DNA of 64,000 nt. It comes from Halobellus sp. LT62 (GTDB taxonomy: Archaea; Halobacteriota; Halobacteria; Halobacteriales; Haloferacaceae). How positions within the stretch are numbered: the stretch's first letter is position 1; every line of letters starts with the position of its first letter. Below, piece by piece: positions 1-64,000 of the stretch. The notes beneath the pieces are model-generated. The model had not been told where the DNA came from. It saw only the letters and a list, made by a program, of their open reading frames with translations, and ran no database searches. A program made the translations under genes and the position numbers. Where the stretch lies: NCBI RefSeq assembly GCF_037031285.1, contig NZ_JAYEZO010000001.1, forward strand, positions 1,860,001 through 1,924,000, in the 5' to 3' direction.

Positions 1-1007
1 GCGCTGATGACGTCGAGGCCGAGTCGGTCACATACCTGACCGAGCGCGGCGACGGCGTCGAAGTCGTCGATGCCGAGTCCCGCGCCCAAGGACATCGGCG
101 TCGCGCCGCGCGGCACCGACTCGCCCGTCGAGGTCTCAACGCGGAAGCCGCCCGGAATTTCGCGTTCCCCGCCGCGCTCGCGGTCGACCGCCGCGTCGCG
201 AACGGCGTCGATGCCGATGTTCTCTGCGCCCTCGAAGGAGCCTTCCTGCCAGCCGCGGGTCGAGAGGACGCCGACCTCGTCGGCGAAGTCGACGGTTTCG
301 AGCGTTGCGCTCGCCGCGTGCCAGCGGCCGACATCGGTCTCGCGGAACCGGCGCTCGTACGTCGCTTGGAGCGACGTGACCGCCGGCGCGGGTTGCGGGA
401 CGGAACCGCGAGCCACGACCGCCTTCAGTCCCTTCGCGCCCATCACCGCGCCCGCGCCCCCGCGACCGGCGTGGTGATCACCGCCGTCGGAGGCGACCGT
501 CGCGTACCGTACGCGGTTCTCGCCCGCCGGACCGACGCAGGCGACCGCGCCGTCGAACGTCCCACAGGTCTCGACGACGTCGCGGCCCCAGAGGTCCCCC
601 GCGGGCGAGAGCGTCGCCTCGCCGTCCTCGATTTCGAGGACCTGCGGCTCGTCGGATCGGCCGGTGACGGCGATACCGAGCGCCCCGTCGAGGGCACCGA
701 CGAGCGCCGACGCGAAGTTCCCGCCGCTGTAGGAGTCGAGGAACGTCCCCGTCAGCGGCGAGCGGGTGATCGCCGCGAACTGCGGCTCACCCGGGAGCAG
801 CCCGCTCAGCGGACCGAGCATAAACAACAGGTAGTTGTCGGGGCCGAGCGGGTCCGTCCCGGGAGCGAGTCGGTCATAGAGGTAGCGGGCCCCGAGTCCC
901 TTGCCGCCGACGTACTCCGTCAGCCACCGCTCCGGGATCGGTTCGCGGTGGATCGCCTCCGCGGAGAGATCGACGTGGAGGACGTGCGATGGGGCCGCAT
1001 CAGTCAT
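1..1007 (-). CDS. aldehyde ferredoxin oxidoreductase, N-terminal part (cut by window edge)
   Basis: This is a tungsten/molybdenum bis-pterin oxidoreductase of the AOR family, which oxidises aldehydes to acids with ferredoxin as acceptor. The frame starts at the ATG complement of 1005-1007 (MTDAAPSHVLHVDLS) and stays open to base 1, giving about 335 of the usual ~550-620 residues. Family hallmarks visible are the N-terminal YVGGKGLGARYLYDRL segment, the LLFMLGPLSG block and GRGGAGAVMGAKGLKAVV, which lines the pterin site. The four iron-sulfur cysteines and the second pterin motif would lie in the C-terminal half, outside the window. MobA, a YqeC-like protein and a tungstate-type ABC transporter elsewhere in the window fit a tungsto-enzyme. 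The exact aldehyde substrate cannot be told. Confidence 0.9.
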   Translation of the reverse strand, partial: MTDAAPSHVLHVDLSAEAIHREPIPERWLTEYVGGKGLGARYLYDRLAPGTDPLGPDNYLLFMLGPLSGLLPGEPQFAAITRSPLTGTFLDSYSGGNFASALVGALDGALGIAVTGRSDEPQVLEIEDGEATLSPAGDLWGRDVVETCGTFDGAVACVGPAGENRVRYATVASDGGDHHAGRGGAGAVMGAKGLKAVVARGSVPQPAPAVTSLQATYERRFRETDVGRWHAASATLETVDFADEVGVLSTRGWQEGSFEGAENIGIDAVRDAAVDRERGGEREIPGGFRVETSTGESVPRGATPMSLGAGLGIDDFDAVAALGQVCDRLGLDVIS

Positions 1008-1162
1008 TCGAGAGGTGATAGCAGGCGAAGACTCATTAAGCGTTTGCTATGGGGCGGTCTCAGTCAGTCTCGACGGTCAGTCAGCCAGTACAACGGGAAA
1101 AGGGGGATCGAAACGCCACGTTTGTCGAGCGGGAATTTTCGGTTTTCAGTTCGCAGCGGGAG

Positions 1163-1543
1163 TTACTCGGTCGTCGCGATCGCTTCGATCTCGACGGCCG
1201 CACCCTTCGGGACCGCGCCCGCGCCGACGGCGCTTCTCGCCGGCGGTTCCTCGTCGAAGAACTCGCTGTAGGCCTCGTTGAACTCGTCGAAGTCGTCGAT
1301 ATCGTCGAGGAAGACAGTCGTCTTCAACAGGTCCGAGAGCGAGAGCCCCTCCGATTCGAGGATGGCCTCGACGTTGCGCATACACTGTCGCGTCTGGTCG
1401 GCGACCGATTCGTCGTCGAGGAGTTCGCCGTCGACCGTCAGCGGGAGCTGTCCCGCCGTGATCAGGAGGCTCCCGTTCGTCGTCGCTTGGCTGTACGCGC
1501 CCACTGCGGCCGGGGCGTCGTCCGTGCTGATGGTCCGTTTCAT
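1163..1543 (-). CDS. RidA (YjgF/YER057c/UK114) family enamine/imine deaminase
   Basis: RidA proteins hydrolyse reactive 2-aminoacrylate-type enamines/imines released by PLP enzymes. The 126-residue protein has the full family length. It shows the N-terminal AVGAYSQA block, the central RNVEAILESEGLSLSDLLK helix followed by TTVFLDD, and the C-terminal PARSAVGAGAVPKGAAVEIE segment with the conserved arginine and glutamate of the trimer-interface active site. It lies downstream of the AOR gene on the same strand but is transcribed before it, with about 155 bases between the two starts and ends, so the two could be separately promoted. Other RidA subgroups without deaminase activity exist, but the catalytic Arg is present. 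Confidence 0.93.
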   Translation of the reverse strand: MKRTISTDDAPAAVGAYSQATTNGSLLITAGQLPLTVDGELLDDESVADQTRQCMRNVEAILESEGLSLSDLLKTTVFLDDIDDFDEFNEAYSEFFDEEPPARSAVGAGAVPKGAAVEIEAIATTE

Positions 1544-1704
1544 ACGTCACGGGCTACCCCGTCGATCGCCTTAAAACTCGGTTGCTCGAGTCGGGCGAGG
1601 CACAACGTGAACGGGAACCGAGAGGTTGGGTCAGAGACTGTCGTTGACTGGTGACGACAGTGAGTTGGTCGATAACGACAGTAGACTGATCGATAACGGC
1701 CGTC

Positions 1705-2115
1705 TCACTGGTTGATGACGACGATGGCGACGAGCGCGAGTCCGATGCCGGCGACTTTCTGCATCGAAAACGGTTCTCCGAGCGCGACGATGCTGATCAC
1801 GGCGGCGGTCACGAAGTACATCCCGCCGATCGTCGAGACGATCGCCGTCGATCCGACGGTGACACCGATGAACGTCGATAGGACGCCGATTGCCGCGGCG
1901 ACGCCGGCGATCGCTGAAAAGAGGAGCCCGCGATTCGTGACCGCGACTGACGCGTCGGAGACCACGACGTATGCCCCCGCCACGATCGTCGCGGTGAGAT
2001 ACGAGACGAACGCGGCCATCTCCGGGTCGATGCTGTTCGATGCGACGTCGCCGAACGTGATCCAAAACCCCCACGCGAGCATCGTCCCGAAACCGAAGAC
2101 GATCGCCGGGTTCAC
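1705..2115 (-). CDS. small EamA/DMT-like membrane protein
   Basis: The protein has 136 residues and about four to five hydrophobic segments covering almost its whole length. Its ending, SMQKVAGIGLALVAIVVINQ, is the typical last helix of an EamA (drug/metabolite transporter) repeat, preceded by a GEPFS loop. Normal EamA transporters are about 300 residues with two such repeats, so this is a single-repeat form that would have to work as a dimer (as SMR-type proteins do) or be a truncated copy. No second half is visible upstream or downstream. Substrate unknown. The start is the first ATG of the frame (MNPAIVFGFGTMLAWGFW); a stop lies a short way upstream. Confidence 0.75.
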   Translation of the reverse strand: MNPAIVFGFGTMLAWGFWITFGDVASNSIDPEMAAFVSYLTATIVAGAYVVVSDASVAVTNRGLLFSAIAGVAAAIGVLSTFIGVTVGSTAIVSTIGGMYFVTAAVISIVALGEPFSMQKVAGIGLALVAIVVINQ

Positions 2116-2251
2116 GCGTCGACACCCGGAACATTGACCTTCGACGGTTGGGACTGTCTGCTTACTTGTCGAATAATGCGCATATTCACCCTACGTAGAC
2201 GGAAATAATCAGACTACCGATGAACCGCAATTGGTAGAAAATGTAACAGTA

Positions 2252-2262
2252 CAGTTTTATTC
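2252..2262 (+). promoter_or_regulatory. TATA box of the potassium channel gene
   Basis: A TTTTAT core at 2255-2260 in AT-rich DNA lies about 20-25 bases before the ATG at 2278. This predicts a leaderless or very short-leader transcript. Confidence 0.6.
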
Positions 2263-2277
2263 CGTCTTCCAGTATCT

Positions 2278-3531
2278 ATGAGAGTGGTTGACTCACAAGG
2301 GGAGTCCGACGAACGCCCGTTCGAGGAGGTGTTTTATCCGGCGGATCGGGTCCCGCTCGTCGCGTGGAGGGAATTCACCGGTGTCAAATCGGCCGTTGCG
2401 CTGGTAGCCGTCGTAACCGTACTGGCGTTCGTAACCGGCCTCTCGAACCTCAGTCAACCGGATCCCGCCGTCGAGGGACCGCTCGCGACGGTCGTCCCGA
2501 TGGCGGAGGGGTTCGCAAGGTTCGCCGGCGTGTTGTTCGCCTTCCCGCTGGGACTGGTCACGGTCGGCCTCCAGCGGCGAAAGCGGATCGCATGGAACGC
2601 GGCGCTGGCGCTGCTCCCGGGGTTAGTGCTCCTCCCGTTGGTGACCGGGAGGGCGACCGAGCTCCCGCTTTTCGTGCTCAGCCTGTCGGCGATTCCGCTG
2701 CTCGCGCTCAACCGCGAGGGGTTCGAACAGCGCGTCGACCTCTCGTCGTTTCAGATCGCGGCCATCGCGGCCATCGTCGGCGTCGGCCTCTACGGGACCG
2801 TCGGCGCGTACGGGCTTCGGGGACAGTTCCTCGAATTGGACGGCTGGGGCGACGCGTTCTACTACGTCGTCGTCACCATCGCGACCGTCGGCTACGGCGA
2901 TATCACGCCGATCACCCTCGAGGCGAAACTGTTCTCGCTGTCGGTGATCCTGTTCGGAACCGGCGCGTTCACCGTCGCCGTCGGGGCGCTCATCGGACCG
3001 GCGATCGAATCGCGGATGGCCGCTGCATTCGGAACAATGACTGCATCAGAACTCTCACTGCTCGAGGACCACGCGGTCGTCCTCGGGTACGGTGACGTGA
3101 CCGAATCGTTCCTCGACAGCGTCGGCGGCGAAACGGACGTGGTCGTCGTGACGTCTGACGCCGACGCGGCTTCGCGTCTGTCGGACGCTGGAATCGAGGT
3201 ACTGACCGACGATCCAACCGACGAATCCGCACTGCGGGACGTGCGCGTCGACGTCGCGAGCGGCGTCGCTGTCGCGAGCGACGACGACGCGAGAAACGTG
3301 CTCGCGGTGCTGGCGACCCGAAACGTCAACCCCGACGTTCGGATCGTCGCGGTGGCGAACGAGGAGACGCACGTCGAGAAGTTGGACGCCGTCGGGGCGG
3401 ACGAGATCATCGATTTGCGTGCGATCGGCGGCCGACTGCTCGGGGAATCGCTGCTCGATGGCCAGACGGACGACGTCGAGAACGACATCGATTCATCGTC
3501 GAGCGCGGAGTCCGGCGGGTCCGACGAGTGA
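2278..3531 (+). CDS. two-domain potassium channel with RCK/TrkA-N NAD-binding domain
   Basis: This is a membrane K+ channel gated by a cytoplasmic regulatory domain. The 417-residue protein has several hydrophobic segments in residues 38-175, then a pore loop with the K+ selectivity filter TVGYGD at residues 203-208, a last membrane helix around 215-240, and a soluble C-terminal domain. That domain begins near residue 265 with AVVLGYGDVTESFLD, a Rossmann-type TrkA-N/RCK nucleotide-binding motif, and later has the ligand-fold block RNVLAVLATRNVNPDVRIVA. The tail is acidic and serine-rich. A K+ channel fits the potassium-rich cytoplasm of haloarchaea. The GYG filter is intact. Direction of flux and gating ligand cannot be read from sequence. 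Confidence 0.92.
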   Translation: MRVVDSQGESDERPFEEVFYPADRVPLVAWREFTGVKSAVALVAVVTVLAFVTGLSNLSQPDPAVEGPLATVVPMAEGFARFAGVLFAFPLGLVTVGLQRRKRIAWNAALALLPGLVLLPLVTGRATELPLFVLSLSAIPLLALNREGFEQRVDLSSFQIAAIAAIVGVGLYGTVGAYGLRGQFLELDGWGDAFYYVVVTIATVGYGDITPITLEAKLFSLSVILFGTGAFTVAVGALIGPAIESRMAAAFGTMTASELSLLEDHAVVLGYGDVTESFLDSVGGETDVVVVTSDADAASRLSDAGIEVLTDDPTDESALRDVRVDVASGVAVASDDDARNVLAVLATRNVNPDVRIVAVANEETHVEKLDAVGADEIIDLRAIGGRLLGESLLDGQTDDVENDIDSSSSAESGGSDE

Positions 3532-3627
3532 GGACCCAAACGCACCACTTTCGGACGTGCCACTGCTAGTGAGTCCGGGTTCCTGTGGGTCCATAGAATA
3601 ATACCGATTCGTGCTAACAAGACACGT

Positions 3628-5490
3628 ATGAGTGGGACCGCCGACCCCGAGTCGTCACAGATGCTGACCCGGGCCCTTTCGATCGCGTTTGTCGGATCTG
3701 GAGCGATCGTACTCGTTGGGTTCTTCTTCCCGTCGATCGTCGGGGACGCGATCACCGGTCGCTCGTGGCTCCTCGTCTCGCTCCTGTTTTTCGGGTCCGG
3801 TCTCGGGTACCTCGCGTCGCTCCCGTACGAGGGAACGGAGGCGGGGTCGTCGGGTTCGTCGCTGCTTCGGATCCGGCGAGAATCGGTCCCGTCGATCCTC
3901 TCGAATCTCATCAGAATGCACGATCCGGTCGTCCTCGGGTTTCCGATCGGCGTGTTCGCGCTGTATTTCGTCCTTCAGACGGTCGCACCCGCTGAGACGA
4001 CCGCGGCCGTCGGAGTGGCCACCGATAGCGTCCTCCGCGGCGTCGGACCGCTTCTGGTCGGGACGGTGTTCCTCGCGGTCGTCTTCTGTGCGTTCCTCTT
4101 TTTCGGCTCGTGGGGCGACATCAAACTCGGCGGGGACGACGTCGAGCCGACCTACACGTTCCCCACGTACTTCGCGCTCGTCTTCACCGCCGGTATCGCC
4201 GCGGGTATCGTGTTCTGGGGCCCCGCGGAGGCGCTCTTTCACTATCAAACGCCGCCGCCGCTATTCGACGTTGGGCCGCAGTCGGACGCCGCGATCGACG
4301 TGGCGCTCACGTACGCTCTCTTTCACTGGGGCCTCACCGCGTGGAGCGCGTACGCGGTGGTCGGGATCCCCATCGCGTACTTCGTGTTCGAGCGCGACGC
4401 CCCGCTTCGTGTGTCGTCGATTCTGACGCCGTTTCTGGGCGTCGACGGACTCGATTCACTCTGGGGGCGAGCCGTCGACACGATGGCGGTGTTCGCGACG
4501 ATCGGCGGCATCGCGACATCGATCGCCCTCGTCTCCCAGCAGTTTCTGACCGGCGTCGAGTTCCAGTGGAGCGTGTCGACCGGTCCGACAGCGCCCGTGC
4601 TCTTCGTCGGGGGACTCGCGGCCGTCTACGTGTTGTCGGCCGTAACCGGCCTCCACCGCGGAATACGGCGGATCGCAGGCGTCTGTGTCCTCCTGTTCGC
4701 GGTGTTCGCACTCATCCTGTTCGCAGTCGGCCCCCGCGGTTTCGTTGTGAGCCGCGGAGCGGACGCCGTCGGATCCTATCTGATCAACTTCGTCCCGATG
4801 AGTCTCGTGATGTCGGGGTCGTGGGCGACCGAGTGGACCGTCTGGAACTGGGCGTGGTGGTTCTCGTGGGCCCCGTTCGCCGGAACGTTCCTCGCCGCGC
4901 TCTCTCGCGGGCGACGGATCCGAACGGTCGTACTGACGACCGTCGGAGCGACCTCGGCGGCGACGATGGCGTGGTTTCTCGTCGTCGGGGGCACGTCGCT
5001 GTCGATGCAGCACAGCGGACAGGTGGATGTCCTCGGGGCTATCGGCGCGCGTGGCGGATCGGAAGCGGTCGCCGGATTCCCGCTGCTGTCGGCGCTGCCG
5101 CTCGGTGACCTCCTGTTGTTTCTGTTCTTGGCTCTCATCGTCGTCTTCATCGTCACCTCGGCCGACACGTCGACGCTGATCGCCGCGATCCTCTCGTCCC
5201 GTCGGGGCGTCGCCCCCTCTCGCGGTGCCATTGCGCTCTGGGGAGCGTTTCAGGCCGCCGTCGCGCTCGGAGTGATTCTCCTCGGCGGTGCCGAAACGCT
5301 GCAGGCGCTCGCGGTTCTGACGGGTGCTCCCTTCGCCGTGCTGGCTCTCGTCGCGATGGCCGGGCTCGCGCTCGCGTGCACACGTGACGAACGAGGGCAG
5401 GGCCACACGTCACTGATCCGTCGCGCCGGAGAGCGCCTGCCGACGATCGAACTGCATCACGACGTCGATCCGCCGGACCGCGAGAAGTAG
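3628..5490 (+). CDS. BCCT family transporter (betaine/choline/carnitine type)
   Basis: This is a secondary transporter for quaternary ammonium or sulfonium compounds, Na+- or H+-coupled. The 620-residue protein has about twelve hydrophobic segments. It carries the BCCT signature rich in tryptophan at residues ~401-420 (TEWTVWNWAWWFSWAPFAGT) followed by a short RGRRIR basic loop. The block FHWGLTAWSAYAVVGIPIAY, typical of the family, precedes it. BCCT proteins import compatible solutes such as glycine betaine, and some carry DMSP; specificity cannot be assigned here. It is a single gene about 95 bases after the potassium channel on the same strand, so both osmotic functions lie together. The start follows an AT-rich promoter near 3590-3605. 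Confidence 0.93.
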   Translation: MSGTADPESSQMLTRALSIAFVGSGAIVLVGFFFPSIVGDAITGRSWLLVSLLFFGSGLGYLASLPYEGTEAGSSGSSLLRIRRESVPSILSNLIRMHDPVVLGFPIGVFALYFVLQTVAPAETTAAVGVATDSVLRGVGPLLVGTVFLAVVFCAFLFFGSWGDIKLGGDDVEPTYTFPTYFALVFTAGIAAGIVFWGPAEALFHYQTPPPLFDVGPQSDAAIDVALTYALFHWGLTAWSAYAVVGIPIAYFVFERDAPLRVSSILTPFLGVDGLDSLWGRAVDTMAVFATIGGIATSIALVSQQFLTGVEFQWSVSTGPTAPVLFVGGLAAVYVLSAVTGLHRGIRRIAGVCVLLFAVFALILFAVGPRGFVVSRGADAVGSYLINFVPMSLVMSGSWATEWTVWNWAWWFSWAPFAGTFLAALSRGRRIRTVVLTTVGATSAATMAWFLVVGGTSLSMQHSGQVDVLGAIGARGGSEAVAGFPLLSALPLGDLLLFLFLALIVVFIVTSADTSTLIAAILSSRRGVAPSRGAIALWGAFQAAVALGVILLGGAETLQALAVLTGAPFAVLALVAMAGLALACTRDERGQGHTSLIRRAGERLPTIELHHDVDPPDREK

Positions 5491-5558
5491 CTCGTCGACG
5501 CGGCGCGCGGAGATACGACAGCCGACGTACGAGGGTGAAGCGCCCGTTCGACCCCGGC

Positions 5559-6131
5559 TTACGAGGTTGCGATGGATCGACAGAAGTTCTCGACGATCCG
5601 CTTTCCGGCGTCGGTGAGGATGCTCTCGGGGTGGAACTGCACGCCGTAGTGGGGTTTCTCAACGTGCTCGACACCCATCACGACACCCTGCTCGTCGTCC
5701 GTCGCAGCGGTTTCGACGAGAACGTCGGGGATGTGACCGGGTTCGACCGCCAGCGAGTGGTACCGACCGACCTCGAACGTCTCGTCGACTCCCTCGTACA
5801 GGCTGCTCCCGTCGTGGCGCACGAGCGATGGCTTCCCGTGGACGACGTCCGGTGCGTGGCCGACTGGCGCACCGTGGGCCGCACAGAGCGCTTGGTGGCC
5901 GAGACAGACGCCCAGCGCCGGATAGTCGGTCTCCGCGAAAATCGCCATCGAAATCCCGGCCTGTTGCGGCGTTCCCGGGCCGGGAGAGACGACGATACCG
6001 TCGGGATCGAGTTCACGGACGCCGGCGACATCGATGGCGTCGTTTCGACGCACTACGACGTCCTCGAACTCGCCGACGTACTGAACGAGGTTGTAGGCGA
6101 ACGAGTCGTAGTTGTCGATGATGAGGATCAT
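5559..6131 (-). CDS. trpG: anthranilate synthase component II (glutamine amidotransferase)
   Basis: This is the glutaminase subunit that feeds ammonia to TrpE to make anthranilate from chorismate, the first committed step of tryptophan synthesis. The 190-residue class I amidotransferase has the catalytic Cys76 in GVCLGHQAL and His167/Glu169 in YGVQFHPES, plus the oxyanion block SPGPGTP at residues 49-55. It overlaps the end of trpE by 4 bases (ATGA-type coupling), so the two are cotranscribed and translationally coupled. TrpG and PabA are hard to tell apart; assignment as TrpG rests on the partner TrpE having an anthranilate-synthase-type active site. Confidence 0.93.
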   Translation of the reverse strand: MILIIDNYDSFAYNLVQYVGEFEDVVVRRNDAIDVAGVRELDPDGIVVSPGPGTPQQAGISMAIFAETDYPALGVCLGHQALCAAHGAPVGHAPDVVHGKPSLVRHDGSSLYEGVDETFEVGRYHSLAVEPGHIPDVLVETAATDDEQGVVMGVEHVEKPHYGVQFHPESILTDAGKRIVENFCRSIATS

Positions 6132-7762
6132 CGCGACTCGTCTACCCCGAGCGGCCGCGGGTCGTCCGATTCGTTGTTCGATTGCGCTCGATCGGTACCC
6201 TCGACGGCGAACGAGGCCTGCGCTCCGAGCGCCTCGTCGACGGCGTTGATGAGTGCGCGGGCCTTATCGAGCGTCTCTTGGTACTCGTCTTCGGGGACGG
6301 AGTCGTGAACGATGCCGGCACCGACGCGGAGCCGATAGTCCCCGCCGCGTCGAACGAGCGTGCGAATGACGATGTTCAACGTCGCCCGGTCGTCGAAACC
6401 GAAGATCCCGATGCTACCGGTGTAAGGCCCGCGTCGGGTCCTTTCGACTTCGTCGATGATCTCCATCGTTCGGGGTTTCGGCGCACCGGTGATGGTTCCG
6501 CCGGGGAACACCGCAGCGACGGCGTCCGCGATGGTCGTCTCCGGGCGGCGAACGCCTTCGACGAGCGAAACGAGGTGCATCACCTCCGAGTAGCGGTCGA
6601 TCCGGCGGTACTCCGATACCTCGACAGTGCCGTACTCGCTGACTTTCCCGAGATCGTTGCGTTCGAGATCGACGAGCATCGCGTGCTCGGCCCGCTCTTT
6701 CTCGTTCGCAAGCAGGTCGGCCTCCAACTCGGCGTCTTCTTCGGGAGTCTCTCCGCGCGGTCGCGTTCCCGCGATCGGTTCGGTGATGAGGCGGTCGCCG
6801 TCGACTTCCAAGAGCAGTTCCGGGCTCGCGCTGACGAGATCGACACCCGGGAATTCTAGCAATCCCGAATAGGGGGCGGGATTCACGCGTCGGAGCGCAT
6901 CGAAGGCGTCTACCGGATGGACGGCTGCCGGCGCGACGAGCCGGTGTGAGACGTTCGTCTGGAACGTGTCTCCGTCGCGGATGTACTGTTTGATCGCGCT
7001 GACGCGATCGGCGAAGGCCGCTTCGCCGCACTCGCTCTCGAACGTGGCGCTGCCCGCGTGTACCGGCGGTGTCGGCGTCGCTTCTGGCTCCGAGTGCACC
7101 GCCTCCGCCAACGCGGTCGCTCGCTCGAGCGCGGTTTCGTACGTCGCCTCGTGATCGCTAGTAGTTTCAGTGTCGCCGGTGTGCTCCTGATCGTCACCGC
7201 AGGAGGCCTCGTGATCGTCGCACACGACGGGACAGACCGTAATTCGGAGTTCGACGCCCTCAGCGTCATCACGCGGTTCCTTCCACGCGACAACGCGGTC
7301 GAAAACTCCGAGTTGAAGCCGAGGGAGACCGTCGCTTTCGGTCGTCTCGGGGAGCGTTTCGAGCTCTCGGGCGACGTCGTAGGCGAGCCAGCCGAACGCG
7401 CCGCACGGATACGGGACCTCACAACTGCCACGAACGAGCAACTCGCGATCGAGGAGCGAGTCGATCGCGTCGAGAGTCGGCGTAGCGCCGTGAGCTTCCC
7501 CCGAATCCGCGGAAGCTTCCTCCGAGTCAGCGGGGATTTCCACTCGTTCGACGGGGTCGATAGCGAAATATCCCCACCCGGACTGCCCTCCGGTGGTTTC
7601 GAGATAAACGCCGTCGGTGTCGGAACCGCAAACGCGTCGATACGCCTCGAACGGGTCGGAAACGACGGTTCGAACTTCGACCGGGATGCGAGCCCCGTCG
7701 GGCGCGGAGGCAGCGACCTCGACGAACTCCTCTCGTTCAGTGACGACCGTGATTTCGCTCAT
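6128..7762 (-). CDS. trpE: anthranilate synthase component I
   Basis: This 544-residue chorismate-utilising enzyme converts chorismate and ammonia to anthranilate. The C-terminal chorismate-binding domain has the [10 protein letters not shown] motif at residues ~329-338, then [20 protein letters not shown] and [11 protein letters not shown]. The residue before GT is Ala; in aminodeoxychorismate synthases (PabB) this position is the nucleophilic Lys (PIKGT), so the sequence favours TrpE. I place the start at MSEITVVTE (7762); the frame stays open for 86 more codons upstream but those look non-coding and basic. The gene is followed by trpG with a 4-base overlap. No other trp genes are seen, so the rest of the pathway must be elsewhere. 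Confidence 0.92.
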
Positions 7763-8067
7763 CTGATACGAAGTACTCCCGCCGATAGTCACGACACGTG
7801 ACTTGGCATTTGCTACCGGAGGTGGGTCGTGAACGGCCAAAAACCTTGCGTAGGACGCTGAACGTCCGCCGCTCTGGCTGGATTCGAGGAAGTACAGCGT
7901 GGACAACAATCGGTTGTTCGCGTTTATGGTACGCCTTCGATGGCTAGTGACACGGCAACGTAGATGACCGATCCACACCGGCTCGGATAGATTGTGGCCA
8001 TCGTTCGACGAGTCTTTCATTCGGTATTACAGAGAGCCAGTATGTCAGGATTACACGGAGGGACAGT
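7763..8067. other. divergent intergenic region between trpE and the VOC gene
   Basis: About 305 bases with no convincing gene. It must hold the promoter of trpEG (reading left) and of the VOC gene (reading right). Just before the VOC start there is a GGAGGG purine run (about 8 bases from the ATG) that fits a Shine-Dalgarno site. I see no run of Trp codons that would suggest attenuation. Confidence 0.5.
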
Positions 8068-8487
8068 ATGTCCGAACTGACAGCGCATCACGTCGGGGTG
8101 ACTGTCGCCGATCTCGACCGTTCCGTAGCGTTCTACCGGGATACGTTAGGATTACCAGAGCTGGCTCGGTTTTCCGTCGGCGGCGACGCGTTCTCGACCG
8201 GTGTCGGCATTGAAAACGCCCAAGCGTCGTTCGTCCACCTCGATGCAGGGGATCTCAGAGTCGAACTCGTTTCGTACAATTCGACTGGCGAGCCACAGGA
8301 ATATTCTCGAATCGACCGACCGGGAGCTACTCATCTCGCACTTACCGTTGACGACGTGACAGCGTACTACGACTCCCTATCGAGCGACGTGGAGACAGTG
8401 AGTGAACCGCAGACCACAGAGAGCGGGACGACGATCTTCTTCATCCGCGATCCAGAGGGTAACCTCATCGAGGTACTATCAGACTGA
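8068..8487 (+). CDS. VOC (glyoxalase/bleomycin-resistance) superfamily protein
   Basis: This 139-residue protein has two beta-alpha-beta-beta-beta modules typical of the vicinal oxygen chelate fold. The first module starts HHVGVTVADLDRSVAFYRDT and the second THLALTVDDVTAYYDSL, ending in the hallmark FFIRDPEGNLIEVL. Metal ligand candidates are the first-strand His (in HHVGV), a Glu in RVELVS, the His in ATHLAL and the Glu near the C-terminus (LIEVL). The fold is used by glyoxalase I, methylmalonyl-CoA epimerase, extradiol dioxygenases and resistance proteins, so the reaction is open. The length matches a lactoylglutathione-lyase-like or epimerase-like single-domain member. Confidence 0.88.
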   Translation: MSELTAHHVGVTVADLDRSVAFYRDTLGLPELARFSVGGDAFSTGVGIENAQASFVHLDAGDLRVELVSYNSTGEPQEYSRIDRPGATHLALTVDDVTAYYDSLSSDVETVSEPQTTESGTTIFFIRDPEGNLIEVLSD

Positions 8488-8624
8488 CTGTATTGAATTC
8501 GACACCAACGCATAGTAGTGGCATATAGATACAACATAAATCGTGAAGGATGGATATAAGGTAAAAATACCTTGATGAGTACTGAGAAAGCCTCAGGGGC
8601 ATAGGGCACAGAGTAGAATATACA

Positions 8625-8792
8625 ATGGCAACAGCCAACGAATTCGAACGAACTCGAACCGATTCAGAAGAGACAGACTTCTATCTGCCAGCCTCGTCGA
8701 TCTCCTCGGCGCTCGAACGCATCGAGTCGGTCGTCACCCGCTTTGTCAAGCGACACGGCGTGGTACTGATCCCCGATTCGTACAACAAGTAA
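8625..8792 (+). CDS. small 55-residue hypothetical protein next to the origin
   Basis: A short open frame, ATG at 8625 to TAA at 8790-8792. It encodes a mixed helical protein: an acidic N-terminal third (FERTRTDSEETDF), a middle helix with SSALERIESVVTRFVKRHG and a C-terminal end VVLIPDSYNK. I do not recognise a family. Reasons to think it is real are an even use of GC-rich third positions in the middle, amphipathic helix spacing, and a position between the VOC gene and the first ORB repeat with no competing frame. An AT-rich TATA-like stretch (GGATATAAGG at 8552-8561) lies about 65 bases upstream. It could also be a chance frame. No function is inferred. Confidence 0.5.
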   Translation: MATANEFERTRTDSEETDFYLPASSISSALERIESVVTRFVKRHGVVLIPDSYNK

Positions 8793-8830
8793 ACGCGGTA
8801 CCGAGTTAAGGTTTGTATCGGTGTTGGTTA

Positions 8831-8856
8831 CACACCCCCTCCACTATGTCCGCAGT
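8831..8856 (+). repeat. ORB-like repeat 1
   Basis: C-run plus TCCACTATGTCCGCAGT. It matches the other origin repeats except for CAGT in place of CTGTT. A GTGGGGGGTGG run follows at about 8867-8877. Confidence 0.75.
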
Positions 8857-8956
8857 ACTCACGAAATGTGGGGGGTGGAAAGATAATCGAAACACGCGTG
8901 ATCGGTTTGCATATGCTCGGTCCCTCGATCAACCCCATTGATTGAGTTTACTTAAT

Positions 8957-9000
8957 CCGGTAGTTAGGTTCTCTCGATCCCGTAGTCAGGTCCTCTCGAT
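8957..9000 (+). repeat. 22-bp tandem repeat, two units
   Basis: Two adjacent 22-base units, 8957-8978 and 8979-9000, share GTAGT(T/C)AGGT(T/C)CTCTCGAT. They sit between ORB repeats 1 and 2 in the origin region and differ in sequence from the ORB repeats. Confidence 0.6.
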
Positions 9001-9031
9001 CTCAAGCAACCGGCTGCAGCGTCTCTCAAGG

Positions 9032-9051
9032 ACACCACGATGTCCGCCGTT
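9032..9051 (+). repeat. ORB-like repeat 2
   Basis: ACACCACGATGTCCGCCGTT, two differences from the consensus ACACCACTATGTCCGCTGTT. Confidence 0.7.
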
Positions 9052-9162
9052 AGAGGCGACAACAACTGAATACACTCATTCGTGAGTTGTTACTGTGGAT
9101 CGACCATATGACCAACACGGAGTGTATCACCCCAGAGCAACCCCGATAGCAGTTCTCGATAG

Positions 9163-9182
9163 ACACCACTACGTCCGCTGTT
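9163..9182 (+). repeat. ORB-like repeat 3
   Basis: ACACCACTACGTCCGCTGTT, one difference from the consensus. Confidence 0.75.
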
Positions 9183-9400
9183 ATTGTACAATACTGCGTC
9201 TAAGGGGTACTATCTCGGTGGTTAGACAAATAGTGTTCTGCACACGCAATCGCGATCGTAACTACAGACGGAATGGGAAAGGTGATGTCGAAAAGTTATG
9301 TCAAAAAGTGATGCCGAAAAAAACAAATTCGCGGATCCGAACAGTCGGACTTGTTCCCGAGGGCATTCTCATCCCGGTTGCTCCCACGTGCACCTCCCCT

Positions 9401-9423
9401 CCCCCTCCACTATGTCCGCTGTT
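9401..9423 (+). repeat. ORB-like repeat 4, left flank of the AT-rich core
   Basis: A C-run then TCCACTATGTCCGCTGTT. It faces the inverted repeat at 9622-9649 across the AT-rich segment. Confidence 0.8.
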
Positions 9424-9545
9424 GTCGGTGAACGGTCCATCCGCAAACCGTCAAGCAACGCAACAGGGGGTGAAAGCTCGAAACGAACTCGAAGAAAGAA
9501 TCAAATGTAATCACACTCAACCGAAGCTATCTAAGGCCACGGACC

Positions 9546-9588
9546 AATAATACCCAACAACAAATAAAACTTTATGTTTCTATTAACT
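9546..9588. other. AT-rich putative duplex-unwinding element
   Basis: About 43 bases, nearly all A and T with a few C, lie between the facing ORB repeats 4 and 5. It is the most AT-rich stretch of the origin region and the natural melting site. Confidence 0.65.
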
Positions 9589-9621
9589 CCGTTCGACCTC
9601 CTCCCCCTGCTCTCACGCAAC

Positions 9622-9649
9622 AACCGCGGACATAGTGGAGGGGGGGTGT
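9622..9649 (-). repeat. ORB-like repeat 5 (inverted), right flank of the AT-rich core
   Basis: AACCGCGGACATAGTGGAGG then a run of G to GTGT. It is the reverse complement of the plus-strand repeats with a 7-base G string. Confidence 0.8.
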
Positions 9650-9674
9650 TACTCCCCGCATTTATTTCAATAAG

Positions 9675-9690
9675 AACAGCGGACACTCCG
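9675..9690 (-). repeat. ORB-like repeat 6 (half site) upstream of the orc1 TATA box
   Basis: AACAGCGGACACTCCG, the conserved half of the repeat only. It ends about 10 bases before the orc1 TATA box, so Orc bound here could block or tune its own promoter. Confidence 0.6.
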
Positions 9691-9700
9691 GACACGGTGG

Positions 9701-9710
9701 TTTTATTAAT
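9701..9710 (+). promoter_or_regulatory. TATA box of orc1/cdc6
   Basis: TTTTATTAAT is centred about 29 bases before the ATG at 9735, so the transcript is probably leaderless. Confidence 0.65.
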
Positions 9711-9734
9711 CCTGTCTACGAAACGGGAGACGTA

Positions 9735-10994
9735 ATGGTCCTCTTCGAGCGGGACAACGATATTTACCGCGATCGGGACGCCTTACGGGAGGACTACCAA
9801 CCCGAAGCGCTCGTCGGTCGGGACGAAGAACTACAGACGTATCAGGCGGCGCTGCAACCCGTGATCAACGGCGAACAGCCGAATAACATCTTTCTGTACG
9901 GGAAAACAGGCGTCGGAAAGACGGCAGCTACCAAGTACTTACTGGCTCATCTCAAAGAGGACGCTGCTCAGTACGACGATATCGACCTCTCCGTCATCTT
10001 TCTGAACTGCGACGGGCTCACGAGTTCTTACCAGATCGCGACCCGTCTCGTCAACAATCTCCGTTCGGAGGCCAACCAAATTTCGACGACGGGATATCCG
10101 CTGGCCTCCGTCTACGAGATGCTCTGGGAGGACCTCGACGACCGCGGCGGGACCGTTCTCGTCGTCCTCGACGAGATCGATCACGTCAACGACGATAGCA
10201 TCCTCTATCAGCTCCCGAGAGCCCGCGCGAACGGCGACCTCGAAGTGGCCAAAATCGGTCTCATCGGCATCTCAAACGACTTCTCGTTCCGTGACGACCT
10301 CTCGCCGAAGGTGAAAAGCTCCCTCTGTGAGCAGGAGATCCACTTCCCCGCGTACAACGCCGAGAACCTCCGCGCGATCCTCGAACAGCGAAGCGATGTG
10401 GCGTTCCACGACGACGTCCTCAGCGACGAAGCTATTCCGCTTTGTGCGGCCTACGGAGCGAAGGACGCGGGTGACGCTCGACAGTCGATCGACCTCCTGA
10501 TGAAAGCCGGCGATCTCGCTCGAGACGAAGAGACAGCTACCGTGACCGAAGCACACGTTCGTCGCGGTCGGCGCGCGCTCGAACGCGGTCGAATCAAGGA
10601 AGGGATCAACGGCCTCACCGAACACGGCCACTTGGTTTTATACGCCCTCTTGACGCTGGATCTCGAGGATCAAGCTCCGATTCGCTCCCGCGACGTCAGG
10701 CCACGGTATACGCGGTTTACCGAACTCGCCAATCGCGATCCCCTCGTTCCGCGTCGGATGCGAGATCATCTGAGCGAGTTGGCGATGCTCGGCATCGTCT
10801 CCGTCACCGAACGGAACGAGGGACGACGTGGCGGGACGTATCGCGAATACGCGCTCGATATGGACGTCGAGTTGATCCTCTCGGCGATGATGGACACCGT
10901 CGAAGTCGTGGGAGTTCACGATTCGATCACGTCCTACGTCGACTCCGAGGACAGCCAAGAAGCACCGACGCTCGAGGACTTCTCTGAGGTCTGA
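9735..10994 (+). CDS. orc1: Orc1/Cdc6 family replication initiator
   Basis: This AAA+ ATPase binds the origin repeats and loads the MCM helicase. The 419-residue protein has the N-terminal RDALREDYQPEALVGRDEEL region typical of archaeal Orc1/Cdc6, Walker A around residues 55-63 (GKTGVGKTA), Walker B near residues 141-150 (VLVVLDEIDHV), a sensor region (IGISNDFSF) and an Orc-type arginine segment (GDARQSIDLLMKAG). The C-terminal third is a winged helix that reads the origin DNA. It lies immediately beside the repeat-rich region on which it should act, as at other haloarchaeal origins. The start is set by the TATA box 29 bases upstream. Haloarchaea carry many Orc paralogues, so which one this is cannot be told. 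Confidence 0.95.
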   Translation: MVLFERDNDIYRDRDALREDYQPEALVGRDEELQTYQAALQPVINGEQPNNIFLYGKTGVGKTAATKYLLAHLKEDAAQYDDIDLSVIFLNCDGLTSSYQIATRLVNNLRSEANQISTTGYPLASVYEMLWEDLDDRGGTVLVVLDEIDHVNDDSILYQLPRARANGDLEVAKIGLIGISNDFSFRDDLSPKVKSSLCEQEIHFPAYNAENLRAILEQRSDVAFHDDVLSDEAIPLCAAYGAKDAGDARQSIDLLMKAGDLARDEETATVTEAHVRRGRRALERGRIKEGINGLTEHGHLVLYALLTLDLEDQAPIRSRDVRPRYTRFTELANRDPLVPRRMRDHLSELAMLGIVSVTERNEGRRGGTYREYALDMDVELILSAMMDTVEVVGVHDSITSYVDSEDSQEAPTLEDFSEV

Positions 10995-11073
10995 GTCGAG
11001 TCCTCATCGGCTCGTAAAATCGAATTGTTCGTCCACTATCTTCCCATCTCACGTACAATTTCACCCACCCAAC

Positions 11074-11093
11074 ACACCACAATGTCCGTAGTT
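11074..11093 (+). repeat. ORB-like repeat 7
   Basis: ACACCACAATGTCCGTAGTT, three differences from the consensus. Confidence 0.6.
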
Positions 11094-11168
11094 CTCTTTT
11101 CTACTTCTGCCGTTCTCTGAGCCCATATGTTTTCTCCGGACTTCGTGGCGTGTGCCTCACATTTCTCA

Positions 11169-11183
11169 GGACATTGTGGTGTG
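11169..11183 (-). repeat. ORB-like repeat 8 (degenerate)
   Basis: GGACATTGTGGTGTG. It keeps the right part of the inverted repeat but lacks the AACAGC end. Confidence 0.45.
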
Positions 11184-11195
11184 CCCTGATCGATT

Positions 11196-11215
11196 AACAA
11201 CGGACATCGAGGGGT
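11196..11215 (-). repeat. ORB-like repeat 9 (inverted)
   Basis: AACAACGGACATCGAGGGGT, the inverted form with a G string. Confidence 0.6.
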
Positions 11216-11230
11216 ACAGCGTGCAGTCGA

Positions 11231-11250
11231 ACCCCACTGCGTCCGCTGTT
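11231..11250 (+). repeat. ORB-like repeat 10
   Basis: ACCCCACTGCGTCCGCTGTT, three differences from the consensus, facing repeat 9. Confidence 0.6.
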
Positions 11251-11311
11251 ACCGTTTCTTTGTCCGACCAGACGGCTTATCACGCGTCAGCCTGTCTTTG
11301 TACGCGTCTAT

Positions 11312-12712
11312 ATGTTCGGGACGAGTGGGATCCGTGGACCGGTCGGCGAAGAAGTGAACGCGCGACTCGCACTCGATGTCGGACGAGCCGTCGCGGCGGA
11401 GGCTGACACCGTCGTTGTCGGACGCGACGTTCGCGGAACTGGGTCAGTTCTCGCCGACGCGCTCTCTGCTGGACTACGCGAGTGCGGGACTGACGTGATG
11501 CGTCTGGGGATCGTCTCGACGCCGACGCTCGCGAGGAGTGTCCAGTGGTTCGGAGCCGATGCCGGTGTCGGTGTCACCGCGTCACACAACCCCGCACCCG
11601 ACAACGGGATCAAACTCTGGAACCCGTCGGGACAGGCGTTCACGCCGACGCAGACCGACGCGGTAGAAGAACGGCTCACGAACGACGCCGTCGAGTCGGC
11701 ACCGTGGGACGAGTTCGGCAAGGAACGAGGTGTCGACGACGCGTCTTCGCGTCACGTCGAACATCTCGTTTCGACGTTCTCGGAACCGGACGGATCTCCG
11801 GACCAACCCACGGGCGACTCGCCGAACGATCCGCTCGAAGACCTCACGGTCGTCGTGGACCTCGGGAACGGAACCGGCCGGGTCACCGTCGACGCGCTCT
11901 ATGCGTTGGGCGCGACGGTACACACCCTCGACGCCCAACCCGACGGTCGCTTCCCGGCGCGAAAGAGCGAACCGAACGCCGAAACGCTCACCGCGCTGCA
12001 GTCCGCCGTCCCGTCGCTCGACGCGGACCTCGGAATCGCCCACGACGGCGACGCCGACCGGATGGTCGCCGTCACCGCAGACGGGGAATACGTCCCCGGG
12101 GACGTGCTGTTGGCGCTGTTCGCACGCGAGGCGGCAGAAGATGTGAACTCCCCTGCGACCGGTGACACACCCCGTCCATCCGTCGCCGTTCCCGTCGACA
12201 CGAGCCTCGTCGTCGCCGATACAGTCCAACGCGCCGGCGGCGACGTTGCGTACACGCCCGTCGGCGATGTCCACATCGCAGAAGCGGCGTCACGTGACGG
12301 ATTCGTCTTCGGCGGGGAGCCCTCGGGCGCGTGGATCTGGCCCGATCAGACGCTCGCGCCGGACGGCCACCTCGCCGCCCTCAGTCTCGCAGCGCTCGTC
12401 CAGCGACACGACTCACTCGGCACGCTCGTCGACGAGATTCCGACTGATTCGTACGTCACCCGTCGCGAGAACGTCTCCGTCGGGGATCGAGCGGCATCGA
12501 TGGACGCGATCGAGGCGGAACTTCGCGAACGATACGTTGACATCGACACCATCGACGGGCTTCGCGTCGAGACCGACGACGGGTGGTTCCTCGTCAGACC
12601 GAGCGGAACAGAACCGCTCGTTCGAGTGACCGCCGAAGCCCGAGCGGAACGGACCGCGGACGAGCTGCTCGAATCAGCGCGCGAGATCATCGACGACAAC
12701 GCAGTGCGCTAA
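11312..12712 (+). CDS. phosphoglucosamine mutase / phosphomannomutase family enzyme
   Basis: This alpha-D-phosphohexomutase moves phosphate between C1 and C6 of a sugar phosphate for glycan synthesis. The 466-residue protein has all four domains: an N-terminal FGTSGIRG, the catalytic phosphoserine Ser91 in VTASHNPAPDNGIKLWN, the Mg2+ loop HDGDADRM at residues 244-251 with Asp245, Asp247 and Asp249, the sugar-specificity loop GGEPSGAWIWP, and the phosphate-binding loop VRPSGTEPLVRV near the end. GEPSG with SGTEP occurs in both GlmM and archaeal PMM/PGM, so glucosamine versus mannose specificity stays open. The gene lies between two groups of origin repeats. A stop closely followed by an inverted ORB-like repeat ends it. 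Confidence 0.93.
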   Translation: MFGTSGIRGPVGEEVNARLALDVGRAVAAEADTVVVGRDVRGTGSVLADALSAGLRECGTDVMRLGIVSTPTLARSVQWFGADAGVGVTASHNPAPDNGIKLWNPSGQAFTPTQTDAVEERLTNDAVESAPWDEFGKERGVDDASSRHVEHLVSTFSEPDGSPDQPTGDSPNDPLEDLTVVVDLGNGTGRVTVDALYALGATVHTLDAQPDGRFPARKSEPNAETLTALQSAVPSLDADLGIAHDGDADRMVAVTADGEYVPGDVLLALFAREAAEDVNSPATGDTPRPSVAVPVDTSLVVADTVQRAGGDVAYTPVGDVHIAEAASRDGFVFGGEPSGAWIWPDQTLAPDGHLAALSLAALVQRHDSLGTLVDEIPTDSYVTRRENVSVGDRAASMDAIEAELRERYVDIDTIDGLRVETDDGWFLVRPSGTEPLVRVTAEARAERTADELLESAREIIDDNAVR

Positions 12713-12727
12713 CGCCCGCCCGATCGT

Positions 12728-12747
12728 AACAGCGGACATACTGGTGT
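12728..12747 (-). repeat. ORB-like repeat 11 (inverted)
   Basis: AACAGCGGACATACTGGTGT, one inserted or changed base against the consensus. It lies just after the stop codon of the phosphohexomutase, 3 kb from the origin core. Confidence 0.65.
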
Positions 12748-12810
12748 GTCGCGATGTCGTTGACGCGGTTTCGGATCCGCACGGACCGCTTTCGGTCCTA
12801 CGACTTCGGA

Positions 12811-15468
12811 TCAGCGGAGCCGTCCGAGCAGCTCGTAGTCGTGATCGGGCGTGTAGCTTCTGAACAGCAGGCTGTTCGTCAGGACCGACACCGACGAGAA
12901 CGCCATCGCTCCGGCGGCGAGTACTGGCTGGAGCAATCCGAGCGAGGCCAACGGGATCATCGCGGTGTTGTAGCCGAGCGCCCAGACGAGGTTCTGTTTG
13001 ATTTTCTGCAACGTCGCATCGGAGATCCGGATCGCCTTCACGACGTCCACCGGGTCGTCGCGCATCAGCGTCACGTCCGCGGCTTCGATGGCGACGTCAG
13101 TTCCCGAGCCGATGGCGGTGCCGACGTGGGCCACCGCCAGCGCGGGGGCATCGTTGACGCCGTCGCCGACCATCATCGCCTTCCGGCCCTCGTCTTGAAT
13201 CGCCTCGACCGCGTCGGATTTGTCCTCCGGAAGGACCTCCGCGCGGACGTTTTCGGGATCGATCCCGACTTTGTCGGCCACGGCGCGAGCGGTTCGCTCG
13301 TTGTCGCCGGTGATCATCATCACGTCGATTCCGCGCTCGCGAAGTTGACTCACGGCATCTTTCGCACTCGGTTTGATCGTGTCCGCGTCGGCGACGACGC
13401 CGACGAGTTCACCGTTGCTCACGCCACCGTTCCCGGCGGTCGGCAGACGGGCGACGAGCATCGCGGTCTTCCCCTCGCGTTCGAGTCGCTCCATCGTCTC
13501 CGCCGCGGAAGACGGGTCGACGCCGTTATCTTCGAGCAGCTTTCGGTTGCCGACCAGCACCTCCTCGCCCTCGATCGTCGCCCGGACCCCGTGTCCAGGG
13601 ACGTTTTCGAACGCCTCGGGTTCGGTCACGTCGAGCCCGCGCGCTTCGGCTCCTTCGACGATTGCGCGGGCGAGCGGATGCTCGCTGCCGCGTTCGGCCG
13701 ACGCGGCCAGCCGCAGCACGTCGTCCTCTGAGAGCGAGTCCCGAGCGACGACTTGCCCGCCGTCTGTCGTCGAAGTACCACTGTCCGCCGCCGACCCGCC
13801 GTCTGTCGCGGAACTGCCGTTCCCGTCGAAGACAATGACGTCGGTGAGCTCCATCTCGCCCTCGGTGAGTGTCCCGGTCTTGTCGAAGACGACCGTGTCG
13901 ACGTCCTTCGCGCGTTCGAGGACGTCGCCGCCCTTGAACAGGACGCCGTTCTGCGCGCCGATGGTTGTGCCGACCATCGTCGCTGCCGGCGTCGCGAGCC
14001 CCAACGCACAGGGACAGGCGATCAGGACGGCCGAGGCGAACACGACGATCGCGAACTCGAACACGGACACCGTCCCGCCCGCGATCGCCGGGCCGCCGGC
14101 GACGAGCCCCCACAGGGGGAGCCACTCGACGACCCCCGCGAGCGTCGCGGGGAACAGATACCAGACGACGCCCCAGACGAGGGCGTTCGCGATGACCGCG
14201 GGGACGAAGTACGCGGAGATGCGGTCGGCGAGGTTCTGAATCTCGGGCTGGCGTGACTGGGCCTCTTTCACCGTCTGGACGATCTGCTGGAGCGCGGTGT
14301 CGGAGCCGACCTTGGTCGCTTCGACGATCAGGACGCCGTTCTCGTTGATCGTGGAGCCGACGACCTCGTCGCCCTCTCCCTTCTCGACGGGAACGGACTC
14401 GCCGGTCACCATCGATTCGTCGACGGCTGACTGTCCGTCGACGACGACCCCGTCGGTCGGGATCTGCTCGCCCGGGCGGACTTTCATTCGGTCGCCGACC
14501 TCGACGTCTTCCAGCGGAATCTCACGCTCGGTCCCGTCCTCGTCGATAAGTGTCGCGGTATCGGCTTCCATCTCCAGCAGCGTTCGGAGCGCTTCCCCGG
14601 CTTGGCCCTTCGAGCGGGCTTCGAGGTAGTTTCCGAGCGTAATGAACACCAAGATCAGCGCCGCCGTGTCGAAGTAGAGGCTCCCCGCGATGGCTCCGGC
14701 GAGAACGGCTACCGAGTAGACGTACGCCGTCGTCGAGCCGAGAGCGATGAGCACGTCCATGTTCGCCCGCCGGTTCCTGATCACCGCTTTGTAGGAGTTC
14801 TTGTAGAACGGCCAGCCGAGCACGAGTTGGACGGGCGTCGCCAGCGCGAACTCGACCCAGCCGAACTCGACGCCGAAGACTCTCTCCGGGAGGATGCTGC
14901 CCCCGAAGAGCAACTTGTCGACGATGAAGAACAAAAGCGGTGCCGACAGCGCCGCCCCGAACAGCGTGAGCCGGAGTTGCTTGCGGATCTCGGCTTGGCG
15001 GGCTGCGTCTCGGGCGTCCTCCCCGGACGCTTCACCTTCAGCCTCGCTCTCGCGAACCGGCGAATACCCCGCGTCTTCGATAGCGTCGTACAGCTCCTCG
15101 CGCGAGACGTCCGCTGGGTTGTACCGCACTTGGGCTTCGTCGGTCGCGTAGTTCACCTCGGCGTCAATCACCCCCGGAAGCGCCTCCAGCGCGGCTTGGT
15201 TGGTGTCCGCGCAGTTCGAACACGTCATATCGGAGATGGCGATCGAGACAGTCTCCGAGACGACGCCGTAACCCGCGTCCTCGATGGCCTCGTATACCTC
15301 TGCGAGCGATACGGTTTCGGGATCGTACTCGACGGACCCCTCGTCCGTGGCGAAATTGACGTTCGCTTCGACGACGCCGTCCAGCGACTCGATGGCGTCC
15401 CCAACAGTGGCCGAACAGTTGGCACAGGTCATCCCCGTGATGTCGAGATGCGCTGTTCTCGTGTTCAT
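12811..15468 (-). CDS. copA: copper-exporting P1B-type ATPase with two HMA domains
   Basis: This membrane ATPase pumps Cu+ (or Ag+) out of the cell. The 885-residue protein has two N-terminal heavy-metal-associated domains with CxxC motifs (MTCANC, Cys15 and Cys18; MTCSNC, Cys83 and Cys86). It also has the CPC metal-translocation motif at residues 485-487 ([11 protein letters not shown]), the phosphorylated Asp529 in DKTGTLTEG, the TGES actuator loop, the HP dipeptide of the nucleotide domain ([10 protein letters not shown]) and [13 protein letters not shown] with an MTCxNC pair indicates Cu+ specificity. The start at [18 protein letters not shown] (15468) is preferred; the frame reaches 34 codons further up but that stretch looks non-coding. 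Upstream DNA is AT-rich, as expected of a regulated promoter. Confidence 0.94.
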
Positions 15469-15929
15469 CTTACCTCGTACTACGGGCTCCTCTCTTAGTG
15501 GACTTGTCCCTTCGAATGCAAAGCTCATCTCCCAATGAATCTTTGAATAAAATAGTATTGAGAAGTACAACGGCTATTTTTGAGATAGCTGCTCTCCAAT
15601 TCACTCCTTCCGGACCGTAGTCGAGGAATACGAAGCGTCTACCCGTCTAACGACGGCGACCGCGACCGCTGGTGTCGGTTCGAAACTCGAACCCCTGACG
15701 CGTGAGAGCTTTCGATTCGAAGGGCCGACCAACTCGCAAGCCGTGGGGATGCGCCACCGGAACCGTCACCCTGACAGCGAAAAACGTTTATATACGCTGC
15801 GGAAACACTCACCTGAACGATTTCGTCCGTTCGGTCGCGTCGGGGCTCTCGACGCCGACCCAGCAACAACGATTCCGGTGGTGGGGGCTGCAGATTTTGG
15901 TGGCACCCGCCCACGGCTTTCCACTATGT
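15469..15929. other. divergent intergenic region between copA and aCPSF1
   Basis: About 460 bases. The left part (15540-15600) is AT-rich and should hold the copA promoter. The right part has a strong TATA box at 15786-15795 and then about 135 bases to the aCPSF1 start. The frame of aCPSF1 is open through much of it, but the sequence there does not match the family N-terminus. I see no other gene. Confidence 0.55.
15786..15795 (+). promoter_or_regulatory. TATA box upstream of the aCPSF1 gene
   Basis: GTTTATATAC preceded by an A-rich BRE-like stretch (GCGAAAAAC). It implies a start site near 15815-15820 and therefore a leader of about 110 bases before the ATG at 15930. Confidence 0.7.
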
Positions 15930-17849
15930 ATGAGCACTAACGACACAACAGATCCGCTCGAAGCGGTCAGAACGAAACTCGAAGCAGAAATTCCGGACGA
16001 CCTCGTCGTCTCTCGCGTCGCCTACGAGGGGCCCGAACTCGTCATCTACACCGAAACGCCGCGCGCGTTCGCCGAACGGGACGGCCTGATTCGACGACTC
16101 GCCAGCACCCTCCGGAAGCGTATCACCGTCAGACCGGCGGCGGGGACGCAGCTGGACCCTGCAGAGGCGAAACCGAAGATCCTCGATATGATCCCCGAGG
16201 ACGCGGGCATCACGAACCTGCAGTTCTACCCCGCCACCGGCGAGGTGCTGATCGAGGCGCAGAAACCGGGACTCGTCATCGGGCGACGAGCGAGCACACT
16301 TCGGGAGATCACCCAAGAGGTCGGCTGGACGCCGGACGTCCTCCGAACTCCCCCGATGGAGTCCTCGACGGTCGACAACGTCCGCAACTTCCTGATGCAG
16401 GAGCGCGACGACCGCCGCGACTTCCTCGAACGCGTCGGAAAGCGAATTCATCGCGAACAGACCCAAGAGACGGAGTGGGTTCGCGTCACGACGCTCGGCT
16501 GCTGCCGGGAGGTCGGCCGCGCGAGTTTCGTCCTCAGCACCCCGGAAACGCGCATCCTCATCGACTGCGGCGATAAACCCGGCGCGGAGGGCGAAGTCCC
16601 CTACTTGCAGGTTCCCGAGGCCAACCCGATCGCAGACTTGGACGCGGTCGTCCTCACGCACGCGCACCTCGATCACTCAGCGCTGCTCCCGCTGCTGTTC
16701 AAGTACGGCTACGACGGGCCGGTCTACACGACCGAACCGACGCGAGACCTGATGGGCTTACTCCAACTGGACTATCTCGACGTCGCGGCCAAGGAGGGAC
16801 GGACGCCGCCGTACGACTCGGAGATGGTTCGAGAGGAGCTCAAACACACGATCACGGTCGATTACGGCGACGTCACAGACATCGCGCCCGATATCAAACT
16901 GACGTTCCACAACGCCGGACACATTCTCGGGTCGGCGGTCACGCACTTCCACATCGGCGACGGCTTCCACAACATCGTCTTCTCCGGCGACGTCCACTAC
17001 GACGACACGCGATTGTTCAACGGGGCGTCGAACGACTTCCCGCGCGTCGAGTCGCTGGTGATGGAGTCGACGTACGGCGGCCGAAACGACTACCAGACCG
17101 ACCAAGAAGACTCCGAGCGAAAACTCATCGAACTCATCCGCGAGACGCACGACCGCGACGGGAAAGTCGTCATTCCCGCCTTCGCGGTCGGGCGCTCTCA
17201 GGAGCTGATGCTGGTTCTCGAAGAGGCGATGCGCAAGGGGAAGCTCCCGACGATGCCGATCTATCTCGACGGGATGATTCGGGAGGCGACCGCGATCCAT
17301 ACGGCCTATCCCGAGTTCCTCCGGGACGGACTCAGAGACCGGATCCTCCACGAGGACGAGAATCCCTTCCTCGCCGAGCAGTTCCAACAGGTCGACGGCG
17401 GCCAAGAGATGCGCGAGCAAATCGCGGGCGACGATCCGTGTATCATCCTTTCCACCTCGGGAATGGTCACCGGCGGCCCGATTATGTCGTGGCTCGAGCT
17501 CCTCGGGAGCGACGAGGAGAATCAGCTCATCTTCGTCGGGTACCAGGCACAGGGGACGCTCGGCCGGCGGATCCAGAGCGGTCGACGGGAGATCCCCTTC
17601 AGCGACCGGGGAAGTCGATCCGAACAGCTCACGCTCAGATTCGACGTCGAATCGGTCAGCGGGTTCTCCGGCCACGCCGATCGGAGCGGGCTCGAAAACT
17701 TCGTCGGGACGATGAACCCTCGGCCCGAGGAGATCATCTGCGTTCACGGCGACGAGTCGTCGACGGACCAACTGTCCTCGGGACTCTATCAGAAGTACGA
17801 CGTTCGGACGTACGCGCCGCGAAACCTCGAAACGTTCCGCTTCGACTGA
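15930..17849 (+). CDS. archaeal CPSF1 (aCPSF1): KH-domain beta-CASP ribonuclease and transcription termination factor
   Basis: The enzyme is the archaeal homologue of the 73-kDa cleavage and polyadenylation factor. It cuts RNA and ends transcription. The 639 residues have N-terminal KH-like RNA-binding modules (residues ~1-150, with GLVIGRRASTLREITQE), then a metallo-beta-lactamase core with the HAHLDH zinc motif (His244, His246, Asp248, His249) and the GHILGSAVTHF block, and a beta-CASP insert (EEAMRKGKLP, STSGMVTGGP, GFSGHADRSGL). The start at MSTNDTTDPLEAV is chosen because it fits the family N-terminus. About 110 bases of leader are predicted before it. It acts in the cytoplasm as a dimer in characterised members. 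Active-site residues look intact. Confidence 0.95.
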   Translation: MSTNDTTDPLEAVRTKLEAEIPDDLVVSRVAYEGPELVIYTETPRAFAERDGLIRRLASTLRKRITVRPAAGTQLDPAEAKPKILDMIPEDAGITNLQFYPATGEVLIEAQKPGLVIGRRASTLREITQEVGWTPDVLRTPPMESSTVDNVRNFLMQERDDRRDFLERVGKRIHREQTQETEWVRVTTLGCCREVGRASFVLSTPETRILIDCGDKPGAEGEVPYLQVPEANPIADLDAVVLTHAHLDHSALLPLLFKYGYDGPVYTTEPTRDLMGLLQLDYLDVAAKEGRTPPYDSEMVREELKHTITVDYGDVTDIAPDIKLTFHNAGHILGSAVTHFHIGDGFHNIVFSGDVHYDDTRLFNGASNDFPRVESLVMESTYGGRNDYQTDQEDSERKLIELIRETHDRDGKVVIPAFAVGRSQELMLVLEEAMRKGKLPTMPIYLDGMIREATAIHTAYPEFLRDGLRDRILHEDENPFLAEQFQQVDGGQEMREQIAGDDPCIILSTSGMVTGGPIMSWLELLGSDEENQLIFVGYQAQGTLGRRIQSGRREIPFSDRGSRSEQLTLRFDVESVSGFSGHADRSGLENFVGTMNPRPEEIICVHGDESSTDQLSSGLYQKYDVRTYAPRNLETFRFD

Positions 17850-17951
17850 CGGCGTCGACGCCGTTCCACTGATCGCGACGCCGACCGCACAGATTCGATT
17901 TTTCGCTCGTGGTAGAGATGAGAGCGCCGACTGAGCCGACCGGGAAGCGGC

Positions 17952-18359
17952 TTACCCGTTGACCGCGACTTCCGCGTCCGCTTCCGGCTGCTGGTATTTG
18001 TCCTCGAACTCTTGGATGAGCTGTCCCATCTTCGCGTACCAGTCGTTGAGCATTCGCTGCATACTGTCGGAGATCTTTTCGGGGTCCGTCGGCGAGTACA
18101 CGTGGTAGTATCCGCCCTGTTCGTAGTTGACCTGTTCTTTCTGGATGAACCCCGACTGCAGCAGCCGCTGAATCGACCGGTAGGCCGTCGAGCGCTCGCG
18201 TTCGACGGTCTCTGCGACCTCGTCGACGGTCAGCGGCTCTCCGGCGTTTACGAGCACCTGAAAGCACTGCCTATCGAGTTGCTTGAGGCCGTGGAAGCAC
18301 TCCAACAGCCCCTCACATTCCATATCCTGTTTCAACTGTTCGGACATCGAATCTGGCAT
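17952..18359 (-). CDS. helix-turn-helix transcription regulator (TrmB/MarR-like)
   Basis: The 135-residue protein has a winged helix in residues ~25-85: DRQCFQVLVNAGEPLTVDEV, AETVERERSTAYRSIQRLLQSG, then a wing. A C-terminal amphipathic helix (DPEKISDSMQRMLNDWYAKM) is likely for dimers. This is the form seen in small archaeal MarR/TrmB-type regulators. It is transcribed leftward from a promoter with a TATA-like TTTTAAT near 18388-18396. The neighbouring TauE permease operon is on the same strand just upstream, so it may sense sulfur or metal stress, but this is a guess from position. MPDSM leaves a second start possible at 18347. Confidence 0.85.
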   Translation of the reverse strand: MPDSMSEQLKQDMECEGLLECFHGLKQLDRQCFQVLVNAGEPLTVDEVAETVERERSTAYRSIQRLLQSGFIQKEQVNYEQGGYYHVYSPTDPEKISDSMQRMLNDWYAKMGQLIQEFEDKYQQPEADAEVAVNG

Positions 18360-18491
18360 CTGATATCTGAACGTTGGGACCGTGTGATTAAAAGGCTTGT
18401 GTGGGATTCGTACAATTGTGGACTCCCGTCTCTCGATTTTCGATCTCCGCCGCTCGTTCGCCCGTCGCAGGCCGTTTTCACCTGTCGTCGA

Positions 18492-19523
18492 TCAGTCCGC
18501 CGTCGATGATCGACTCCCCGATCTGTTGCGGATTTCGACGATACTGCTGTAGACGACCATCCCGCTCACGAGGAGCGCCGATCCGAGTATGAGTACGAGA
18601 CTGACCGTATTCAACACCGGGACATCGAGGTACCCGCCGACCTCGCGAACTGCGACGGCGACCGATCCGCCGAGCAGCATCAGGCCGAAGTACACCTTGA
18701 TCTCGCTCTCGTCGACGATGCTCGTCGCGGCCGATCCGACGCGAGCGCCGAGCGCGCTGCCCGCCAGAAGCGGCAGGACGACCGAGAGATCGACGCCACC
18801 GTCCATCGCGTACAGGAAGCTTCCGATTCCCCCCGAAAAGACGATCTCGAAGAGGTCGGTCCCGACGGCGATCGGTACCGGCACGCCGATCAGATAGAAC
18901 AGCGCGGGCATTCGAATGAAGCCACCGCCGACGCCGAGGAATCCCGAGAGCAGCCCCGTCGCGAACGCGACGCCGAGAATCATCCACAGTGACACGCTGA
19001 CGCCGCCGCGGAGGCTGATCATCGGGGGGACGCGGTACGATTGTAGCTTCTTCGCGGTGGCCGGGATGTCGTCGGCGTCGGCCTCTCCCTCGGCGTCGTG
19101 GTCGATACCGCCATCACCGTCACCGGTGAGCGCCTCGTAGGTGACGAACACGCCGATGCCGCCGAGTAGCACGACGTACGTGACGCTGATGATGTTGCTC
19201 GCCAGCCCCAGCGATTCGAGGTGGAGCACGATTTCCTTGCCGACCTCGATTCCGAGCGTGGTCCCGGCGATCATCAACACGCCGAGTTTGTAATCGACCT
19301 GTCCGAGGTCGCGATGCCTCAGCGTCGCGATGACCGACGTCCCGAAGACGAACGCGAGGCCGCTCCCGACGGCGACTCTCGACGGATACCCCATCACTAA
19401 GAGCGCGGGCGTGACGAGGAACGATCCTCCCATTCCGAAAAATCCGAACAGGACGCCGATGAGTAAGCCGAACCCGACGAACAGCAGCAGCGTCGCGACG
19501 CCGATTCCGAATATCTCTAGCAT
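18492..19523 (-). CDS. TSUP family sulfite/sulfonate exporter (TauE/SafE type)
   Basis: This is a membrane permease of the TSUP family, members of which move sulfite, sulfonates or related anions. The 343-residue protein has two homologous halves with glycine-rich helices: LLIGVLFGFFGMGGSFLVTP near the N-terminus and TGLLSGFLGVGGGFIRMPAL in the second half. The G(M/V)GG(S/G) repeat is the family mark. A cytoplasmic acidic loop with histidine (DGDGGIDHDAEGEADADD) separates the halves. It is immediately downstream of a 54-residue membrane ORF (6-base gap), and an HTH gene lies after it. Substrate is not given by sequence. Confidence 0.88.
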   Translation of the reverse strand: MLEIFGIGVATLLLFVGFGLLIGVLFGFFGMGGSFLVTPALLVMGYPSRVAVGSGLAFVFGTSVIATLRHRDLGQVDYKLGVLMIAGTTLGIEVGKEIVLHLESLGLASNIISVTYVVLLGGIGVFVTYEALTGDGDGGIDHDAEGEADADDIPATAKKLQSYRVPPMISLRGGVSVSLWMILGVAFATGLLSGFLGVGGGFIRMPALFYLIGVPVPIAVGTDLFEIVFSGGIGSFLYAMDGGVDLSVVLPLLAGSALGARVGSAATSIVDESEIKVYFGLMLLGGSVAVAVREVGGYLDVPVLNTVSLVLILGSALLVSGMVVYSSIVEIRNRSGSRSSTAD

Positions 19524-19529
19524 TGATGG

Positions 19530-19694
19530 TTATTCGCTACTGAGTGCCCTGCGAACGGTCGGTTCGAGCGTTCGAGTCACCGCACCGTAACCCACGTAGA
19601 GGATTATCGCCTCCACGAGGACGGCACCGACGAGCGTGAGCGCTTGCATTGTCCCTTCTCCCGACGCCCCGAGCAGCGCCCCTATATCCACCAT
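19530..19694 (-). CDS. 54-residue single-span membrane protein, operon partner of the TSUP permease
   Basis: A frame from ATG (complement 19692-19694) to TAA (complement 19530-19532). The translation has a short N-terminus, one hydrophobic segment at residues ~18-38 (LTLVGAVLVEAIILYVGYGA) and a basic C-terminus with TRTLEPTVRRALSSE. A GGAGGGAG purine run lies about 6 bases upstream of the ATG, fitting a Shine-Dalgarno site. The stop is 6 bases from the TauE start, so translation is likely coupled. I recognise it only as the kind of small protein that accompanies TauE-type permeases in haloarchaea. An accessory or regulatory subunit is plausible. Confidence 0.7.
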   Translation of the reverse strand: MVDIGALLGASGEGTMQALTLVGAVLVEAIILYVGYGAVTRTLEPTVRRALSSE

Positions 19695-20054
19695 CGCGAC
19701 TCTCCCTCCGAATTGTATGATTGTGTGTGTTTCATACTATTCTACTCACGAGTCCGTATCCGCTTGCACCTAATAACGCTTTTGGGACTATCGCACAATA
19801 CTATATCCGGCGCACATCGATACGTTATCGCGAACGAATCAGTCGTTCCACGGCGGGAATCCGCACCGGAACGCCGATCAGTCTCGTGAACTCTACCCCG
19901 TTCGGAGGGGTACGATCCGTCTCGCGTGGCGGGGTCTGACCTCGCTCGGAACCTCGTTTGTATGGCTCACTGTATACAACGCACCCTCGATCGCAATCGC
20001 ACTCCCACCCGAACTTCTGATAAAACGACAACTCCGGTCGACCTTCCGCAGCAC
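19695..20054. other. intergenic region upstream of the TauE operon
   Basis: About 360 bases. It should hold the promoter of the small membrane gene and TauE (reading left). It also contains a possible small ORF described separately. Otherwise I see no gene or repeat. Confidence 0.4.
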
Positions 20055-20058
20055 TCAC
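19825..20058 (-). CDS. possible small cysteine-containing protein (77 residues), doubtful
   Basis: A frame beginning GTG at 20058 overlaps the stop of the ABC permease gene by 3 bases, a coupling-type overlap. The N-terminal half (MSAAEGRPELSFYQKFGWEC) is followed by a CDCDRGC cluster that could bind a metal; the rest is basic and proline-rich and looks random. I do not recognise a family. The clustered cysteines beside a metal transporter argue for it. The odd C-terminal composition and the GTG start argue against it. It may be a chance extension. Confidence 0.2.
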   Translation of the reverse strand: MSAAEGRPELSFYQKFGWECDCDRGCVVYSEPYKRGSERGQTPPRETDRTPPNGVEFTRLIGVPVRIPAVERLIRSR

Positions 20059-21077
20059 TCGCGGCCGTCGTTCGTCGTCGCTCGCGCGGTATCGATCTGT
20101 TTCGTCGTCGGTGTCGCGTCTTGCGTGACCGCGTCCTGCACCCGGCCCAGAATAATCGAGCCACCGTATATCGCGACGGCGACTAACACGATTATCGGAC
20201 CGCCGGTTGCGCCCCAGTAGTAGGCGACGCCGATACCGATCAGCACGGCGAGTTCTGCGAGTACGATAGAGATGTATATCGACTCCGCGAAACTCCGCGA
20301 GATCTGTGACGCGCCGGCGACCGGGACGACGAGCATCGCGGCGACGAGGATGACGCCCATAATCTGCATCGCGCCGACGACGACCAAGGCGGTGAGCATC
20401 ACCATTATTCTGTTGTACCAGTTCACGGAGAGTCCAGAGACCGCCGCCGCGGTCTCATCGAACGTGACGTAGAGCAACTGATTTCGCGTGACGGCGACCG
20501 TGAGGACGATCGCGACGAACAGCGCGAGGAGGATCACCGCGTTCGTCGGGGACACCGTCGAGAGGTTCCCGAAGAGGTACTGATCGATCCCCACGGAGAG
20601 CCCTCCAGCGTTGATACTGATCAGTGTCGACCCGAGCGCGAACCCCGTCGAGAGCACGATCGCCATCGACACGTCGTTGTACGCGTCGGTCACCTCCGAG
20701 ATGAGTTCGATCGCCAATGCGGCGATGACCGCGACGACGACGGCGGTCAGATACGGGGAGATCCCGAGGTCGAGGACTGCGTTGAGAAACAGTCCGACCG
20801 CGACCCCGGCGAACGCGGTGTGTGCGAGCGCGTCCCCGATGAGTGCGAGCTGTCGGTGCACGAGGAACGTCCCGATGAGCGGGGCGACGACACCGATACA
20901 GAGTCCGACCAGTAGCGCCCTGTACATGAATCGGTAGTCGGGGTCGAGAATCTCCAGCCCGGTCAGGTGATACACCTGCACTAACAGCCAATACCACGCT
21001 TCGAGAATCCAGAACAGCGGCGCGAGGAGGAGGTCGAGCGCCCCCTGCTGTAACGGGACGAACGCGGCGTCGATCAC
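20055..21077 (-). CDS. metal ABC transporter permease (ABC-3 / ZnuB-like)
   Basis: This is the integral membrane subunit of a Zn/Mn/Fe importer. The 340-residue protein has about eight to nine hydrophobic segments, including LVHRQLALIGDALAHTAFAGVAVG, which is the conserved LIGDALAHxxLPGVA-type loop of ABC-3 permeases. A further block GLSVNWYNRIMVMLTAL leads to MQIMGVILVAAMLVVPVAGA, the second family hallmark. The first 50 residues have an extra membrane-proximal region that is longer than in E. coli ZnuB. It overlaps the ATPase gene upstream by 4 bases, and that gene overlaps the binding-protein gene, so all three form one operon transcribed leftward from about 22970. Confidence 0.93.
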   Translation of the reverse strand: MIDAAFVPLQQGALDLLLAPLFWILEAWYWLLVQVYHLTGLEILDPDYRFMYRALLVGLCIGVVAPLIGTFLVHRQLALIGDALAHTAFAGVAVGLFLNAVLDLGISPYLTAVVVAVIAALAIELISEVTDAYNDVSMAIVLSTGFALGSTLISINAGGLSVGIDQYLFGNLSTVSPTNAVILLALFVAIVLTVAVTRNQLLYVTFDETAAAVSGLSVNWYNRIMVMLTALVVVGAMQIMGVILVAAMLVVPVAGASQISRSFAESIYISIVLAELAVLIGIGVAYYWGATGGPIIVLVAVAIYGGSIILGRVQDAVTQDATPTTKQIDTARATTNDGRE

Positions 21078-21850
21078 GCCGACTCACGCTCCGAGGTCGT
21101 CGCGTCGAACGCGCGGGCCAGCGCGTCGCCGGCGTCGAACTCCGCCGTTGGCCCGTCGAAGTAGATCCGTCGATTCAGACAAACGACCCGCTCGGCGTGC
21201 GCTGTCACAGAGCTCAGATCGTGCTCGATGAGAACGATCGTGATTCCCTTCGCGTGCAGTGCTTCGAGCAGGTCGTAGAACGCGGCGACTGATTCGGCAT
21301 CGACGCCGACGGTCGGCTCGTCGAGTACGAGGAGTTCGGCCTCGCTGGCGAGCGCGCGGGCGATGAACGCGCGCTGTCTCTGTCCCCCGGAGAGCGCGGT
21401 CACGCGCCGGTCGGCGAACGCGCTCATTCCGACCGTTCGGATCGCTTCCTCGACGATATCCCAGTCTCCGGACGAGAGCCGACCGAACCCGACGTGCGGG
21501 AACCGTCCCATCTTCACGACCTCGCGGACGGTGATCGGCATGTCCTTCGACGCGCTGGCGTGCTGAGCCACGTAGCCGATTCGGGCACCGTCGGTGAACT
21601 GGTGGGCCGGTCGCCCGAACAGCCGAGCGACGCCGTGGTCGGGGCGGAGAAGTCCTAGGAGCAACTTCATCAGCGTGGATTTGCCGGAACCGTTCGGCCC
21701 CACGACGGCGACGTACTCACCCGGGTCGATCCGGAGCGAGACGTCTTCGACGACCGGCGTGGCGGTGTATCCGAACTCGACGTCGACGAGGTCGACGACC
21801 GATTCCGTGGATTCACTCTCGGCCGTCGTCCCGCCTTGATCTGCACTCAT
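21074..21850 (-). CDS. metal ABC transporter ATP-binding protein (ZnuC-like)
   Basis: This is the ATPase subunit of the metal importer. The start at MSADQGGTTAE (21850) is chosen because its ATG overlaps the stop of the binding-protein gene by 4 bases; the open frame upstream is only the shadow of that gene. The 258-residue protein has Walker A GPNGSGKST, the ABC signature LSGGQRQRAF, Walker B LLVLDEPTVG and the H-loop LIEHDL. The segment AQHASASKDMPITVREVVKMG is typical for zinc/manganese family ATPases. It acts on the cytoplasmic face together with the downstream permease. Confidence 0.94.
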   Translation of the reverse strand: MSADQGGTTAESESTESVVDLVDVEFGYTATPVVEDVSLRIDPGEYVAVVGPNGSGKSTLMKLLLGLLRPDHGVARLFGRPAHQFTDGARIGYVAQHASASKDMPITVREVVKMGRFPHVGFGRLSSGDWDIVEEAIRTVGMSAFADRRVTALSGGQRQRAFIARALASEAELLVLDEPTVGVDAESVAAFYDLLEALHAKGITIVLIEHDLSSVTAHAERVVCLNRRIYFDGPTAEFDAGDALARAFDATTSERESA

Positions 21851-22956
21851 TCGAAGTTCCTCCACTTCTCGGCCCACCCGTCGGGACCGGCCTCCTCGGG
21901 CGGTTTGTTGCCGAGCACTACCTCGAAGGTCGGCATATTGATATTGTAGGCGATCTCCTCGTAGCCCCATCCCGATTCGACCCAGTCCTCGCGGACGCCC
22001 GCGTACGGAGTGACGGGGAAGTACGCCTCGACGGCCGTCTCCCGGATCAGTTGCTCTGCCGGACGCCGCGTCTCGAAGACCGCCGCCCCGATGTACCTGA
22101 TCCCGTACTCGTCGATCGTCTCCTTCGCGTCGGTGATATCGGAGGGCTTGATGTCGTCGCTGGCGGCCAAATTAGTCACCAAGGGTCGCATCTGGATCCC
22201 GTAGGCGACGCCGATGTACTGGAAGGCGTTGTGCGCGGCCAACTGCACGACGTCGCGGTCGGCGGCGTCGAAGATCGACCGGTAGTCGGCGTCGATCCGA
22301 TCGAGCACCTCGCGCTGGTATGTCTCCGCGTTCTCTCGGAGCGTCTCTTCGTGCTCCGGCGCGATATCGACGAGACCGTCGGTGATCGTCCGAACCGACT
22401 GCTTCGCCCGCTGGGGATCGAGCCAGAAGTGTGGATCCCTCCCCCGATTCTCGCCGACTCCCTCCTCTTCGGGGTCGAGACTGGCTGCGAGGTCGACCAA
22501 CTCGATTCCCGCCCGCGCGTTGATCAGCTCCGTCTCGACGCCGTCGGCTTTGATCGTCGTGATCGCTCGGTCCGCCCACGGTTGAAAATTCTCCCCGACG
22601 TGGATGAACGCGTCCGCCTCGATGATTTCGCGCGTGATCTGCGCGTTCGGCTCCCACCCGTGTCCGTGGAGTCCGGTCGGGACGAGGTTCCGAACGTCGA
22701 TCGGCGTGTCGCGGGCGACGTTCCGAGCGAAATCGTAGAAGCTGAAGAACGACGCTACCACTACCGGAGCGTCTTCGTCGTCCTCGAAACTCGACGCTGT
22801 CGTTCGATTCGCCTGTTGGCCTCCCGCACCCGTGCAACCGGCCAACGCGGCGGCGAGGACGCCCGACCCGGCCAGTAGCGCTCGGCGACGGGAGAGCCTC
22901 GATCGATTCTCTGTCGTTCGCATCTCTTTCATACCGGACATGGATGACTCCGACAT
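21847..22956 (-). CDS. metal ABC transporter substrate-binding lipoprotein (ZnuA/TroA type)
   Basis: This extracellular metal-binding protein delivers ions to the permease. The 369 residues start with SRRRALLAGSGVLAAALAGC, a twin-arginine leader ending in a lipobox Cys. Metal ligands typical of cluster A-I proteins can be seen: His in LHGHGWEPN, His in FIHVGENFQPW, and a later His/Asp pair (AAHNAFQYIGVAYG; YIGAAVFETR). The loop that is His-rich in ZnuA is acidic and short here (DPEEEGVGENRGRDPHFWLDP), so zinc is less certain; manganese or iron is possible. It is first in the operon. A palindromic operator candidate lies just upstream at 22984-22997. Confidence 0.92.
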   Translation of the reverse strand: MSESSMSGMKEMRTTENRSRLSRRRALLAGSGVLAAALAGCTGAGGQQANRTTASSFEDDEDAPVVVASFFSFYDFARNVARDTPIDVRNLVPTGLHGHGWEPNAQITREIIEADAFIHVGENFQPWADRAITTIKADGVETELINARAGIELVDLAASLDPEEEGVGENRGRDPHFWLDPQRAKQSVRTITDGLVDIAPEHEETLRENAETYQREVLDRIDADYRSIFDAADRDVVQLAAHNAFQYIGVAYGIQMRPLVTNLAASDDIKPSDITDAKETIDEYGIRYIGAAVFETRRPAEQLIRETAVEAYFPVTPYAGVREDWVESGWGYEEIAYNINMPTFEVVLGNKPPEEAGPDGWAEKWRNFE

Positions 22957-22983
22957 ATTAACTTTGTCTATCTAATCGAAAGT

Positions 22984-22997
22984 TTAGATCCATCTAA
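22984..22997. promoter_or_regulatory. palindromic operator candidate (TTAGATCCATCTAA)
   Basis: A perfect 14-base palindrome with a further ATCTAA half-site at 22970-22975 lies between the metal-transporter operon (start 22956) and katG (start 23169). Its shape, TTAGAT with its inverse, resembles operator sites for DtxR/MntR-type metal regulators. It is well placed to control the metal operon. Its effect on katG, 170 bases away, is an inference. Confidence 0.5.
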
Positions 22998-23093
22998 TCT
23001 TAGCGGAGGTATCTCATTTCGACGAGGATGCGGGGGACTGTATTGCGTACCGCGAGCCCGGCTATCGCTGTGAAATATTCCCGAACTCGATAG

Positions 23094-25313
<2,220 letters not shown>

Positions 25314-25542
25314 ACTGCGTACCTCCGACCGTCTGACCGCCGCGGACGGACCGATCTCACCTGTCGAAGGGTGAGAATTTCTCCGAGGAGAGCGAGGATC
25401 CGCGCGCCGCGGTATCCGTACCCGTTCCGCGGGCGCTGTCTCGCGCGTTTTCTTCGAATTTTTCCTGATAACCCTCTCATACCGGTAGGATAGTCAGATA
25501 TCCGCTGAGTAACAATGTGGGTCTCCGGGCAACACTGTCGTA

Positions 25543-26637
25543 ATGTTCAGCCAGAACACAGTTTTCACGTTGCAGATCGGTGGAGCGATCAACGAAGCGC
25601 TCGCGAGCGCGGTCAGCTATCTCCCGACCGTCATCGCCGCGCTCATTATTCTCATCGTCGGGTACGTCATCGGTCGGTTGCTCGGCGGACTCGTCACGCG
25701 AATCATCCGTCGAATCGGTGTCGATCGGTACACCGAAGGAACAGCGATGGAAACCGTGGGAGAGGAAGACGGCGTCGCCCGCGCGCTCGGGAAAGTCGTC
25801 TCCTACTACGTCTACTTCGTCGCGATTCTCGCGGCGGCGGACGTACTGGACATCCCGCAGCTGACGCAGCTTCTCTCCGAGTTGGCCGCGTTCCTCCCCG
25901 TCATCTTGGGCGCGCTCGTCGTGCTCGTTATCGGATTCATCGTCGGACGCGTCATCGGTGACCTCGTCGCCGACATCGTCGGTGGCTTCGACGTAGGCCG
26001 ATACCTGCGCGAAACACCGCTGGAGCGTCTCAGCGACTCCGAGGGAGAGTTCGGGCGGATCATCGGACTGCTCGTGACGTACTACATCTACCTGTTGACT
26101 CTCTTGGCCGTTGCCGACATTCTCGCGATCGACGCGCTCTCGACGCTCCTCGACACGTTCGCCGGATACCTCCCCGCGCTGGTCGGCGGACTGTTGGTCC
26201 TGCTCGTGGGGATTTGGGTCGCCGAGCGCGTCGGCCGACTCGTGAGCGAGATGGGCGAGGGACGGACGGTCCACGTCGCGAGCCTTATCGTCAAAGTTCT
26301 CATCTACTACATCACGATCACCATCGCGGTGGCGACGATCGGGTTCGAGATTCTCGTCCTCACGAACCTCTTCACCGCGTTCGTTGCGGCCTTCTTCGGT
26401 GCGTTGGCGATTGCACTCGCGATCGGTATCGGCCTCGCCGTCGGGCTCGGTGGACAGGAGTACGTCGCAGAGAACATCGACGGATGGGTCGCGTCCGCGC
26501 GCGACGTGGCCGCTGACGATACAGCTGGAGGGAGCGGCGTTGCTGATACCGACTCCCCTACGGAATCAGCGGAGTTCGAGGAATCGGAGGAATTCGAGGA
26601 ACCGGGGGAATCAGAGGATTCGGAAGAATCTCAGTGA
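25543..26637 (+). CDS. multi-span membrane protein with conserved TM-helix repeats (mechanosensitive channel-like)
   Basis: This 364-residue protein is built from repeated hydrophobic units. Each has a helix ending in VIGRLLGGLV or FIVGRVIGDLV, then an amphipathic segment and a second helix (GKVVSYYVYFVAILAAADVL; GLLVTYYIYLLTLLAVADIL). Three to four such units, plus a further LIVKVLIYYITITIAVATIG pair and an AFFGALAIALAIGIGLAVGLGG helix rich in Gly and Ala like an MscS pore helix, suggest a mechanosensitive-channel-like or related conductance protein. The tail is acidic and repetitive (EFEESEEFEEPGESEDSEES). This type of repeat is known in archaea as a conserved TM-helix domain without proven function. 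Confidence 0.8.
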   Translation: MFSQNTVFTLQIGGAINEALASAVSYLPTVIAALIILIVGYVIGRLLGGLVTRIIRRIGVDRYTEGTAMETVGEEDGVARALGKVVSYYVYFVAILAAADVLDIPQLTQLLSELAAFLPVILGALVVLVIGFIVGRVIGDLVADIVGGFDVGRYLRETPLERLSDSEGEFGRIIGLLVTYYIYLLTLLAVADILAIDALSTLLDTFAGYLPALVGGLLVLLVGIWVAERVGRLVSEMGEGRTVHVASLIVKVLIYYITITIAVATIGFEILVLTNLFTAFVAAFFGALAIALAIGIGLAVGLGGQEYVAENIDGWVASARDVAADDTAGGSGVADTDSPTESAEFEESEEFEEPGESEDSEESQ

Positions 26638-26807
26638 GAGTTCGGCGGACGTGATTCCGCGAACTCCCCCGTTGCGCGCATAACTTATCATATTAGCAGA
26701 AATAATTTTTATCAAATAGTTCACTGCTACGGAGATGGATTTGTTCGGGTATTCGATCCGGCAACGCAGGTTCCCCGGCGACTGGCCGGCGCACGCCTCC
26801 GGAAGGG

Positions 26808-28346
26808 TCACTCGAAGTACGTCTGTCGGATCTCGTCTCGGAGGAGGTTTCCGGTGTCGGATCGGGGCAGTTCCTCCGCGGTCAGCACGTACGACCGCGG
26901 CCGTTTGAAGTCCGCGAGGTCCTCGTGTTGTCTGCAGTGTTCGTCCAGCGCGTCCTCGGTCACGTCCTCGGCGACGACCACCGCGGCGATCCGTTCGCCC
27001 CACTGATCGTCCGGGAGGCCGACGACCGCGGCTTCCCTGACGGCGGGGTGGTCCTCCACGGCCAATTGGACTTCCTGCGGATAGACGTTCTCGCCCCCGC
27101 TGACGATCATATTGTCCACCCGGTCGACGATGTGCAAACCGCCGTCCGCGTCGACGTGCGCGATGTCCATCGTGCGTAGCCACTCTTCGCCCACGAACAG
27201 TCGCTCTTCGGCTTTCGGGCTATCGAGATACCCGTCGACGAACGGTCCGTTCCCGATCAGCTCTCCGCTCTCGCCGTGGTCGACGACGGCCTCTGGATCC
27301 GGCTCTTCGTCGGGCTCGGCTGCTTCGACGACGCGGAGCTCCCAGTTGAACGACGCGTTCCCCACGGTCCCCGGGTTCTCGAGTTGCTCCTCTGGGTAGG
27401 CGTGCGTGAGGTTCGAGATTCCCTCCGTCAGCCCGTACGTGTTGTAGACGCCGTCTGTCAATCGATCCCGGACCCGTTCGACGAGCGACGATGAGACGAC
27501 AGCGCCACCTGTTCGGACGTACGAGAGCGTCGAAAGGTCGTAGGAACCTTCCGCGTCGACGTTCAGGAGCGCTTCGAGTTGCGCCGGGACCGCGAGGAGC
27601 CCGGTCACTCCGTGCTCTTCGAGGAGCGACATCGTCTCCGGCGGCTCGAACGTCGGTTGGAGAACGAGCGTCGCGCCCACTTGGAGGTGGGGATAGATCC
27701 ACGCGACCGTCGTGACGTCGTGATACCACGGGGTCGTCACCAGTGCGACGTCGTCGGGGCCGAGACCGTGTTCCATCACTACCTGCGACGCACCCAGCCA
27801 GACGCGACGCTGGTCCTGTAACACCGCTTTCGGCTTGCTCGTCGTCCCGCTCGTGTAGAGAATTCCGGTCTCGGCTGTCGGTTCTCGAGTCACCGGATAG
27901 TCAGGCTCGGCGTCCGAGACGACCGCGTCGTATCGCTCGGCATCCGCCGCACGCGGATCACCCTCTCCGACGTACAGCGCGGCCTCGAGATCCATCTCTG
28001 CGAGCACCGCTGACGCCATCTCGGCGTTCGCCTCGTCGTAGATCAGCGCCGCTGCCTCGGCGGTCCGAATCATCTCGCGAAGCTCGCCCGCCGCCCCGCG
28101 GAAACTCAATTGCGCGTTGGCGCTCCCGCGTTTCTGCGCGGCGAGCATCGTTTCCACGGCCGCAGGGCCGTTATTGAGTAGCGCCGCCGTCCGATCGTCA
28201 CCGATTCGTTCGTCCAGCGCGCGAGCGAGTGCGTCCGTCCGTCGATCGAGCGCCGCGTACGTCCGAGTCTCTCCGCGCTCGGTGATGAGTGCCGTCCGGT
28301 CTCCGTACCGCTTCGCCGCGCGTTTGAACGCTCGTATATCTTGCAT
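26808..28346 (-). CDS. AMP-dependent acyl-CoA synthetase-like protein, cassette A (A10 Lys replaced by Asn)
   Basis: This 512-residue ANL-superfamily protein activates carboxylic acids as acyl-AMP and then acyl-CoA if active. It has the A3 phosphate loop ILYTSGTTSKPKAV, the A5 region YNTYGLTEGISN, and A8 hinge residues DRVDNMIVSGGENVYPQEV. The near-C-terminal A10 motif normally ends in TGKxLR with an invariant catalytic Lys, but here it reads RSDTGNLLRDEIR; the codon is AAC (Asn, residue 500). That loss would cripple adenylation if no other Lys substitutes, leaving thioesterification only or a different role. It is read leftward away from the downstream ABC binding protein. The leader is AT-rich. 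Confidence 0.85.
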   Translation of the reverse strand: MQDIRAFKRAAKRYGDRTALITERGETRTYAALDRRTDALARALDERIGDDRTAALLNNGPAAVETMLAAQKRGSANAQLSFRGAAGELREMIRTAEAAALIYDEANAEMASAVLAEMDLEAALYVGEGDPRAADAERYDAVVSDAEPDYPVTREPTAETGILYTSGTTSKPKAVLQDQRRVWLGASQVVMEHGLGPDDVALVTTPWYHDVTTVAWIYPHLQVGATLVLQPTFEPPETMSLLEEHGVTGLLAVPAQLEALLNVDAEGSYDLSTLSYVRTGGAVVSSSLVERVRDRLTDGVYNTYGLTEGISNLTHAYPEEQLENPGTVGNASFNWELRVVEAAEPDEEPDPEAVVDHGESGELIGNGPFVDGYLDSPKAEERLFVGEEWLRTMDIAHVDADGGLHIVDRVDNMIVSGGENVYPQEVQLAVEDHPAVREAAVVGLPDDQWGERIAAVVVAEDVTEDALDEHCRQHEDLADFKRPRSYVLTAEELPRSDTGNLLRDEIRQTYFE

Positions 28347-28429
28347 AATTGTCTGTGGTAGTTTGGAAATATTAAATTACCGGATATAGTATAATTTCTG
28401 GATCGACTCGAAAATATTTCACTCCGCGG

Positions 28430-29743
28430 TCAGCGGTCGTCGTACGCTGGTGCGGGGTACACCAGATCTGTCGACGCCTCGCTGTCCACGTCGGACGGGA
28501 TCACGAGGCGGAGGAGGCCGTCCTGCCACTGCCCCATCGGCGGAGCGAGGTCACCCTCGACGGGCATCCCGTTCTCGTCGAAGTTGAATTCACCGAGAAC
28601 CGTCCTGAACTCGGTGTTGAGAAGCGTTTCCCGCACCGTGTCGGGATCGACCGTTCCCGCCGCTTCGACCGCCTGTTTCGCCGTCTGCGCGACGTTGTAC
28701 GATCCCCCGACAGTCGGCGCGGGGTACGCGTCCGACGCCACGCCGTCTTGGGCGCGGAAGGCTTCCAACATCTCCTCGTTGCCGTTGTCGACCATTCCCG
28801 GCACCCATCCCGGCGTCGATTGCGTGTACAGGCCGGCGGTGCCCGTCGCGTCCAACCAAGAGGTGATGGTCGCGGCCCGTTCGATCGTGGCGAGTTTCGG
28901 GAGGAAATCCGCTTCCTGCATCTGCTTGACGGCCGTGATTCCCCCGCCGGGCGCTGGGTTACTGAGCAGGTACTCCACGTTCGCGCTCTTGCTTTGTGAG
29001 ATGAGTGTGGAGAAATCCGAGGATCCGATCTGGAATTTCTCGTTGAGCACGACCTCGTGGCCGTTGTCTTCGAGCGCTTCCGACCAGACCCGTCCGAGCT
29101 CTGCGCCCCAACCGGTGTTGGTCTGCCAGATCCCGACGTTCACGGGTCGGTTGTCCTCGGGGGCCAAGTTCGCGAGTTTCACCGCCCCGTTCGCCATATC
29201 TCGACTCTTGGGGAACGGCGCGAACGTCCACTCGTAGTTGTTGTTCAGGTGGGGTTCCATAAACGCGAAATTCGCGCTTAGCATCGGGAGCTCCTCGCGC
29301 TCGGCGACGGCCGCTGCCGACGCGACCAACAGGCTCCCGAACGTCCCCCAGATCATATCGACATCGTTGTTCGAGATGATCGCTTGCAACCCCTCGCGAA
29401 CCTTTTGGGCGTCGCTCTCGTCGTCTCTGATAATCACTTCCACGTCGCGACCGAGGAGGCCGCCGCTGTCGTTGATCATCTGCTCGCCCAAGCGGTAGGC
29501 GGTCTCGACGTCCTCGCCGGCCGAAGAGAACGATCCCGAGCGCGACACCGTCGCCGCGATCGTGATGGGTTCGCTGCTCTCGTCGGTGGCGCTTCCGGTC
29601 GTCGTGCCCCCGCCGGTGTCACCGCCCGAATCGCCCCCATTCCCGTTCCCGTCGTCTCCCTCGCCACCGGCTCCGAGGCATCCGGCGACGGCGGTGACGG
29701 TTCCAGCACCGACCGTCGTGATAAACTGTCGTCTGTTACTCAT
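28430..29743 (-). CDS. ABC-type branched-chain amino acid/aromatic acid substrate-binding lipoprotein, orphan
   Basis: This periplasmic-type binding protein with a type I Peripla_BP_6 fold serves Liv-type ABC importers. The mature protein follows a twin-arginine leader with lipobox (SNRRQFITTVGAGTVTAVAG then Cys) and a Gly/Asp-rich linker. Start at MSNRRQF (29743) is preferred over an ATG five codons up because the TATA-like AATTTATAAC at 29771-29780 would place the start site between them. It contains the fold markers ITIAATVSRSGSFSSAGEDV, VREGLQAIISNNDVDMIWG and VGGSYNVAQTAKQAVEAAG. No permease or ATPase gene lies nearby. Binding proteins of this group often carry aromatic or carboxylic acids, which would fit the surrounding ligase and demethylase genes. 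Confidence 0.86.
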   Translation of the reverse strand: MSNRRQFITTVGAGTVTAVAGCLGAGGEGDDGNGNGGDSGGDTGGGTTTGSATDESSEPITIAATVSRSGSFSSAGEDVETAYRLGEQMINDSGGLLGRDVEVIIRDDESDAQKVREGLQAIISNNDVDMIWGTFGSLLVASAAAVAEREELPMLSANFAFMEPHLNNNYEWTFAPFPKSRDMANGAVKLANLAPEDNRPVNVGIWQTNTGWGAELGRVWSEALEDNGHEVVLNEKFQIGSSDFSTLISQSKSANVEYLLSNPAPGGGITAVKQMQEADFLPKLATIERAATITSWLDATGTAGLYTQSTPGWVPGMVDNGNEEMLEAFRAQDGVASDAYPAPTVGGSYNVAQTAKQAVEAAGTVDPDTVRETLLNTEFRTVLGEFNFDENGMPVEGDLAPPMGQWQDGLLRLVIPSDVDSEASTDLVYPAPAYDDR

Positions 29744-29896
29744 CGACACGGTGTCCATTAAACAAAGACCGTTATAAATTTTACTGTTACGCGAACGCTG
29801 TTATTTGCAGACGACAGTACGGCGCGGAACCGCGCCGAACGTGGCGCTCTCAGATCGAAGACGGCCTTCGTGATGGCAGGTTCTTCGAACGGCGCG

Positions 29897-31282
29897 TTAG
29901 TTCACGTTGTAGTTCGCCGTCTTCCGCTTGTCCTCGAAGTACGGCGCTGGCGCGACGGTCGCTTTGACTTCGGTCTGTTCGTGCGCCTCGACGCGCGGAT
30001 TCCCGGACTCGGGCTCGCCCCAGAGGATCGAGACCTCGGTACCGGGCTCGGCGAACTCGGCGTCGATGCTGCACAGCGAGAACATCCGCTTCTCGAAGTA
30101 GAGATAGCGGGTGTTGTTCGCGACGCCGACGAGTTCGCCGTCCTTCAGGACCGTATCGCTCTGCGTCAGCGCCCAGTCGGCGATCGGTAGCTCCGTGAAC
30201 CGGTAGTTGGTGTCGTCGTCGAACAGCGCGCCGCCGTACAGCTCCTCTGTGGCCTCCTGATCCCAGACGAGGGTGACGCGGGTACGCTCTTTGTTTTCGA
30301 CCTCCTCCCGGAGCGCTTCCTTGCCGACGAAATCGTGATCGAAGTCGATGAATCGCTCGTGACCGGCTTCGACGGGCGTCAGGTAGTGATCGGTGATGTC
30401 GTCGGAGTCGAGGCTGCCGCCGATGGCGAGCGCGCCCTCGAAGCTGTCGGCGTCGAGCCACTCGCGGTACTCTCTGAGCGTCTCGTCGTCGTGGTAGATC
30501 GCGGGCAGCGGGATCGACATCCACGCCGCGGTGATCACGTTCGTCGGATAGGCCATCCCGCCGATCTGACGGATGTCGTACTCCCGTCCGGTCTCGACGA
30601 TCGCCTCGCGGACGTCTTCTTGGACGTCCCACGGGCCGAAGAACTCGAATCCCGGTTCGTTCAACATTCCGTGGCGCAGCGCGTTGATCTCGTGGCCCGC
30701 GATGGAGACGGGACGGAAGTTGAAGAAGGGGACCTCCGGAAGCGGTTCGTCGACAACCTCCTTGATGAGATCGAGCGCGTCGGGACCCTGTACTTGGAAT
30801 CGGAACGTCTTCGGCGGGCCCTCGCGGACGCCGCCGTGCTCATCGCGCTCTGCGACCGCGTCGTAATCGCCCGTTTCGAGGTGGAACTGCACCCAGTTGA
30901 TCGGCCCGTAGCCGACGAGGTTGAACTCGTTCTCGCCGAGGTGAAAGAGGATGCCGTCGCCGATGAGGTAGCCGTCGGGGCTCGTCGCGGCGAACTGCTT
31001 GGCCTGTCCGGGCTCGAAGTTCGAGAAGTCGTTGATGCCGAGGTCGGCGAACAGCTGCAACGCGTCGGGACCCTCCACGTGGAGGTCGGTCATGTGGTGC
31101 GAGAGGTCGGCGAGCGCGACGCTTTCTGCCCACGCAGACTGCTCTTCGCGCCAGTTGGTGAACTCCGGTGGGAGGTCGGTGAACAGGCGGAGATGTCCCG
31201 AATCGGCGTGCGAGCCGATGCGGCGGACGAGATCGAGCGGGTTGTCGTACTGCTGCAGGACGTCTTCGAGGCTCTCTGTCAT
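29897..31282 (-). CDS. LigM-like tetrahydrofolate-dependent demethylase homologue (GcvT/DmdA superfamily), cassette A
   Basis: This is a folate-binding aminomethyltransferase-fold protein of 461 residues, close in length and block order to LigM-type O-demethylases (THF-dependent methyl transfer from aromatic O-methyl groups) and longer than DMSP demethylase DmdA or GcvT (~360-370). Visible blocks are NWREEQSAW, LSHHMTDLHVEGPDALQL, IGDGILFHLGENEFNLVG, FRFQVQGPDALDL, LRHGMLNEPGFEFFGP, IGGSLDSDDITDHYLTP and VSILWGEPES. A paralogue with the same blocks is at 59933. The start is MTESLED at 31282, after a TATA-rich promoter near 31300-31320 shared with the divergent IclR gene. Substrate is not identified; vanillate/syringate-like or a sulfonium compound are possible. 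Confidence 0.78.
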   Translation of the reverse strand: MTESLEDVLQQYDNPLDLVRRIGSHADSGHLRLFTDLPPEFTNWREEQSAWAESVALADLSHHMTDLHVEGPDALQLFADLGINDFSNFEPGQAKQFAATSPDGYLIGDGILFHLGENEFNLVGYGPINWVQFHLETGDYDAVAERDEHGGVREGPPKTFRFQVQGPDALDLIKEVVDEPLPEVPFFNFRPVSIAGHEINALRHGMLNEPGFEFFGPWDVQEDVREAIVETGREYDIRQIGGMAYPTNVITAAWMSIPLPAIYHDDETLREYREWLDADSFEGALAIGGSLDSDDITDHYLTPVEAGHERFIDFDHDFVGKEALREEVENKERTRVTLVWDQEATEELYGGALFDDDTNYRFTELPIADWALTQSDTVLKDGELVGVANNTRYLYFEKRMFSLCSIDAEFAEPGTEVSILWGEPESGNPRVEAHEQTEVKATVAPAPYFEDKRKTANYNVN

Positions 31283-31410
31283 AGTGGTGCCTGCTCGTCC
31301 ATTTCCTACTATATTATTTAAAATTTTCTCCAAATACCGCTCTCACCGTGATTGTTCGACCCGTCCGTTTCATATTCGTGGGGGGTGTACTCGTGTCCGT
31401 GAGTTCCGAT

Positions 31411-32157
31411 ATGGTCCCACTCCAGACGGTTTCGCGGGCGTTCGAGGTGCTCGACCTGCTAGAACGCGAGCGGGAAGCCGGCCCCGCGAAGATCGCGGCG
31501 CTGATGGACGTCAACCGTAGCACCGCCCACGACTACCTCGTCTCTCTCGAATCGACGGGCTTTGTCGTCAGGGAGGATGGGACGTACCGGATCGGCTATC
31601 GATTCTTACAGCGGGGGAGCCGCCTCAAGTACCGAAACCGGTTCTTTCACTCCTCGGACATCGTTTTGGGCAAGCTCTCGAAGCAATCGGGTGAACTGGC
31701 GCAACTCGGTATGGTGGAGTCCGACGAGTGGGTGATGCTCCACGAGGAAGGAGATATCACCTCCGTCCAAACCGGCACCTATCCCGGATTCCGGACGCCG
31801 ATTCACACGCACGCGGCCGGGAAAGTGCTTCTCGCGCACCTTCCGGAGGCCCGAATCGATGAAATCCTCGCTGTCGACGAACTGGAGCGGGTCACAGAGC
31901 ACACGGTCACCGATCCCGACGACCTCCGCCGCGACCTCGACGAAATCCGCGAGCGGGGGTACGCTATCGACCACGAAGAGCAGGTCGTCGGAATCGGCTT
32001 CGTCGCGTGTCCGGTGATCGAAGACGGGGAACTTCTGGGCAGCGTCTCCGTGGCCTGTCCCACCGGGCGACTCCAGCAGGACGACTACCGTCGGGATCTG
32101 ATTCAAGACGTCCGGGCGGCGGCAGAAGAGATCAGCGTCAACTATCGGTTTTACTGA
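31411..32157 (+). CDS. IclR family transcription regulator, cassette A
   Basis: This is a DNA-binding regulator with an N-terminal winged helix (LQTVSRAFEVLDLLEREREA, recognition region AALMDVNRSTAHDYL) and a C-terminal effector-binding domain (GTYPGFRTPIHTHAAGKVLL, DHEEQVVGIGFVACPVIEDG). Start at MVPLQTV (31411); the frame runs 21 codons further up but that lacks the family pattern. The 248 residues match the family. It is divergent from the LigM-like gene across an AT-rich 128-base region and precedes an acyl-CoA ligase, so it probably controls both, responding to an aromatic or other acid. The C-terminal half is very similar to the second IclR protein at 63341. Confidence 0.92.
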   Translation: MVPLQTVSRAFEVLDLLEREREAGPAKIAALMDVNRSTAHDYLVSLESTGFVVREDGTYRIGYRFLQRGSRLKYRNRFFHSSDIVLGKLSKQSGELAQLGMVESDEWVMLHEEGDITSVQTGTYPGFRTPIHTHAAGKVLLAHLPEARIDEILAVDELERVTEHTVTDPDDLRRDLDEIRERGYAIDHEEQVVGIGFVACPVIEDGELLGSVSVACPTGRLQQDDYRRDLIQDVRAAAEEISVNYRFY

Positions 32158-32256
32158 CCGCGACCGCTTCGCCACTGACCTTCGCCGTCAGACCGCTTCC
32201 GTCTGACCTCCGCAACAGGAAAAATTATTATGATATGTGCGAATGTATGACGCTGT

Positions 32257-33786
32257 ATGCTGTTCCCACAATTGTTCGAACAATCGGTCGCGAGAACGCC
32301 CGAGCGCCCCGCGATCGTCCATCTCAACGGCGACGAAACGCTGACGTACGCCGAATTGCAGACACAGGCGTACGCGGTCGCTAACGAACTGCACGAACGG
32401 GGAATCGAACCCGGTGACAGAGTCGCGATCTGTATGGCGAATCACCCCGAACACGTCGTCACTTTCATCGGGACGCAGTTGGCCGGCGTCGTCGCCGTGC
32501 CGTTCAACTTCCGCGTCGCCGCTGGCGGCGTCCGATACCATCTCGCCGATTCCGACCCCGAACTGTTCTTCTTCGATTCGATTTCCCGGGACTCGGTCGA
32601 ACGTATCGCCGACGAGATCGACGTCGACTCGGTGTATGTCGGCGACGAAACGCCCGAATTCGCCGAATCGTTCGAGTCGTTCAGCGATTCCGCACCCGAG
32701 CGACCGGACGTTTCGATCGGCCACGACGACCCGAGCGTGATGCTGTACAGTTCGGGGACGACCGGCGATCCGAAGGGAATCCCGATCGATCACGAGGCGA
32801 CCGTCGATCGGTGGATCATCAACTCGCTCGGACAGCGATACTACCTCGAAGAGACGCTGATCGGCGTGATGCCGCTGTATCACACCGTCGGCCTTCACGG
32901 CATCCTCTGCGGTCTGCTCTCGATGAGCGGGACGTATCTCTGTATGTCGCAATTCGATCCGGAAATCGCCGTGCGTGCCATCGAGGAGCACCGAGTCACC
33001 GCACTCCACGAAGCCCCGACGATCTTTGCGAATATGCTCGACAGCGAGGCGATCGAGGACACCGACCTCTCTTCGGTCCGGGCGATCGGATACTCCGGCG
33101 CGCCGATGAGTCAGTCGATCTTCGATCGGACTATCGAGACGTTCGAGCCCGAACACATCGCGAACCTCTACGGGACCACCGAGGTCTACGGCACGCTCGC
33201 GTACCTCGACCTCCACGAGATCGACGATCCGACCGTCACCGGTCCCGCGAACGTCGGCATCGAAACCCGAGTCGTCGAGGTCAACGCCGACAGTCCGGAT
33301 GATCGCGTCGCCCCCGGCGAGCAAGGAGAACTCATCGTCAACACCGACTCGTCGGTGTCGTTCGAGGGATACTGGAACAAACCCGAGGCGACCGCTGAAG
33401 CCATTCGCGATGGTTGGTTTTACACCGGCGACGCGGCTCGCCTGACGGAGGAAAACCGAATCGTCATCACCGGTCGCGTCGATGATATGATCATCAGCGG
33501 CGGCGAGAACATCCACCCAACCGAAGTCGAGGACGTGCTTCTCACCCATCCCGCTGTTTCGGACGTCGGTGTCGTCGGCCACGCCGACGACGAGTGGGGA
33601 TCGATCGTCGTCGCCTTCGTCGAACGAAGCGGGGACGTCACGGCCGAAGAACTCGATCAGTGGTGTCGCGACAGTGACGAACTGGCCGACTACAAACGAC
33701 CGCGCGAGTACCGCTTCATCGACGAACTCCCACGGAACCCGAGTGGCAAGATCGAGCGATACAAACTCGAAGCGGACGACAGCTAG
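32257..33786 (+). CDS. AMP-dependent acyl-CoA synthetase, cassette A
   Basis: This is an ANL-superfamily acyl-CoA ligase of 509 residues. A3 loop MLYSSGTTGDPKGIP, A5 region NLYGTTEVYG, A8 hinge GRVDDMIISGGENIHPTEVE and A10 end PRNPSGKIERYKLE with the catalytic Lys present. The C-terminus ELDQWCRDSDELADYKRPRE is nearly the same as that of the ligase in cassette B, suggesting a shared ancestry and perhaps substrates of a kind. The start MLFPQLFEQSVARTPERPA follows an AT-rich promoter (GAAAAATTATTATGATAT). It follows the IclR gene by about 100 bases. The acid activated is unknown (benzoate-, malonate- and fatty-acid-type ligases all look alike at this level). Confidence 0.92.
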   Translation: MLFPQLFEQSVARTPERPAIVHLNGDETLTYAELQTQAYAVANELHERGIEPGDRVAICMANHPEHVVTFIGTQLAGVVAVPFNFRVAAGGVRYHLADSDPELFFFDSISRDSVERIADEIDVDSVYVGDETPEFAESFESFSDSAPERPDVSIGHDDPSVMLYSSGTTGDPKGIPIDHEATVDRWIINSLGQRYYLEETLIGVMPLYHTVGLHGILCGLLSMSGTYLCMSQFDPEIAVRAIEEHRVTALHEAPTIFANMLDSEAIEDTDLSSVRAIGYSGAPMSQSIFDRTIETFEPEHIANLYGTTEVYGTLAYLDLHEIDDPTVTGPANVGIETRVVEVNADSPDDRVAPGEQGELIVNTDSSVSFEGYWNKPEATAEAIRDGWFYTGDAARLTEENRIVITGRVDDMIISGGENIHPTEVEDVLLTHPAVSDVGVVGHADDEWGSIVVAFVERSGDVTAEELDQWCRDSDELADYKRPREYRFIDELPRNPSGKIERYKLEADDS

Positions 33787-34433
33787 CGTTGACGGCGGAT
33801 TTTTCGGCGTCTCATTTTTGGTGTCTCACAGATTGGTTCCCTTCCTGCTTCGCCGTTCGGCTCTTCCGTCATCTGGGTAAGTTTTGTCGAGTTGCTACCG
33901 TCCGAGGGTAGCTGTCTGGCTTTCGGCATCACCGTTCGAAGTACGTCCGTTATAATCGGACGTATCCTGTTTCCCCCCTCGAACGTGGAGTCGTTGTCTT
34001 CTGTCGGTCACCATCCGCCAGTACCCGAATCCGATTCCACACCTGATCCCGAGTCACGGTACCGCTGTGAACGTCGATAGATCACATAACAACAGTACGC
34101 CTGTGATTCCCCGTGTCAAATTGGTTACTGCCGCCGATCTGTCACTCGGGCTGTTCGACGGACACGGTATCGACCGACGCTCTCCGGTCGCCGACTCCGA
34201 CTCGACGGTCGATCGCGACGGACAAATATCTCGCCCTTCGTTCGATATTACCGGACGAAATCTCGTCAGTAGCCTGTTTACTGAAGCGTGTACTCGTCGT
34301 GGACCCAGTCGAAACGCCCGCGGAAGGCTCTCCGCTCTCGACGTGCCCGCCGGCTCCGCTTGTCGCTGGCGGCCCCGACTTCCGCGTTCGTATATCATAA
34401 AACGGTTTATCTCGAAAACAGACCCCGCTCGAC
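33787..34433. other. 647-base gap without a convincing gene
   Basis: Contains T-runs just after the ligase stop (33800-33804, 33814-33819) and otherwise mixed sequence. Short frames here have no family pattern and poor codon bias. It may include remains of a lost gene. I see no repeat or RNA gene. Confidence 0.4.
33799..33819 (+). terminator. T-tract terminator after the cassette A ligase
   Basis: Two T runs (5 and 5 bases), with intervening C/G, begin about 14 bases after the stop codon, as expected of archaeal T-rich termination. Confidence 0.5.
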
Positions 34434-34820
34434 TCACTCGAACGTCATTCCGTAGCCCCACTCCTCCAGTTGTGCTTCGACTTCGTCGGCGTGTTCGAGG
34501 CCGACCAACACGAGCGCCTCCCGTAGATCCGTGAGCGAGACGCTGTCGCCGAAGTGGTCTTCTAAGTCGCGGAGTGTCTCCCGCTCTGCGGTCTTCGTTT
34601 CGGGCTGGAGAAAGAGCGGAACGCGGTTTCGACCCTCCTGAACCCCGTCACGCCGGTATTTGTAGGGGATCCGCATCGGTTCCCGTTCCGTCTCAGTCGA
34701 CTGTTCGCTTTCCGGGTCCGGGCTTTCGCTGTCGACATCTGCGTCCATATTCGGGTCGTCGTCGCTGTCCGCGTCTTCGGCGAAGGGATTCTCACCTGCG
34801 CCCTGTTTCATTCCGGTCAT
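34434..34820 (-). CDS. ParA-associated small acidic protein
   Basis: This 128-residue protein has a very acidic N-terminal half (ENPFAEDADSDDDPNMDADV) and a compact C-terminal domain (LFLQPETKTAERETLRDLED, then SLTDLREALVLVGLEHADEV). It starts inside the ParA gene end (4-base overlap), so the two are cotranslated. Its position as the second gene of a ParA operon suggests it is the adaptor (ParB-like or centromere-binding partner) for the partition ATPase. I do not recognise a ParB motif, so the role comes from context. Confidence 0.7.
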   Translation of the reverse strand: MTGMKQGAGENPFAEDADSDDDPNMDADVDSESPDPESEQSTETEREPMRIPYKYRRDGVQEGRNRVPLFLQPETKTAERETLRDLEDHFGDSVSLTDLREALVLVGLEHADEVEAQLEEWGYGMTFE

Positions 34821-35692
34821 ACAGTCATCACCTCGTGGTCCACATCACCGGGCTCTGGGGGATTCGGTGCCTCTAGGCCGACTTCACGTTCGAGATGTCT
34901 CGCGAGTCGGTCGAACTGCGCTAAGGTGTCAATCTCGTAGTCTCGTCTCCGCTCGCGGTGTTCCCGGACGTACTCGAACGCCGAGCACTGCTGCATCCAG
35001 CACCCCTCCATCAGCGAGGCCCGTTCACCGACGATCTCCGGGACCGGGTAGTCGATCCCATCGAGGATCGAGCGCTGATCGCGGGTGTTTTTGAATCCCA
35101 TCGGAATCGCTGCGAGGACGCCGACCTCGACATCGAGTTGCTCTTCGAATCCCCCGACGAGCTCCTCTAATCCTTCTACGGCGGCTTGTCCCTTCGCACT
35201 CGGCTCGACAGGGATAACGAGGGACCGCGTCGCGTTAATCGCGTTATAGAGGTGCGGACCCTCCGTTGCGGGCGGATCACAAATCAGCACGTCGTAGGTC
35301 TTCGGGACGCCTGCCTCTCTGAGCACTCGAAGCAATTGCGCGTGTACGCCGAACGCCTCTCCCATCGCCTCTGACTGCTCTTTCTCGCGTTGCAGATACT
35401 CCGCGAGATCCGAGAGCATATTGTGCTCTGGGATGATGTCGACCCCCTCCACCGTGCGCACGAGCGCGTCGAACTCGCCCTTCGGGCGTCGAATCATATG
35501 CCTGACAATGTTGTCGACGGGTTCGGTCCGCTGATCGTCCACACCGAACAGTCGTGAGAGGTCGCCGTCCTGTGGGTCCAGTGGAACAACGAGTGGGTTA
35601 AGCCCCGCTCGTGCGTGTGCGACGGCGAGATTCGCCGCCGTCGTGGTTTTACCCACGCCACCTGCCTCACTGTATGTCGAGTACGCAAGCAT
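34817..35692 (-). CDS. parA: ParA/MinD-type partition ATPase
   Basis: This Walker-type ATPase moves replicons apart. The 291-residue protein has the deviant Walker A at its N-terminus, but the usual KGGVGKTT reads SEAGGVGKTTTAANLAVA: the signature first Lys is Ala, while the P-loop Lys is kept. Walker A' with PLDPQDGDLSRL follows, then Walker B DVLICDPPATEG. Beyond that it matches ParA in length and in the PVEPSAKGQAAVEGLEELVG region. A small acidic gene overlaps its end and repeat-rich AT DNA precedes it, making a complete partition module. Such modules occur on plasmids and on chromosomes of haloarchaea. Confidence 0.9.
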   Translation of the reverse strand: MLAYSTYSEAGGVGKTTTAANLAVAHARAGLNPLVVPLDPQDGDLSRLFGVDDQRTEPVDNIVRHMIRRPKGEFDALVRTVEGVDIIPEHNMLSDLAEYLQREKEQSEAMGEAFGVHAQLLRVLREAGVPKTYDVLICDPPATEGPHLYNAINATRSLVIPVEPSAKGQAAVEGLEELVGGFEEQLDVEVGVLAAIPMGFKNTRDQRSILDGIDYPVPEIVGERASLMEGCWMQQCSAFEYVREHRERRRDYEIDTLAQFDRLARHLEREVGLEAPNPPEPGDVDHEVMTV

Positions 35693-35776
35693 TACCGTGG
35701 GTATTGTCTGGCTTCATCTTGAATGTTCCCCAGCGTACTTCTCGAATACTCTTAATCAATCCATTCAATTATGAGT

Positions 35777-36008
35777 TTACTTGAATGCACACCACAACAA
35801 CAAACTCTGAATAAAATTAGTTGTGTTCGTTCATTAGTTGTGTGTATGAATGAATTGAATCAATGAACCCAATGAACACATACAATGAACAAAACTCGGT
35901 AACAAAATTCCAGAACACCTGTAATCACACGCCTGAGTGGCTGAATGCACCGGTAAGGTGTACCTACGGGCTGTACTGAATGCAGCATCGAATTCATATC
36001 GAATTCAG
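35777..36008. repeat. AT-rich repeat cluster upstream of parA, candidate centromere
   Basis: Short repeats crowd this stretch: CAATGAAC at 35861, 35870 and 35883; TTAGTTGTGT at 35817 and 35834; TGAATGCA at 35782, 35942 and 35977; and a tandem ATCGAATTCA at 35987 and 35998. The DNA is much poorer in G and C than its surroundings. Beside parA this is the usual place of a partition site (parS-like). Confidence 0.55.
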
Positions 36009-36096
36009 CCAGACACCGATCGACTGAAACGTGGGGCATAATTTCTTGGTTATCCCTCTCGTCGCTTCATCGGAGTCGCCCTGACTCTGTGATTGA

Positions 36097-36750
36097 ATGA
36101 ACGTCGAGCAATTCAAATCCGCACACGCCCCCGCTGACTCGGACGAATCGTTCCAACTCGAGAATAGTTATACCCTCGACGTCGCCGTCGACGGATCCGT
36201 GATGGCGAAAGCCGGATCGATGATCGCCTACTCCGGTGACCTCTCGTTCACCGGCCGCGCTTCCGCGGAAGGTGGAATCAAGGGCTTCTTGAAGGAAGCC
36301 GCCACCGGTGAGGGAACGCCGGTGATGACCGTCGAAGGAAGCGGTCACGTGTACTTCGCTGACCACCAAAAGAAGGTCCAAGTGCTCGAACTCGCTTCCG
36401 ACGATTCGATCACTGTCAACGGCGAGGACGTCCTCGCGTTCGAGGACGATGTTTCCTATGAGATCAGTACGATCGATAGCCTCGCTGGTTCGTTCGCGGG
36501 CGGATTCACGAACGTCTTCCTCGAAGGTCCGGGATACGTCGCGCTCACGACCCACGGCGACCCCCTCGTGTTGGAGCCGCCAGTCGCGACCGACCCGAGT
36601 GCGACGGTGGCGTGGAGCGGCACCTCACCGAACGTTCAAGTGAACCGCAGCCTCTCGGATATGATCGGTCAGGAGTCCGGCGAACGGTATCAGATGAACT
36701 TCGAGGGATCGGAGGGATTCGTCGTCGTGCAACCGTACGAGGAGTTGTAA
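36097..36750 (+). CDS. AIM24 family protein
   Basis: This 217-residue protein is a beta-rich AIM24 (TIGR00266-type) family member. It has the family block KAGSMIAYSGDLSFTGRASAEGG and, near the end, the AWSGTSPNVQVNRSL core. Members are widespread in prokaryotes and mitochondria with unclear function, often tied to membrane organisation. It lacks a signal peptide or membrane segment, so it is probably cytoplasmic. The start MNVEQFKSAH follows the repeat cluster of the ParA operon by about 90 bases. It is probably monocistronic: the next gene starts about 110 bases downstream. Confidence 0.9.
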   Translation: MNVEQFKSAHAPADSDESFQLENSYTLDVAVDGSVMAKAGSMIAYSGDLSFTGRASAEGGIKGFLKEAATGEGTPVMTVEGSGHVYFADHQKKVQVLELASDDSITVNGEDVLAFEDDVSYEISTIDSLAGSFAGGFTNVFLEGPGYVALTTHGDPLVLEPPVATDPSATVAWSGTSPNVQVNRSLSDMIGQESGERYQMNFEGSEGFVVVQPYEEL

Positions 36751-36857
36751 CGCGGCCCTACCTCTCCCCCTCGACGAGGAGTTTCCTCACGGAGACCTCC
36801 GGTTCGTCGATAGACCCCCCGACTTTTAGACCGATGCGACTGTTCTTTCGCAGTAGA

Positions 36858-37892
36858 ATGTCTCTCGGAGGTCCCGCGTTCTCTCCCGCCGTCCACCTAC
36901 TCCTCGTCGCCGTCGCGACTGGCTTCATCTGGCTCGGAAGCGGGTGGCTCGAAGAATCGGCCGAGCACCTCTCGGCGTATTACGGCCTTCCGGCGGTCGT
37001 GCAAGGATCGATCGTCGTCGCCATCGGGTCCAGTTTCCCCGAACTCGCGAGTGTCGTCGTCACCGCGCTCTCCGGCACGTTCAGTATGGGTATCGGGGCG
37101 ATCGTCGGCTCCGCGATCTTCAACATCCTCGTCATCCCCGCGCTTTCCGGGCTCTTCAGCGACGGTCACTTACAGACCAATCGGACCGTCGTGTACAAGG
37201 AAGCGCAGTTCTATATGCTCGCGGTCGCGGTGCTCGTCATCACGTTCGCGTTGGCGGTCATCTACACGCCGGATCCGGGTGGATCGCCGCTGACCGGACG
37301 GCTGACACGCCCGTTAGCGACGCTTCCGCTGCTCTTGTACGCCCTGTATCTCTTCATCCAGTGGCAGGACGTCAGCGATTACGACGCGCTCGACGCGCCG
37401 GCCGGAATCGCCGTCCGCCGCGAGTGGCTGCGACTCGGCGGCGGGCTCCTCGTCATTCTCGTCGCGGTCGAACAGCTCGTCGGGAGCGTCGATTCGCTCG
37501 GTCAAACCTTCGGCGTCCCGGAATTTCTCGCGGGCGTGACGGTCGTCGCGGCCGCGACGAGCCTCCCGGATCTGCTGGTAAGCGTCCGCTCGGCTGCCTC
37601 CGGAAACGACGTCACGAGCCTCTCGAACGTCTTCGGATCGAACACGTTCGATCTGTTGGTCGCGATTCCCGTCGGCGTGTTGATCGCGGGCACGATGCCC
37701 GTCGACTTCGCCGCGGCCACGCCGATGTTCGGCGTTCTCACGCTCGCGACCGTGCTTCTGTTCACCCTCCTTCGGACTGATCTCGTCATCACCGACCTCG
37801 AATCGTCGCTCCTGCTCGTCTCGTACGCGGTGTTTCTCGCGTGGATCGTCGCAGAAACGGTCGGTGCCACGCAGTTTCTCAGGGGCGTGTGA
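36858..37892 (+). CDS. sodium/calcium exchanger family protein (CaCA)
   Basis: This is a membrane antiporter of the CaCA type with about ten hydrophobic segments in 344 residues. It has two inverted alpha-repeats: IVVAIGSSFPELASVVVTAL with GIGAIVGSAIFNILVI, and VTVVAAATSLPDLLVSVRSA with SLSNVFGSNTFDLLVAIP. The acidic (E/D) plus Ser/Pro pattern of GSS(F)PE and ATSLPD is the transport core. The start at 36858 (MSLGGPAF) gives a normal N-terminus; an ATG eight codons up (36834) is also possible and would add MRLFFRSR. Ion preference (Ca2+, Na+, K+) is open. Confidence 0.92.
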   Translation: MSLGGPAFSPAVHLLLVAVATGFIWLGSGWLEESAEHLSAYYGLPAVVQGSIVVAIGSSFPELASVVVTALSGTFSMGIGAIVGSAIFNILVIPALSGLFSDGHLQTNRTVVYKEAQFYMLAVAVLVITFALAVIYTPDPGGSPLTGRLTRPLATLPLLLYALYLFIQWQDVSDYDALDAPAGIAVRREWLRLGGGLLVILVAVEQLVGSVDSLGQTFGVPEFLAGVTVVAAATSLPDLLVSVRSAASGNDVTSLSNVFGSNTFDLLVAIPVGVLIAGTMPVDFAAATPMFGVLTLATVLLFTLLRTDLVITDLESSLLLVSYAVFLAWIVAETVGATQFLRGV

Positions 37893-37967
37893 GGCGGTTC
37901 GATGGGAAGCCGATCCACCGGTCGGAGGACAGATGGAACTTTGTCCCCAAGGGCCCTAGGCGACGGT

Positions 37968-38291
37968 ATGAGTGAGATCGATACAGACCGACTCCTGCCC
38001 AACGATCGCGTGCAGCAGTCCGTCCTGAACGGTGACATCACGCAGTTGACCCGTGGCGCGGGCAATCGGTACGCGACCGTGGGCGATACGTTCGAGATCG
38101 AGGGCGCTTCGTTCGAGGTGACGAGCGTCGACCGCCGGACACTCGGGGACTTCACTGACGCCGACGCCCGAAGAGAGGGCTCGGAGTCGCTCGAAGCGTA
38201 CAAAGCGCGGATGAAACGGGTCCATCCCGGGGACTTCGAGTGGGACGACAGCGCCGAGGTCCTGAGCTATCAATTCGAACGCGTCGAGTGA
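37968..38291 (+). CDS. ASCH-domain small protein
   Basis: The 107-residue protein (start MSEIDTDRLL) has a PUA-like ASCH fold pattern: LNGDITQLTRGAGNRYATVGDTFEIEGASFEVTSV, the region where the strands form an RNA-binding groove, and an end rich in acidic and aromatic residues. ASCH proteins are thought to bind RNA or modified nucleosides. It is small and solitary, about 75 bases after the CaCA gene on the same strand, so cotranscription is possible. Function is not known. Confidence 0.8.
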   Translation: MSEIDTDRLLPNDRVQQSVLNGDITQLTRGAGNRYATVGDTFEIEGASFEVTSVDRRTLGDFTDADARREGSESLEAYKARMKRVHPGDFEWDDSAEVLSYQFERVE

Positions 38292-38357
38292 TGAATCCCG
38301 CCTCCGTCGAGCACTGATTGCGTCACCGACCGCGAACGGAAAACCGGACCTGCGAAG

Positions 38358-38801
38358 TTACGAATTCTCGTACTCGAAGGACCGAAGTGTCGCTGAACTG
38401 CTGCCGTCCTCGGCCTCCCAGGTGACGCGGATGGTGCCGCCGTCATTCGAGTTAGCTTCGACCTCGAAGTTGTCACCAGAACTCACACTGTCTCCGCTTA
38501 TAGACCGTTCGAGCGCGGTAACTGACTCACCGGTTTGGTATATATCACCGTTCACGTACAGATTCGATTCCGGAATGGAATCGCCAGCCATGTGGGTAAT
38601 CGTCGCATTATCGGTATCCTCTAAGTTCGTCGTGTTGATCTCGAACGTCGCCTGCGGTGCGGACTGCCCGATGCCCTGCCCGAGATTCAGCACGAACGCG
38701 CCGATGACCGCGGCGAGAATGACGGTGATTGCCACCATTAGAATCACGCCGATAACGGGACTGACCGCGCGTTCTTCCGTGAAAAGTTGCTTGATGTTCA
38801 T
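38358..38801 (-). CDS. archaeal pilin / type IV pilin-like protein
   Basis: This protein carries the archaeal class III signal of pilins: a short positive leader ([12 protein letters not shown]), then [20 protein letters not shown], the hydrophobic alpha-helix typical of haloarchaeal pilins. A prepilin peptidase should cut before VSPVIG. The rest is polar and Asn/Thr/Ser-rich with glycosylation-type NTT sequences ([11 protein letters not shown]), as in a surface protein, and ends FEYENS. I start at MNIKQL (38801), because MALRDNT before it is unlike the family. No pilus assembly genes are nearby, so it must use a system elsewhere. Confidence 0.85.
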
Positions 38802-39026
38802 CGTATTGTCTCTGAGAGCCACTTGACTGATATTACGTATAATATTATTGTCCTACTTATCAAAATTAATACTGTACATCGTAACCGGCTGACATAAAAG
38901 AGAACTGAGATCTCACTCCTGATCCTGACACGAACCGATACTCAAATGTGTCGGGCCTATGTCGCCTGCTACCACTCTCAGCGACAGGAACCGGCCATTT
39001 ATCCGTCCCGCCGACGTAGTACCGCT

Positions 39027-39311
39027 GTGACTGAAGAATCAGGGCGTCGAAACCTACGGATGCCCCACGGAGAGGAGCTGTTCGCGGTCGTCACCGAGCA
39101 CAACGGTGGCAATCACGTTCGCGTACGATGTGCAGACGGCAAAAATCGAATGGGCCGGATCCCCGGCCGGATGAAGTACCGGACGTGGATCAACGAGGGC
39201 GATGTCGTCCTCGTCGAACCGTGGGACTGGCAGGACGAGAAGGCCAACATCGAGTGGCGCTACTCCGAGCAGGACGCCGAGCAGCTCCGCGAAGAAGGCC
39301 ACATCGAATAG
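39027..39311 (+). CDS. translation initiation factor aIF-1A
   Basis: This S1-fold protein helps scanning and subunit joining in archaeal translation initiation. The 94 residues start at GTG (39027, [20 protein letters not shown]) because the family starts with a short acidic lead before GRRNLRMP. Hallmarks are [20 protein letters not shown], then [20 protein letters not shown]. An ATG 27 codons up gives an improbable basic lead. Haloarchaea often have more than one copy, so this may be the second. It is a single gene between a pilin gene and a membrane protein gene. Confidence 0.95.
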
Positions 39312-39320
39312 CGCTTCTAC

Positions 39321-39704
39321 TTACGCCCGTGTCGGCGCGTCACCGCGGCGATACAGGACGATCAACACGACGATCAGTAGCAGCTGCACGGCTTTGTCCG
39401 CGAACCCGAGCGGCGAAAAGTCGGGCGCGTTGACGACGTACCACGCGACGATCTGCCCGGCGGTAAAGGGAATCCCGAGCAGATACATCAGCGACCGCCG
39501 GTAGTCGACTAATACGGCGATCGCCCCGCCGAGGAACCCGACGCCGGCGACGAGGAACGCCCACCCGAGCGGGCTCGCGATGAAGCTCACTCCGAGCGCG
39601 AGGTGGATGACGCCGCTAATTACTGCCAGTACGATCCCGACCCAGTGAATGCCCGCCAACGATTCCGTGTGTAGGGAGAGGCCTTCGGCCGTTTGTGTTG
39701 CCAT
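39321..39704 (-). CDS. four-span membrane protein, function unknown
   Basis: This 127-residue protein has four hydrophobic segments: VGIVLAVISGVIHLALGVSF, AFLVAGVGFLGGAIAVLV, SLMYLLGIPFTAGQIVAWYV and AVQLLLIVVLIVLYRR. The start MATQTAEGLSLHTES at 39704 follows an AT-rich promoter. The long open frame extending to 40412 on this strand is a chance extension into the glycosyltransferase DNA. It is convergent with aIF-1A and read away from the glycosyltransferase gene. Many haloarchaea have this kind of small integral membrane protein; role unknown. Confidence 0.75.
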   Translation of the reverse strand: MATQTAEGLSLHTESLAGIHWVGIVLAVISGVIHLALGVSFIASPLGWAFLVAGVGFLGGAIAVLVDYRRSLMYLLGIPFTAGQIVAWYVVNAPDFSPLGFADKAVQLLLIVVLIVLYRRGDAPTRA

Positions 39705-39730
39705 ATGTTCACAAACAACGTGATAGATCT

Positions 39731-40843
39731 TTAATGTAGGGCCCGATCGACGTGTTCGCAGATCTCCTCGCGGAACCGTGCCCGGCCGAACCGAGCAGAC
39801 GACTGTTCGGGGGGTCGATCCCGTTCGATCGCCGCGCTGAGTATCTCGATTGCCTCGTCGACCGATCCGAACAGTCGATCCTCGCGTTCGTCGAGGACCT
39901 CCCGCTGTCCTCCGCTGTCGGGGGCGAACGCGATCATCCCGCTTGCGACGTACTCCGCGACGGACATCCCGAAGTGCTCTCTGGGTTTGAGATTCAGCCC
40001 GTACCTGTGCGTCCCGAGCAACTCGTCGAGCCGCGTTCTGGAGACGTCGCGTTCGACGGTGACGTACGGGCGTTCGTCGGCCGCGCTTTCGACCCGTTCG
40101 ACGTACCTGCGGTACGACCGCGGAGCCGTGCCGACGACGTGGAGGTGAACGTCGTGGCCGCGTCGCCGGACGCCGTCGACGACCTCGACGGCGTCGAGTA
40201 CCCGTTTGTCGGGTGCGATGCGGCCAGCGACGACGACGCCGCCCTCTCGCTCGCGCCAGTCGGCCCGTGGCTCGATCGGATCGATCGGCGGATGGACGAC
40301 GGCCGGCTCGACGCCGTAGACGCGCTCGAAGACGTCGGCCGTCCACGACGAGTTCGCGAGCGGCGTGACATCGTCGAACCCGTTTCGGGCGGGCCCCGCG
40401 ACTCGGCTCCACAGCGGGTTCAACGCACCCGACGCGTCCGGTATTCGGTTCAGTCGGAACTGCGGGTAATGGACGTACTGCACCGAGGGAATCGAGAGGT
40501 CGAACTCGTTCGCCGTGCTCACCGCGAGGTCGAACGCGTCGGCCTCGCGTTCGAAGAACCGGCTGACAAGGACGCTCCTGAGCGGTAACTGCGGACCGAC
40601 TACCGGCCCGATCGTCGATAGCGCCCTCGCGACCGCAGTCCCGCCGCGTGGACTTGGGACGTCGATCCGTCTCGCGTCGAGATCGATATCGAAGCGCTCG
40701 GCGAGGACGCTCGGTGGCGTCTCCGAGAGCGTGAACAGGCTCACGTCGTGATCGCGCTGGAGCGCTTCACAGACGGAGAGACAGACGACGTCCGCGCCGC
40801 CGTGGAAATCCAGCGTGTTGTGGACGACGGCCACCCGTGCCAT
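39731..40843 (-). CDS. GT4-type glycosyltransferase
   Basis: This 370-residue protein adds sugars to a lipid or protein carrier, probably from a nucleotide-sugar. It has the GT-B fold with an N-terminal ARVAVVHNTLDFHGGADVVC and a C-terminal nucleotide-sugar domain with GGVVVAGRIAPDKRVLDAVEVV and the catalytic-type HFGMSVAEYVASGMIAFAPDS motif (E in the EX7E-like site). The start is MARVAVVHN (40843). It is divergent from the MocA-AKR fusion gene across about 145 bases, and a CDP-alcohol phosphotransferase follows that gene, so the three may serve a glycolipid or glycan route. Confidence 0.88.
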   Translation of the reverse strand: MARVAVVHNTLDFHGGADVVCLSVCEALQRDHDVSLFTLSETPPSVLAERFDIDLDARRIDVPSPRGGTAVARALSTIGPVVGPQLPLRSVLVSRFFEREADAFDLAVSTANEFDLSIPSVQYVHYPQFRLNRIPDASGALNPLWSRVAGPARNGFDDVTPLANSSWTADVFERVYGVEPAVVHPPIDPIEPRADWREREGGVVVAGRIAPDKRVLDAVEVVDGVRRRGHDVHLHVVGTAPRSYRRYVERVESAADERPYVTVERDVSRTRLDELLGTHRYGLNLKPREHFGMSVAEYVASGMIAFAPDSGGQREVLDEREDRLFGSVDEAIEILSAAIERDRPPEQSSARFGRARFREEICEHVDRALH

Positions 40844-40987
40844 ACCCTTCGTTCGGTCCGTGCCGTGATTACTCCGTTGGCCGCAACGGCGACGGCTCCC
40901 GCCTCCGCGGTGCGGGCCAGTTTTGATTCTGCCACGTATTGGAATCCGCCAGCGCACTTTTGCTTCCGCCCGCCGAATCGGCGTCCG

Positions 40988-43006
40988 ATGGAGTGTGCCT
41001 TCGTCGGTGCTGGCGCTGTCGCGCGTAAGTACGCCGCCGGGCTCGAAGATTCGCCGCTGACTCTCGCGGCCGTCTGCGACCTCGACTGCGAGCGGGCCGA
41101 GCGGCTCGCGAGCGCCTACGACGCTGCGGCCTACACGGACCTCGGCGCGTTGCTCGACGCGGAGGCCGCGCCGCTCGTGGTGAACCTCACGAGCCACGGC
41201 GCACACGCCGATGTCACGGCTGCGTGCCTCGCTGACGACCGGCACGTATTCAGCGAGAAGCCGCTCACGCTGGAAGCCGACCGCGCGAACGCTCTCGTCG
41301 GTCTCGCGGACGAGCGCGGCCTCGCTCTCGGCTGCGCGCCGATCAACCACCGCTGCGACGCACAGCGACACGCCCGGACGTTCCTCGACGACGGCCGGTT
41401 GGGAGAGATCCGACTGGGGTACGCACACGCGCACGTCGGACGAGTGACCGAGTGGCACGACAGCCCCGATTCGTTCCTCGCAGCCGGGCCGCTGTACGAC
41501 GGCGCGGTCTACCCGATCTCGCTTCTGATCGACTGGTTCGGCCCCGTTGCGGCGATCAGGACCGCCGACGCGCTCGACGTGTGGCCGGACCGTGAGGAGC
41601 GCACCCCGTCCCGCCCGGCACACGTCGAGGCGACGGTCGAATTCGCGTCTGGCCCGGTGGTTCGGCTCACCGCGAGCCTCTATGCGCCCCACCGCAGCCG
41701 CGAGTTCAACAGCCTCGAACTCCACGGCGACGACGGTTCGCTGTACCTCGCCGACAGCGGCGCGCTCGCGGCCGAACGGGACACTGTCTCCGTCGGCGGC
41801 GCGGGTCGGCCGTACGTGGCGGCTCCGCACCCCTTTCCGCGACGCGAAACCCGGTATCTGTCCGGTCCCGAGAACCTCGCCACGAGGATCGAACGCGGCG
41901 ACGCTCCCACGGGCGGCGCTCGACGAGCGGCGCACGTCGTCGCCGTCTGCAACGCCGTCGAGCGGGCGGCGGTGAGAGGCTCTCGCGTCGCGGTCGACGA
42001 TGCACCGACGGCGACACGCGGTCTCGTCGACTCCGATCGCTTCGCACCGCCGGTCTGCCCGCCGGATCGCGGTGCCGCAACGGGTCCAACGACGGCCAAA
42101 TCAGACGCTCCCGAGGTTCGCGACGCCGCGATCCGGCTCCCACCGATCGGCTTCGGGTGCTCGCGGTACCGCGACGGCGAGTACGTCGACCGGATCGACT
42201 CGGTCGCGACGGCGCTGGACGCGGGCTATCGCCTGTTCGACTCAGCCGAACTGTACGGCAACGAATCGCGGATCGGCGCGCTCCTCGATTCGCCCGGATC
42301 TCCGGACAGAGAGGGGTTGTTCGTGATCGGCAAGGTCTGGAACACGAACCACGAACACGTGCTCGAGGCCTGTACGGGGAGCCTCGACGAACTCCGGATC
42401 GACGCCTTCGACTCGTATCTCCTCCACTGGACGGAGGCGTGGGCCTATCAGGGACCGCTGTCGGACCTCGCCTCCAAACCCGTCGAGGCGCAGGAGGAGT
42501 TGACGTTTCCGACCGACGAGCACGGCGATCCCGCCGCTGCCGACGTCTCCGTGGAATCGACGTGGCGTCGGCTCGAAGCGCTTCACGACCGGGGGCTGAC
42601 GCGGACGCTCGGCGTCTGTAACGTCTCGCTGTCGCAACTGGAACGGATCGTCGACGTCGCGAGGGTGCCGCCTGCCCTCGTGCAGGTCGAATCGCACCCG
42701 TACCGGCCTCGCTCCGCGTTGGTCGAGTGGTGCCACGCGAGAGGAATTCGCGTGCTCGCGCATTCGCCACTGTCCGCGCCCGGGCTCCTCGAGGAATCCG
42801 TAGTACGGGAAATCGCGGACGACCACGGCGTTTCGCCCGCCGAAATCGCGCTCGCCTTCCACGTCGACCGCGGCGTCGTTCCGATCCCCGCTAGCAACGA
42901 TCCAGACCACGTCGTCGCGAACCTCGCGGCCGCGCGGATCCGCCTGACCGACGCGGACCGACGGCGTCTCGCAGCGCTCGAGGACCCGGAGTTCGAGCGT
43001 GACTGA
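40988..43006 (+). CDS. fused Gfo/Idh/MocA dehydrogenase and aldo/keto reductase
   Basis: A single 672-residue protein joins two oxidoreductase domains. The N-terminal half (about residues 1-345) is a Gfo/Idh/MocA dehydrogenase: MECAFVGAGAVARKYAAGL (NAD(P) loop), HVFSEKPLTLEADRA with the EKP Lys, and CAPINHRCDAQRHARTFLDD. A linker (APPVCPPDRGAATGPTTAKS) leads to an aldo/keto reductase with the tetrad in FDSAELYGNESRIGALL (Asp, Tyr), FVIGKVWNTNHE (Lys) and YLLHWTEAWAY (His). Both sites look intact. It overlaps the next gene by 8 bases. Two domains that reduce or oxidise sugar carbonyls suggest a substrate-channelling sugar enzyme. Confidence 0.9.
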   Translation: MECAFVGAGAVARKYAAGLEDSPLTLAAVCDLDCERAERLASAYDAAAYTDLGALLDAEAAPLVVNLTSHGAHADVTAACLADDRHVFSEKPLTLEADRANALVGLADERGLALGCAPINHRCDAQRHARTFLDDGRLGEIRLGYAHAHVGRVTEWHDSPDSFLAAGPLYDGAVYPISLLIDWFGPVAAIRTADALDVWPDREERTPSRPAHVEATVEFASGPVVRLTASLYAPHRSREFNSLELHGDDGSLYLADSGALAAERDTVSVGGAGRPYVAAPHPFPRRETRYLSGPENLATRIERGDAPTGGARRAAHVVAVCNAVERAAVRGSRVAVDDAPTATRGLVDSDRFAPPVCPPDRGAATGPTTAKSDAPEVRDAAIRLPPIGFGCSRYRDGEYVDRIDSVATALDAGYRLFDSAELYGNESRIGALLDSPGSPDREGLFVIGKVWNTNHEHVLEACTGSLDELRIDAFDSYLLHWTEAWAYQGPLSDLASKPVEAQEELTFPTDEHGDPAAADVSVESTWRRLEALHDRGLTRTLGVCNVSLSQLERIVDVARVPPALVQVESHPYRPRSALVEWCHARGIRVLAHSPLSAPGLLEESVVREIADDHGVSPAEIALAFHVDRGVVPIPASNDPDHVVANLAAARIRLTDADRRRLAALEDPEFERD

Positions 43007-43850
43007 CGCGGCGTCGGTCCCGACGAGACTCCGCCGCGAGTGGGTCGCCGTCGCGACGGGCGCGTCCGTTCTCTTGGTCTCGGGAGCCGCGGCTCTCTCG
43101 TTCGTCGTCGACGCCCCGACGCTCGCCGCGGCGACGCTTCCCGCCACGCCGGGACTCTCCGTGTCGACTGTGCTTGCCGGTCTACCGGTCCCGCTCCGCT
43201 GGCTTGTTCCGACCGCTGCGGTCGCGGCCTACGAGCTGTGGTTCTGTTTCCGGTACCTCCGATTGAACCGCCCCGAGGCGTCGGCTGCCGGCCGCTCGCC
43301 GCACCGTCGGTTGGGCGTTCCCAACCTCGTCACGCTCGCCCGCGGCGGGCTGTTCGCCGCGGTAGCGGGCTTTGTCGCACTCGCACCGCGCGCAGAGATC
43401 GCGTGGATTCCCGCGATCCTCTATGGTTTCGGATGTGCGTTGGACGCGGTCGACGGCGCGCTCGCTCGACGGCTCGACCGCCGCACCGTCCTCGGCGCGA
43501 AACTCGATATGGCGATCGATACGACCGGGTTTCTGCTCGCGCCCGTCGTCGCGGTCCTGTGGGGTCAACTGCCGATCTGGTACCTCTCGCTGTCGGTCGC
43601 ACGGTATCTGTTCAAATTCGGACGGGGTCTGCGCCGTCGCCGTGGGAAGTCTGTCTACGACCTGCCGGACAGCCTCGTTCGCCGCCCGCTCGCGGGGATC
43701 CAGATGGCGTTTATTACGCTCGCGCTCTCTCCGCTCTTCGATCTGGGCGCGATCCGGCCGCTGGCGGCCGTCGTCCTCGCGCCGTCGCTCGCGGTCTTCG
43801 CTCGCGATTACCTCGTGGTCTCGGGCCGGATCGCACGCAGCCGTCGGTGA
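42999..43850 (+). CDS. CDP-alcohol phosphotransferase
   Basis: The 283-residue membrane enzyme moves a phospho-alcohol from CDP-linked lipid or polyol to an acceptor, as in archaeal phospholipid synthesis. It has the complete family signature DxxDGxxARx8Gx3Dx3D: DAVDGALARRLDRRTVLGA then KLDMAID. Several hydrophobic segments flank it (VPLRWLVPTAAVAAYELWF; FLLAPVVAVLWGQLPIWYLS). The start is the GTG at 42999, in an 8-base overlap with the MocA-AKR gene, so it is coupled. Its product may be an inositol- or glycerol-type lipid head group, possibly one the upstream enzyme makes. Confidence 0.88.
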   Translation: MTDAASVPTRLRREWVAVATGASVLLVSGAAALSFVVDAPTLAAATLPATPGLSVSTVLAGLPVPLRWLVPTAAVAAYELWFCFRYLRLNRPEASAAGRSPHRRLGVPNLVTLARGGLFAAVAGFVALAPRAEIAWIPAILYGFGCALDAVDGALARRLDRRTVLGAKLDMAIDTTGFLLAPVVAVLWGQLPIWYLSLSVARYLFKFGRGLRRRRGKSVYDLPDSLVRRPLAGIQMAFITLALSPLFDLGAIRPLAAVVLAPSLAVFARDYLVVSGRIARSRR

Positions 43851-43868
43851 CTCCCGCCGTCCCGTGCC

Positions 43869-44777
43869 TCAGCCGACTGCGCGAATGAGCACGAACAGCG
43901 TCGCGATCGACGCGAGTGTGGTCAGAAACACGTTCAGCGACGCGAACTCCTCGTCGCCGCCGAGTTCCGAGGCGAACACGTACGTCGACACGGCGGTCGG
44001 CGTCCCGAGCATCACGATCGACGCGGTGAACGTCGCGGCGTCGACGCCGAGAAGCGACAGAGAGACCCACCCGATCGCGGGCATACAGACGATCTTCGCG
44101 GCGACGACGGCCCCGCTCGCGCCGATGTCGACGTTCGGGAGGTCGACCTGCAGCGATGCGCCGACGCAGAGCAGCGTGATCGGGAGCGCTAGCATCCCGA
44201 GAACGTCGAGCCCGGCCGTGATCGGTTCGGGGACCGGGAGACCGAGCGAACCGATCGTCAGCCCGGCGATCAGCGTCGCGAGGACCGGGTTGCGCGCGAG
44301 GCGACCCAGTTCCTCGCCGACCGAGGCGTCGGCCTCGTTGATCGCCGTGAGGATGAGTATCGTGAGCGGCACCTGCGTCAGCGACACCACCCCGAGGACG
44401 ACGCTCGCGATGGCGGTTACCCGCGCATCGAACGTCGCCGCTACCAGCGGCAATCCGAGATAGCCCAGATTGGAGTGATACGACTGGATGATCGCGACGC
44501 TCCGCCGACCGCGCTCCTCGCTTCGCCGATGGATCAGCCACGCGATGCCGACAGTCCCGAAGACCGCCGTCAACAGCCCCACGAACAGCTCCCCGGTGAG
44601 CAGCTCGCCGATCGCCTGATCGTACGTCGAGACGAAGATGAGCGCCGGCAGAGCGGCGTAGTAGGCGACCGTGTTGAGCAGTTGCGTCCGCGACTCGTCG
44701 AGCACGCCCGAAAAGCGCAGTCCGGTCCCGACGAACAGCAGCACTAACAGCGCGAGCAGTCGGGATAGGACCTCCAT
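43869..44777 (-). CDS. AEC family transporter (auxin efflux carrier-like)
   Basis: This 302-residue protein has about ten hydrophobic segments, with the N-terminal LLALLVLLFVGTGLRFSGVLDESRTQLLNTVAYYAALPALIF and SIVMLGTPTAVSTYVFASELG. These match the AEC fold (bacterial MleP/MdcF-type malate or malonate carriers). The last segment ends LTTLASIATLFVLIRAVG. It is convergent with the CDP-alcohol phosphotransferase. The upstream 140 bases have an imperfect 30-bp tandem repeat. Substrate is unknown; organic acid carriers are most usual. Confidence 0.88.
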   Translation of the reverse strand: MEVLSRLLALLVLLFVGTGLRFSGVLDESRTQLLNTVAYYAALPALIFVSTYDQAIGELLTGELFVGLLTAVFGTVGIAWLIHRRSEERGRRSVAIIQSYHSNLGYLGLPLVAATFDARVTAIASVVLGVVSLTQVPLTILILTAINEADASVGEELGRLARNPVLATLIAGLTIGSLGLPVPEPITAGLDVLGMLALPITLLCVGASLQVDLPNVDIGASGAVVAAKIVCMPAIGWVSLSLLGVDAATFTASIVMLGTPTAVSTYVFASELGGDEEFASLNVFLTTLASIATLFVLIRAVG

Positions 44778-44845
44778 ACCGGGTCCGACTCGTTCAGGTG
44801 TCTTACGCTATTCGACTCCGGGCCGTTCCGGTGTGACGCCGATCT

Positions 44846-44917
44846 GTTCAGTCGCGGTTCCGACCCGATTCCCCCGGGTTCAGTCAGGGTCCCGACCTGA
44901 TTCACTCGCGGTTCCGA
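44846..44917. repeat. imperfect ~31-bp tandem repeat, about two units
   Basis: GTTCAGTCGCGGTTCCGACC recurs with changes as GGTTCAGTCAGGGTCCCGAC, then a partial third copy. It lies between the amidase stop and the AEC start region. I give it no function. Confidence 0.45.
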
Positions 44918-44918
44918 T

Positions 44919-46427
44919 CTATCGGAACGGCTCCGTCCGTTCGTACGCCCCGGCCAGCCGGAAGAGCGCCGCCTCGTCGAAACGCTTGCCAACCAACATC
45001 ATCCCCACCGGCGCGCCGCCGACGTCTCCGCAGGGCACGGTGAGCGCGGGGTGATGACTCGCGTTGAACGGCGCGGTGTTGTAGCCGATCGCCGATCTCG
45101 AGCCTTCACCGAGCATCGCTTCCAGCCCCGTCTCTCCGCCGGACGGCGGTGGGGTGATCGGGACTGTCGGCAGCACGAGGGCGTCCACGTCCGCCAGCGC
45201 CTCGTCGTACGCCTCGCGCACTGTGGCGGCGAGGTTCTGTGCCTTTCCGTACACCGATCCGCCGTAGTTACGCCGGACGAACTCCGAGGCGAGCCAGCTG
45301 ACTTTCGCTGCCGCGGGGAGATCGCTGCTTCGGGCCGCAAGTGCACGGCTGAGATACCGAACGGCACCGGTGTCATACCATCCGCTGAAGCCGCTCAGGA
45401 CGCCGTTCTGCTGGAGGACCTGCCCGTAGCCGTAGCGGATGATAGAGAGCGTCACGTCCACCGCCACGGCGTGTTCGGGAACCGAGACCTCGGTCACCTC
45501 CGCGCCCAGCGCTTCGAGGTCGGCCACCGCGTCTCGGACGGTTTCGATCACCTCGTGGTCGCTCGCCTCGTGTTCGAACCCCTCTCGAAGCACGGCCACC
45601 GTCATCTCCGAAACCTCGGCCTCGGCGGCGTCGGTGTACGCCTGCACGTCGAGGTCGTGGGGCTGTCGCGGGTCGAGTCCGTCTCTGCCCGCCATGGCCG
45701 ACAACGCGATCGCCGCCTCCCCGACGGTCCGGGTGATCGGGCCGACGTGATCGATCGACGGATCAGCACCGAAAACCCCGGTGTAGGGGACCAACCCGTG
45801 CGTTGGTTTCAGGCCGACGAGGCCGCCGAACGACGACGGGATCCGGATCGATCCGCCTTGGTCGCCGCCGATTCCGATATCGATCTCACCGGCCGCAACC
45901 GCCGTCGCGGTCCCCGAGGAGGACCCGCCGATGCTGTGCTCCGGCGCGGTCGGATTTCGCACCGGTCCGTAGTCCGACGCCCCGATCGAGAAGCTCCACA
46001 TATTGTTTTTGCCCGCGATCGTGCCACCGGCGTCGAGTACCCGCGAGACAACGGTCGCGTCGACGGTCGGGACGTACCCCTCCAACACCCGCGATCCGTT
46101 CGTGAGCGGAATCCCCGCCACGCTGATGGAGTCTTTCAGCCCGATCGAAAACCCTCCCAACTGACCGTCCTCCGCCCCGTCGACGCGACATTTGGTGATC
46201 CACGCGTTGTGTGGATCCTCGTCTTCGTCCGGTTGGTAACCGGGACCCCGGCGAGCGTGATCGTACTCTCGGGGCGGCCGTTGCGGGGTGGCCAGTTCCT
46301 CGATCCGTTCGAGCGGGGCCAACCTGTCGGCGACGACTCGCGCGTACGTTTCGAGCTCACCATCGCCGATTACGATTCCGAGGTCGTCGGCGAGCGCTTC
46401 GAGTTCGGGTTTCGACGGCGATCTCAC
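44919..46427 (-). CDS. amidase signature family enzyme
   Basis: This 502-residue hydrolase cleaves amides with a Ser-cisSer-Lys triad. Lys is in GLKDSISVAGIPLTNGS, the cis-Ser in HSIGGSSSGTATAVAAGEI, and the nucleophile Ser in GIGGDQGGSIRIPSSFGG, all present and correctly spaced. The KPTHGLVPYTGVFGADPSID block and the C-terminal PFNASHHPALTVPCG are usual. The N-terminal 60 residues are specific to haloarchaeal and related members. The nearest neighbour is an iron-alcohol dehydrogenase read away from it across 150 bases. Substrates may include aryl amides or formamide-like compounds, undecided. No GatC or GatB partner is seen, so a GatA role is unlikely. Confidence 0.93.
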   Translation of the reverse strand: MRSPSKPELEALADDLGIVIGDGELETYARVVADRLAPLERIEELATPQRPPREYDHARRGPGYQPDEDEDPHNAWITKCRVDGAEDGQLGGFSIGLKDSISVAGIPLTNGSRVLEGYVPTVDATVVSRVLDAGGTIAGKNNMWSFSIGASDYGPVRNPTAPEHSIGGSSSGTATAVAAGEIDIGIGGDQGGSIRIPSSFGGLVGLKPTHGLVPYTGVFGADPSIDHVGPITRTVGEAAIALSAMAGRDGLDPRQPHDLDVQAYTDAAEAEVSEMTVAVLREGFEHEASDHEVIETVRDAVADLEALGAEVTEVSVPEHAVAVDVTLSIIRYGYGQVLQQNGVLSGFSGWYDTGAVRYLSRALAARSSDLPAAAKVSWLASEFVRRNYGGSVYGKAQNLAATVREAYDEALADVDALVLPTVPITPPPSGGETGLEAMLGEGSRSAIGYNTAPFNASHHPALTVPCGDVGGAPVGMMLVGKRFDEAALFRLAGAYERTEPFR

Positions 46428-46577
46428 GAACGCCCCTCCGTCTCGCCCGTCGATGTCGTGTTCATCGGTCTCACACTGGACGATGCGGCGTGATCAATCT
46501 ATGGGGCCGCGAGGAGTCGGTGAACGCTCGCCGATCGACGAGTAGCTCTTTGTCCCTCGCGTTCGTATCCGGTCCAA

Positions 46578-47837
46578 ATGCACGCGAAGGGGTTCTCGTT
46601 CGACTATCGCACGGGTAAGATCGTCGTCGGCTCCGGATGCGTGGCCCGTCTCGGCGACGAAATCGACCGCCTCGGCCGCGAGCGGGCGATGCTCGTGAGC
46701 GGGCAGACCGTCGGGACCACGGCCGCGGTCGTCGACCCCCTCCGGGCGGGGCTCGGTGACCGGCTCGTCGCGGAGTTTCCCGAAACGACGCCGGCGAAAA
46801 CGCTCGGGACCGCTCTCGACGGGCTCCGACTCGCCCGCGAGCACGATGTCGACGTCGTCGTCGCCGTCGGGGGCGGCAGCACGCTCGACACGGCGAAAAC
46901 GCTCGCGGCGCTCTCCTCGCACGATCGTTCGAGCGAGACGGCCGACGCCGCGACGGTCGCCGAACGCGCCGTCGAGACGGGCGAACTCCCCGTCGCCGAC
47001 GACGGCGACCCGCTTTCGATCGTCGCGGTTCCGACGACGCTCGCCGGGGCAGATCTCTCCGACATCGCGGGCGTGACGCTCACGCTTGACCGCGACGCCG
47101 ACACCGACGGCGGGACTCGTTCGGACGCGGACGAGGGGCCCCCGAGCGGCGGCGTCGGCGACCCGCGGTTGATGCCGTCGGCGCTCTTCTACGACGCGGA
47201 TCTCTACCGGACGACGCCGCGGTCGGTGCTTGCGGCCTCGGCGATGAACGGCTTCGATAAGGGCGTCGAGATGCTCTACTCGCCGCACGCGACGCCGATA
47301 ACCGACGGCACCGCCGCCCGCGGCCTGCGCCTGCTCGCGTCGGGGCTCGGGACGATCCGCGAGGACCCGATGGACGAGAGCCGCCTCGCGGACGTCCTCG
47401 GCGGCATCGTGAACGTCCAGTACGGGCTCGCGGGAAGGGAGGGATACCGCGCGTCCATTATCCATGCCTTCGGCCACGGGTTCTCCCACGGCTTCGACGT
47501 TCACCAGGGGACGATCCACGGCGTCGTCGCCCCGCACGTCCTCCGCTACGTCTTCGGGGAGATCGACGGCAGACGGCGACTGCTCGCCGAGGCGCTCGGT
47601 CGTTCGATCGACGGGGCGTCGGACGCGGCGGTCGCCGACGCCGTCGTCGCCGCCGTCGAAACCGTCCGCGACGACCTCGGGCTCCCGAGCCGCCTCCGCG
47701 ACCTCGACGGCATCGCTCGGGCGGATCTCGACGATGTCGCGGCGGCGATTCACGACGATTCGCTTCTCGACGTCGCGCCAGAGGGAATCGATCCCGACGT
47801 CGCGGCCATTCGAACGGTCCTCGATACCGCGTGGTGA
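46578..47837 (+). CDS. iron-containing alcohol dehydrogenase family protein
   Basis: This group III, metal-dependent dehydrogenase has 419 residues. It has GGGSTLDTAKTLAAL for NAD(P) binding, the PTTLAGADLSDIA loop, an Asp in MNGFDKGVEM and metal-site His residues in SIIHAFGHGFSHGFDVHQG and GTIHGVVAPHVLRY. The insert RDADTDGGTRSDADEGPPSG near residue 175 is a haloarchaeal acidic loop. Some members are maleylacetate reductases or glycerol/butanol dehydrogenases; the motif order here does not settle it. The start follows 150 bases of promoter DNA with the divergent amidase gene. Confidence 0.9.
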   Translation: MHAKGFSFDYRTGKIVVGSGCVARLGDEIDRLGRERAMLVSGQTVGTTAAVVDPLRAGLGDRLVAEFPETTPAKTLGTALDGLRLAREHDVDVVVAVGGGSTLDTAKTLAALSSHDRSSETADAATVAERAVETGELPVADDGDPLSIVAVPTTLAGADLSDIAGVTLTLDRDADTDGGTRSDADEGPPSGGVGDPRLMPSALFYDADLYRTTPRSVLAASAMNGFDKGVEMLYSPHATPITDGTAARGLRLLASGLGTIREDPMDESRLADVLGGIVNVQYGLAGREGYRASIIHAFGHGFSHGFDVHQGTIHGVVAPHVLRYVFGEIDGRRRLLAEALGRSIDGASDAAVADAVVAAVETVRDDLGLPSRLRDLDGIARADLDDVAAAIHDDSLLDVAPEGIDPDVAAIRTVLDTAW

Positions 47838-47866
47838 GGCGAGCCCGTTCTACGATCGGTAGCTGT

Positions 47867-48448
47867 CTATGACGACAGGTCGGCGTCTTCGAGCGCCGCG
47901 GCGAGGCGCGACCCGTCGGGAACGGCGTCTCGGAACCCCTCGGAGTCGATTCCGACTTCCCCGTTGACCGAGAGGAAGCCGAGTCCGCCGTCGGGGGCCT
48001 CTTCGAGGTTCACGACGAACGCGACCTTTCTGGCGGCGGGGACGCCGTCGATCGCGAGTTCGGCGTCGATCGAACCGTAGAGCCGCCGGTTTTCGTAGAC
48101 GTGCTCGACGCACTTCGCCGTCGGCGCGAACAGCAACAGCAGGTTGAGCGCGGGCTCGGTTCGCCCGAGTCGCTTTCGCAGGACGTGCTCGTCGTCCTCG
48201 TAGAAGTACCGCTCCATCCGGCGGTACTGTCGAAGGATCTCGTTCGCGCCGCTCGCCATCCGCACCGCCGGATCCGCCTTCAGCTCGACGAGGTACTCGA
48301 CGCGCTCGGGGGGTCGCGTCCGGACGTACAGATCGACCGAACCCCGGTTGCCGTAGTGGTCGTACGGCTCTTCGAGGCGGATCTCCGGCGAGTCGAAGGC
48401 CGCCTCGAAGTGCTCGACCGCGGCCGTCGCAAGTTCGTCCTCCCGCAT
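47867..48448 (-). CDS. conserved haloarchaeal protein with PD-(D/E)XK-like pattern
   Basis: I do not recognise a named family. The protein has RGSVDLYVRTRP then YLVELKAD, where Asp before a strand and ExK 18 or so residues later resemble the PD-(D/E)XK nuclease core, but one motif is not proof. The first 21 codons of the longer frame are doubtful. I choose MREDELATAAVEHF (48448) because a TATA box (GATATATGC at 48472-48480) lies 27 bases upstream, giving a leaderless gene of 193 residues. It is convergent with the alcohol dehydrogenase and divergent from mobA. Function unknown. Confidence 0.7.
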   Translation of the reverse strand: MREDELATAAVEHFEAAFDSPEIRLEEPYDHYGNRGSVDLYVRTRPPERVEYLVELKADPAVRMASGANEILRQYRRMERYFYEDDEHVLRKRLGRTEPALNLLLLFAPTAKCVEHVYENRRLYGSIDAELAIDGVPAARKVAFVVNLEEAPDGGLGFLSVNGEVGIDSEGFRDAVPDGSRLAAALEDADLSS

Positions 48449-48471
48449 CGGTTCGACGGAGAGCCCGCCGG

Positions 48472-48480
48472 GATATATGC
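48472..48480 (-). promoter_or_regulatory. TATA box of the PD-(D/E)XK-like gene
   Basis: GCATATATC on the minus strand is about 25-30 bases before the chosen ATG at 48448, which is why I prefer that start over the upstream one. Confidence 0.6.
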
Positions 48481-48561
48481 GCTCCGCTGTGATCGTCCGG
48501 GTTGGTTTCACTCTGCCGTCCGATCGGTGCGTTGTTCTATCCGGTCCGCCTACGGGACCCT

Positions 48562-49170
48562 ATGCGCGCTGCGCTCATCCTCGCCGGCGGCCGTTCGACC
48601 CGCTTCGGCGACCGCGACAAGGCGGTCGCAGAGCTCGCCGGCACGCCGATGATCCGACGCGTCGTCGATCGGCTCGCGCCCGTCGTCGACGAGGTGGTGA
48701 TCAACTGCCGGAGGGATCAACTAGACGCGATCGAGGCGGCGCTTTCGGGGGTCGATCCCGAGCCGGCGTTCGCCGTCGACCGCGACCCCGACGCGGGGCC
48801 GGTGGCTGGTATCGCCCGCGGCTTGGAGGCCGTTTCCGCGGAGTACGCGGTGGTCGTCGCCTGCGATATGCCGTTCGTCGAGCCCGACGTCGTGCGGCTT
48901 CTGTTCGAGCGCGCGGCGGGGGAAGACGCCGCGGTCCCGCGACCGGACGAGTGGTATCAGACCACGCAGGCCGTCTATCGGACCGAGGCGATGCGCCGGG
49001 CCTGCCGTCGGGCGCTCGAACGCGGGGCGGATCGGATCGTCGCGCCGCTGGAGGAACTCGACGCGGTCGTCGTCGACGCGATCGAGTCGGTCGGCTCGCT
49101 CGACACCTTCGAGAACGTCAACACGGTCGAGGAGTTCGAGGCGGCGAAAGAGCGGCTCGGAAGCGAGTGA
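48562..49170 (+). CDS. mobA: molybdenum cofactor guanylyltransferase
   Basis: This enzyme links GMP to molybdopterin to make the guanine dinucleotide form of the cofactor. The 202-residue nucleotidyltransferase has LILAGGRSTRFGDRDKAVA at its N-terminus, with the GG-loop for GTP, and the Mg2+ motif VVACDMPFVEPD near residue 95. The start MRAALILAGG (48562) fits. The YqeC-like gene that follows on the other strand and the tungstate-type transporter later support a pterin-enzyme context. MobA-type proteins are hard to separate from other NTP transferases by sequence, but the context is good. Confidence 0.88.
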   Translation: MRAALILAGGRSTRFGDRDKAVAELAGTPMIRRVVDRLAPVVDEVVINCRRDQLDAIEAALSGVDPEPAFAVDRDPDAGPVAGIARGLEAVSAEYAVVVACDMPFVEPDVVRLLFERAAGEDAAVPRPDEWYQTTQAVYRTEAMRRACRRALERGADRIVAPLEELDAVVVDAIESVGSLDTFENVNTVEEFEAAKERLGSE

Positions 49171-49288
49171 GGGCTTCGCCGGCTCGCGTATCGCTGCTTC
49201 GCGGCCGGCCGTCTCACAATTTCCGCTTCCCGAACCACCGTCTCGAAACCGCGGCTCTTCGACCCGCCGTCCTGCGGATCTCGGGCGC

Positions 49289-50056
49289 TCAGACGACGTC
49301 GACGAGTGGATCCTCTGCCCGCATCTCCGCCAGAACCACCCGCGGGACGTCGACGCGATCGTGGATTTCGGCGGCGACCTCTCGGGCCGTCGCTTCGAGG
49401 TCGTCGTCGTCGACCATATTGAGCAGGGGAATCGCCGTCGCGCCCGCGGGAACGTCTTTCAGCCCGCCTTGTTCGCTCGCGAGCACGGCGGCGACGTCCG
49501 CCGCGGAGATCTCCTCGCCCTCGGACAGTCCGGTGATCTTCGATACCTCGTCGACGCGGTGAACGAGCGATTCCGAGAGGGGTTCGCCCACCACGTGAAC
49601 GCTCGCGACCGACACCACTATGTCCGCTGTTCTCGGGAGCTGCGGTTCCTTCGACGACGGTGCTTTGAACCGTCGCATCCGCGCACCGTCGGCCTTCACG
49701 AGCACGGGCACGTCGAACTCGCCGAGTTCGTCGACGACCGCCGGATCGTAGCCCCGATAACGGTCGTCGCGTTCGCGTTCCGGAACGAGCCCGAGCGGCC
49801 AGCCGTCCTCGGATTCTGATTCGGGGTCACTGCTATCACTCGGCGCGTCGCTCGTCATTTCGCCGAGCGCGCCCACCGGATCCTCCGTGACGACGACGCG
49901 GTCGACCCAGTCGTCGAAAATCGGGATTCGGACGGTCGCGGTGACGACGGCTCGGTCCAATCGTGAGGCGAGCGCGGCGAGCGTCGTCTTCTTCCCGCCC
50001 GCGCCGACGACGCAGGTCGTTCCGCTGTCGGCCTCCAGCGCAGCGACGATATCCAT
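49289..50056 (-). CDS. yqeC: YqeC-like selenium-cofactor/molybdopterin enzyme maturation protein
   Basis: The protein has an N-terminal P-loop-like CVVGAGGKKTTLAALASRL and the conserved VLVKADGARMRRFKAPSSKEPQLP block seen in YqeC. YqeC proteins are linked to maturation of selenium- or pterin-containing enzymes in bacteria, with no fully proven function. The 255 residues include an acidic, haloarchaeal insert (SDAPSDSSDPESESEDG). It is convergent with mobA. An exact origin-type repeat lies within it (49612-49631), under the codons for PRTADIVVSV. Confidence 0.82.
   Translation of the reverse strand: MDIVAALEADSGTTCVVGAGGKKTTLAALASRLDRAVVTATVRIPIFDDWVDRVVVTEDPVGALGEMTSDAPSDSSDPESESEDGWPLGLVPERERDDRYRGYDPAVVDELGEFDVPVLVKADGARMRRFKAPSSKEPQLPRTADIVVSVASVHVVGEPLSESLVHRVDEVSKITGLSEGEEISAADVAAVLASEQGGLKDVPAGATAIPLLNMVDDDDLEATAREVAAEIHDRVDVPRVVLAEMRAEDPLVDVV
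49612..49631 (+). repeat. ORB-like repeat 12, inside the yqeC-like gene
   Basis: ACACCACTATGTCCGCTGTT matches the consensus of the origin repeats at all 20 positions, better than most copies at the origin itself. It lies 40 kb away, within coding DNA, on the plus strand. Confidence 0.6.
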
Positions 50057-50145
50057 ACGCTTCCCACGCGAGCGACGTTGTTGAGACTGTCGAACAGGCA
50101 GTGTACTTTGAGGCTAACAGGCAGTGTACTCCGCCGGATGGCCGC

Positions 50146-50517
50146 TCAGGACAGTTGCGCGGTGATGTCCGTCGAGGAGACCATCCCGACGAGGTCGTCG
50201 TCGACGACGGGGAGGTGACTGATCCCGAAGTTCTCCATCATCGCCGCCGCCTCGGTGAGCCGAAGCTCAGGCGTGACGGTTTCGACCGATTCGGTCATCA
50301 CCTCTCCGACAGTGGTTTCTGCGGGGTCGCAATCGCGAGCGATGGCGTCGAGAATGTCCGTACTGGTGAGGATCGCCAACTCGGTCGACGGCACCAAGAG
50401 CGCGCCGACCTCTTCGCTCCGCATCCGCGTGGCCGCCTCGACCAACGTCGCGTCCGGACTGGTCGTCACGAGCGACGTCGACATCACATCTCTCACTAGC
50501 GTCCGTTCGCTTGGCAT
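50146..50517 (-). CDS. CBS-domain protein (two CBS units)
   Basis: This 123-residue protein consists of two CBS repeats that bind adenine nucleotides: VRDVMSTSLVTTSPDATLVE, then TSTDILDAIARDCD; and VGEVMTESVETVTPELRLTE with VSSTDITAQLS. The DxxxA/V and TxxD patterns fit a Bateman module. It has no other domain, so it may sense energy status for a partner. The start MPSERTLVRDV is plausible (50517). It lies between the YqeC-like gene and the serine acetyltransferase on the same strand. The partner is not clear. Confidence 0.9.
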   Translation of the reverse strand: MPSERTLVRDVMSTSLVTTSPDATLVEAATRMRSEEVGALLVPSTELAILTSTDILDAIARDCDPAETTVGEVMTESVETVTPELRLTEAAAMMENFGISHLPVVDDDLVGMVSSTDITAQLS

Positions 50518-50588
50518 ACGCGGACCGACGCGACGGAGGGGCTTCGATGTTTCGTCATCGCGATCGGCCTACTGCTCTTTTACTCGGC

Positions 50589-51461
50589 TTACTGCTCTTT
50601 TTCGTAGCGCTTCCGCTCCTGCGTCGGGTGGTCCTTGATGAATACTTTCGTGTGGTCCGGGATGTCCTCGGTGATCCAGGAGTTCGCACCGATGCTGACG
50701 TGATCCCCGACCGTCACCGCTCCCAGCACTTTCGTTCCCGCGCCGATGACGACGGAATCGCCGATGTCCGGGTGCCGCTTGTATCCCTTCTTCAGCGCGT
50801 GCTCGTCGCTTTCTTCCTCCTCGAAGTGGAGCGCGCCGAGCGTCACGTCCTGGTAGAGTCGGACCCACTCGCCGACGGTCGCGGTCTCGCCGATGACGAC
50901 GCCCGTGCCGTGGTCGATGAAGAAGTAGTCGCCGATCTCCGCGCCCGGGTGGATGTCGATGCCGGTCTGGGTCTTTCCGTACTCGGTGAGCTCTCTGGCG
51001 TACTCGGCCGCGCCGATGTCGTAGAGCACGTGCGCGAATCGCTGGATCGCGATCGCCAAGAAGCCGGGGTACGAGCGGATGATCTCCATGTACGTCTTCG
51101 CCGCGGGGTCGCCCTTGTACGCGGCCTCGACGTCTTTCTTCAACAGCGATCGGACGCGTGGGAGGCTGTCCAACACGGCCGCGACCATCTTGTCGGGCCG
51201 GCTGTCGGTGTACGGGCAGATTCCGGCCTTGACGAGGCTCCCCAAGTCGTCGAGGCGGTCCAACACGGCCAGTTCGTCGCGGACGAGCTCCGGCGAGTTC
51301 CAGCACGTCGGAAAGAGCAGCTCCTGCAGGATCGCGATCTCCTCGCGGCGGTGCTCTCGGTCGGGGAAGCACGCCGTCACGCTCGTCGGGAACGGTTCCG
51401 CGTCGTTCTGATACGAGTCGAAGAGCCGTTCGTGGGCGTCTCCGGCGTACCGGTAATCCAT
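50589..51461 (-). CDS. cysE: serine O-acetyltransferase (hexapeptide-repeat type)
   Basis: This enzyme makes O-acetylserine for cysteine synthesis. The 290-residue protein has an N-terminal helical region with DVEAAYKGDPAAKTYMEIIR and the left-handed beta-helix: GIDIHPGAEIGDYFFIDHGT, GVVIGETATVGEWVRLYQDV, then IGDSVVIGAGTKVLGAVTVG and VSIGANSWITEDIPD. His in FIDHGT and the Asp/His of the active-site pocket in IHPGAEIG are usual for serine acetyltransferases. I take MDYRYAG (51461) as start because a TATA-like site (CTATAATACC, 51483-51492) is 25-30 bases upstream. Confidence 0.9.
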   Translation of the reverse strand: MDYRYAGDAHERLFDSYQNDAEPFPTSVTACFPDREHRREEIAILQELLFPTCWNSPELVRDELAVLDRLDDLGSLVKAGICPYTDSRPDKMVAAVLDSLPRVRSLLKKDVEAAYKGDPAAKTYMEIIRSYPGFLAIAIQRFAHVLYDIGAAEYARELTEYGKTQTGIDIHPGAEIGDYFFIDHGTGVVIGETATVGEWVRLYQDVTLGALHFEEEESDEHALKKGYKRHPDIGDSVVIGAGTKVLGAVTVGDHVSIGANSWITEDIPDHTKVFIKDHPTQERKRYEKEQ

Positions 51462-51482
51462 ACCCCGTCTTCTCACTAGTGG

Positions 51483-51492
51483 GGTATTATAG
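51483..51492 (-). promoter_or_regulatory. TATA box of cysE
   Basis: CTATAATACC on the minus strand. It overlaps the AGTAGCGTTTGC sequence that is also one end of the palindromic element at 62391. Confidence 0.6.
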
Positions 51493-51539
51493 TAGCGTTT
51501 GCAGCCGGCTTCACGAGTAGTCGACGGCGGCGGGAGATT

Positions 51540-51583
51540 GTGAACTCCCGTGAGACACCGTGAATCGCGTGAACTCCCGTGAG
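51540..51583. repeat. 15-bp direct repeat (GTGAACTCCCGTGAG), two copies
   Basis: Identical copies at 51540-51554 and 51569-51583 with 14 bases between. They lie just before the stop of the surface-protein gene and downstream of cysE's promoter. Possibly a terminator-type or regulatory element. Confidence 0.45.
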
Positions 51584-51585
51584 CG

Positions 51586-52611
51586 CTACCCCTTGAGCAG
51601 TAGTGCCGCGAGAAGCGCGCCGCCGACGATGAACGCGCCGCTGACCACGCCGCCGACCGCGAGCGGTCCGAGACCGATTCCGTTGATTCCCCGATCGGGA
51701 CTGCTTTCTGTACCGGAAGCGGCCGTCACCGTCGACGTTCGCGTCGTCTCAGTCTGGACGACGAGGCTGCCGACGTCGACGGGGTCGCCGGCCCGTTCGC
51801 TGCCCGCGTACAGCGAGACGTCGTAGTCGGCGACGTCCAACATCGACTCCAGCGACGTCTCAGAGACGATGCGGGCGCTGTCGCCGCCGGAGGTGCTGAG
51901 GGTGCCGTCGCTCCGTCCCGCCAGCGAGGTGTCGACGTAGAGGACGGCCTGCCCGTCGTCGTCACCGTCTCGAACGACGGCTTCGAGTTCGTAGTTCGAT
52001 TTGCTCTCGTTTCCGAGGACGATCACCGCCTCGTTCTCGTCGCCGCCGTTCTCGGACGCGAACGAGATGGGGATCGCTGCGACCCCGCCGCGGTCGACGA
52101 GGAAGATGTTCTCGTCGAACGCCACCGGCGCGGACGGGCCGTCGGTGGGCGACGCCGTCCGCGTCTGTTCGGGGATCGGCGTCGGCGTCCCGCTCGGCGG
52201 CGTCTCCGCGCAGTCCTCGCCGCAGGCGACGACCTCGCCGTCGACTTCGGCCTCCGCCGAGCCGTTCTCGAACCGGGCGGTCAGGGCGAACGTGTCGTTC
52301 GCCCGCTGTCGCTCGAAGTCGAACGACGTCGCCCACGTTCCGTTCTCCGTTACGACACCGGTCGCGGTCTTCAGGAACGCCGGCTGGGTGTCGTCGGCGG
52401 AGCGGACCCGGACGACGATCTCGGTCCCGACCGGCGCGTCGGCCGTCCCGCGCACGACTTGGGAGGTGCCGTTCGCCACCGTCACCCCGTCGCCGTCGTA
52501 GTCGACGCTCACGCTCGGATCCGCGGCGACGGTCCCGGCGACGGCCGCCGGCGCGAGCGCGGTCGTCACGAGTACGCACGCAAGCGCGAGTGCGCGGTGC
52601 CGACTACTCAT
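51586..52611 (-). CDS. secreted surface protein with C-terminal membrane anchor
   Basis: The protein begins with a Sec-type signal (MSSRHRALALACVLVTTALA then PAAVAGTVAADP), then a polar, acidic, Thr- and Asp-rich region with repeated beta-type segments (VSVDYDGDGVTVANG, VVRVRSADDTQPAFLK). A linker TPPSGTPTPIPEQTRTASP is Thr/Pro-rich, typical for glycosylation. The last 25 residues (GGVVSGAFIVGGALLAALLL) are a membrane helix. It resembles BGTF-type haloarchaeal surface proteins. The start MSSRHRAL at 52611 is the last of several near-identical initiation regions (52609-52728). Length 341 residues. Confidence 0.78.
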   Translation of the reverse strand: MSSRHRALALACVLVTTALAPAAVAGTVAADPSVSVDYDGDGVTVANGTSQVVRGTADAPVGTEIVVRVRSADDTQPAFLKTATGVVTENGTWATSFDFERQRANDTFALTARFENGSAEAEVDGEVVACGEDCAETPPSGTPTPIPEQTRTASPTDGPSAPVAFDENIFLVDRGGVAAIPISFASENGGDENEAVIVLGNESKSNYELEAVVRDGDDDGQAVLYVDTSLAGRSDGTLSTSGGDSARIVSETSLESMLDVADYDVSLYAGSERAGDPVDVGSLVVQTETTRTSTVTAASGTESSPDRGINGIGLGPLAVGGVVSGAFIVGGALLAALLLKG

Positions 52612-52728
52612 TGTGCACCTTCTGTTCTGGTCACGTCTAGTCATTGCGTACCTCCGCTCTGGCCACGTCTAGTGATTGCGTGCCTCCGCTGTGATGCAGT
52701 CATTGTGTGCTTCCGCAGTGATTCGACT
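52609..52728. repeat. degenerate tandem repeat of a start-codon/ribosome-binding region, about four units
   Basis: On the minus strand the stretch reads (A/G)(G/A)AGGT(A/G)CGCA followed by ATG or ATC, about four times, at spacings of 27-33 bases. The units share ACTAGACGTGGCC-type text. The last copy supplies the start of the surface protein gene. The region upstream to 52975 (363 bases in all) holds nothing else I recognise. Confidence 0.55.
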
Positions 52729-52939
52729 TCGTCCGATACGTTTCGATCCCTCCCGGGTCGGATTCCCGTCGTACTGACTGGGATCGAACCCGCTCGGGTC
52801 GGTTCTCTTCGGCTGATTCCGGTGTTCGGTGGTAGTCTGGAGGGCATTCGTGTTTCCGGAGGTCCGGCGTAAAGTAAGAACGCTCGATTGCTTCAAGAGC
52901 GCTTTACGCTATCGGTGTGTTGTCGAACGGTTGACCGAT

Positions 52940-52950
52940 ACGCTAAAAAA
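52940..52950 (+). promoter_or_regulatory. TATA-like box of the subtilase gene
   Basis: ACGCTAAAAAAT at about 52939-52950 lies about 25-30 bases before the GTG at 52975, which supports a leaderless start there. Confidence 0.5.
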
Positions 52951-52974
52951 TCCCCGGGACGCAGTAGCGACGAC

Positions 52975-54369
52975 GTGACGGGTGACCCTCGAGACGGAGG
53001 CGGATTCGCCGTCAGCCGTCGTCGCGCGGTGGCACTCGGGAGCGCGGCGGCAGCGACGCTGCTCTCAGTCGGCCGCGTTCCGCGCTTCGGACTCTCAGAT
53101 CGATCGCGCGATACGACGGACGGCGACTCGCTCGAACGCCTTCACGCGCTGGGCATCACTGGCGAATCCGTCCGCGTCGCCGTGTTGGACCCGACCGGGT
53201 TCGACCCCACTCACGACGCCCTCGGCGGCGCGGTCGAGGACATCCGTCAGTTCGGACCCGAGCGCGCCGTCGTCGACGGGACGACGCACGGCACAGCGGC
53301 GGCCGCGTCGATCGCCCGCCTCGCGCCAGCGGCCCGGCTCTCGCTCGCGTCGTTCCGACGCACCGGCGAGTTCGTCGACGCGATCGATTGGGCACGGTCG
53401 CGCGGCGTCGACGTCGTTCTGGCCCCGGTCGCGGCGTACGGATCGAAAGCGACGCCCCGATCGCCCGTCTTCCGCGCGGCCCGCCGCGCCGTCGACGCCG
53501 GGTGCGCCTTCGTGGCACCGACCGGGAACGCCGCGCTCGGTCACTGGCAGGGGCCGTACGCGGCCCTCGCGGGCGACGGATCCGGAACACGACGCCGACT
53601 CCGGGTCGCGAACCGCGTCGGATCGTCGTCCCCTCGGGGCCGATTCCTCGCGTGGCTCGTCACGGAGTCGTCGGTCGACGCCGATCTCACACTCGCGCTC
53701 TTTCGGGAGGTTGACGGCGGCGAACGGTGGAACCTCGTGTCGCTATCGAGAGCCGCGAGGACGACCTCCGGCGAGCGTCTCACGGCCGACCTCTCGGACG
53801 GCGAGTACGCACTGGTCGTTCGTCCGGCGAATCAGAACGCATCGGACGACTCGGAGACCGCCGATACGACGCGTGAACTGACCAGCCGAGTGGAGATAAC
53901 GACGCCCACGCACCTGTTGGCGTCGCCCCGGCCCTCCGGGAGTATCGCCGTCCCCGCGAGCGTCCCCGGCGTCGTCGCCGTCGGGGTAACTGACGACGCG
54001 TCGCGCGGCGACGCGCTGCCGACGACGGCAGGGCCCGATTCGCGCGCTTCCGATCCAGCTTCGGGCTCGGAGGTCGTTTCCCCTCATAGCGGCCGCGGAC
54101 CGACCGCCTCGGGGACAGTCGGCGTGGACGTCGTCGCGCCGCCGTCTCCGTGGATCGCCGGGGGCTCGCCCGGGACGTCGGCCGCGGCCGCCCGGGCCGC
54201 CGGCGCGGTCGCGCTCGTCCTCGACGCCGCGCCCGACCTCGGTCCGTCTGACGTCGCCGGGATACTTCGCGCTTCGGCGGGCGACGTCGGTCGCAACGGA
54301 CGGGATCTGGCGGCCGGATCGGGGCGACTGGACGTGGTTGCCGCCGTTCAGCGCGCGCGGTCGCGTTGA
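52975..54369 (+). CDS. S8 family subtilisin-like serine protease, Tat-exported
   Basis: The 464-residue protein begins at GTG (VTGDPRDGGGFAVSRRRAVALG), with a twin-arginine leader (SRRRAVALGSAAAATLLS). The catalytic triad can be traced: Asp in VAVLDPTGFDPTHDALGG, His in VDGTTHGTAAAASIARLAP, Ser in IAGGSPGTSAAAARAAGAVA; Asn of the oxyanion hole is in FVAPTGNAALGHW. Subtilases of this kind are typical haloarchaeal secreted proteases. The segment order is usual. Specificity is unknown. It could instead be a divergent, weakly active member because the Asp and His motifs are less canonical (DPTGFD; GTTHGT). Confidence 0.87.
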   Translation: MTGDPRDGGGFAVSRRRAVALGSAAAATLLSVGRVPRFGLSDRSRDTTDGDSLERLHALGITGESVRVAVLDPTGFDPTHDALGGAVEDIRQFGPERAVVDGTTHGTAAAASIARLAPAARLSLASFRRTGEFVDAIDWARSRGVDVVLAPVAAYGSKATPRSPVFRAARRAVDAGCAFVAPTGNAALGHWQGPYAALAGDGSGTRRRLRVANRVGSSSPRGRFLAWLVTESSVDADLTLALFREVDGGERWNLVSLSRAARTTSGERLTADLSDGEYALVVRPANQNASDDSETADTTRELTSRVEITTPTHLLASPRPSGSIAVPASVPGVVAVGVTDDASRGDALPTTAGPDSRASDPASGSEVVSPHSGRGPTASGTVGVDVVAPPSPWIAGGSPGTSAAAARAAGAVALVLDAAPDLGPSDVAGILRASAGDVGRNGRDLAAGSGRLDVVAAVQRARSR

Positions 54370-54486
54370 CTCGGATTCCCAGTCTCGCCCCCTCGGTCGC
54401 CCGCTCTAAATCCCGGTCGACCGCTCAAAGAGGCGCTTAAGCTACACCCACGTTGATAATCCCCGACTACGTACCCCGGATCAGGG

Positions 54487-55089
54487 ATGTCCTCACCGAT
54501 CGCACGGCTCGGAAACTGGACGCGGTCGCCGGACGCAACCCCGGCGGTCGTCGATGTCGTCGGCGACGACGCGGGCGAACTGGTCGACGCGCTGGGCTCT
54601 GAGACCGCCCGACAGCTGTTACACGCGCTGCACGAAGAGCCCGCGCCGCCCTCCGAACTGGCCCGCGACCTCGATACCTCGGTGCAGAACGTCCACTACC
54701 ACCTCTCGAAGCTTCGCGCGGCCGGCGTCGTCGAGTCCGTCGGGACGCGACTCTCGGAGAAAGGAAACGAGATGACCGTCTACGCGCCCGCAGCGGAGCC
54801 GATCGTCCTCGTGGGGTCGTCGGACTCGACGGGGCGTGAGACGCTCAGAACCTCGCTCGCCGACTGGGTAACGGGCGTGGCTGTGCTCGGCCTCACGAGT
54901 TTGGCCGTGCAGGTCGCCGCAGAGCATGTTCTCGGTGGCTCTGCGACATCGATTTTCGAGCCCGCGAGCCTCGCGCTCGAAGACGGTAACGCGCTTCTCC
55001 GCGGCGTGTTGCTTCTCACTGAACCCGGGCTTCTCTTTTTCTTTGGCGGCCTCGCGGTGTTCGTCGCTGTCGCGCTCGCCCGCCGGTGA
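54487..55089 (+). CDS. ArsR-like HTH regulator with two C-terminal membrane segments
   Basis: The N-terminal domain is a winged helix of ArsR type: LVDALGSETARQLLHALHEE, then APPSELARDLDTSVQNVHYHL and a wing (VVESVGTRLSEKGNEMTVYA). The C-terminal third has two hydrophobic segments (VTGVAVLGLTSLAVQVAAEH; GVLLLTEPGLLFFFGGLAVF). This HTH-plus-membrane form is seen in some haloarchaeal regulators, possibly sensing at the membrane. It is the gene just before the tungstate ABC operon, same strand, about 100 bases away, so it may regulate it. No ligand residues are visible. Start MSSPIARLGNW (54487). Length 200 residues. Confidence 0.85.
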   Translation: MSSPIARLGNWTRSPDATPAVVDVVGDDAGELVDALGSETARQLLHALHEEPAPPSELARDLDTSVQNVHYHLSKLRAAGVVESVGTRLSEKGNEMTVYAPAAEPIVLVGSSDSTGRETLRTSLADWVTGVAVLGLTSLAVQVAAEHVLGGSATSIFEPASLALEDGNALLRGVLLLTEPGLLFFFGGLAVFVAVALARR

Positions 55090-55189
55090 ACGGGTTGTTC
55101 CTCGCGACCGCCTCTCGTCTCCTCGTTCGTCCGATGTAAACTATTTCTGGTTGAGATACGCTTATTAGGAAACCACTTCACGTTGATCT

Positions 55190-56113
55190 ATGGACGCTGA
55201 CCGCGGGGAAATCTGTCGGCGGGCCTTCCTCTGCGGAGCCGCAGCGGCCGGACTGGGCGGCCTCAGCGGTTGCGCCGGTGTCGTCGGATCGGGCGGGCAG
55301 CGGCCGACTCCCGTCTCGATACTCGCGGCCGGGAGTCTGAACAACGCGTTCGAGAACGGGCTTCGCTCCGACCTCGAAACCCCGATTCAGATCGAAGCGC
55401 ACGGCTCTGCACGCGTCGCGCGGATGGTTGCCGAGGGGCAGAAGGACCCGGATATCGTCGCCGTCGCGGACACCGCCCTCTTCGATGGGCCGCTGCGCCC
55501 GTCGTGGTTCGCGGAGTTCGCGACGAACTCGGTCGTCCTCGCGTACGACTCCGGGAGCGACGGCGGAGAGCGAGTCGCAGCCGCCGGTTCCGACGGGTGG
55601 TTTCGCCCGCTGCTCGACGGCTCGGTGTCGCTCGGGCGGACGGATCCGGACGTGGACCCGCTCGGATATCGGACTCTCTTCGTGCTCGAGCTCGCGAGCG
55701 AGCACTACGACACCGACGTCGACCTCCGAGCGGAGATTCCGACTCGCGAGCAGCTCTTCCCGGAGACCCAACTCGTCAGCCAGTTCGAGACCGGCAGTAT
55801 CGACGCCGCAGTCACGTACCGCAATATGGCGGTCGAACGCGGCTACGAGTTCGTCGAACTCCCGGCCGCGATCGACCTGAGCGACCCCGCCCGCGCCGAC
55901 GACTACGTGACCGCAAGCTACGAGCTCCCGAGCGGCACGGTCGTCAGCGGCGGTCCGATCAGCTACGCCTCGACGGCCCGAAAGATGAACGCGACAGTGA
56001 CCCACGCGTTCGATGCACAGATCAGCGGCACGTACCTCAGCGACTTCGGCTTCTCCGTGCCGGACGACTACCCGACGTTCTCAGGCAATGTTCCCGACGA
56101 GATCATCGACTGA
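55190..56113 (+). CDS. tungstate/molybdate-type ABC transporter substrate-binding protein
   Basis: This exported 307-residue protein binds an oxyanion. It has a Tat/lipoprotein-like leader (CRRAFLCGAAAAGLGGLSGC), then SILAAGSLNNAFENGL, the usual start of the mature molybdate/tungstate-binding fold, followed by IEAHGSARVARMVAEGQKDP. The SxS-type and later Tyr/Asp binding residues (AVTYRNMAVERG) are in the right places for a WtpA/ModA-type protein. It overlaps the permease gene by 26 bases. With the downstream permease and ATPase it forms a complete importer. Tungstate fits the AOR gene, but molybdate cannot be excluded. Confidence 0.88.
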   Translation: MDADRGEICRRAFLCGAAAAGLGGLSGCAGVVGSGGQRPTPVSILAAGSLNNAFENGLRSDLETPIQIEAHGSARVARMVAEGQKDPDIVAVADTALFDGPLRPSWFAEFATNSVVLAYDSGSDGGERVAAAGSDGWFRPLLDGSVSLGRTDPDVDPLGYRTLFVLELASEHYDTDVDLRAEIPTREQLFPETQLVSQFETGSIDAAVTYRNMAVERGYEFVELPAAIDLSDPARADDYVTASYELPSGTVVSGGPISYASTARKMNATVTHAFDAQISGTYLSDFGFSVPDDYPTFSGNVPDEIID

Positions 56114-56897
56114 CGCCGCCGACCGGTTCGATTGGCTCTCCGTCACGCTGCTCTTAGGCGGCGTGTTGCTCTGTTATTACCTCCTGCCGCTGGGGTCGCT
56201 GCTTTTCAGTCAGCCACCGCGGGTCGTTCTCGGTCAGCTGACGGAGCCGTCGGTCGTGTCCGCGGCGTCGACGTCGCTCGCAACCGCGACGGCGAGCGTG
56301 ACCGTCGCGACGGTCTTCGGGCTGCCGCTGGCGTACTGGCTCGCGGCCGCCGAGGGACGGGCGGAGACGCTCGTCACGGCGGTCGTCGTGCTGCCGCTGG
56401 TCCTCCCGCCGATCGTCAGCGGGATGGTACTGCTCACGCTGGTCGGTCCGGAGACCATCCTCGGCGAGATCGCCGCGGCAAACGGTTTCTCGCTGACCCG
56501 CTCGCTCGTCGGAGTCGTGCTGGCACAGACGTTCGTCGCCTCGCCGTTCGTCGTCATCTCCGCGAAGGCGGCGTTCGAGGGCGTCGACAGGAACCTAGAG
56601 CTCGCGTCGCGAACGCTCGGCAAGGATCGGTTGACGACGTTCCGACGCGTCACGCTCCCGCTGGCGTGGCCCGGTGTCCTCGCCGGCATCACGCTCGCGT
56701 TCGCCCGCTCAATCGGCGAGTTCGGTGCGACGGTGATGCTCGCGTACTATCCGCGGACGATGCCGGTACAGATCTGGGTGTCGTTCACGACGCTCGGACT
56801 CGAGGACGCGTTTCCGATCGCCGTCGTTCTCCTCGGCATCGCCGTCGCCGCGCTCGTCCTTCTCACGACGCTCGGGGGGGATCCGATCGCCCGATGA
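56088..56897 (+). CDS. tungstate/molybdate-type ABC transporter permease
   Basis: This 269-residue membrane protein has five to six hydrophobic segments, with the EAA-type loop ASRTLGKDRLTTFRRVTLPL near residue 175. That EAA...G loop docks with the ATPase. The start MFPTRSST (56088) is inside the end of the upstream gene, which overlaps it by 26 bases, so translation is coupled. The stop overlaps the ATPase start (ATGA). The family is ModB/WtpB/CysU-like. Length is usual. Confidence 0.92.
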   Translation: MFPTRSSTDAADRFDWLSVTLLLGGVLLCYYLLPLGSLLFSQPPRVVLGQLTEPSVVSAASTSLATATASVTVATVFGLPLAYWLAAAEGRAETLVTAVVVLPLVLPPIVSGMVLLTLVGPETILGEIAAANGFSLTRSLVGVVLAQTFVASPFVVISAKAAFEGVDRNLELASRTLGKDRLTTFRRVTLPLAWPGVLAGITLAFARSIGEFGATVMLAYYPRTMPVQIWVSFTTLGLEDAFPIAVVLLGIAVAALVLLTTLGGDPIAR

Positions 56898-57964
56898 CGT
56901 TGACGCTCTCCGGTCTCGCGAAGACGTACGGCGCGTTCGAGTTAGGCCCGCTCGACCTCTCGGTCTCCGAGGAGGTGTTCTGCGTCCTCGGCCCCTCCGG
57001 CAGCGGGAAGTCGACCCTGCTCTCGCTTCTGGCCGGACTCACCGATCCGGACGCCGGTTCAGTTTCGGTCGACGGGCGTTCGATGCGCGGCCGTCCACCC
57101 GAGGACCGACGGATCGGACTCGTGTTTCAGGATGGGGCGCTCTTCCCACACCTCTCCGCGCGCGAGAACGTGGAATACGCGGCCGAAAACGACGAATACG
57201 CCCGAGAACTGACACAGCTGTTGGCGATTGACGACGTGCTCGATCGTCGACCGGCGACCCTCTCGGGCGGCGAACGACAGCGTGTGGCGCTGGCTCGTAC
57301 GCTCGCTTCCGAGCCCGACGTCCTCCTGCTCGACGAACCGCTGTCGAGCCTCGACGAACCGATGGGCCGGCGGCTCCGTACTGATCTGGACAGACTGTTC
57401 GATACGCTCGCCGTCCCGGTCGTCTACGTGACGCACGATCAACGGACTGCGACGGCGCTCGCGGATCGGATGGCGATCCTCAGAGACGGACAGATCGAGC
57501 AGGTAGGCGCGCCGACGACCGTACTCGAACGCCCCGTTTCGCGTTTCGTCGCCGAGTTCACCGGCAACGAGAACGTCTTCGAGATCCGGTTCGACGGCGC
57601 GAACGATCGACGCGTTCGAATTGGGAATGTAGTACTTCGTTCCCCGGCCGAGTCGTCCGCGGCGATGTGGCTCGATACACCCTCCGACGTGTCCGCTGTA
57701 ACCGTCTGCGTTCACCCCTCTCGTATCGATTTACCGGCGAATAGTGCCGTAGGAAATCCCTCGTATCGACTCCCGGTAACCGTCGAGCGGTGGCTCCACG
57801 AGACTGACACGTACCGCGTGTTCGCGCGCGTCGAGGGAGGTCCGGACCTGACTGTCACGATGTCGCGGACCACGTTCGATCGACTGGACCTCTCCCGCGG
57901 GGACGAGTCCGTCGTCTCGATACCGACGGATTCGATCCACGTTCTCGACCGATCCGGGCGCTGA
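56894..57964 (+). CDS. tungstate/molybdate-type ABC transporter ATP-binding protein
   Basis: The 356-residue ATPase has Walker A LGPSGSGKST, Q-loop LVFQDGALFPHLSA, signature LSGGERQRVALART, Walker B VLLLDEPLSS, and H-loop VYVTHDQRTATALA. The C-terminal region (residues ~230-356) is a TOBE/MOP-like accessory domain, with VAEFTGNENVF leading into it; oxyanion-sensing domains of this kind exist in ModC/WtpC. The gene starts by ATGA overlap with the permease stop. A low-similarity ORB-like stretch is at ~57678-57701. The last residues (IHVLDRSGR) precede an AT-rich terminator. Confidence 0.93.
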   Translation: MTLTLSGLAKTYGAFELGPLDLSVSEEVFCVLGPSGSGKSTLLSLLAGLTDPDAGSVSVDGRSMRGRPPEDRRIGLVFQDGALFPHLSARENVEYAAENDEYARELTQLLAIDDVLDRRPATLSGGERQRVALARTLASEPDVLLLDEPLSSLDEPMGRRLRTDLDRLFDTLAVPVVYVTHDQRTATALADRMAILRDGQIEQVGAPTTVLERPVSRFVAEFTGNENVFEIRFDGANDRRVRIGNVVLRSPAESSAAMWLDTPSDVSAVTVCVHPSRIDLPANSAVGNPSYRLPVTVERWLHETDTYRVFARVEGGPDLTVTMSRTTFDRLDLSRGDESVVSIPTDSIHVLDRSGR

Positions 57965-57965
57965 T

Positions 57966-57995
57966 TTAAAAATATATGATCTCTTATCCTTTCCA
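57966..57995 (+). terminator. AT-rich terminator after the tungstate-type ABC operon
   Basis: A run of AT (TTTAAAAATATATGATC) followed by pyrimidine-rich CTCTTATCCTTTCC begins directly at the stop codon of the ATPase gene. The 57965-58249 gap is AT-rich and otherwise holds only the promoter of the ligase gene. Confidence 0.5.
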
Positions 57996-58249
57996 AAACC
58001 ATACAATTCAATAATATAAAAGAAACCGCAAAATTCAGTGAATATTTGGAATAAGAGGGCGTATATGAATTTTATAATACTATCCAAAATGTATATCGAT
58101 AATCTGAATTATTTCGCACTACGAAGTCTGCATCTCTCGGTCGAGTCCTCCGAACCACGACAGTCTTACTCGCTCGTGTGGACTGCCGGAATCCGTTTCG
58201 TCAGCCGTTTATCTCAAATTATAAGTTAAGTCGTTGCCTCTGCGCTATT

Positions 58250-59803
58250 ATGCATCACACGTCGACGGTCGAAGTGCCACCCGTCAAAGATCTCTCTCGG
58301 ATCGCCGCGGAGAACAATCCCGACAAGGTCGCCTTCGGCAACGGCGTCAACGGCGAGACGATGACGTGGACGGAGTTCGACGAGCGGAGTAATCAGGCCG
58401 CGAACGCGTTCAAGCAGTACGTCGGTCAGGGCGACCGCGTCGCGCTTCTCTGTGAGAACTCGCTTGAACACACCGTTCTCTGGAACGGCGGGTTGAAAGC
58501 CGGCTGCACGGTCTCGAACCTCCACGTGCGCGCGTCGCCGAACACGCTCCAGACGTGTATCGACTCGTTCCGTCCGCGGGTGCTCGTCGTCGACGAAGAC
58601 ACCTCGGAGTTCTTCGAGGAGCGTCTCCGAGACAAGATCGACACCGACCTCGACGTCGTCGTCAACGTCGGCGAGGCACAGACTGGTTACGAGGCGTCCT
58701 ACGAGTCCGTTCTCGACGGCCAATCGAAGACCGAACCGGACGTGCGCGTGCGCGAAGAAGATGTCGCGGTCGTGATGTGGACCTCGGGAACGACGGGTGA
58801 GCCGAAAGGGTGGTGCCACACGAACCGCGGGCTTTACTTCCGCGCGAACGCCCTCGTGAGCGTCTACGAACTCAACCGCTCGGCCCGGCAACCGCACGTC
58901 TTCACGCCGTCGTTCGCCGCGTGGTACTCCGCGACGCTCCCCGCGTTGGTCTCGGGCGCGACGACGTACTTCCTCAGTTCGTGGGACGCCGAGGCGTACG
59001 TCGAGATGATCGACGAACACGACCTGACGAGCGCGCTCCTCGTCCCGACGATGTGGCGCGAAATCCTCAACCTCGAATCGCTCGACGACTACGACCTGAG
59101 CTCGCTCAACGCGATTATGTCTGCCGGTGAGGTGCTCAACGCGACGACGCTCCGACGCCTGCGGGAGGACGTCTGCGACGTGGTCAAAAACTCCTACGCG
59201 GCGACCGAGGCGTACGCGACCGTGATGGAGAACGCCGAACTCAACGAGAGCCGCGTCGAGAGCGTCGGCAAGCCGGTCCCGGGCGTCCAGATTCGCATCG
59301 TCGCCGAGGACGGGACGTACCGCGACGTCAAGCCGACCGGTGAGGTCGGCGAGATCGCGGTGAAAGCTCCGGACTGCCCGGTGTGGGCGTGGGAGCGCAC
59401 GGCGAAGACCGAAGACGTCTTCGAGGACGGCTGGTGGTACTCCGGCGACCTCGGCTACAAGGACGAGAAAGGCTTCATCTACTTGGAGGGGCGGACCGAT
59501 CTGATGATCCTCTCGAAGGGCATCAAGGTGTACCCCTCGCCGGTCGAAGAGCGGCTCAACGCCCACCCGGACGTCAACGAATCCGCTGTCGTCGGCGTTG
59601 AGGACGACCAGTACGGGCAGAAGGTGGTCGCTTACGTCTATCCCTCCGACCCCGATCTCACCGCCGACGAACTGGACCAGTGGTGTCTCGACAGCGACGA
59701 ACTCGCCCGGATGGAGCGCCCCCGGGAGTACCGGTTCGTCGATGAGTCGCTTCCGCGTACCTCGACTGGGAAACTCGATCGCCTGAGCGCGAAAAGAGAA
59801 TAA
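58250..59803 (+). CDS. AMP-dependent acyl-CoA ligase, cassette B
   Basis: A 517-residue ANL-superfamily ligase starting at MHHTSTVEVPPVKDL. A3 loop VMWTSGTTGEPKGWCHTNRG, A5 region KNSYAATEAYA, A8 hinge GRTDLMILSKGIKVYPSPVE, A10 RTSTGKLDRLSAKRE with the catalytic Lys present. The C-terminal DQWCLDSDELARMERPREYR matches the ligase of cassette A at 32257 closely. A GVNGETMTWTEFDERSNQAAN start is typical for benzoate/cinnamate- or fatty-acid-type ligases, not resolved. It starts about 285 bases after the transporter. It precedes the LigM-like gene by 130 bases in the same direction, with a T-rich terminator between. Confidence 0.92.
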   Translation: MHHTSTVEVPPVKDLSRIAAENNPDKVAFGNGVNGETMTWTEFDERSNQAANAFKQYVGQGDRVALLCENSLEHTVLWNGGLKAGCTVSNLHVRASPNTLQTCIDSFRPRVLVVDEDTSEFFEERLRDKIDTDLDVVVNVGEAQTGYEASYESVLDGQSKTEPDVRVREEDVAVVMWTSGTTGEPKGWCHTNRGLYFRANALVSVYELNRSARQPHVFTPSFAAWYSATLPALVSGATTYFLSSWDAEAYVEMIDEHDLTSALLVPTMWREILNLESLDDYDLSSLNAIMSAGEVLNATTLRRLREDVCDVVKNSYAATEAYATVMENAELNESRVESVGKPVPGVQIRIVAEDGTYRDVKPTGEVGEIAVKAPDCPVWAWERTAKTEDVFEDGWWYSGDLGYKDEKGFIYLEGRTDLMILSKGIKVYPSPVEERLNAHPDVNESAVVGVEDDQYGQKVVAYVYPSDPDLTADELDQWCLDSDELARMERPREYRFVDESLPRTSTGKLDRLSAKRE

Positions 59804-59804
59804 C

Positions 59805-59868
59805 AATTTTTATATATTATTCTTCCTCTCCTGACTTTTGTTTCGTTCTTTCCGCCGTCTCTTTTTAA
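59805..59868 (+). terminator. T-rich terminator after the cassette B ligase
   Basis: Repeated T runs (TTTTTATATATTATTCTTCC, CTTTTGTTTCGTTCTTTCC, TCTCTTTTTAAAG) follow the stop codon. It suggests that the ligase and the demethylase are separate transcripts. Confidence 0.55.
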
Positions 59869-59916
59869 AGCGGCGCGCATTTTACCTAAATCTTAAGTAG
59901 GATACGCCTTTCCCAT

Positions 59917-59923
59917 AAGGTGG
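59917..59923 (+). promoter_or_regulatory. ribosome-binding site of the cassette B demethylase
   Basis: AAGGTGG lies 9 bases before the ATG at 59933. The upstream ACCTAAATCTTAAGTAGG (59884-59901) includes an imperfect inverted repeat and could be a regulator site. Confidence 0.5.
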
Positions 59924-59932
59924 ACTACTACT

Positions 59933-61288
59933 ATGAGCGAACGATCGTGGTCTTTCAGCGACAGTATGGCACAGGCCTCCGAGAAGGCGGGCGGCCCCGT
60001 CGGACTAATGCGCGACCTCGGAATCGCGAAGTTCACCAAGGTACCGGACGAGATCACCAACTGGATCGAAGAGCAGCGCTCGTGGCGCGAATCGGTCGCG
60101 CTAGCGGACCAGTCGTATCACATGACGGATCACTACGTCGAGGGTCCTGACGCGCTCGAACTGTACAAGGACTTCGCCGTCAACAGCTTCGAGAACACCG
60201 AGCCCGGCAAGGCCAAACAGCTCGTCGTCGCCAACCCCAACGGCAAGTTCATCGGCGACGCCATCTGGTTCCACCTCGAAGAGGACAAGTTCCTGAGCGT
60301 CGGCGGCGCGGCCGCGCACAACTGGCTCCAGTACCAGGCCGAGACCGGCGACTACGACCTCGAGGCCGAGGTGCAGCCCCGCCCCGTCACGATGAAAGAG
60401 GACCCCACCTACTACCGCTACCAGGTGCAGGGCCCCAACGCCTACGACGTGATGGAGGAGGTCGCCGACGAGCCGCTCCCGGATCTCGGCTTCTTCAACC
60501 ACACCACCATCTCGATCCAGGGCCACGACGTCAACATCCTCCGCCACGGAATGGCGGGCGAGGCCGGATACGAGTTCTGGGGTCCCTACGAGGAGGGCGA
60601 GGAGATCAAGGAGATCTTCATGTCCGCCGGCGAAGAGTACGACATCCGCCACCTCGGCGCGGAGAGCTACCAGACGCCGAACGCGATCCTCGGCTGGATC
60701 CCGATCGTCGTCCCCGCCATCTGGGACGAGGGAATGGAAGAGTACCTCGAATGGCTCGACGTCGGCGACGGCCTGCTCTCGATCGGTGGGAGCTTCGAGT
60801 CCGACGACATCACCGATTACTACTTCACGCCCACAGAGCTCGGCTACGGTCACATCATCAACTTCGACCACGAGTTCTGCGGCAGCGACGCCCTCGAAGC
60901 GGAAGCGGGCAACCCCGACCGCCAGAAGGTCACGCTCGTCTGGGACGACGACGACGTCATCGACGTCTTCGCGTCGCTGTTCCGCGAGGGTCCGACCAAG
61001 AAGTTCATGCGCTTCCCGCACCCGCGCGCCTCGGCGTGTCACTACGACCAGGTCCTCAACGAGGATGGCGAGCGCGTCGGCTTCTCGACGGACAAATCCT
61101 ACATCTACAACCAGCGCGAGTTCCTCTCGCTGGGCGTCGTCGACAGCGAACTGGCCGAGCCCGGAACCGAGGTCACGGTCCTCTGGGGCGAGCCCGAAGA
61201 CAACGACAACGACCGCGTCGAACGCCACGAGATGGCGGAGATCACGGCGACCGTCGCACCCGCGCCGTACACCGAAGACAGCCGATAA
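59933..61288 (+). CDS. LigM-like tetrahydrofolate-dependent demethylase homologue, cassette B
   Basis: A 451-residue homologue of the protein at 29897. Shared blocks in the same order: NWIEEQRSWRESVALADQSY then HMTDHYVEGPDAL, IGDAIWFHLEEDKFLSVGG, YRYQVQGPNAYDV, ADEPLPDLGFFNH, LRHGMAGEAGYEFWGPY and VTVLWGEPED. Length and block order are like LigM-type O-demethylases, not GcvT. Residues 62-64 (Tyr-His-Met) replace His-His-Met of the first copy. Codon use is as in neighbours. It follows an AMP ligase and precedes a D-2-hydroxyacid dehydrogenase in the same direction, so a methyl-removing route followed by other steps is likely, substrate unknown. DmdA-type action on DMSP remains a second option. 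Confidence 0.8.
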   Translation: MSERSWSFSDSMAQASEKAGGPVGLMRDLGIAKFTKVPDEITNWIEEQRSWRESVALADQSYHMTDHYVEGPDALELYKDFAVNSFENTEPGKAKQLVVANPNGKFIGDAIWFHLEEDKFLSVGGAAAHNWLQYQAETGDYDLEAEVQPRPVTMKEDPTYYRYQVQGPNAYDVMEEVADEPLPDLGFFNHTTISIQGHDVNILRHGMAGEAGYEFWGPYEEGEEIKEIFMSAGEEYDIRHLGAESYQTPNAILGWIPIVVPAIWDEGMEEYLEWLDVGDGLLSIGGSFESDDITDYYFTPTELGYGHIINFDHEFCGSDALEAEAGNPDRQKVTLVWDDDDVIDVFASLFREGPTKKFMRFPHPRASACHYDQVLNEDGERVGFSTDKSYIYNQREFLSLGVVDSELAEPGTEVTVLWGEPEDNDNDRVERHEMAEITATVAPAPYTEDSR

Positions 61289-61410
61289 GGCGACCGCAGA
61301 CTGACCAATCCACCGCACGAGCCTGAAGCCCGGTGCGGATTTTCTCTTTCTCTCGACCCCGAGCGCCGCGGGTGGTAACTGCAAAGTACCGGAAGCCCCT
61401 CGGAGTGGAT

Positions 61411-62370
61411 ATGACGCGCGTACTGATCGATCAGGACATCACGCCCACCGACCGACTCCTCGATTCCCTCCCCGACGAGTGGGAGCCGACCGTCGGCGTC
61501 GACGGCGACGAGGACGCCCTTCTCGACGTTGTCGCCGACTACGAGGTTCTCCTCGTCACGTCGCGGGTCCCGCTCTCTCGCCGGGTCATCGACGCCGCCG
61601 ACAACCTTGAACTGATCGGAAAACTGGGAACCGGAATCGACTCCGTCGACCTCGACGCCGCGCGCGACAACGGCGTCACCGTCACGCACACTCCGGGGCA
61701 CAACGCGCTCTCGGTGGCCGAGCACGCGATGACGCTCACGCTCGCGTGCGCTCGGCGATTACCGACCGCCGAGTCCCTTCTCGCGGAGGGCAAGTGGCGC
61801 GACGAGTACCCGTTGGGCACGCAGATATCCGGCTCGACGATCGGGGTCGTTGGCTTCGGAAACGTCGGCAAACGGGCCAGTAAGCTCTTTTCGGGGTTCG
61901 ACGTCGACGTGTTGGTCACCGATCCGTACGTCCCGAGTATCGACGCGGAGTTGACCGACGCCGAACGCCGGTCGCTCGAGGAGGTCCTCGAACTGAGCGA
62001 TGTCGTGATCCTCACGCCGGAGCTAACCGAGGAGACGCGGGGGCTGATCGGAGCCGACGAGCTGGCCCGGATGCAGTCGTCGGCGATCCTCGTCAACGTC
62101 TCTCGCGGTCCCGTCGTCGAGCAGGACGCGCTCGTCGACGCGCTGGAAGCCGACGGGATCGCTGCCGCCGGACTCGACGTGTTCGCCGACGAACCGCTCG
62201 ATAGCGACGCCCCGCTGCGAGCGTTCGAGAACGTGGTGACGACGCCGCACATAGCGGCGATGACGACGACGTGTCGACGCGGCAACATCGATCAACTGGC
62301 GGAGAACGTGACCCGGCTGACGTCCGGTGAGGCCGTCCTCGATCGCTACGTGCCCGTCCGTGGCGATTGA
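61411..62370 (+). CDS. D-isomer 2-hydroxyacid dehydrogenase / phosphoglycerate dehydrogenase-like
   Basis: A 319-residue NAD-dependent enzyme. The N-terminal catalytic part has LIGKLGTGIDSVDLDAARDN, then NALSVAEHAMTLTLACARRL before the NAD-binding domain IGVVGFGNVGKRASKLFSGF. The active-site residues of the family are an Arg in LVNVSRGPVVEQDAL, a Glu in DVFADEPLD and a His in NVVTTPHIAAMT, all present. The start is MTRVLIDQDIT (61411). It lies 120 bases after the demethylase in the same direction, probably in the same operon. Such enzymes reduce or oxidise 2-keto/2-hydroxy acids; the one here could act on a product of the cassette or on an unrelated acid. Confidence 0.9.
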   Translation: MTRVLIDQDITPTDRLLDSLPDEWEPTVGVDGDEDALLDVVADYEVLLVTSRVPLSRRVIDAADNLELIGKLGTGIDSVDLDAARDNGVTVTHTPGHNALSVAEHAMTLTLACARRLPTAESLLAEGKWRDEYPLGTQISGSTIGVVGFGNVGKRASKLFSGFDVDVLVTDPYVPSIDAELTDAERRSLEEVLELSDVVILTPELTEETRGLIGADELARMQSSAILVNVSRGPVVEQDALVDALEADGIAAAGLDVFADEPLDSDAPLRAFENVVTTPHIAAMTTTCRRGNIDQLAENVTRLTSGEAVLDRYVPVRGD

Positions 62371-63340
62371 GTCCGGTCTTCGTTTGAAAAGCTGTAGTAG
62401 CGTTTGCGAGTCTTCACCACTCGATCGCACGCTGTCGTGCGACCGGGTGGGCAATCAGTTGCAAACGTTACTATCACAGCGCTGGTCTTCTGTCGAGACG
62501 CGGCCCGCTTTCGCTCCGACGACTGAGCGGACGTGTCGGTGTGTCGATCGCTTGTTTTGTGGGCTCTTGGGGTCTATCCTGCCTCGTTTGCGGATCACGA
62601 GAATAACCTCTATAAAATAACCAATCCGATATGGTCGTTATTATCTTCGAGGGGTCGTGTGGCCCTTTCGCGCTCGCGTTCGGCGTAGTCGTTGGCGTCG
62701 TGGAATTATATCACAGTCGTACCCTTGTTATTCTAATGGCTATCGGTCGACATTTTGTCTACTGGCGCGACCTATGACCGCCCGACGCTCCAGTGAGACG
62801 TCGAGGTGACTTGACGTTACGCCACGTATTACTGTACCTATTGCAGATACGTATCCTTAATTCGGTTTTATTCGTCCGTTCTTGGACTACAGACCGGATA
62901 TCGAATTATCTTATTTCATATCATAACTATCCGGTATGCTCGTAATCTACTCACGCAATTTTGCACGCGGTTCTCACCGATTACCGCCCGCGCACGAACG
63001 AGACAACACACGAGCGGACGTCGCCTTGTCCGTCCCTGTGCCCGCACAGCGGATCGTCCGGTCCCCACTACACAGCGACCGTGTGCCTGATCCGGTTGTC
63101 ACTGTTCTCGGTCTATGCCCCTTCTCCGTCAGCGGATCGTCGACCGTATTTCCTGTTTTTCCCGACGGTGTATTCGATCCCACTCGGTGTGATCGTGGGG
63201 CCGACAGTGCCACGTCTATGCGCAATCGCTCTAGACACACAGTCGCTCCGGTCGTCGAGTCTCCGGCTGTCGCCGCCGTCATTTCCGCTCTCGTCCGAAC
63301 AAATCGGAATCTTCAACAACGCGCCGCAGCTATAGCGCAT
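62371..63340. other. 970-base gap before the second IclR gene
   Basis: Starts with the palindromic element described separately. The rest, about 860 bases, is of mixed composition, with AT-rich stretches at 62600-62720 and 62870-62970. Frames within it are short or have poor amino-acid patterns. It may contain a decayed gene and the promoter of the IclR gene. I see no RNA gene or clear repeat beyond the palindrome. Confidence 0.4.
62391..62480. repeat. 90-bp imperfect palindrome (MITE-like or hairpin element)
   Basis: The ends are GCTGTAGTAGCGTTTGC (62391-62407) and, inverted, GCAAACGTTACTATCACAGC (62461-62480). Inside lies a second stem, CACTCGATCGCACG, with a CTGT loop at 62431-62434 and CGTGCGACCGGGTG. 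It could form one long hairpin of about 43-base arms. It begins 20 bases after the stop of the dehydrogenase gene. A sequence like its left end (TAGTAGCGTTTGC) recurs at 51491-51503. Confidence 0.6.
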
Positions 63341-64000
63341 ATGCCCAACGATCGCACCTCCCTCACCACCGTCGCGCGGGCGTTCGAGATCGTCGATCTG
63401 CTGTGGGAGCTCGATGGGGCCGGGCCGTCTGAAGTCGCCGCGAGACTCGATCTCCCCGACAGCACGGTCTACGACTACCTCCGATCGCTCAGTGAGACTC
63501 GGTACGTCACCCGCGACAACGGCGAGTACCGCCTCAGTTCGTACTTCCTGACGATCGGTGGGAAAATGAAGTATCGGAATCGACTGTATCAGGTCGCGAA
63601 ACCCGAAATGAAGCGCGTGGTCGCCGAAACCGACGAACTCGTCGGTCTCACGATCGAGAACGACGGGCGAGCGGTCGTGTATCATCAAGAGGAGGGTCGA
63701 CAGGCGTTGAGCCTCGGCACGTATTCGGGCGCGGCGACGCCGTTGCACACGGTCGCCACCGGCAAGGCCATCCTCGCGTACCTGCCCGACGACCGCGTCG
63801 AGGAAATCCTCGACGAACACAGTCTCGAACAGCGGACGGACCAGACGATAACTGACTTAGACGTCTTAGCGCGCGAACTCGAAGAGATCAGAGAGACCGG
63901 ATACGCCGTCGACTGGGACGAACAGGTCGTCGGAATGGGGATGGCGGCGGTCCCGATTCTGATCGATGAACAGGTGCTCGGTTCGTTCGGTATCGTCGTT
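63341..64000 (+). CDS. IclR family transcription regulator, cassette B (cut by window edge)
   Basis: The frame opens at MPNDRTSLTTVARAFEIVDL (63341) and is open at base 64000, giving 220 residues of the usual ~250. N-terminal winged helix (AARLDLPDSTVYDYLRSLSE), then the effector domain with GTYSGAATPLHTVATGKAIL and DWDEQVVGMGMAAVPILIDE. It is like the regulator at 31411 in length, layout and several blocks (KYRNR; AxxDLDxLARELEEIRETGY). It is on the same strand as the demethylase-dehydrogenase genes, after a 970-base gap. It probably controls cassette B, as its homologue would cassette A. Confidence 0.9.
   Translation, partial: MPNDRTSLTTVARAFEIVDLLWELDGAGPSEVAARLDLPDSTVYDYLRSLSETRYVTRDNGEYRLSSYFLTIGGKMKYRNRLYQVAKPEMKRVVAETDELVGLTIENDGRAVVYHQEEGRQALSLGTYSGAATPLHTVATGKAILAYLPDDRVEEILDEHSLEQRTDQTITDLDVLARELEEIRETGYAVDWDEQVVGMGMAAVPILIDEQVLGSFGIVV

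Follow-up and report, generated by a model that had tools for sequence, protein, structure and literature searches.

Glucose–fructose oxidoreductase (GFOR) of Zymomonas couples an oxidation with a reduction, and both half-reactions take place in one active site. Proteins of the Gfo/Idh/MocA family are marked by the lysine of an E/Q-K-P motif and by a further catalytic residue, usually a histidine, in the C-terminal domain; GFOR uses such a lysine together with a tyrosine. In a stretch of 64,000 nucleotides from Halobellus sp. LT62 (the window), one gene joins a half of this kind to an aldo/keto reductase (AKR). The N-terminal half resembles GFOR in its fold, in its E/QKP lysine and in the tyrosine of a DxxxY motif, but the two share 16% identity and the fusion bears a second whole reductase. 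The C-terminal half has the Asp-Tyr-Lys-His tetrad of AKRs of the aldose and aldose-6-phosphate reductase type, with 30–38% identity to the listed chains; unlike these, it is fused to a Gfo/Idh/MocA half and is degenerate in some lineages. We propose, at a probability of about 0.5, that this is a two-domain haloarchaeal oxidoreductase whose halves have co-evolved, and that it tailors a sugar or polyol for a wider gene set encoding a medium-chain dehydrogenase (MDR), a 6-pyruvoyltetrahydropterin-synthase-like protein (PTPS), a GT4 glycosyltransferase, a methyltransferase and a CDP-alcohol enzyme.

Two oxidoreductase halves in one open frame

The fusion and its neighbours in the window are as follows.

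40988..43006, + strand: Gfo/Idh/MocA–aldo/keto reductase fusion gene; one open frame, 672 aa, ATG start
40991..41992, + strand: Gfo/Idh/MocA half, residues 2–335 (Pfam, alignment, fold match)
41993..42127, + strand: interdomain linker, residues 336–380 (predicted-structure confidence, poor conservation)
42128..42985, + strand: aldo/keto reductase half, residues 381–666 (Pfam, alignment, fold match)
42999..43850, + strand: CDP-alcohol phosphotransferase, 283 aa, GTG start (Pfam; homologue in 31/34 named fusion loci)
39731..40843, − strand: divergent GT4 glycosyltransferase (GT4a), 370 aa (Pfam; homologue near the fusion in 22/34 named loci)
39321..39695, − strand: small protein DUF7475 (Pfam; homologue in 28/34 named loci)

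The first-pass annotation had described two oxidoreductase domains fused through a linker in one frame of 672 residues, and the open frame, with both halves found by Pfam, bears this out. GFO_IDH_MocA matches residues 2–114 (5.3e-18), GFO_IDH_MocA_C3 residues 127–252 and GFO_IDH_MocA_C residues 133–335, and the half scores above the Pfam cut-offs for PF01408 (66.3 bits, cut-off 24), PF22725 (48.2, 27) and PF02894 (30.8, 22.9). Aldo_ket_red matches residues 387–664 (1.2e-41), with 143.2 bits against a cut-off of 24 for PF00248, which places the second half among the TIM-barrel AKR domains. The fusion falls below the NCBIfam equivalog cut-offs for DkgA and DkgB (2,5-didehydrogluconate reductase; 144.7 versus 425 and 143.1 versus 327 bits) and for IolG (myo-inositol 2-dehydrogenase, TIGR04380; 45.3 versus 355 bits). 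Nothing in the analysis singles out inositol, an earlier candidate for the substrate.

Both active sites are intact in the window protein, as had been claimed. The Gfo half carries a Rossmann GAGAVA motif at residues 7–12, EKP at 90–92 with K91, and D171 and Y175 within DGAVYP, the tyrosine standing where the family usually has histidine; the AKR tetrad is D418, Y423, K449 and H480. The predicted model has a mean pLDDT of 88.6 and a pTM of 0.88, with the linker predicted to be disordered at about 340–379 and pLDDT low at 340–352 and 361–379. In structure comparison the closest match to the N half is GFOR (1h6d; Z 34.9, rmsd 2.7, 335 aligned), with levoglucosan dehydrogenase and 1,5-anhydrofructose reductase tied within 1 of it. 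The C half is closest to aldose-6-phosphate reductase (7s5i; Z 34.8, rmsd 2.3, 283 aligned, 31% identity) and also to mannose-6-phosphate reductase (7s5f); other AKRs, such as the steroid-acting AKR1C3, are tied within about 1 of these, and the match of the predicted fold does not favour sugar- over steroid-type enzymes. In a sequence search the leading hits were mammalian alcohol dehydrogenase [NADP+]/aldehyde reductase chains.

Conservation of the fusion and of its halves

The fusion query matched 106 of 391 sampled Halobacteria genomes at E ≤ 1e-30, and in 99 of the 106 the hit table shows the fusion at full length within a single open frame. It is therefore conserved beyond chance, and this conservation across genera rules out a chance or assembly artefact as its source. 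In two of the other seven genomes (G044, G278) the halves lie on two contigs, at contig ends; in four (G124, G174, G345, G367) the C half aligned only in part; and G110 has a fusion remnant with a TGA. In the set of 34 named fusion loci, the fusion of L063 and that of L068 fall into two frames, L064 is without residues 74–147 in a draft sequence with 25 N, and the fusion of L071 ends at its contig end. In Halorubrum laminariae (L070) the Gfo half and part of the adjoining gene are missing, and the AKR half remains.

No fusion was seen outside Halobacteria in a plasmid collection, a phylum sample and contigs of close relatives. The query matched 1374 plasmid records, with at least 80% query coverage at one place in eight, all haloarchaeal. 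In the phylum sample, for which the number of genomes outside the order is not given, 16 of 294 matched at 1e-25, all of the same order or closer; G009 matched through the AKR part only. The contig search, which reaches close relatives only, returned 34 fusion loci, all haloarchaeal by title.

Residue conservation was followed in 61 proteins from loci already retrieved, which are not a random sample; L070 lies outside this set, L071 (264 aa) and the first frame of L063 (339 aa) were dropped beforehand, and identical rows were merged. K91 is kept in each of the 59 rows that cover the position (L063 and L064 have gaps), EKP being replaced by QKP in 14 of the 59, and D171 and Y175 are kept in 61/61. 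Of the proteins, 56 retain the whole AKR tetrad and five show it only in part or not at all, the site being lost in four and frameshifted in one. In the four degenerate proteins (L069, L109, L110, L111) the AKR half is 31–38% identical to that of the window protein, versus 56–63% for the Gfo half. Thus, coupling of two steps cannot hold for every member of the group. The opposite loss, of the Gfo half, was observed once, in L070. A split frame or a dead site, which the first-pass annotation had named as grounds against its reading, is absent from most proteins and present in a minority, namely the two frames of L063 and L068, the missing Gfo half of L070, the four lost AKR sites and the one frameshifted AKR site.

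These four lineages would fit a protein in which the Gfo half alone is the enzyme and the AKR half, though retaining its tetrad in most lineages, is mainly structural or regulatory. We consider this unlikely, given the 56 intact tetrads and the conservation of the AKR halves. In a half-to-half comparison of 55 proteins (the four degenerate rows, L068 and L063 being left out), the halves co-vary with r = 0.88 over 1485 pairs, and the median pair identity is 0.66 for AKR halves and 0.62 for Gfo halves. That the AKR halves are as conserved as the Gfo halves points to selection on activity, and L070, with its AKR half and no Gfo half, also argues against a merely supporting role.

Genes that accompany the fusion in haloarchaea

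The TGA stop of the fusion (43004–43006) and the GTG start of the CDP-alcohol gene (42999) give the 8-base overlap reported at first pass, and the link between the two genes holds in 31 of the 34 named loci. The glycosyltransferase gene that had been seen to diverge from the fusion is a GT4; with a second GT4 type in nine further named loci, GT4 genes accompany the fusion in 31/34. Family scans of the adjoining genes used one representative per gene. The CDP-alcohol enzyme scores 54.2 bits for PF01066 (cut-off 22), and the motif of CDP-alcohol phosphotransferases, D-x2-D-G-x2-A-R-x8-G-x3-D-x3-D, was seen in it by eye, its residues being conserved to at least 70%, and mostly to at least 95%, across 58 aligned rows. 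A PDB sequence search with this enzyme gave no match at 0.001.

The first-pass annotation had taken the GT4, the fusion and the CDP-alcohol enzyme as a functional unit. This is not supported: the trio is part of the wider set, which also includes genes for MDR, a PTPS-like protein, a methyltransferase and a GTP cyclohydrolase. In the source genome the MDR, PTPS and methyltransferase genes lie together at C1:1779848-1782408, about 119 kb off and outside the window. In many genomes a GTP cyclohydrolase III gene is often beside the wider set; the source genome has only one copy, at C1:1335463, which is therefore probably the general one and was rejected as a cyclohydrolase of the pathway's own.

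Across the 391 haloarchaeal genomes, the MDR gene (E ≤ 1e-40) is found in 104 of 106 fusion genomes versus 127 of 285 others, an odds ratio of 65, and a control gene from the window in 83/106 versus 181/285, an odds ratio of 2.1; both ratios overstate independence, because the genomes are related by descent. The six weakest MDR matches, from one genus (G139, G146, G184, G293, G296, G340), have most of the MDR in two pieces at 50–62% identity, in frames of equal length in five and of different length in G184, and the fusion genome G072 has no MDR match even at 1e-10. The count of 104/106 stands after the weak matches were re-examined, and the dependence of the fusion on the MDR gene is near-strict. 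Since the fusion is nearly confined to MDR genomes, its substrate should be an intermediate or product of the pathway, while the 127 genomes with the MDR gene but no fusion indicate that the fusion step is optional. In 28 stretches from genomes without a fusion match at E ≤ 1e-30 (L080–L107; L108, a 1000-base piece, is not counted among them), no close copy of either half, as separate genes would give, was found near the MDR gene; the sole Gfo match, in L098, is 29% identical and about 9 kb from the MDR.

The trio by itself might instead make an archaeal lipid with a sugar or inositol head group, with no connection to the MDR and PTPS genes. It does lie apart from the MDR genes in Halobellus (the window, L038, L039, L041, L061, L066 and Halobellus limi), and likewise in L063, with the GT4 about 7 kb off; furthermore, archaetidylinositol phosphate synthase ranks first (1.2e-07) among the weak NCBIfam hits of the CDP-alcohol enzyme, albeit at 31.7 bits versus the NF040950 equivalog cut-off of 180. 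However, apart from the 104/106 count, fusion and MDR share one neighbourhood in 23/34 named loci, and a CDP-alcohol enzyme is found with the MDR also at loci that lack the fusion, in 17 of the 28 stretches and in four of seven bacterial ones. A separate lipid pathway is thus quite improbable.

Bacterial counterparts and the proposed pathway

Plasmids from two bacterial phyla carry a similar core that lacks the fusion and lies next to RibA or RibD. These clusters, with a PTPS-IV or SCO6650-type PTPS, share with the archaeal set an MDR adjoining the PTPS, a methyltransferase and a GT4 across six annotated plasmid stretches; in a Methylosinus stretch the methyltransferase is annotated as hypothetical and was found by tblastn. 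Four of the six also have a CDP-alcohol gene. They differ in listing RibA (three of the six) and RibD (five), where the archaea have GTP cyclohydrolase III. Neither the Gfo half nor the AKR half had a match in the seven bacterial stretches searched.

The best solved relative of the source-genome PTPS is SCO6650 (3d7j, 4.4e-08), and most archaeal PTPS keep AQH and HSH. The FGPAQ motif, given as the PTPS-IV signature in a passage of PMC5445326, is present on alignment in the cluster PTPS of six bacteria, and a passage of the review PMC5041015 ties PTPS-IV, on unpublished work, to coenzyme F420 synthesis, so that the gene set, and hence the fusion, might serve that coenzyme. The three haloarchaeal PTPS aligned are without FGPAQ, and so fall outside PTPS-IV by this signature. 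Furthermore, cofG is present in 389/391 haloarchaeal genomes but the MDR gene in only 231/391; the module is therefore not required for F420, and a role in its synthesis is very unlikely.

Returning to the tailoring of a sugar or polyol, the GFOR-like half, with NAD(P) and K91/Y175, would oxidise a secondary alcohol to a ketone, and the tethered AKR half, with NAD(P)H and D418/Y423/K449/H480, would reduce a carbonyl, either on that molecule or on a partner. Together the two steps would balance in redox terms and amount to an epimerisation or an alcohol/carbonyl exchange. The unit so modified would next receive a sugar and a methyl group, and the CDP-alcohol enzyme would link it through a phosphodiester, giving a metabolite that may be GTP-derived, glycosylated and possibly lipid-linked. 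Here we infer the substrate of the fusion, the order of steps and the coupling of coenzymes, and a lipid acceptor is suggested by the CDP-alcohol family only.

A broader and rather doubtful proposal is that haloarchaea and at least two bacterial phyla convert GTP, by a shared and undescribed pathway, into a methylated, sugar-bearing reduced pyrimidine or pterin that is linked to a lipid or an alcohol through a phosphodiester. The haloarchaeal addition would be the fusion, a two-enzyme epimerase that inverts or exchanges a polyol centre while recycling its own coenzyme. Among open-licence PMC papers, we found no title or start of an abstract that names a Gfo–AKR fusion or says what the gene set, common to haloarchaea and bacteria, produces.

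In summary, the fusion links a pair of redox enzymes with a single pathway and is a marker of a gene set found in haloarchaea and bacteria. The lineages with a degenerate AKR half provide a natural control, and a covalent two-enzyme epimerase, if true, would be a new architecture.

Structure and conservation of the fusion

The fusion lies in a 3.23 Mb genome of 3 contigs (window at G000:C1:1860001-1924000), and the named loci closest to it are mostly from Halobellus species. The first-pass annotation had described a two-domain frame, an overlapping CDP-alcohol gene and a divergent GT4 gene, and re-reading of the frame, domains and overlap showed this to be accurate:

40988-43006, + strand: Gfo/Idh/MocA half and aldo/keto reductase (AKR) half in one frame, 672 aa
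start inside the fusion frame, 8-base overlap: CDP-alcohol phosphotransferase gene
from 40843, opposite direction to the fusion: GT4 gene

Three further frames were noted. By eye only, the 25-residue start of a short protein (38358-38822, - strand) resembles an archaeal type IV pilin; the frame at 48502-49170 (+ strand) matches in position, and by eye in likeness, a Halobellus limi gene annotated as molybdenum cofactor guanylyltransferase; and that at 49289-50056 (- strand) has by eye a YqeC-type likeness.

A match to the fusion was found in 106 of 391 Halobacteria genomes (E ≤ 1e-30), with full-length alignment in one open frame in 99 of them. In G044 and G278 the halves lie on different contigs, at contig ends; in G124, G174, G345 and G367 the C half aligned only in part; and G110 holds a remnant with a stop. 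Two well-known enzyme families are genuinely fused here, in a combination for which we found no description in the open-licence literature searched (titles and abstract openings). Since pairwise identity in one half tracks that in the other (correlation 0.88, 55 proteins), the data fit one old fusion whose halves would have evolved together. The linker is weakly conserved, with a median identity of 18% to the window protein.

The AlphaFold model (mean pLDDT 88.6, pTM 0.88) has low-confidence linker stretches at residues 340-352 and 361-379. For the N half the top structural match was glucose-fructose oxidoreductase (1h6d; Z 34.9, rmsd 2.7, 335 aligned), level with levoglucosan dehydrogenase and 1,5-anhydrofructose reductase; for the C half it was aldose-6-phosphate reductase (7s5i; Z 34.8, rmsd 2.3, 283 aligned), AKRs of other kinds, steroid-acting ones among them, following within about one unit. 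Fold likeness of either half is no proof of substrate. IolG, DkgA/DkgB and archaetidylinositol phosphate synthase were rejected as identities, scores lying far below the NCBIfam cut-offs.

Active sites and degenerate copies

Among 61 collected proteins, D171 and Y175 of the Gfo half are kept in all, and K91 in all 59 with residues there (EKP in 45, QKP in 14). Of the AKR halves, 56 have the full tetrad; it is lost in L069, L109, L110 and L111, whose Gfo half remains 56-63% identical to the window protein against 31-38% for the AKR half. As these four proteins combine a degenerate AKR half with a conserved Gfo half, some lineages can do without AKR activity. The pseudo-enzyme AKR half is retained in one reading frame with the Gfo half in all four, and the MDR, PTPS, methyltransferase and CDP-alcohol genes still adjoin L109, L110 and L111. 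The locus of L111 is found again in Haloarcula halophila, with its product labelled Gfo/Idh/MocA alone.

In Haloarcula rara (L068:10001-11979), the fifth of the 61 without an intact tetrad, the fusion is two overlapping frames with a frameshift within the AKR half, of either biological or sequencing origin. The Halorubrum laminariae copy (L070:9614-11035) keeps residues 317-670; its Gfo half is gone together with some of the adjacent gene, as a local deletion would leave it. This copy speaks against simply regarding the Gfo half as the constant part.

Dependence of the fusion on the MDR gene

Within 10 kb per side of the fusion in 34 named haloarchaeal loci (window row left out), several of them cut by contig ends, we found the CDP-alcohol enzyme in 31, DUF7475 in 28, the MDR dehydrogenase in 23, one type of GT4 in 22 and a second in 9 others, the methyltransferase in 21, the PTPS-like protein in 14 and GTP cyclohydrolase III in 12. 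The MDR representative (L042) matches ADH_zinc_N, its top NCBIfam model being BchC at 58.5 bits against a cut-off of 291. In the window genome, three of these genes form a group of their own, with ~119 kb between them and the fusion:

G000:C1:1779848-1782408 (L079:7849-10409), - strand, beyond the window limits: genes for the MDR, the PTPS-like protein and the methyltransferase

The MDR and PTPS are 60% and 69% identical to those of L042, and the methyltransferase 53% to that of L040. The fusion and MDR groups are likewise separate in Halobellus limi, both on one plasmid.

The MDR gene was detected in 231 of 391 genomes (E ≤ 1e-40), comprising 104 of the 106 with the fusion and 127 of the 285 others (odds ratio 65); the two exceptions are G072, a 120-contig draft, and G110, with the remnant. 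As a control we took another gene of the window, with a Halobellus limi relative annotated as iron-containing alcohol dehydrogenase; it occurs in 264 genomes (83/106 and 181/285; odds ratio 2.1). The contrast is large, with both ratios inflated by shared ancestry. In 28 stretches around the MDR gene, all taken from genomes lacking a fusion match, we counted PTPS in 23 and the CDP-alcohol enzyme in 17; neither half of the fusion had a close copy there. Because the fusion depends on the MDR gene and such fusion-less stretches carry PTPS and the CDP-alcohol enzyme, the fusion follows the pattern of an optional extra to the gene set.

Bacterial relatives and proposed role

Plasmids from two bacterial phyla, Actinomycetota and Pseudomonadota, carry a similar core (L120, L122, L123, L127, L128, L129), made up of MDR, PTPS, GT4 and methyltransferase genes, joined by RibA or RibD and in four clusters by a CDP-alcohol enzyme:

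Streptomyces fungicidicus plasmid: CDP-alcohol enzyme, MDR, PTPS, GT4, methyltransferase, creatininase, RibA
further plasmid cores: Microbacterium, Methylosinus, Thiodictyon, Rhizobium, Palleronia

The order MDR-PTPS-GT4-methyltransferase is seen in five of the six clusters, the Palleronia GT4 lying apart, and among the genes listed RibA is present in at least three and RibD in at least five. In seven bacterial stretches neither fusion half was matched at E ≤ 0.001, and the CDP-alcohol enzyme was matched in four. No description of the clusters' product was found in the open-licence titles and abstract openings searched.

The nearest solved structure to the window-genome PTPS is SCO6650, which we take to lack PTPS activity; its neighbour SCO6655 is presumably a GTP cyclohydrolase II yielding formylaminopyrimidine. 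Archaeal GTP cyclohydrolase III likewise yields formylaminopyrimidine. If the assumptions on SCO6650 and SCO6655 hold, the pathway would have a pyrimidine made from GTP as its starting point in archaea and bacteria alike. FGPAQ, described in PMC5445326 as the PTPS-IV signature, is present in the PTPS of six bacterial clusters and absent from the three haloarchaeal PTPS aligned. PMC5041015, citing unpublished work, connects PTPS-IV with F420. A requirement of the gene set for F420 is ruled out in these genomes, since the F420 gene cofG is present in 389 of 391 and the module in only 231.

The target that we propose for both halves is the sugar or polyol part of the pathway product, which the Gfo half would oxidise and the AKR half reduce; a coenzyme may be exchanged between its oxidised and reduced forms in the process, and lipid attachment is a putative part of the pathway. 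The value of the fusion is as a marker of an uncharacterised pathway.
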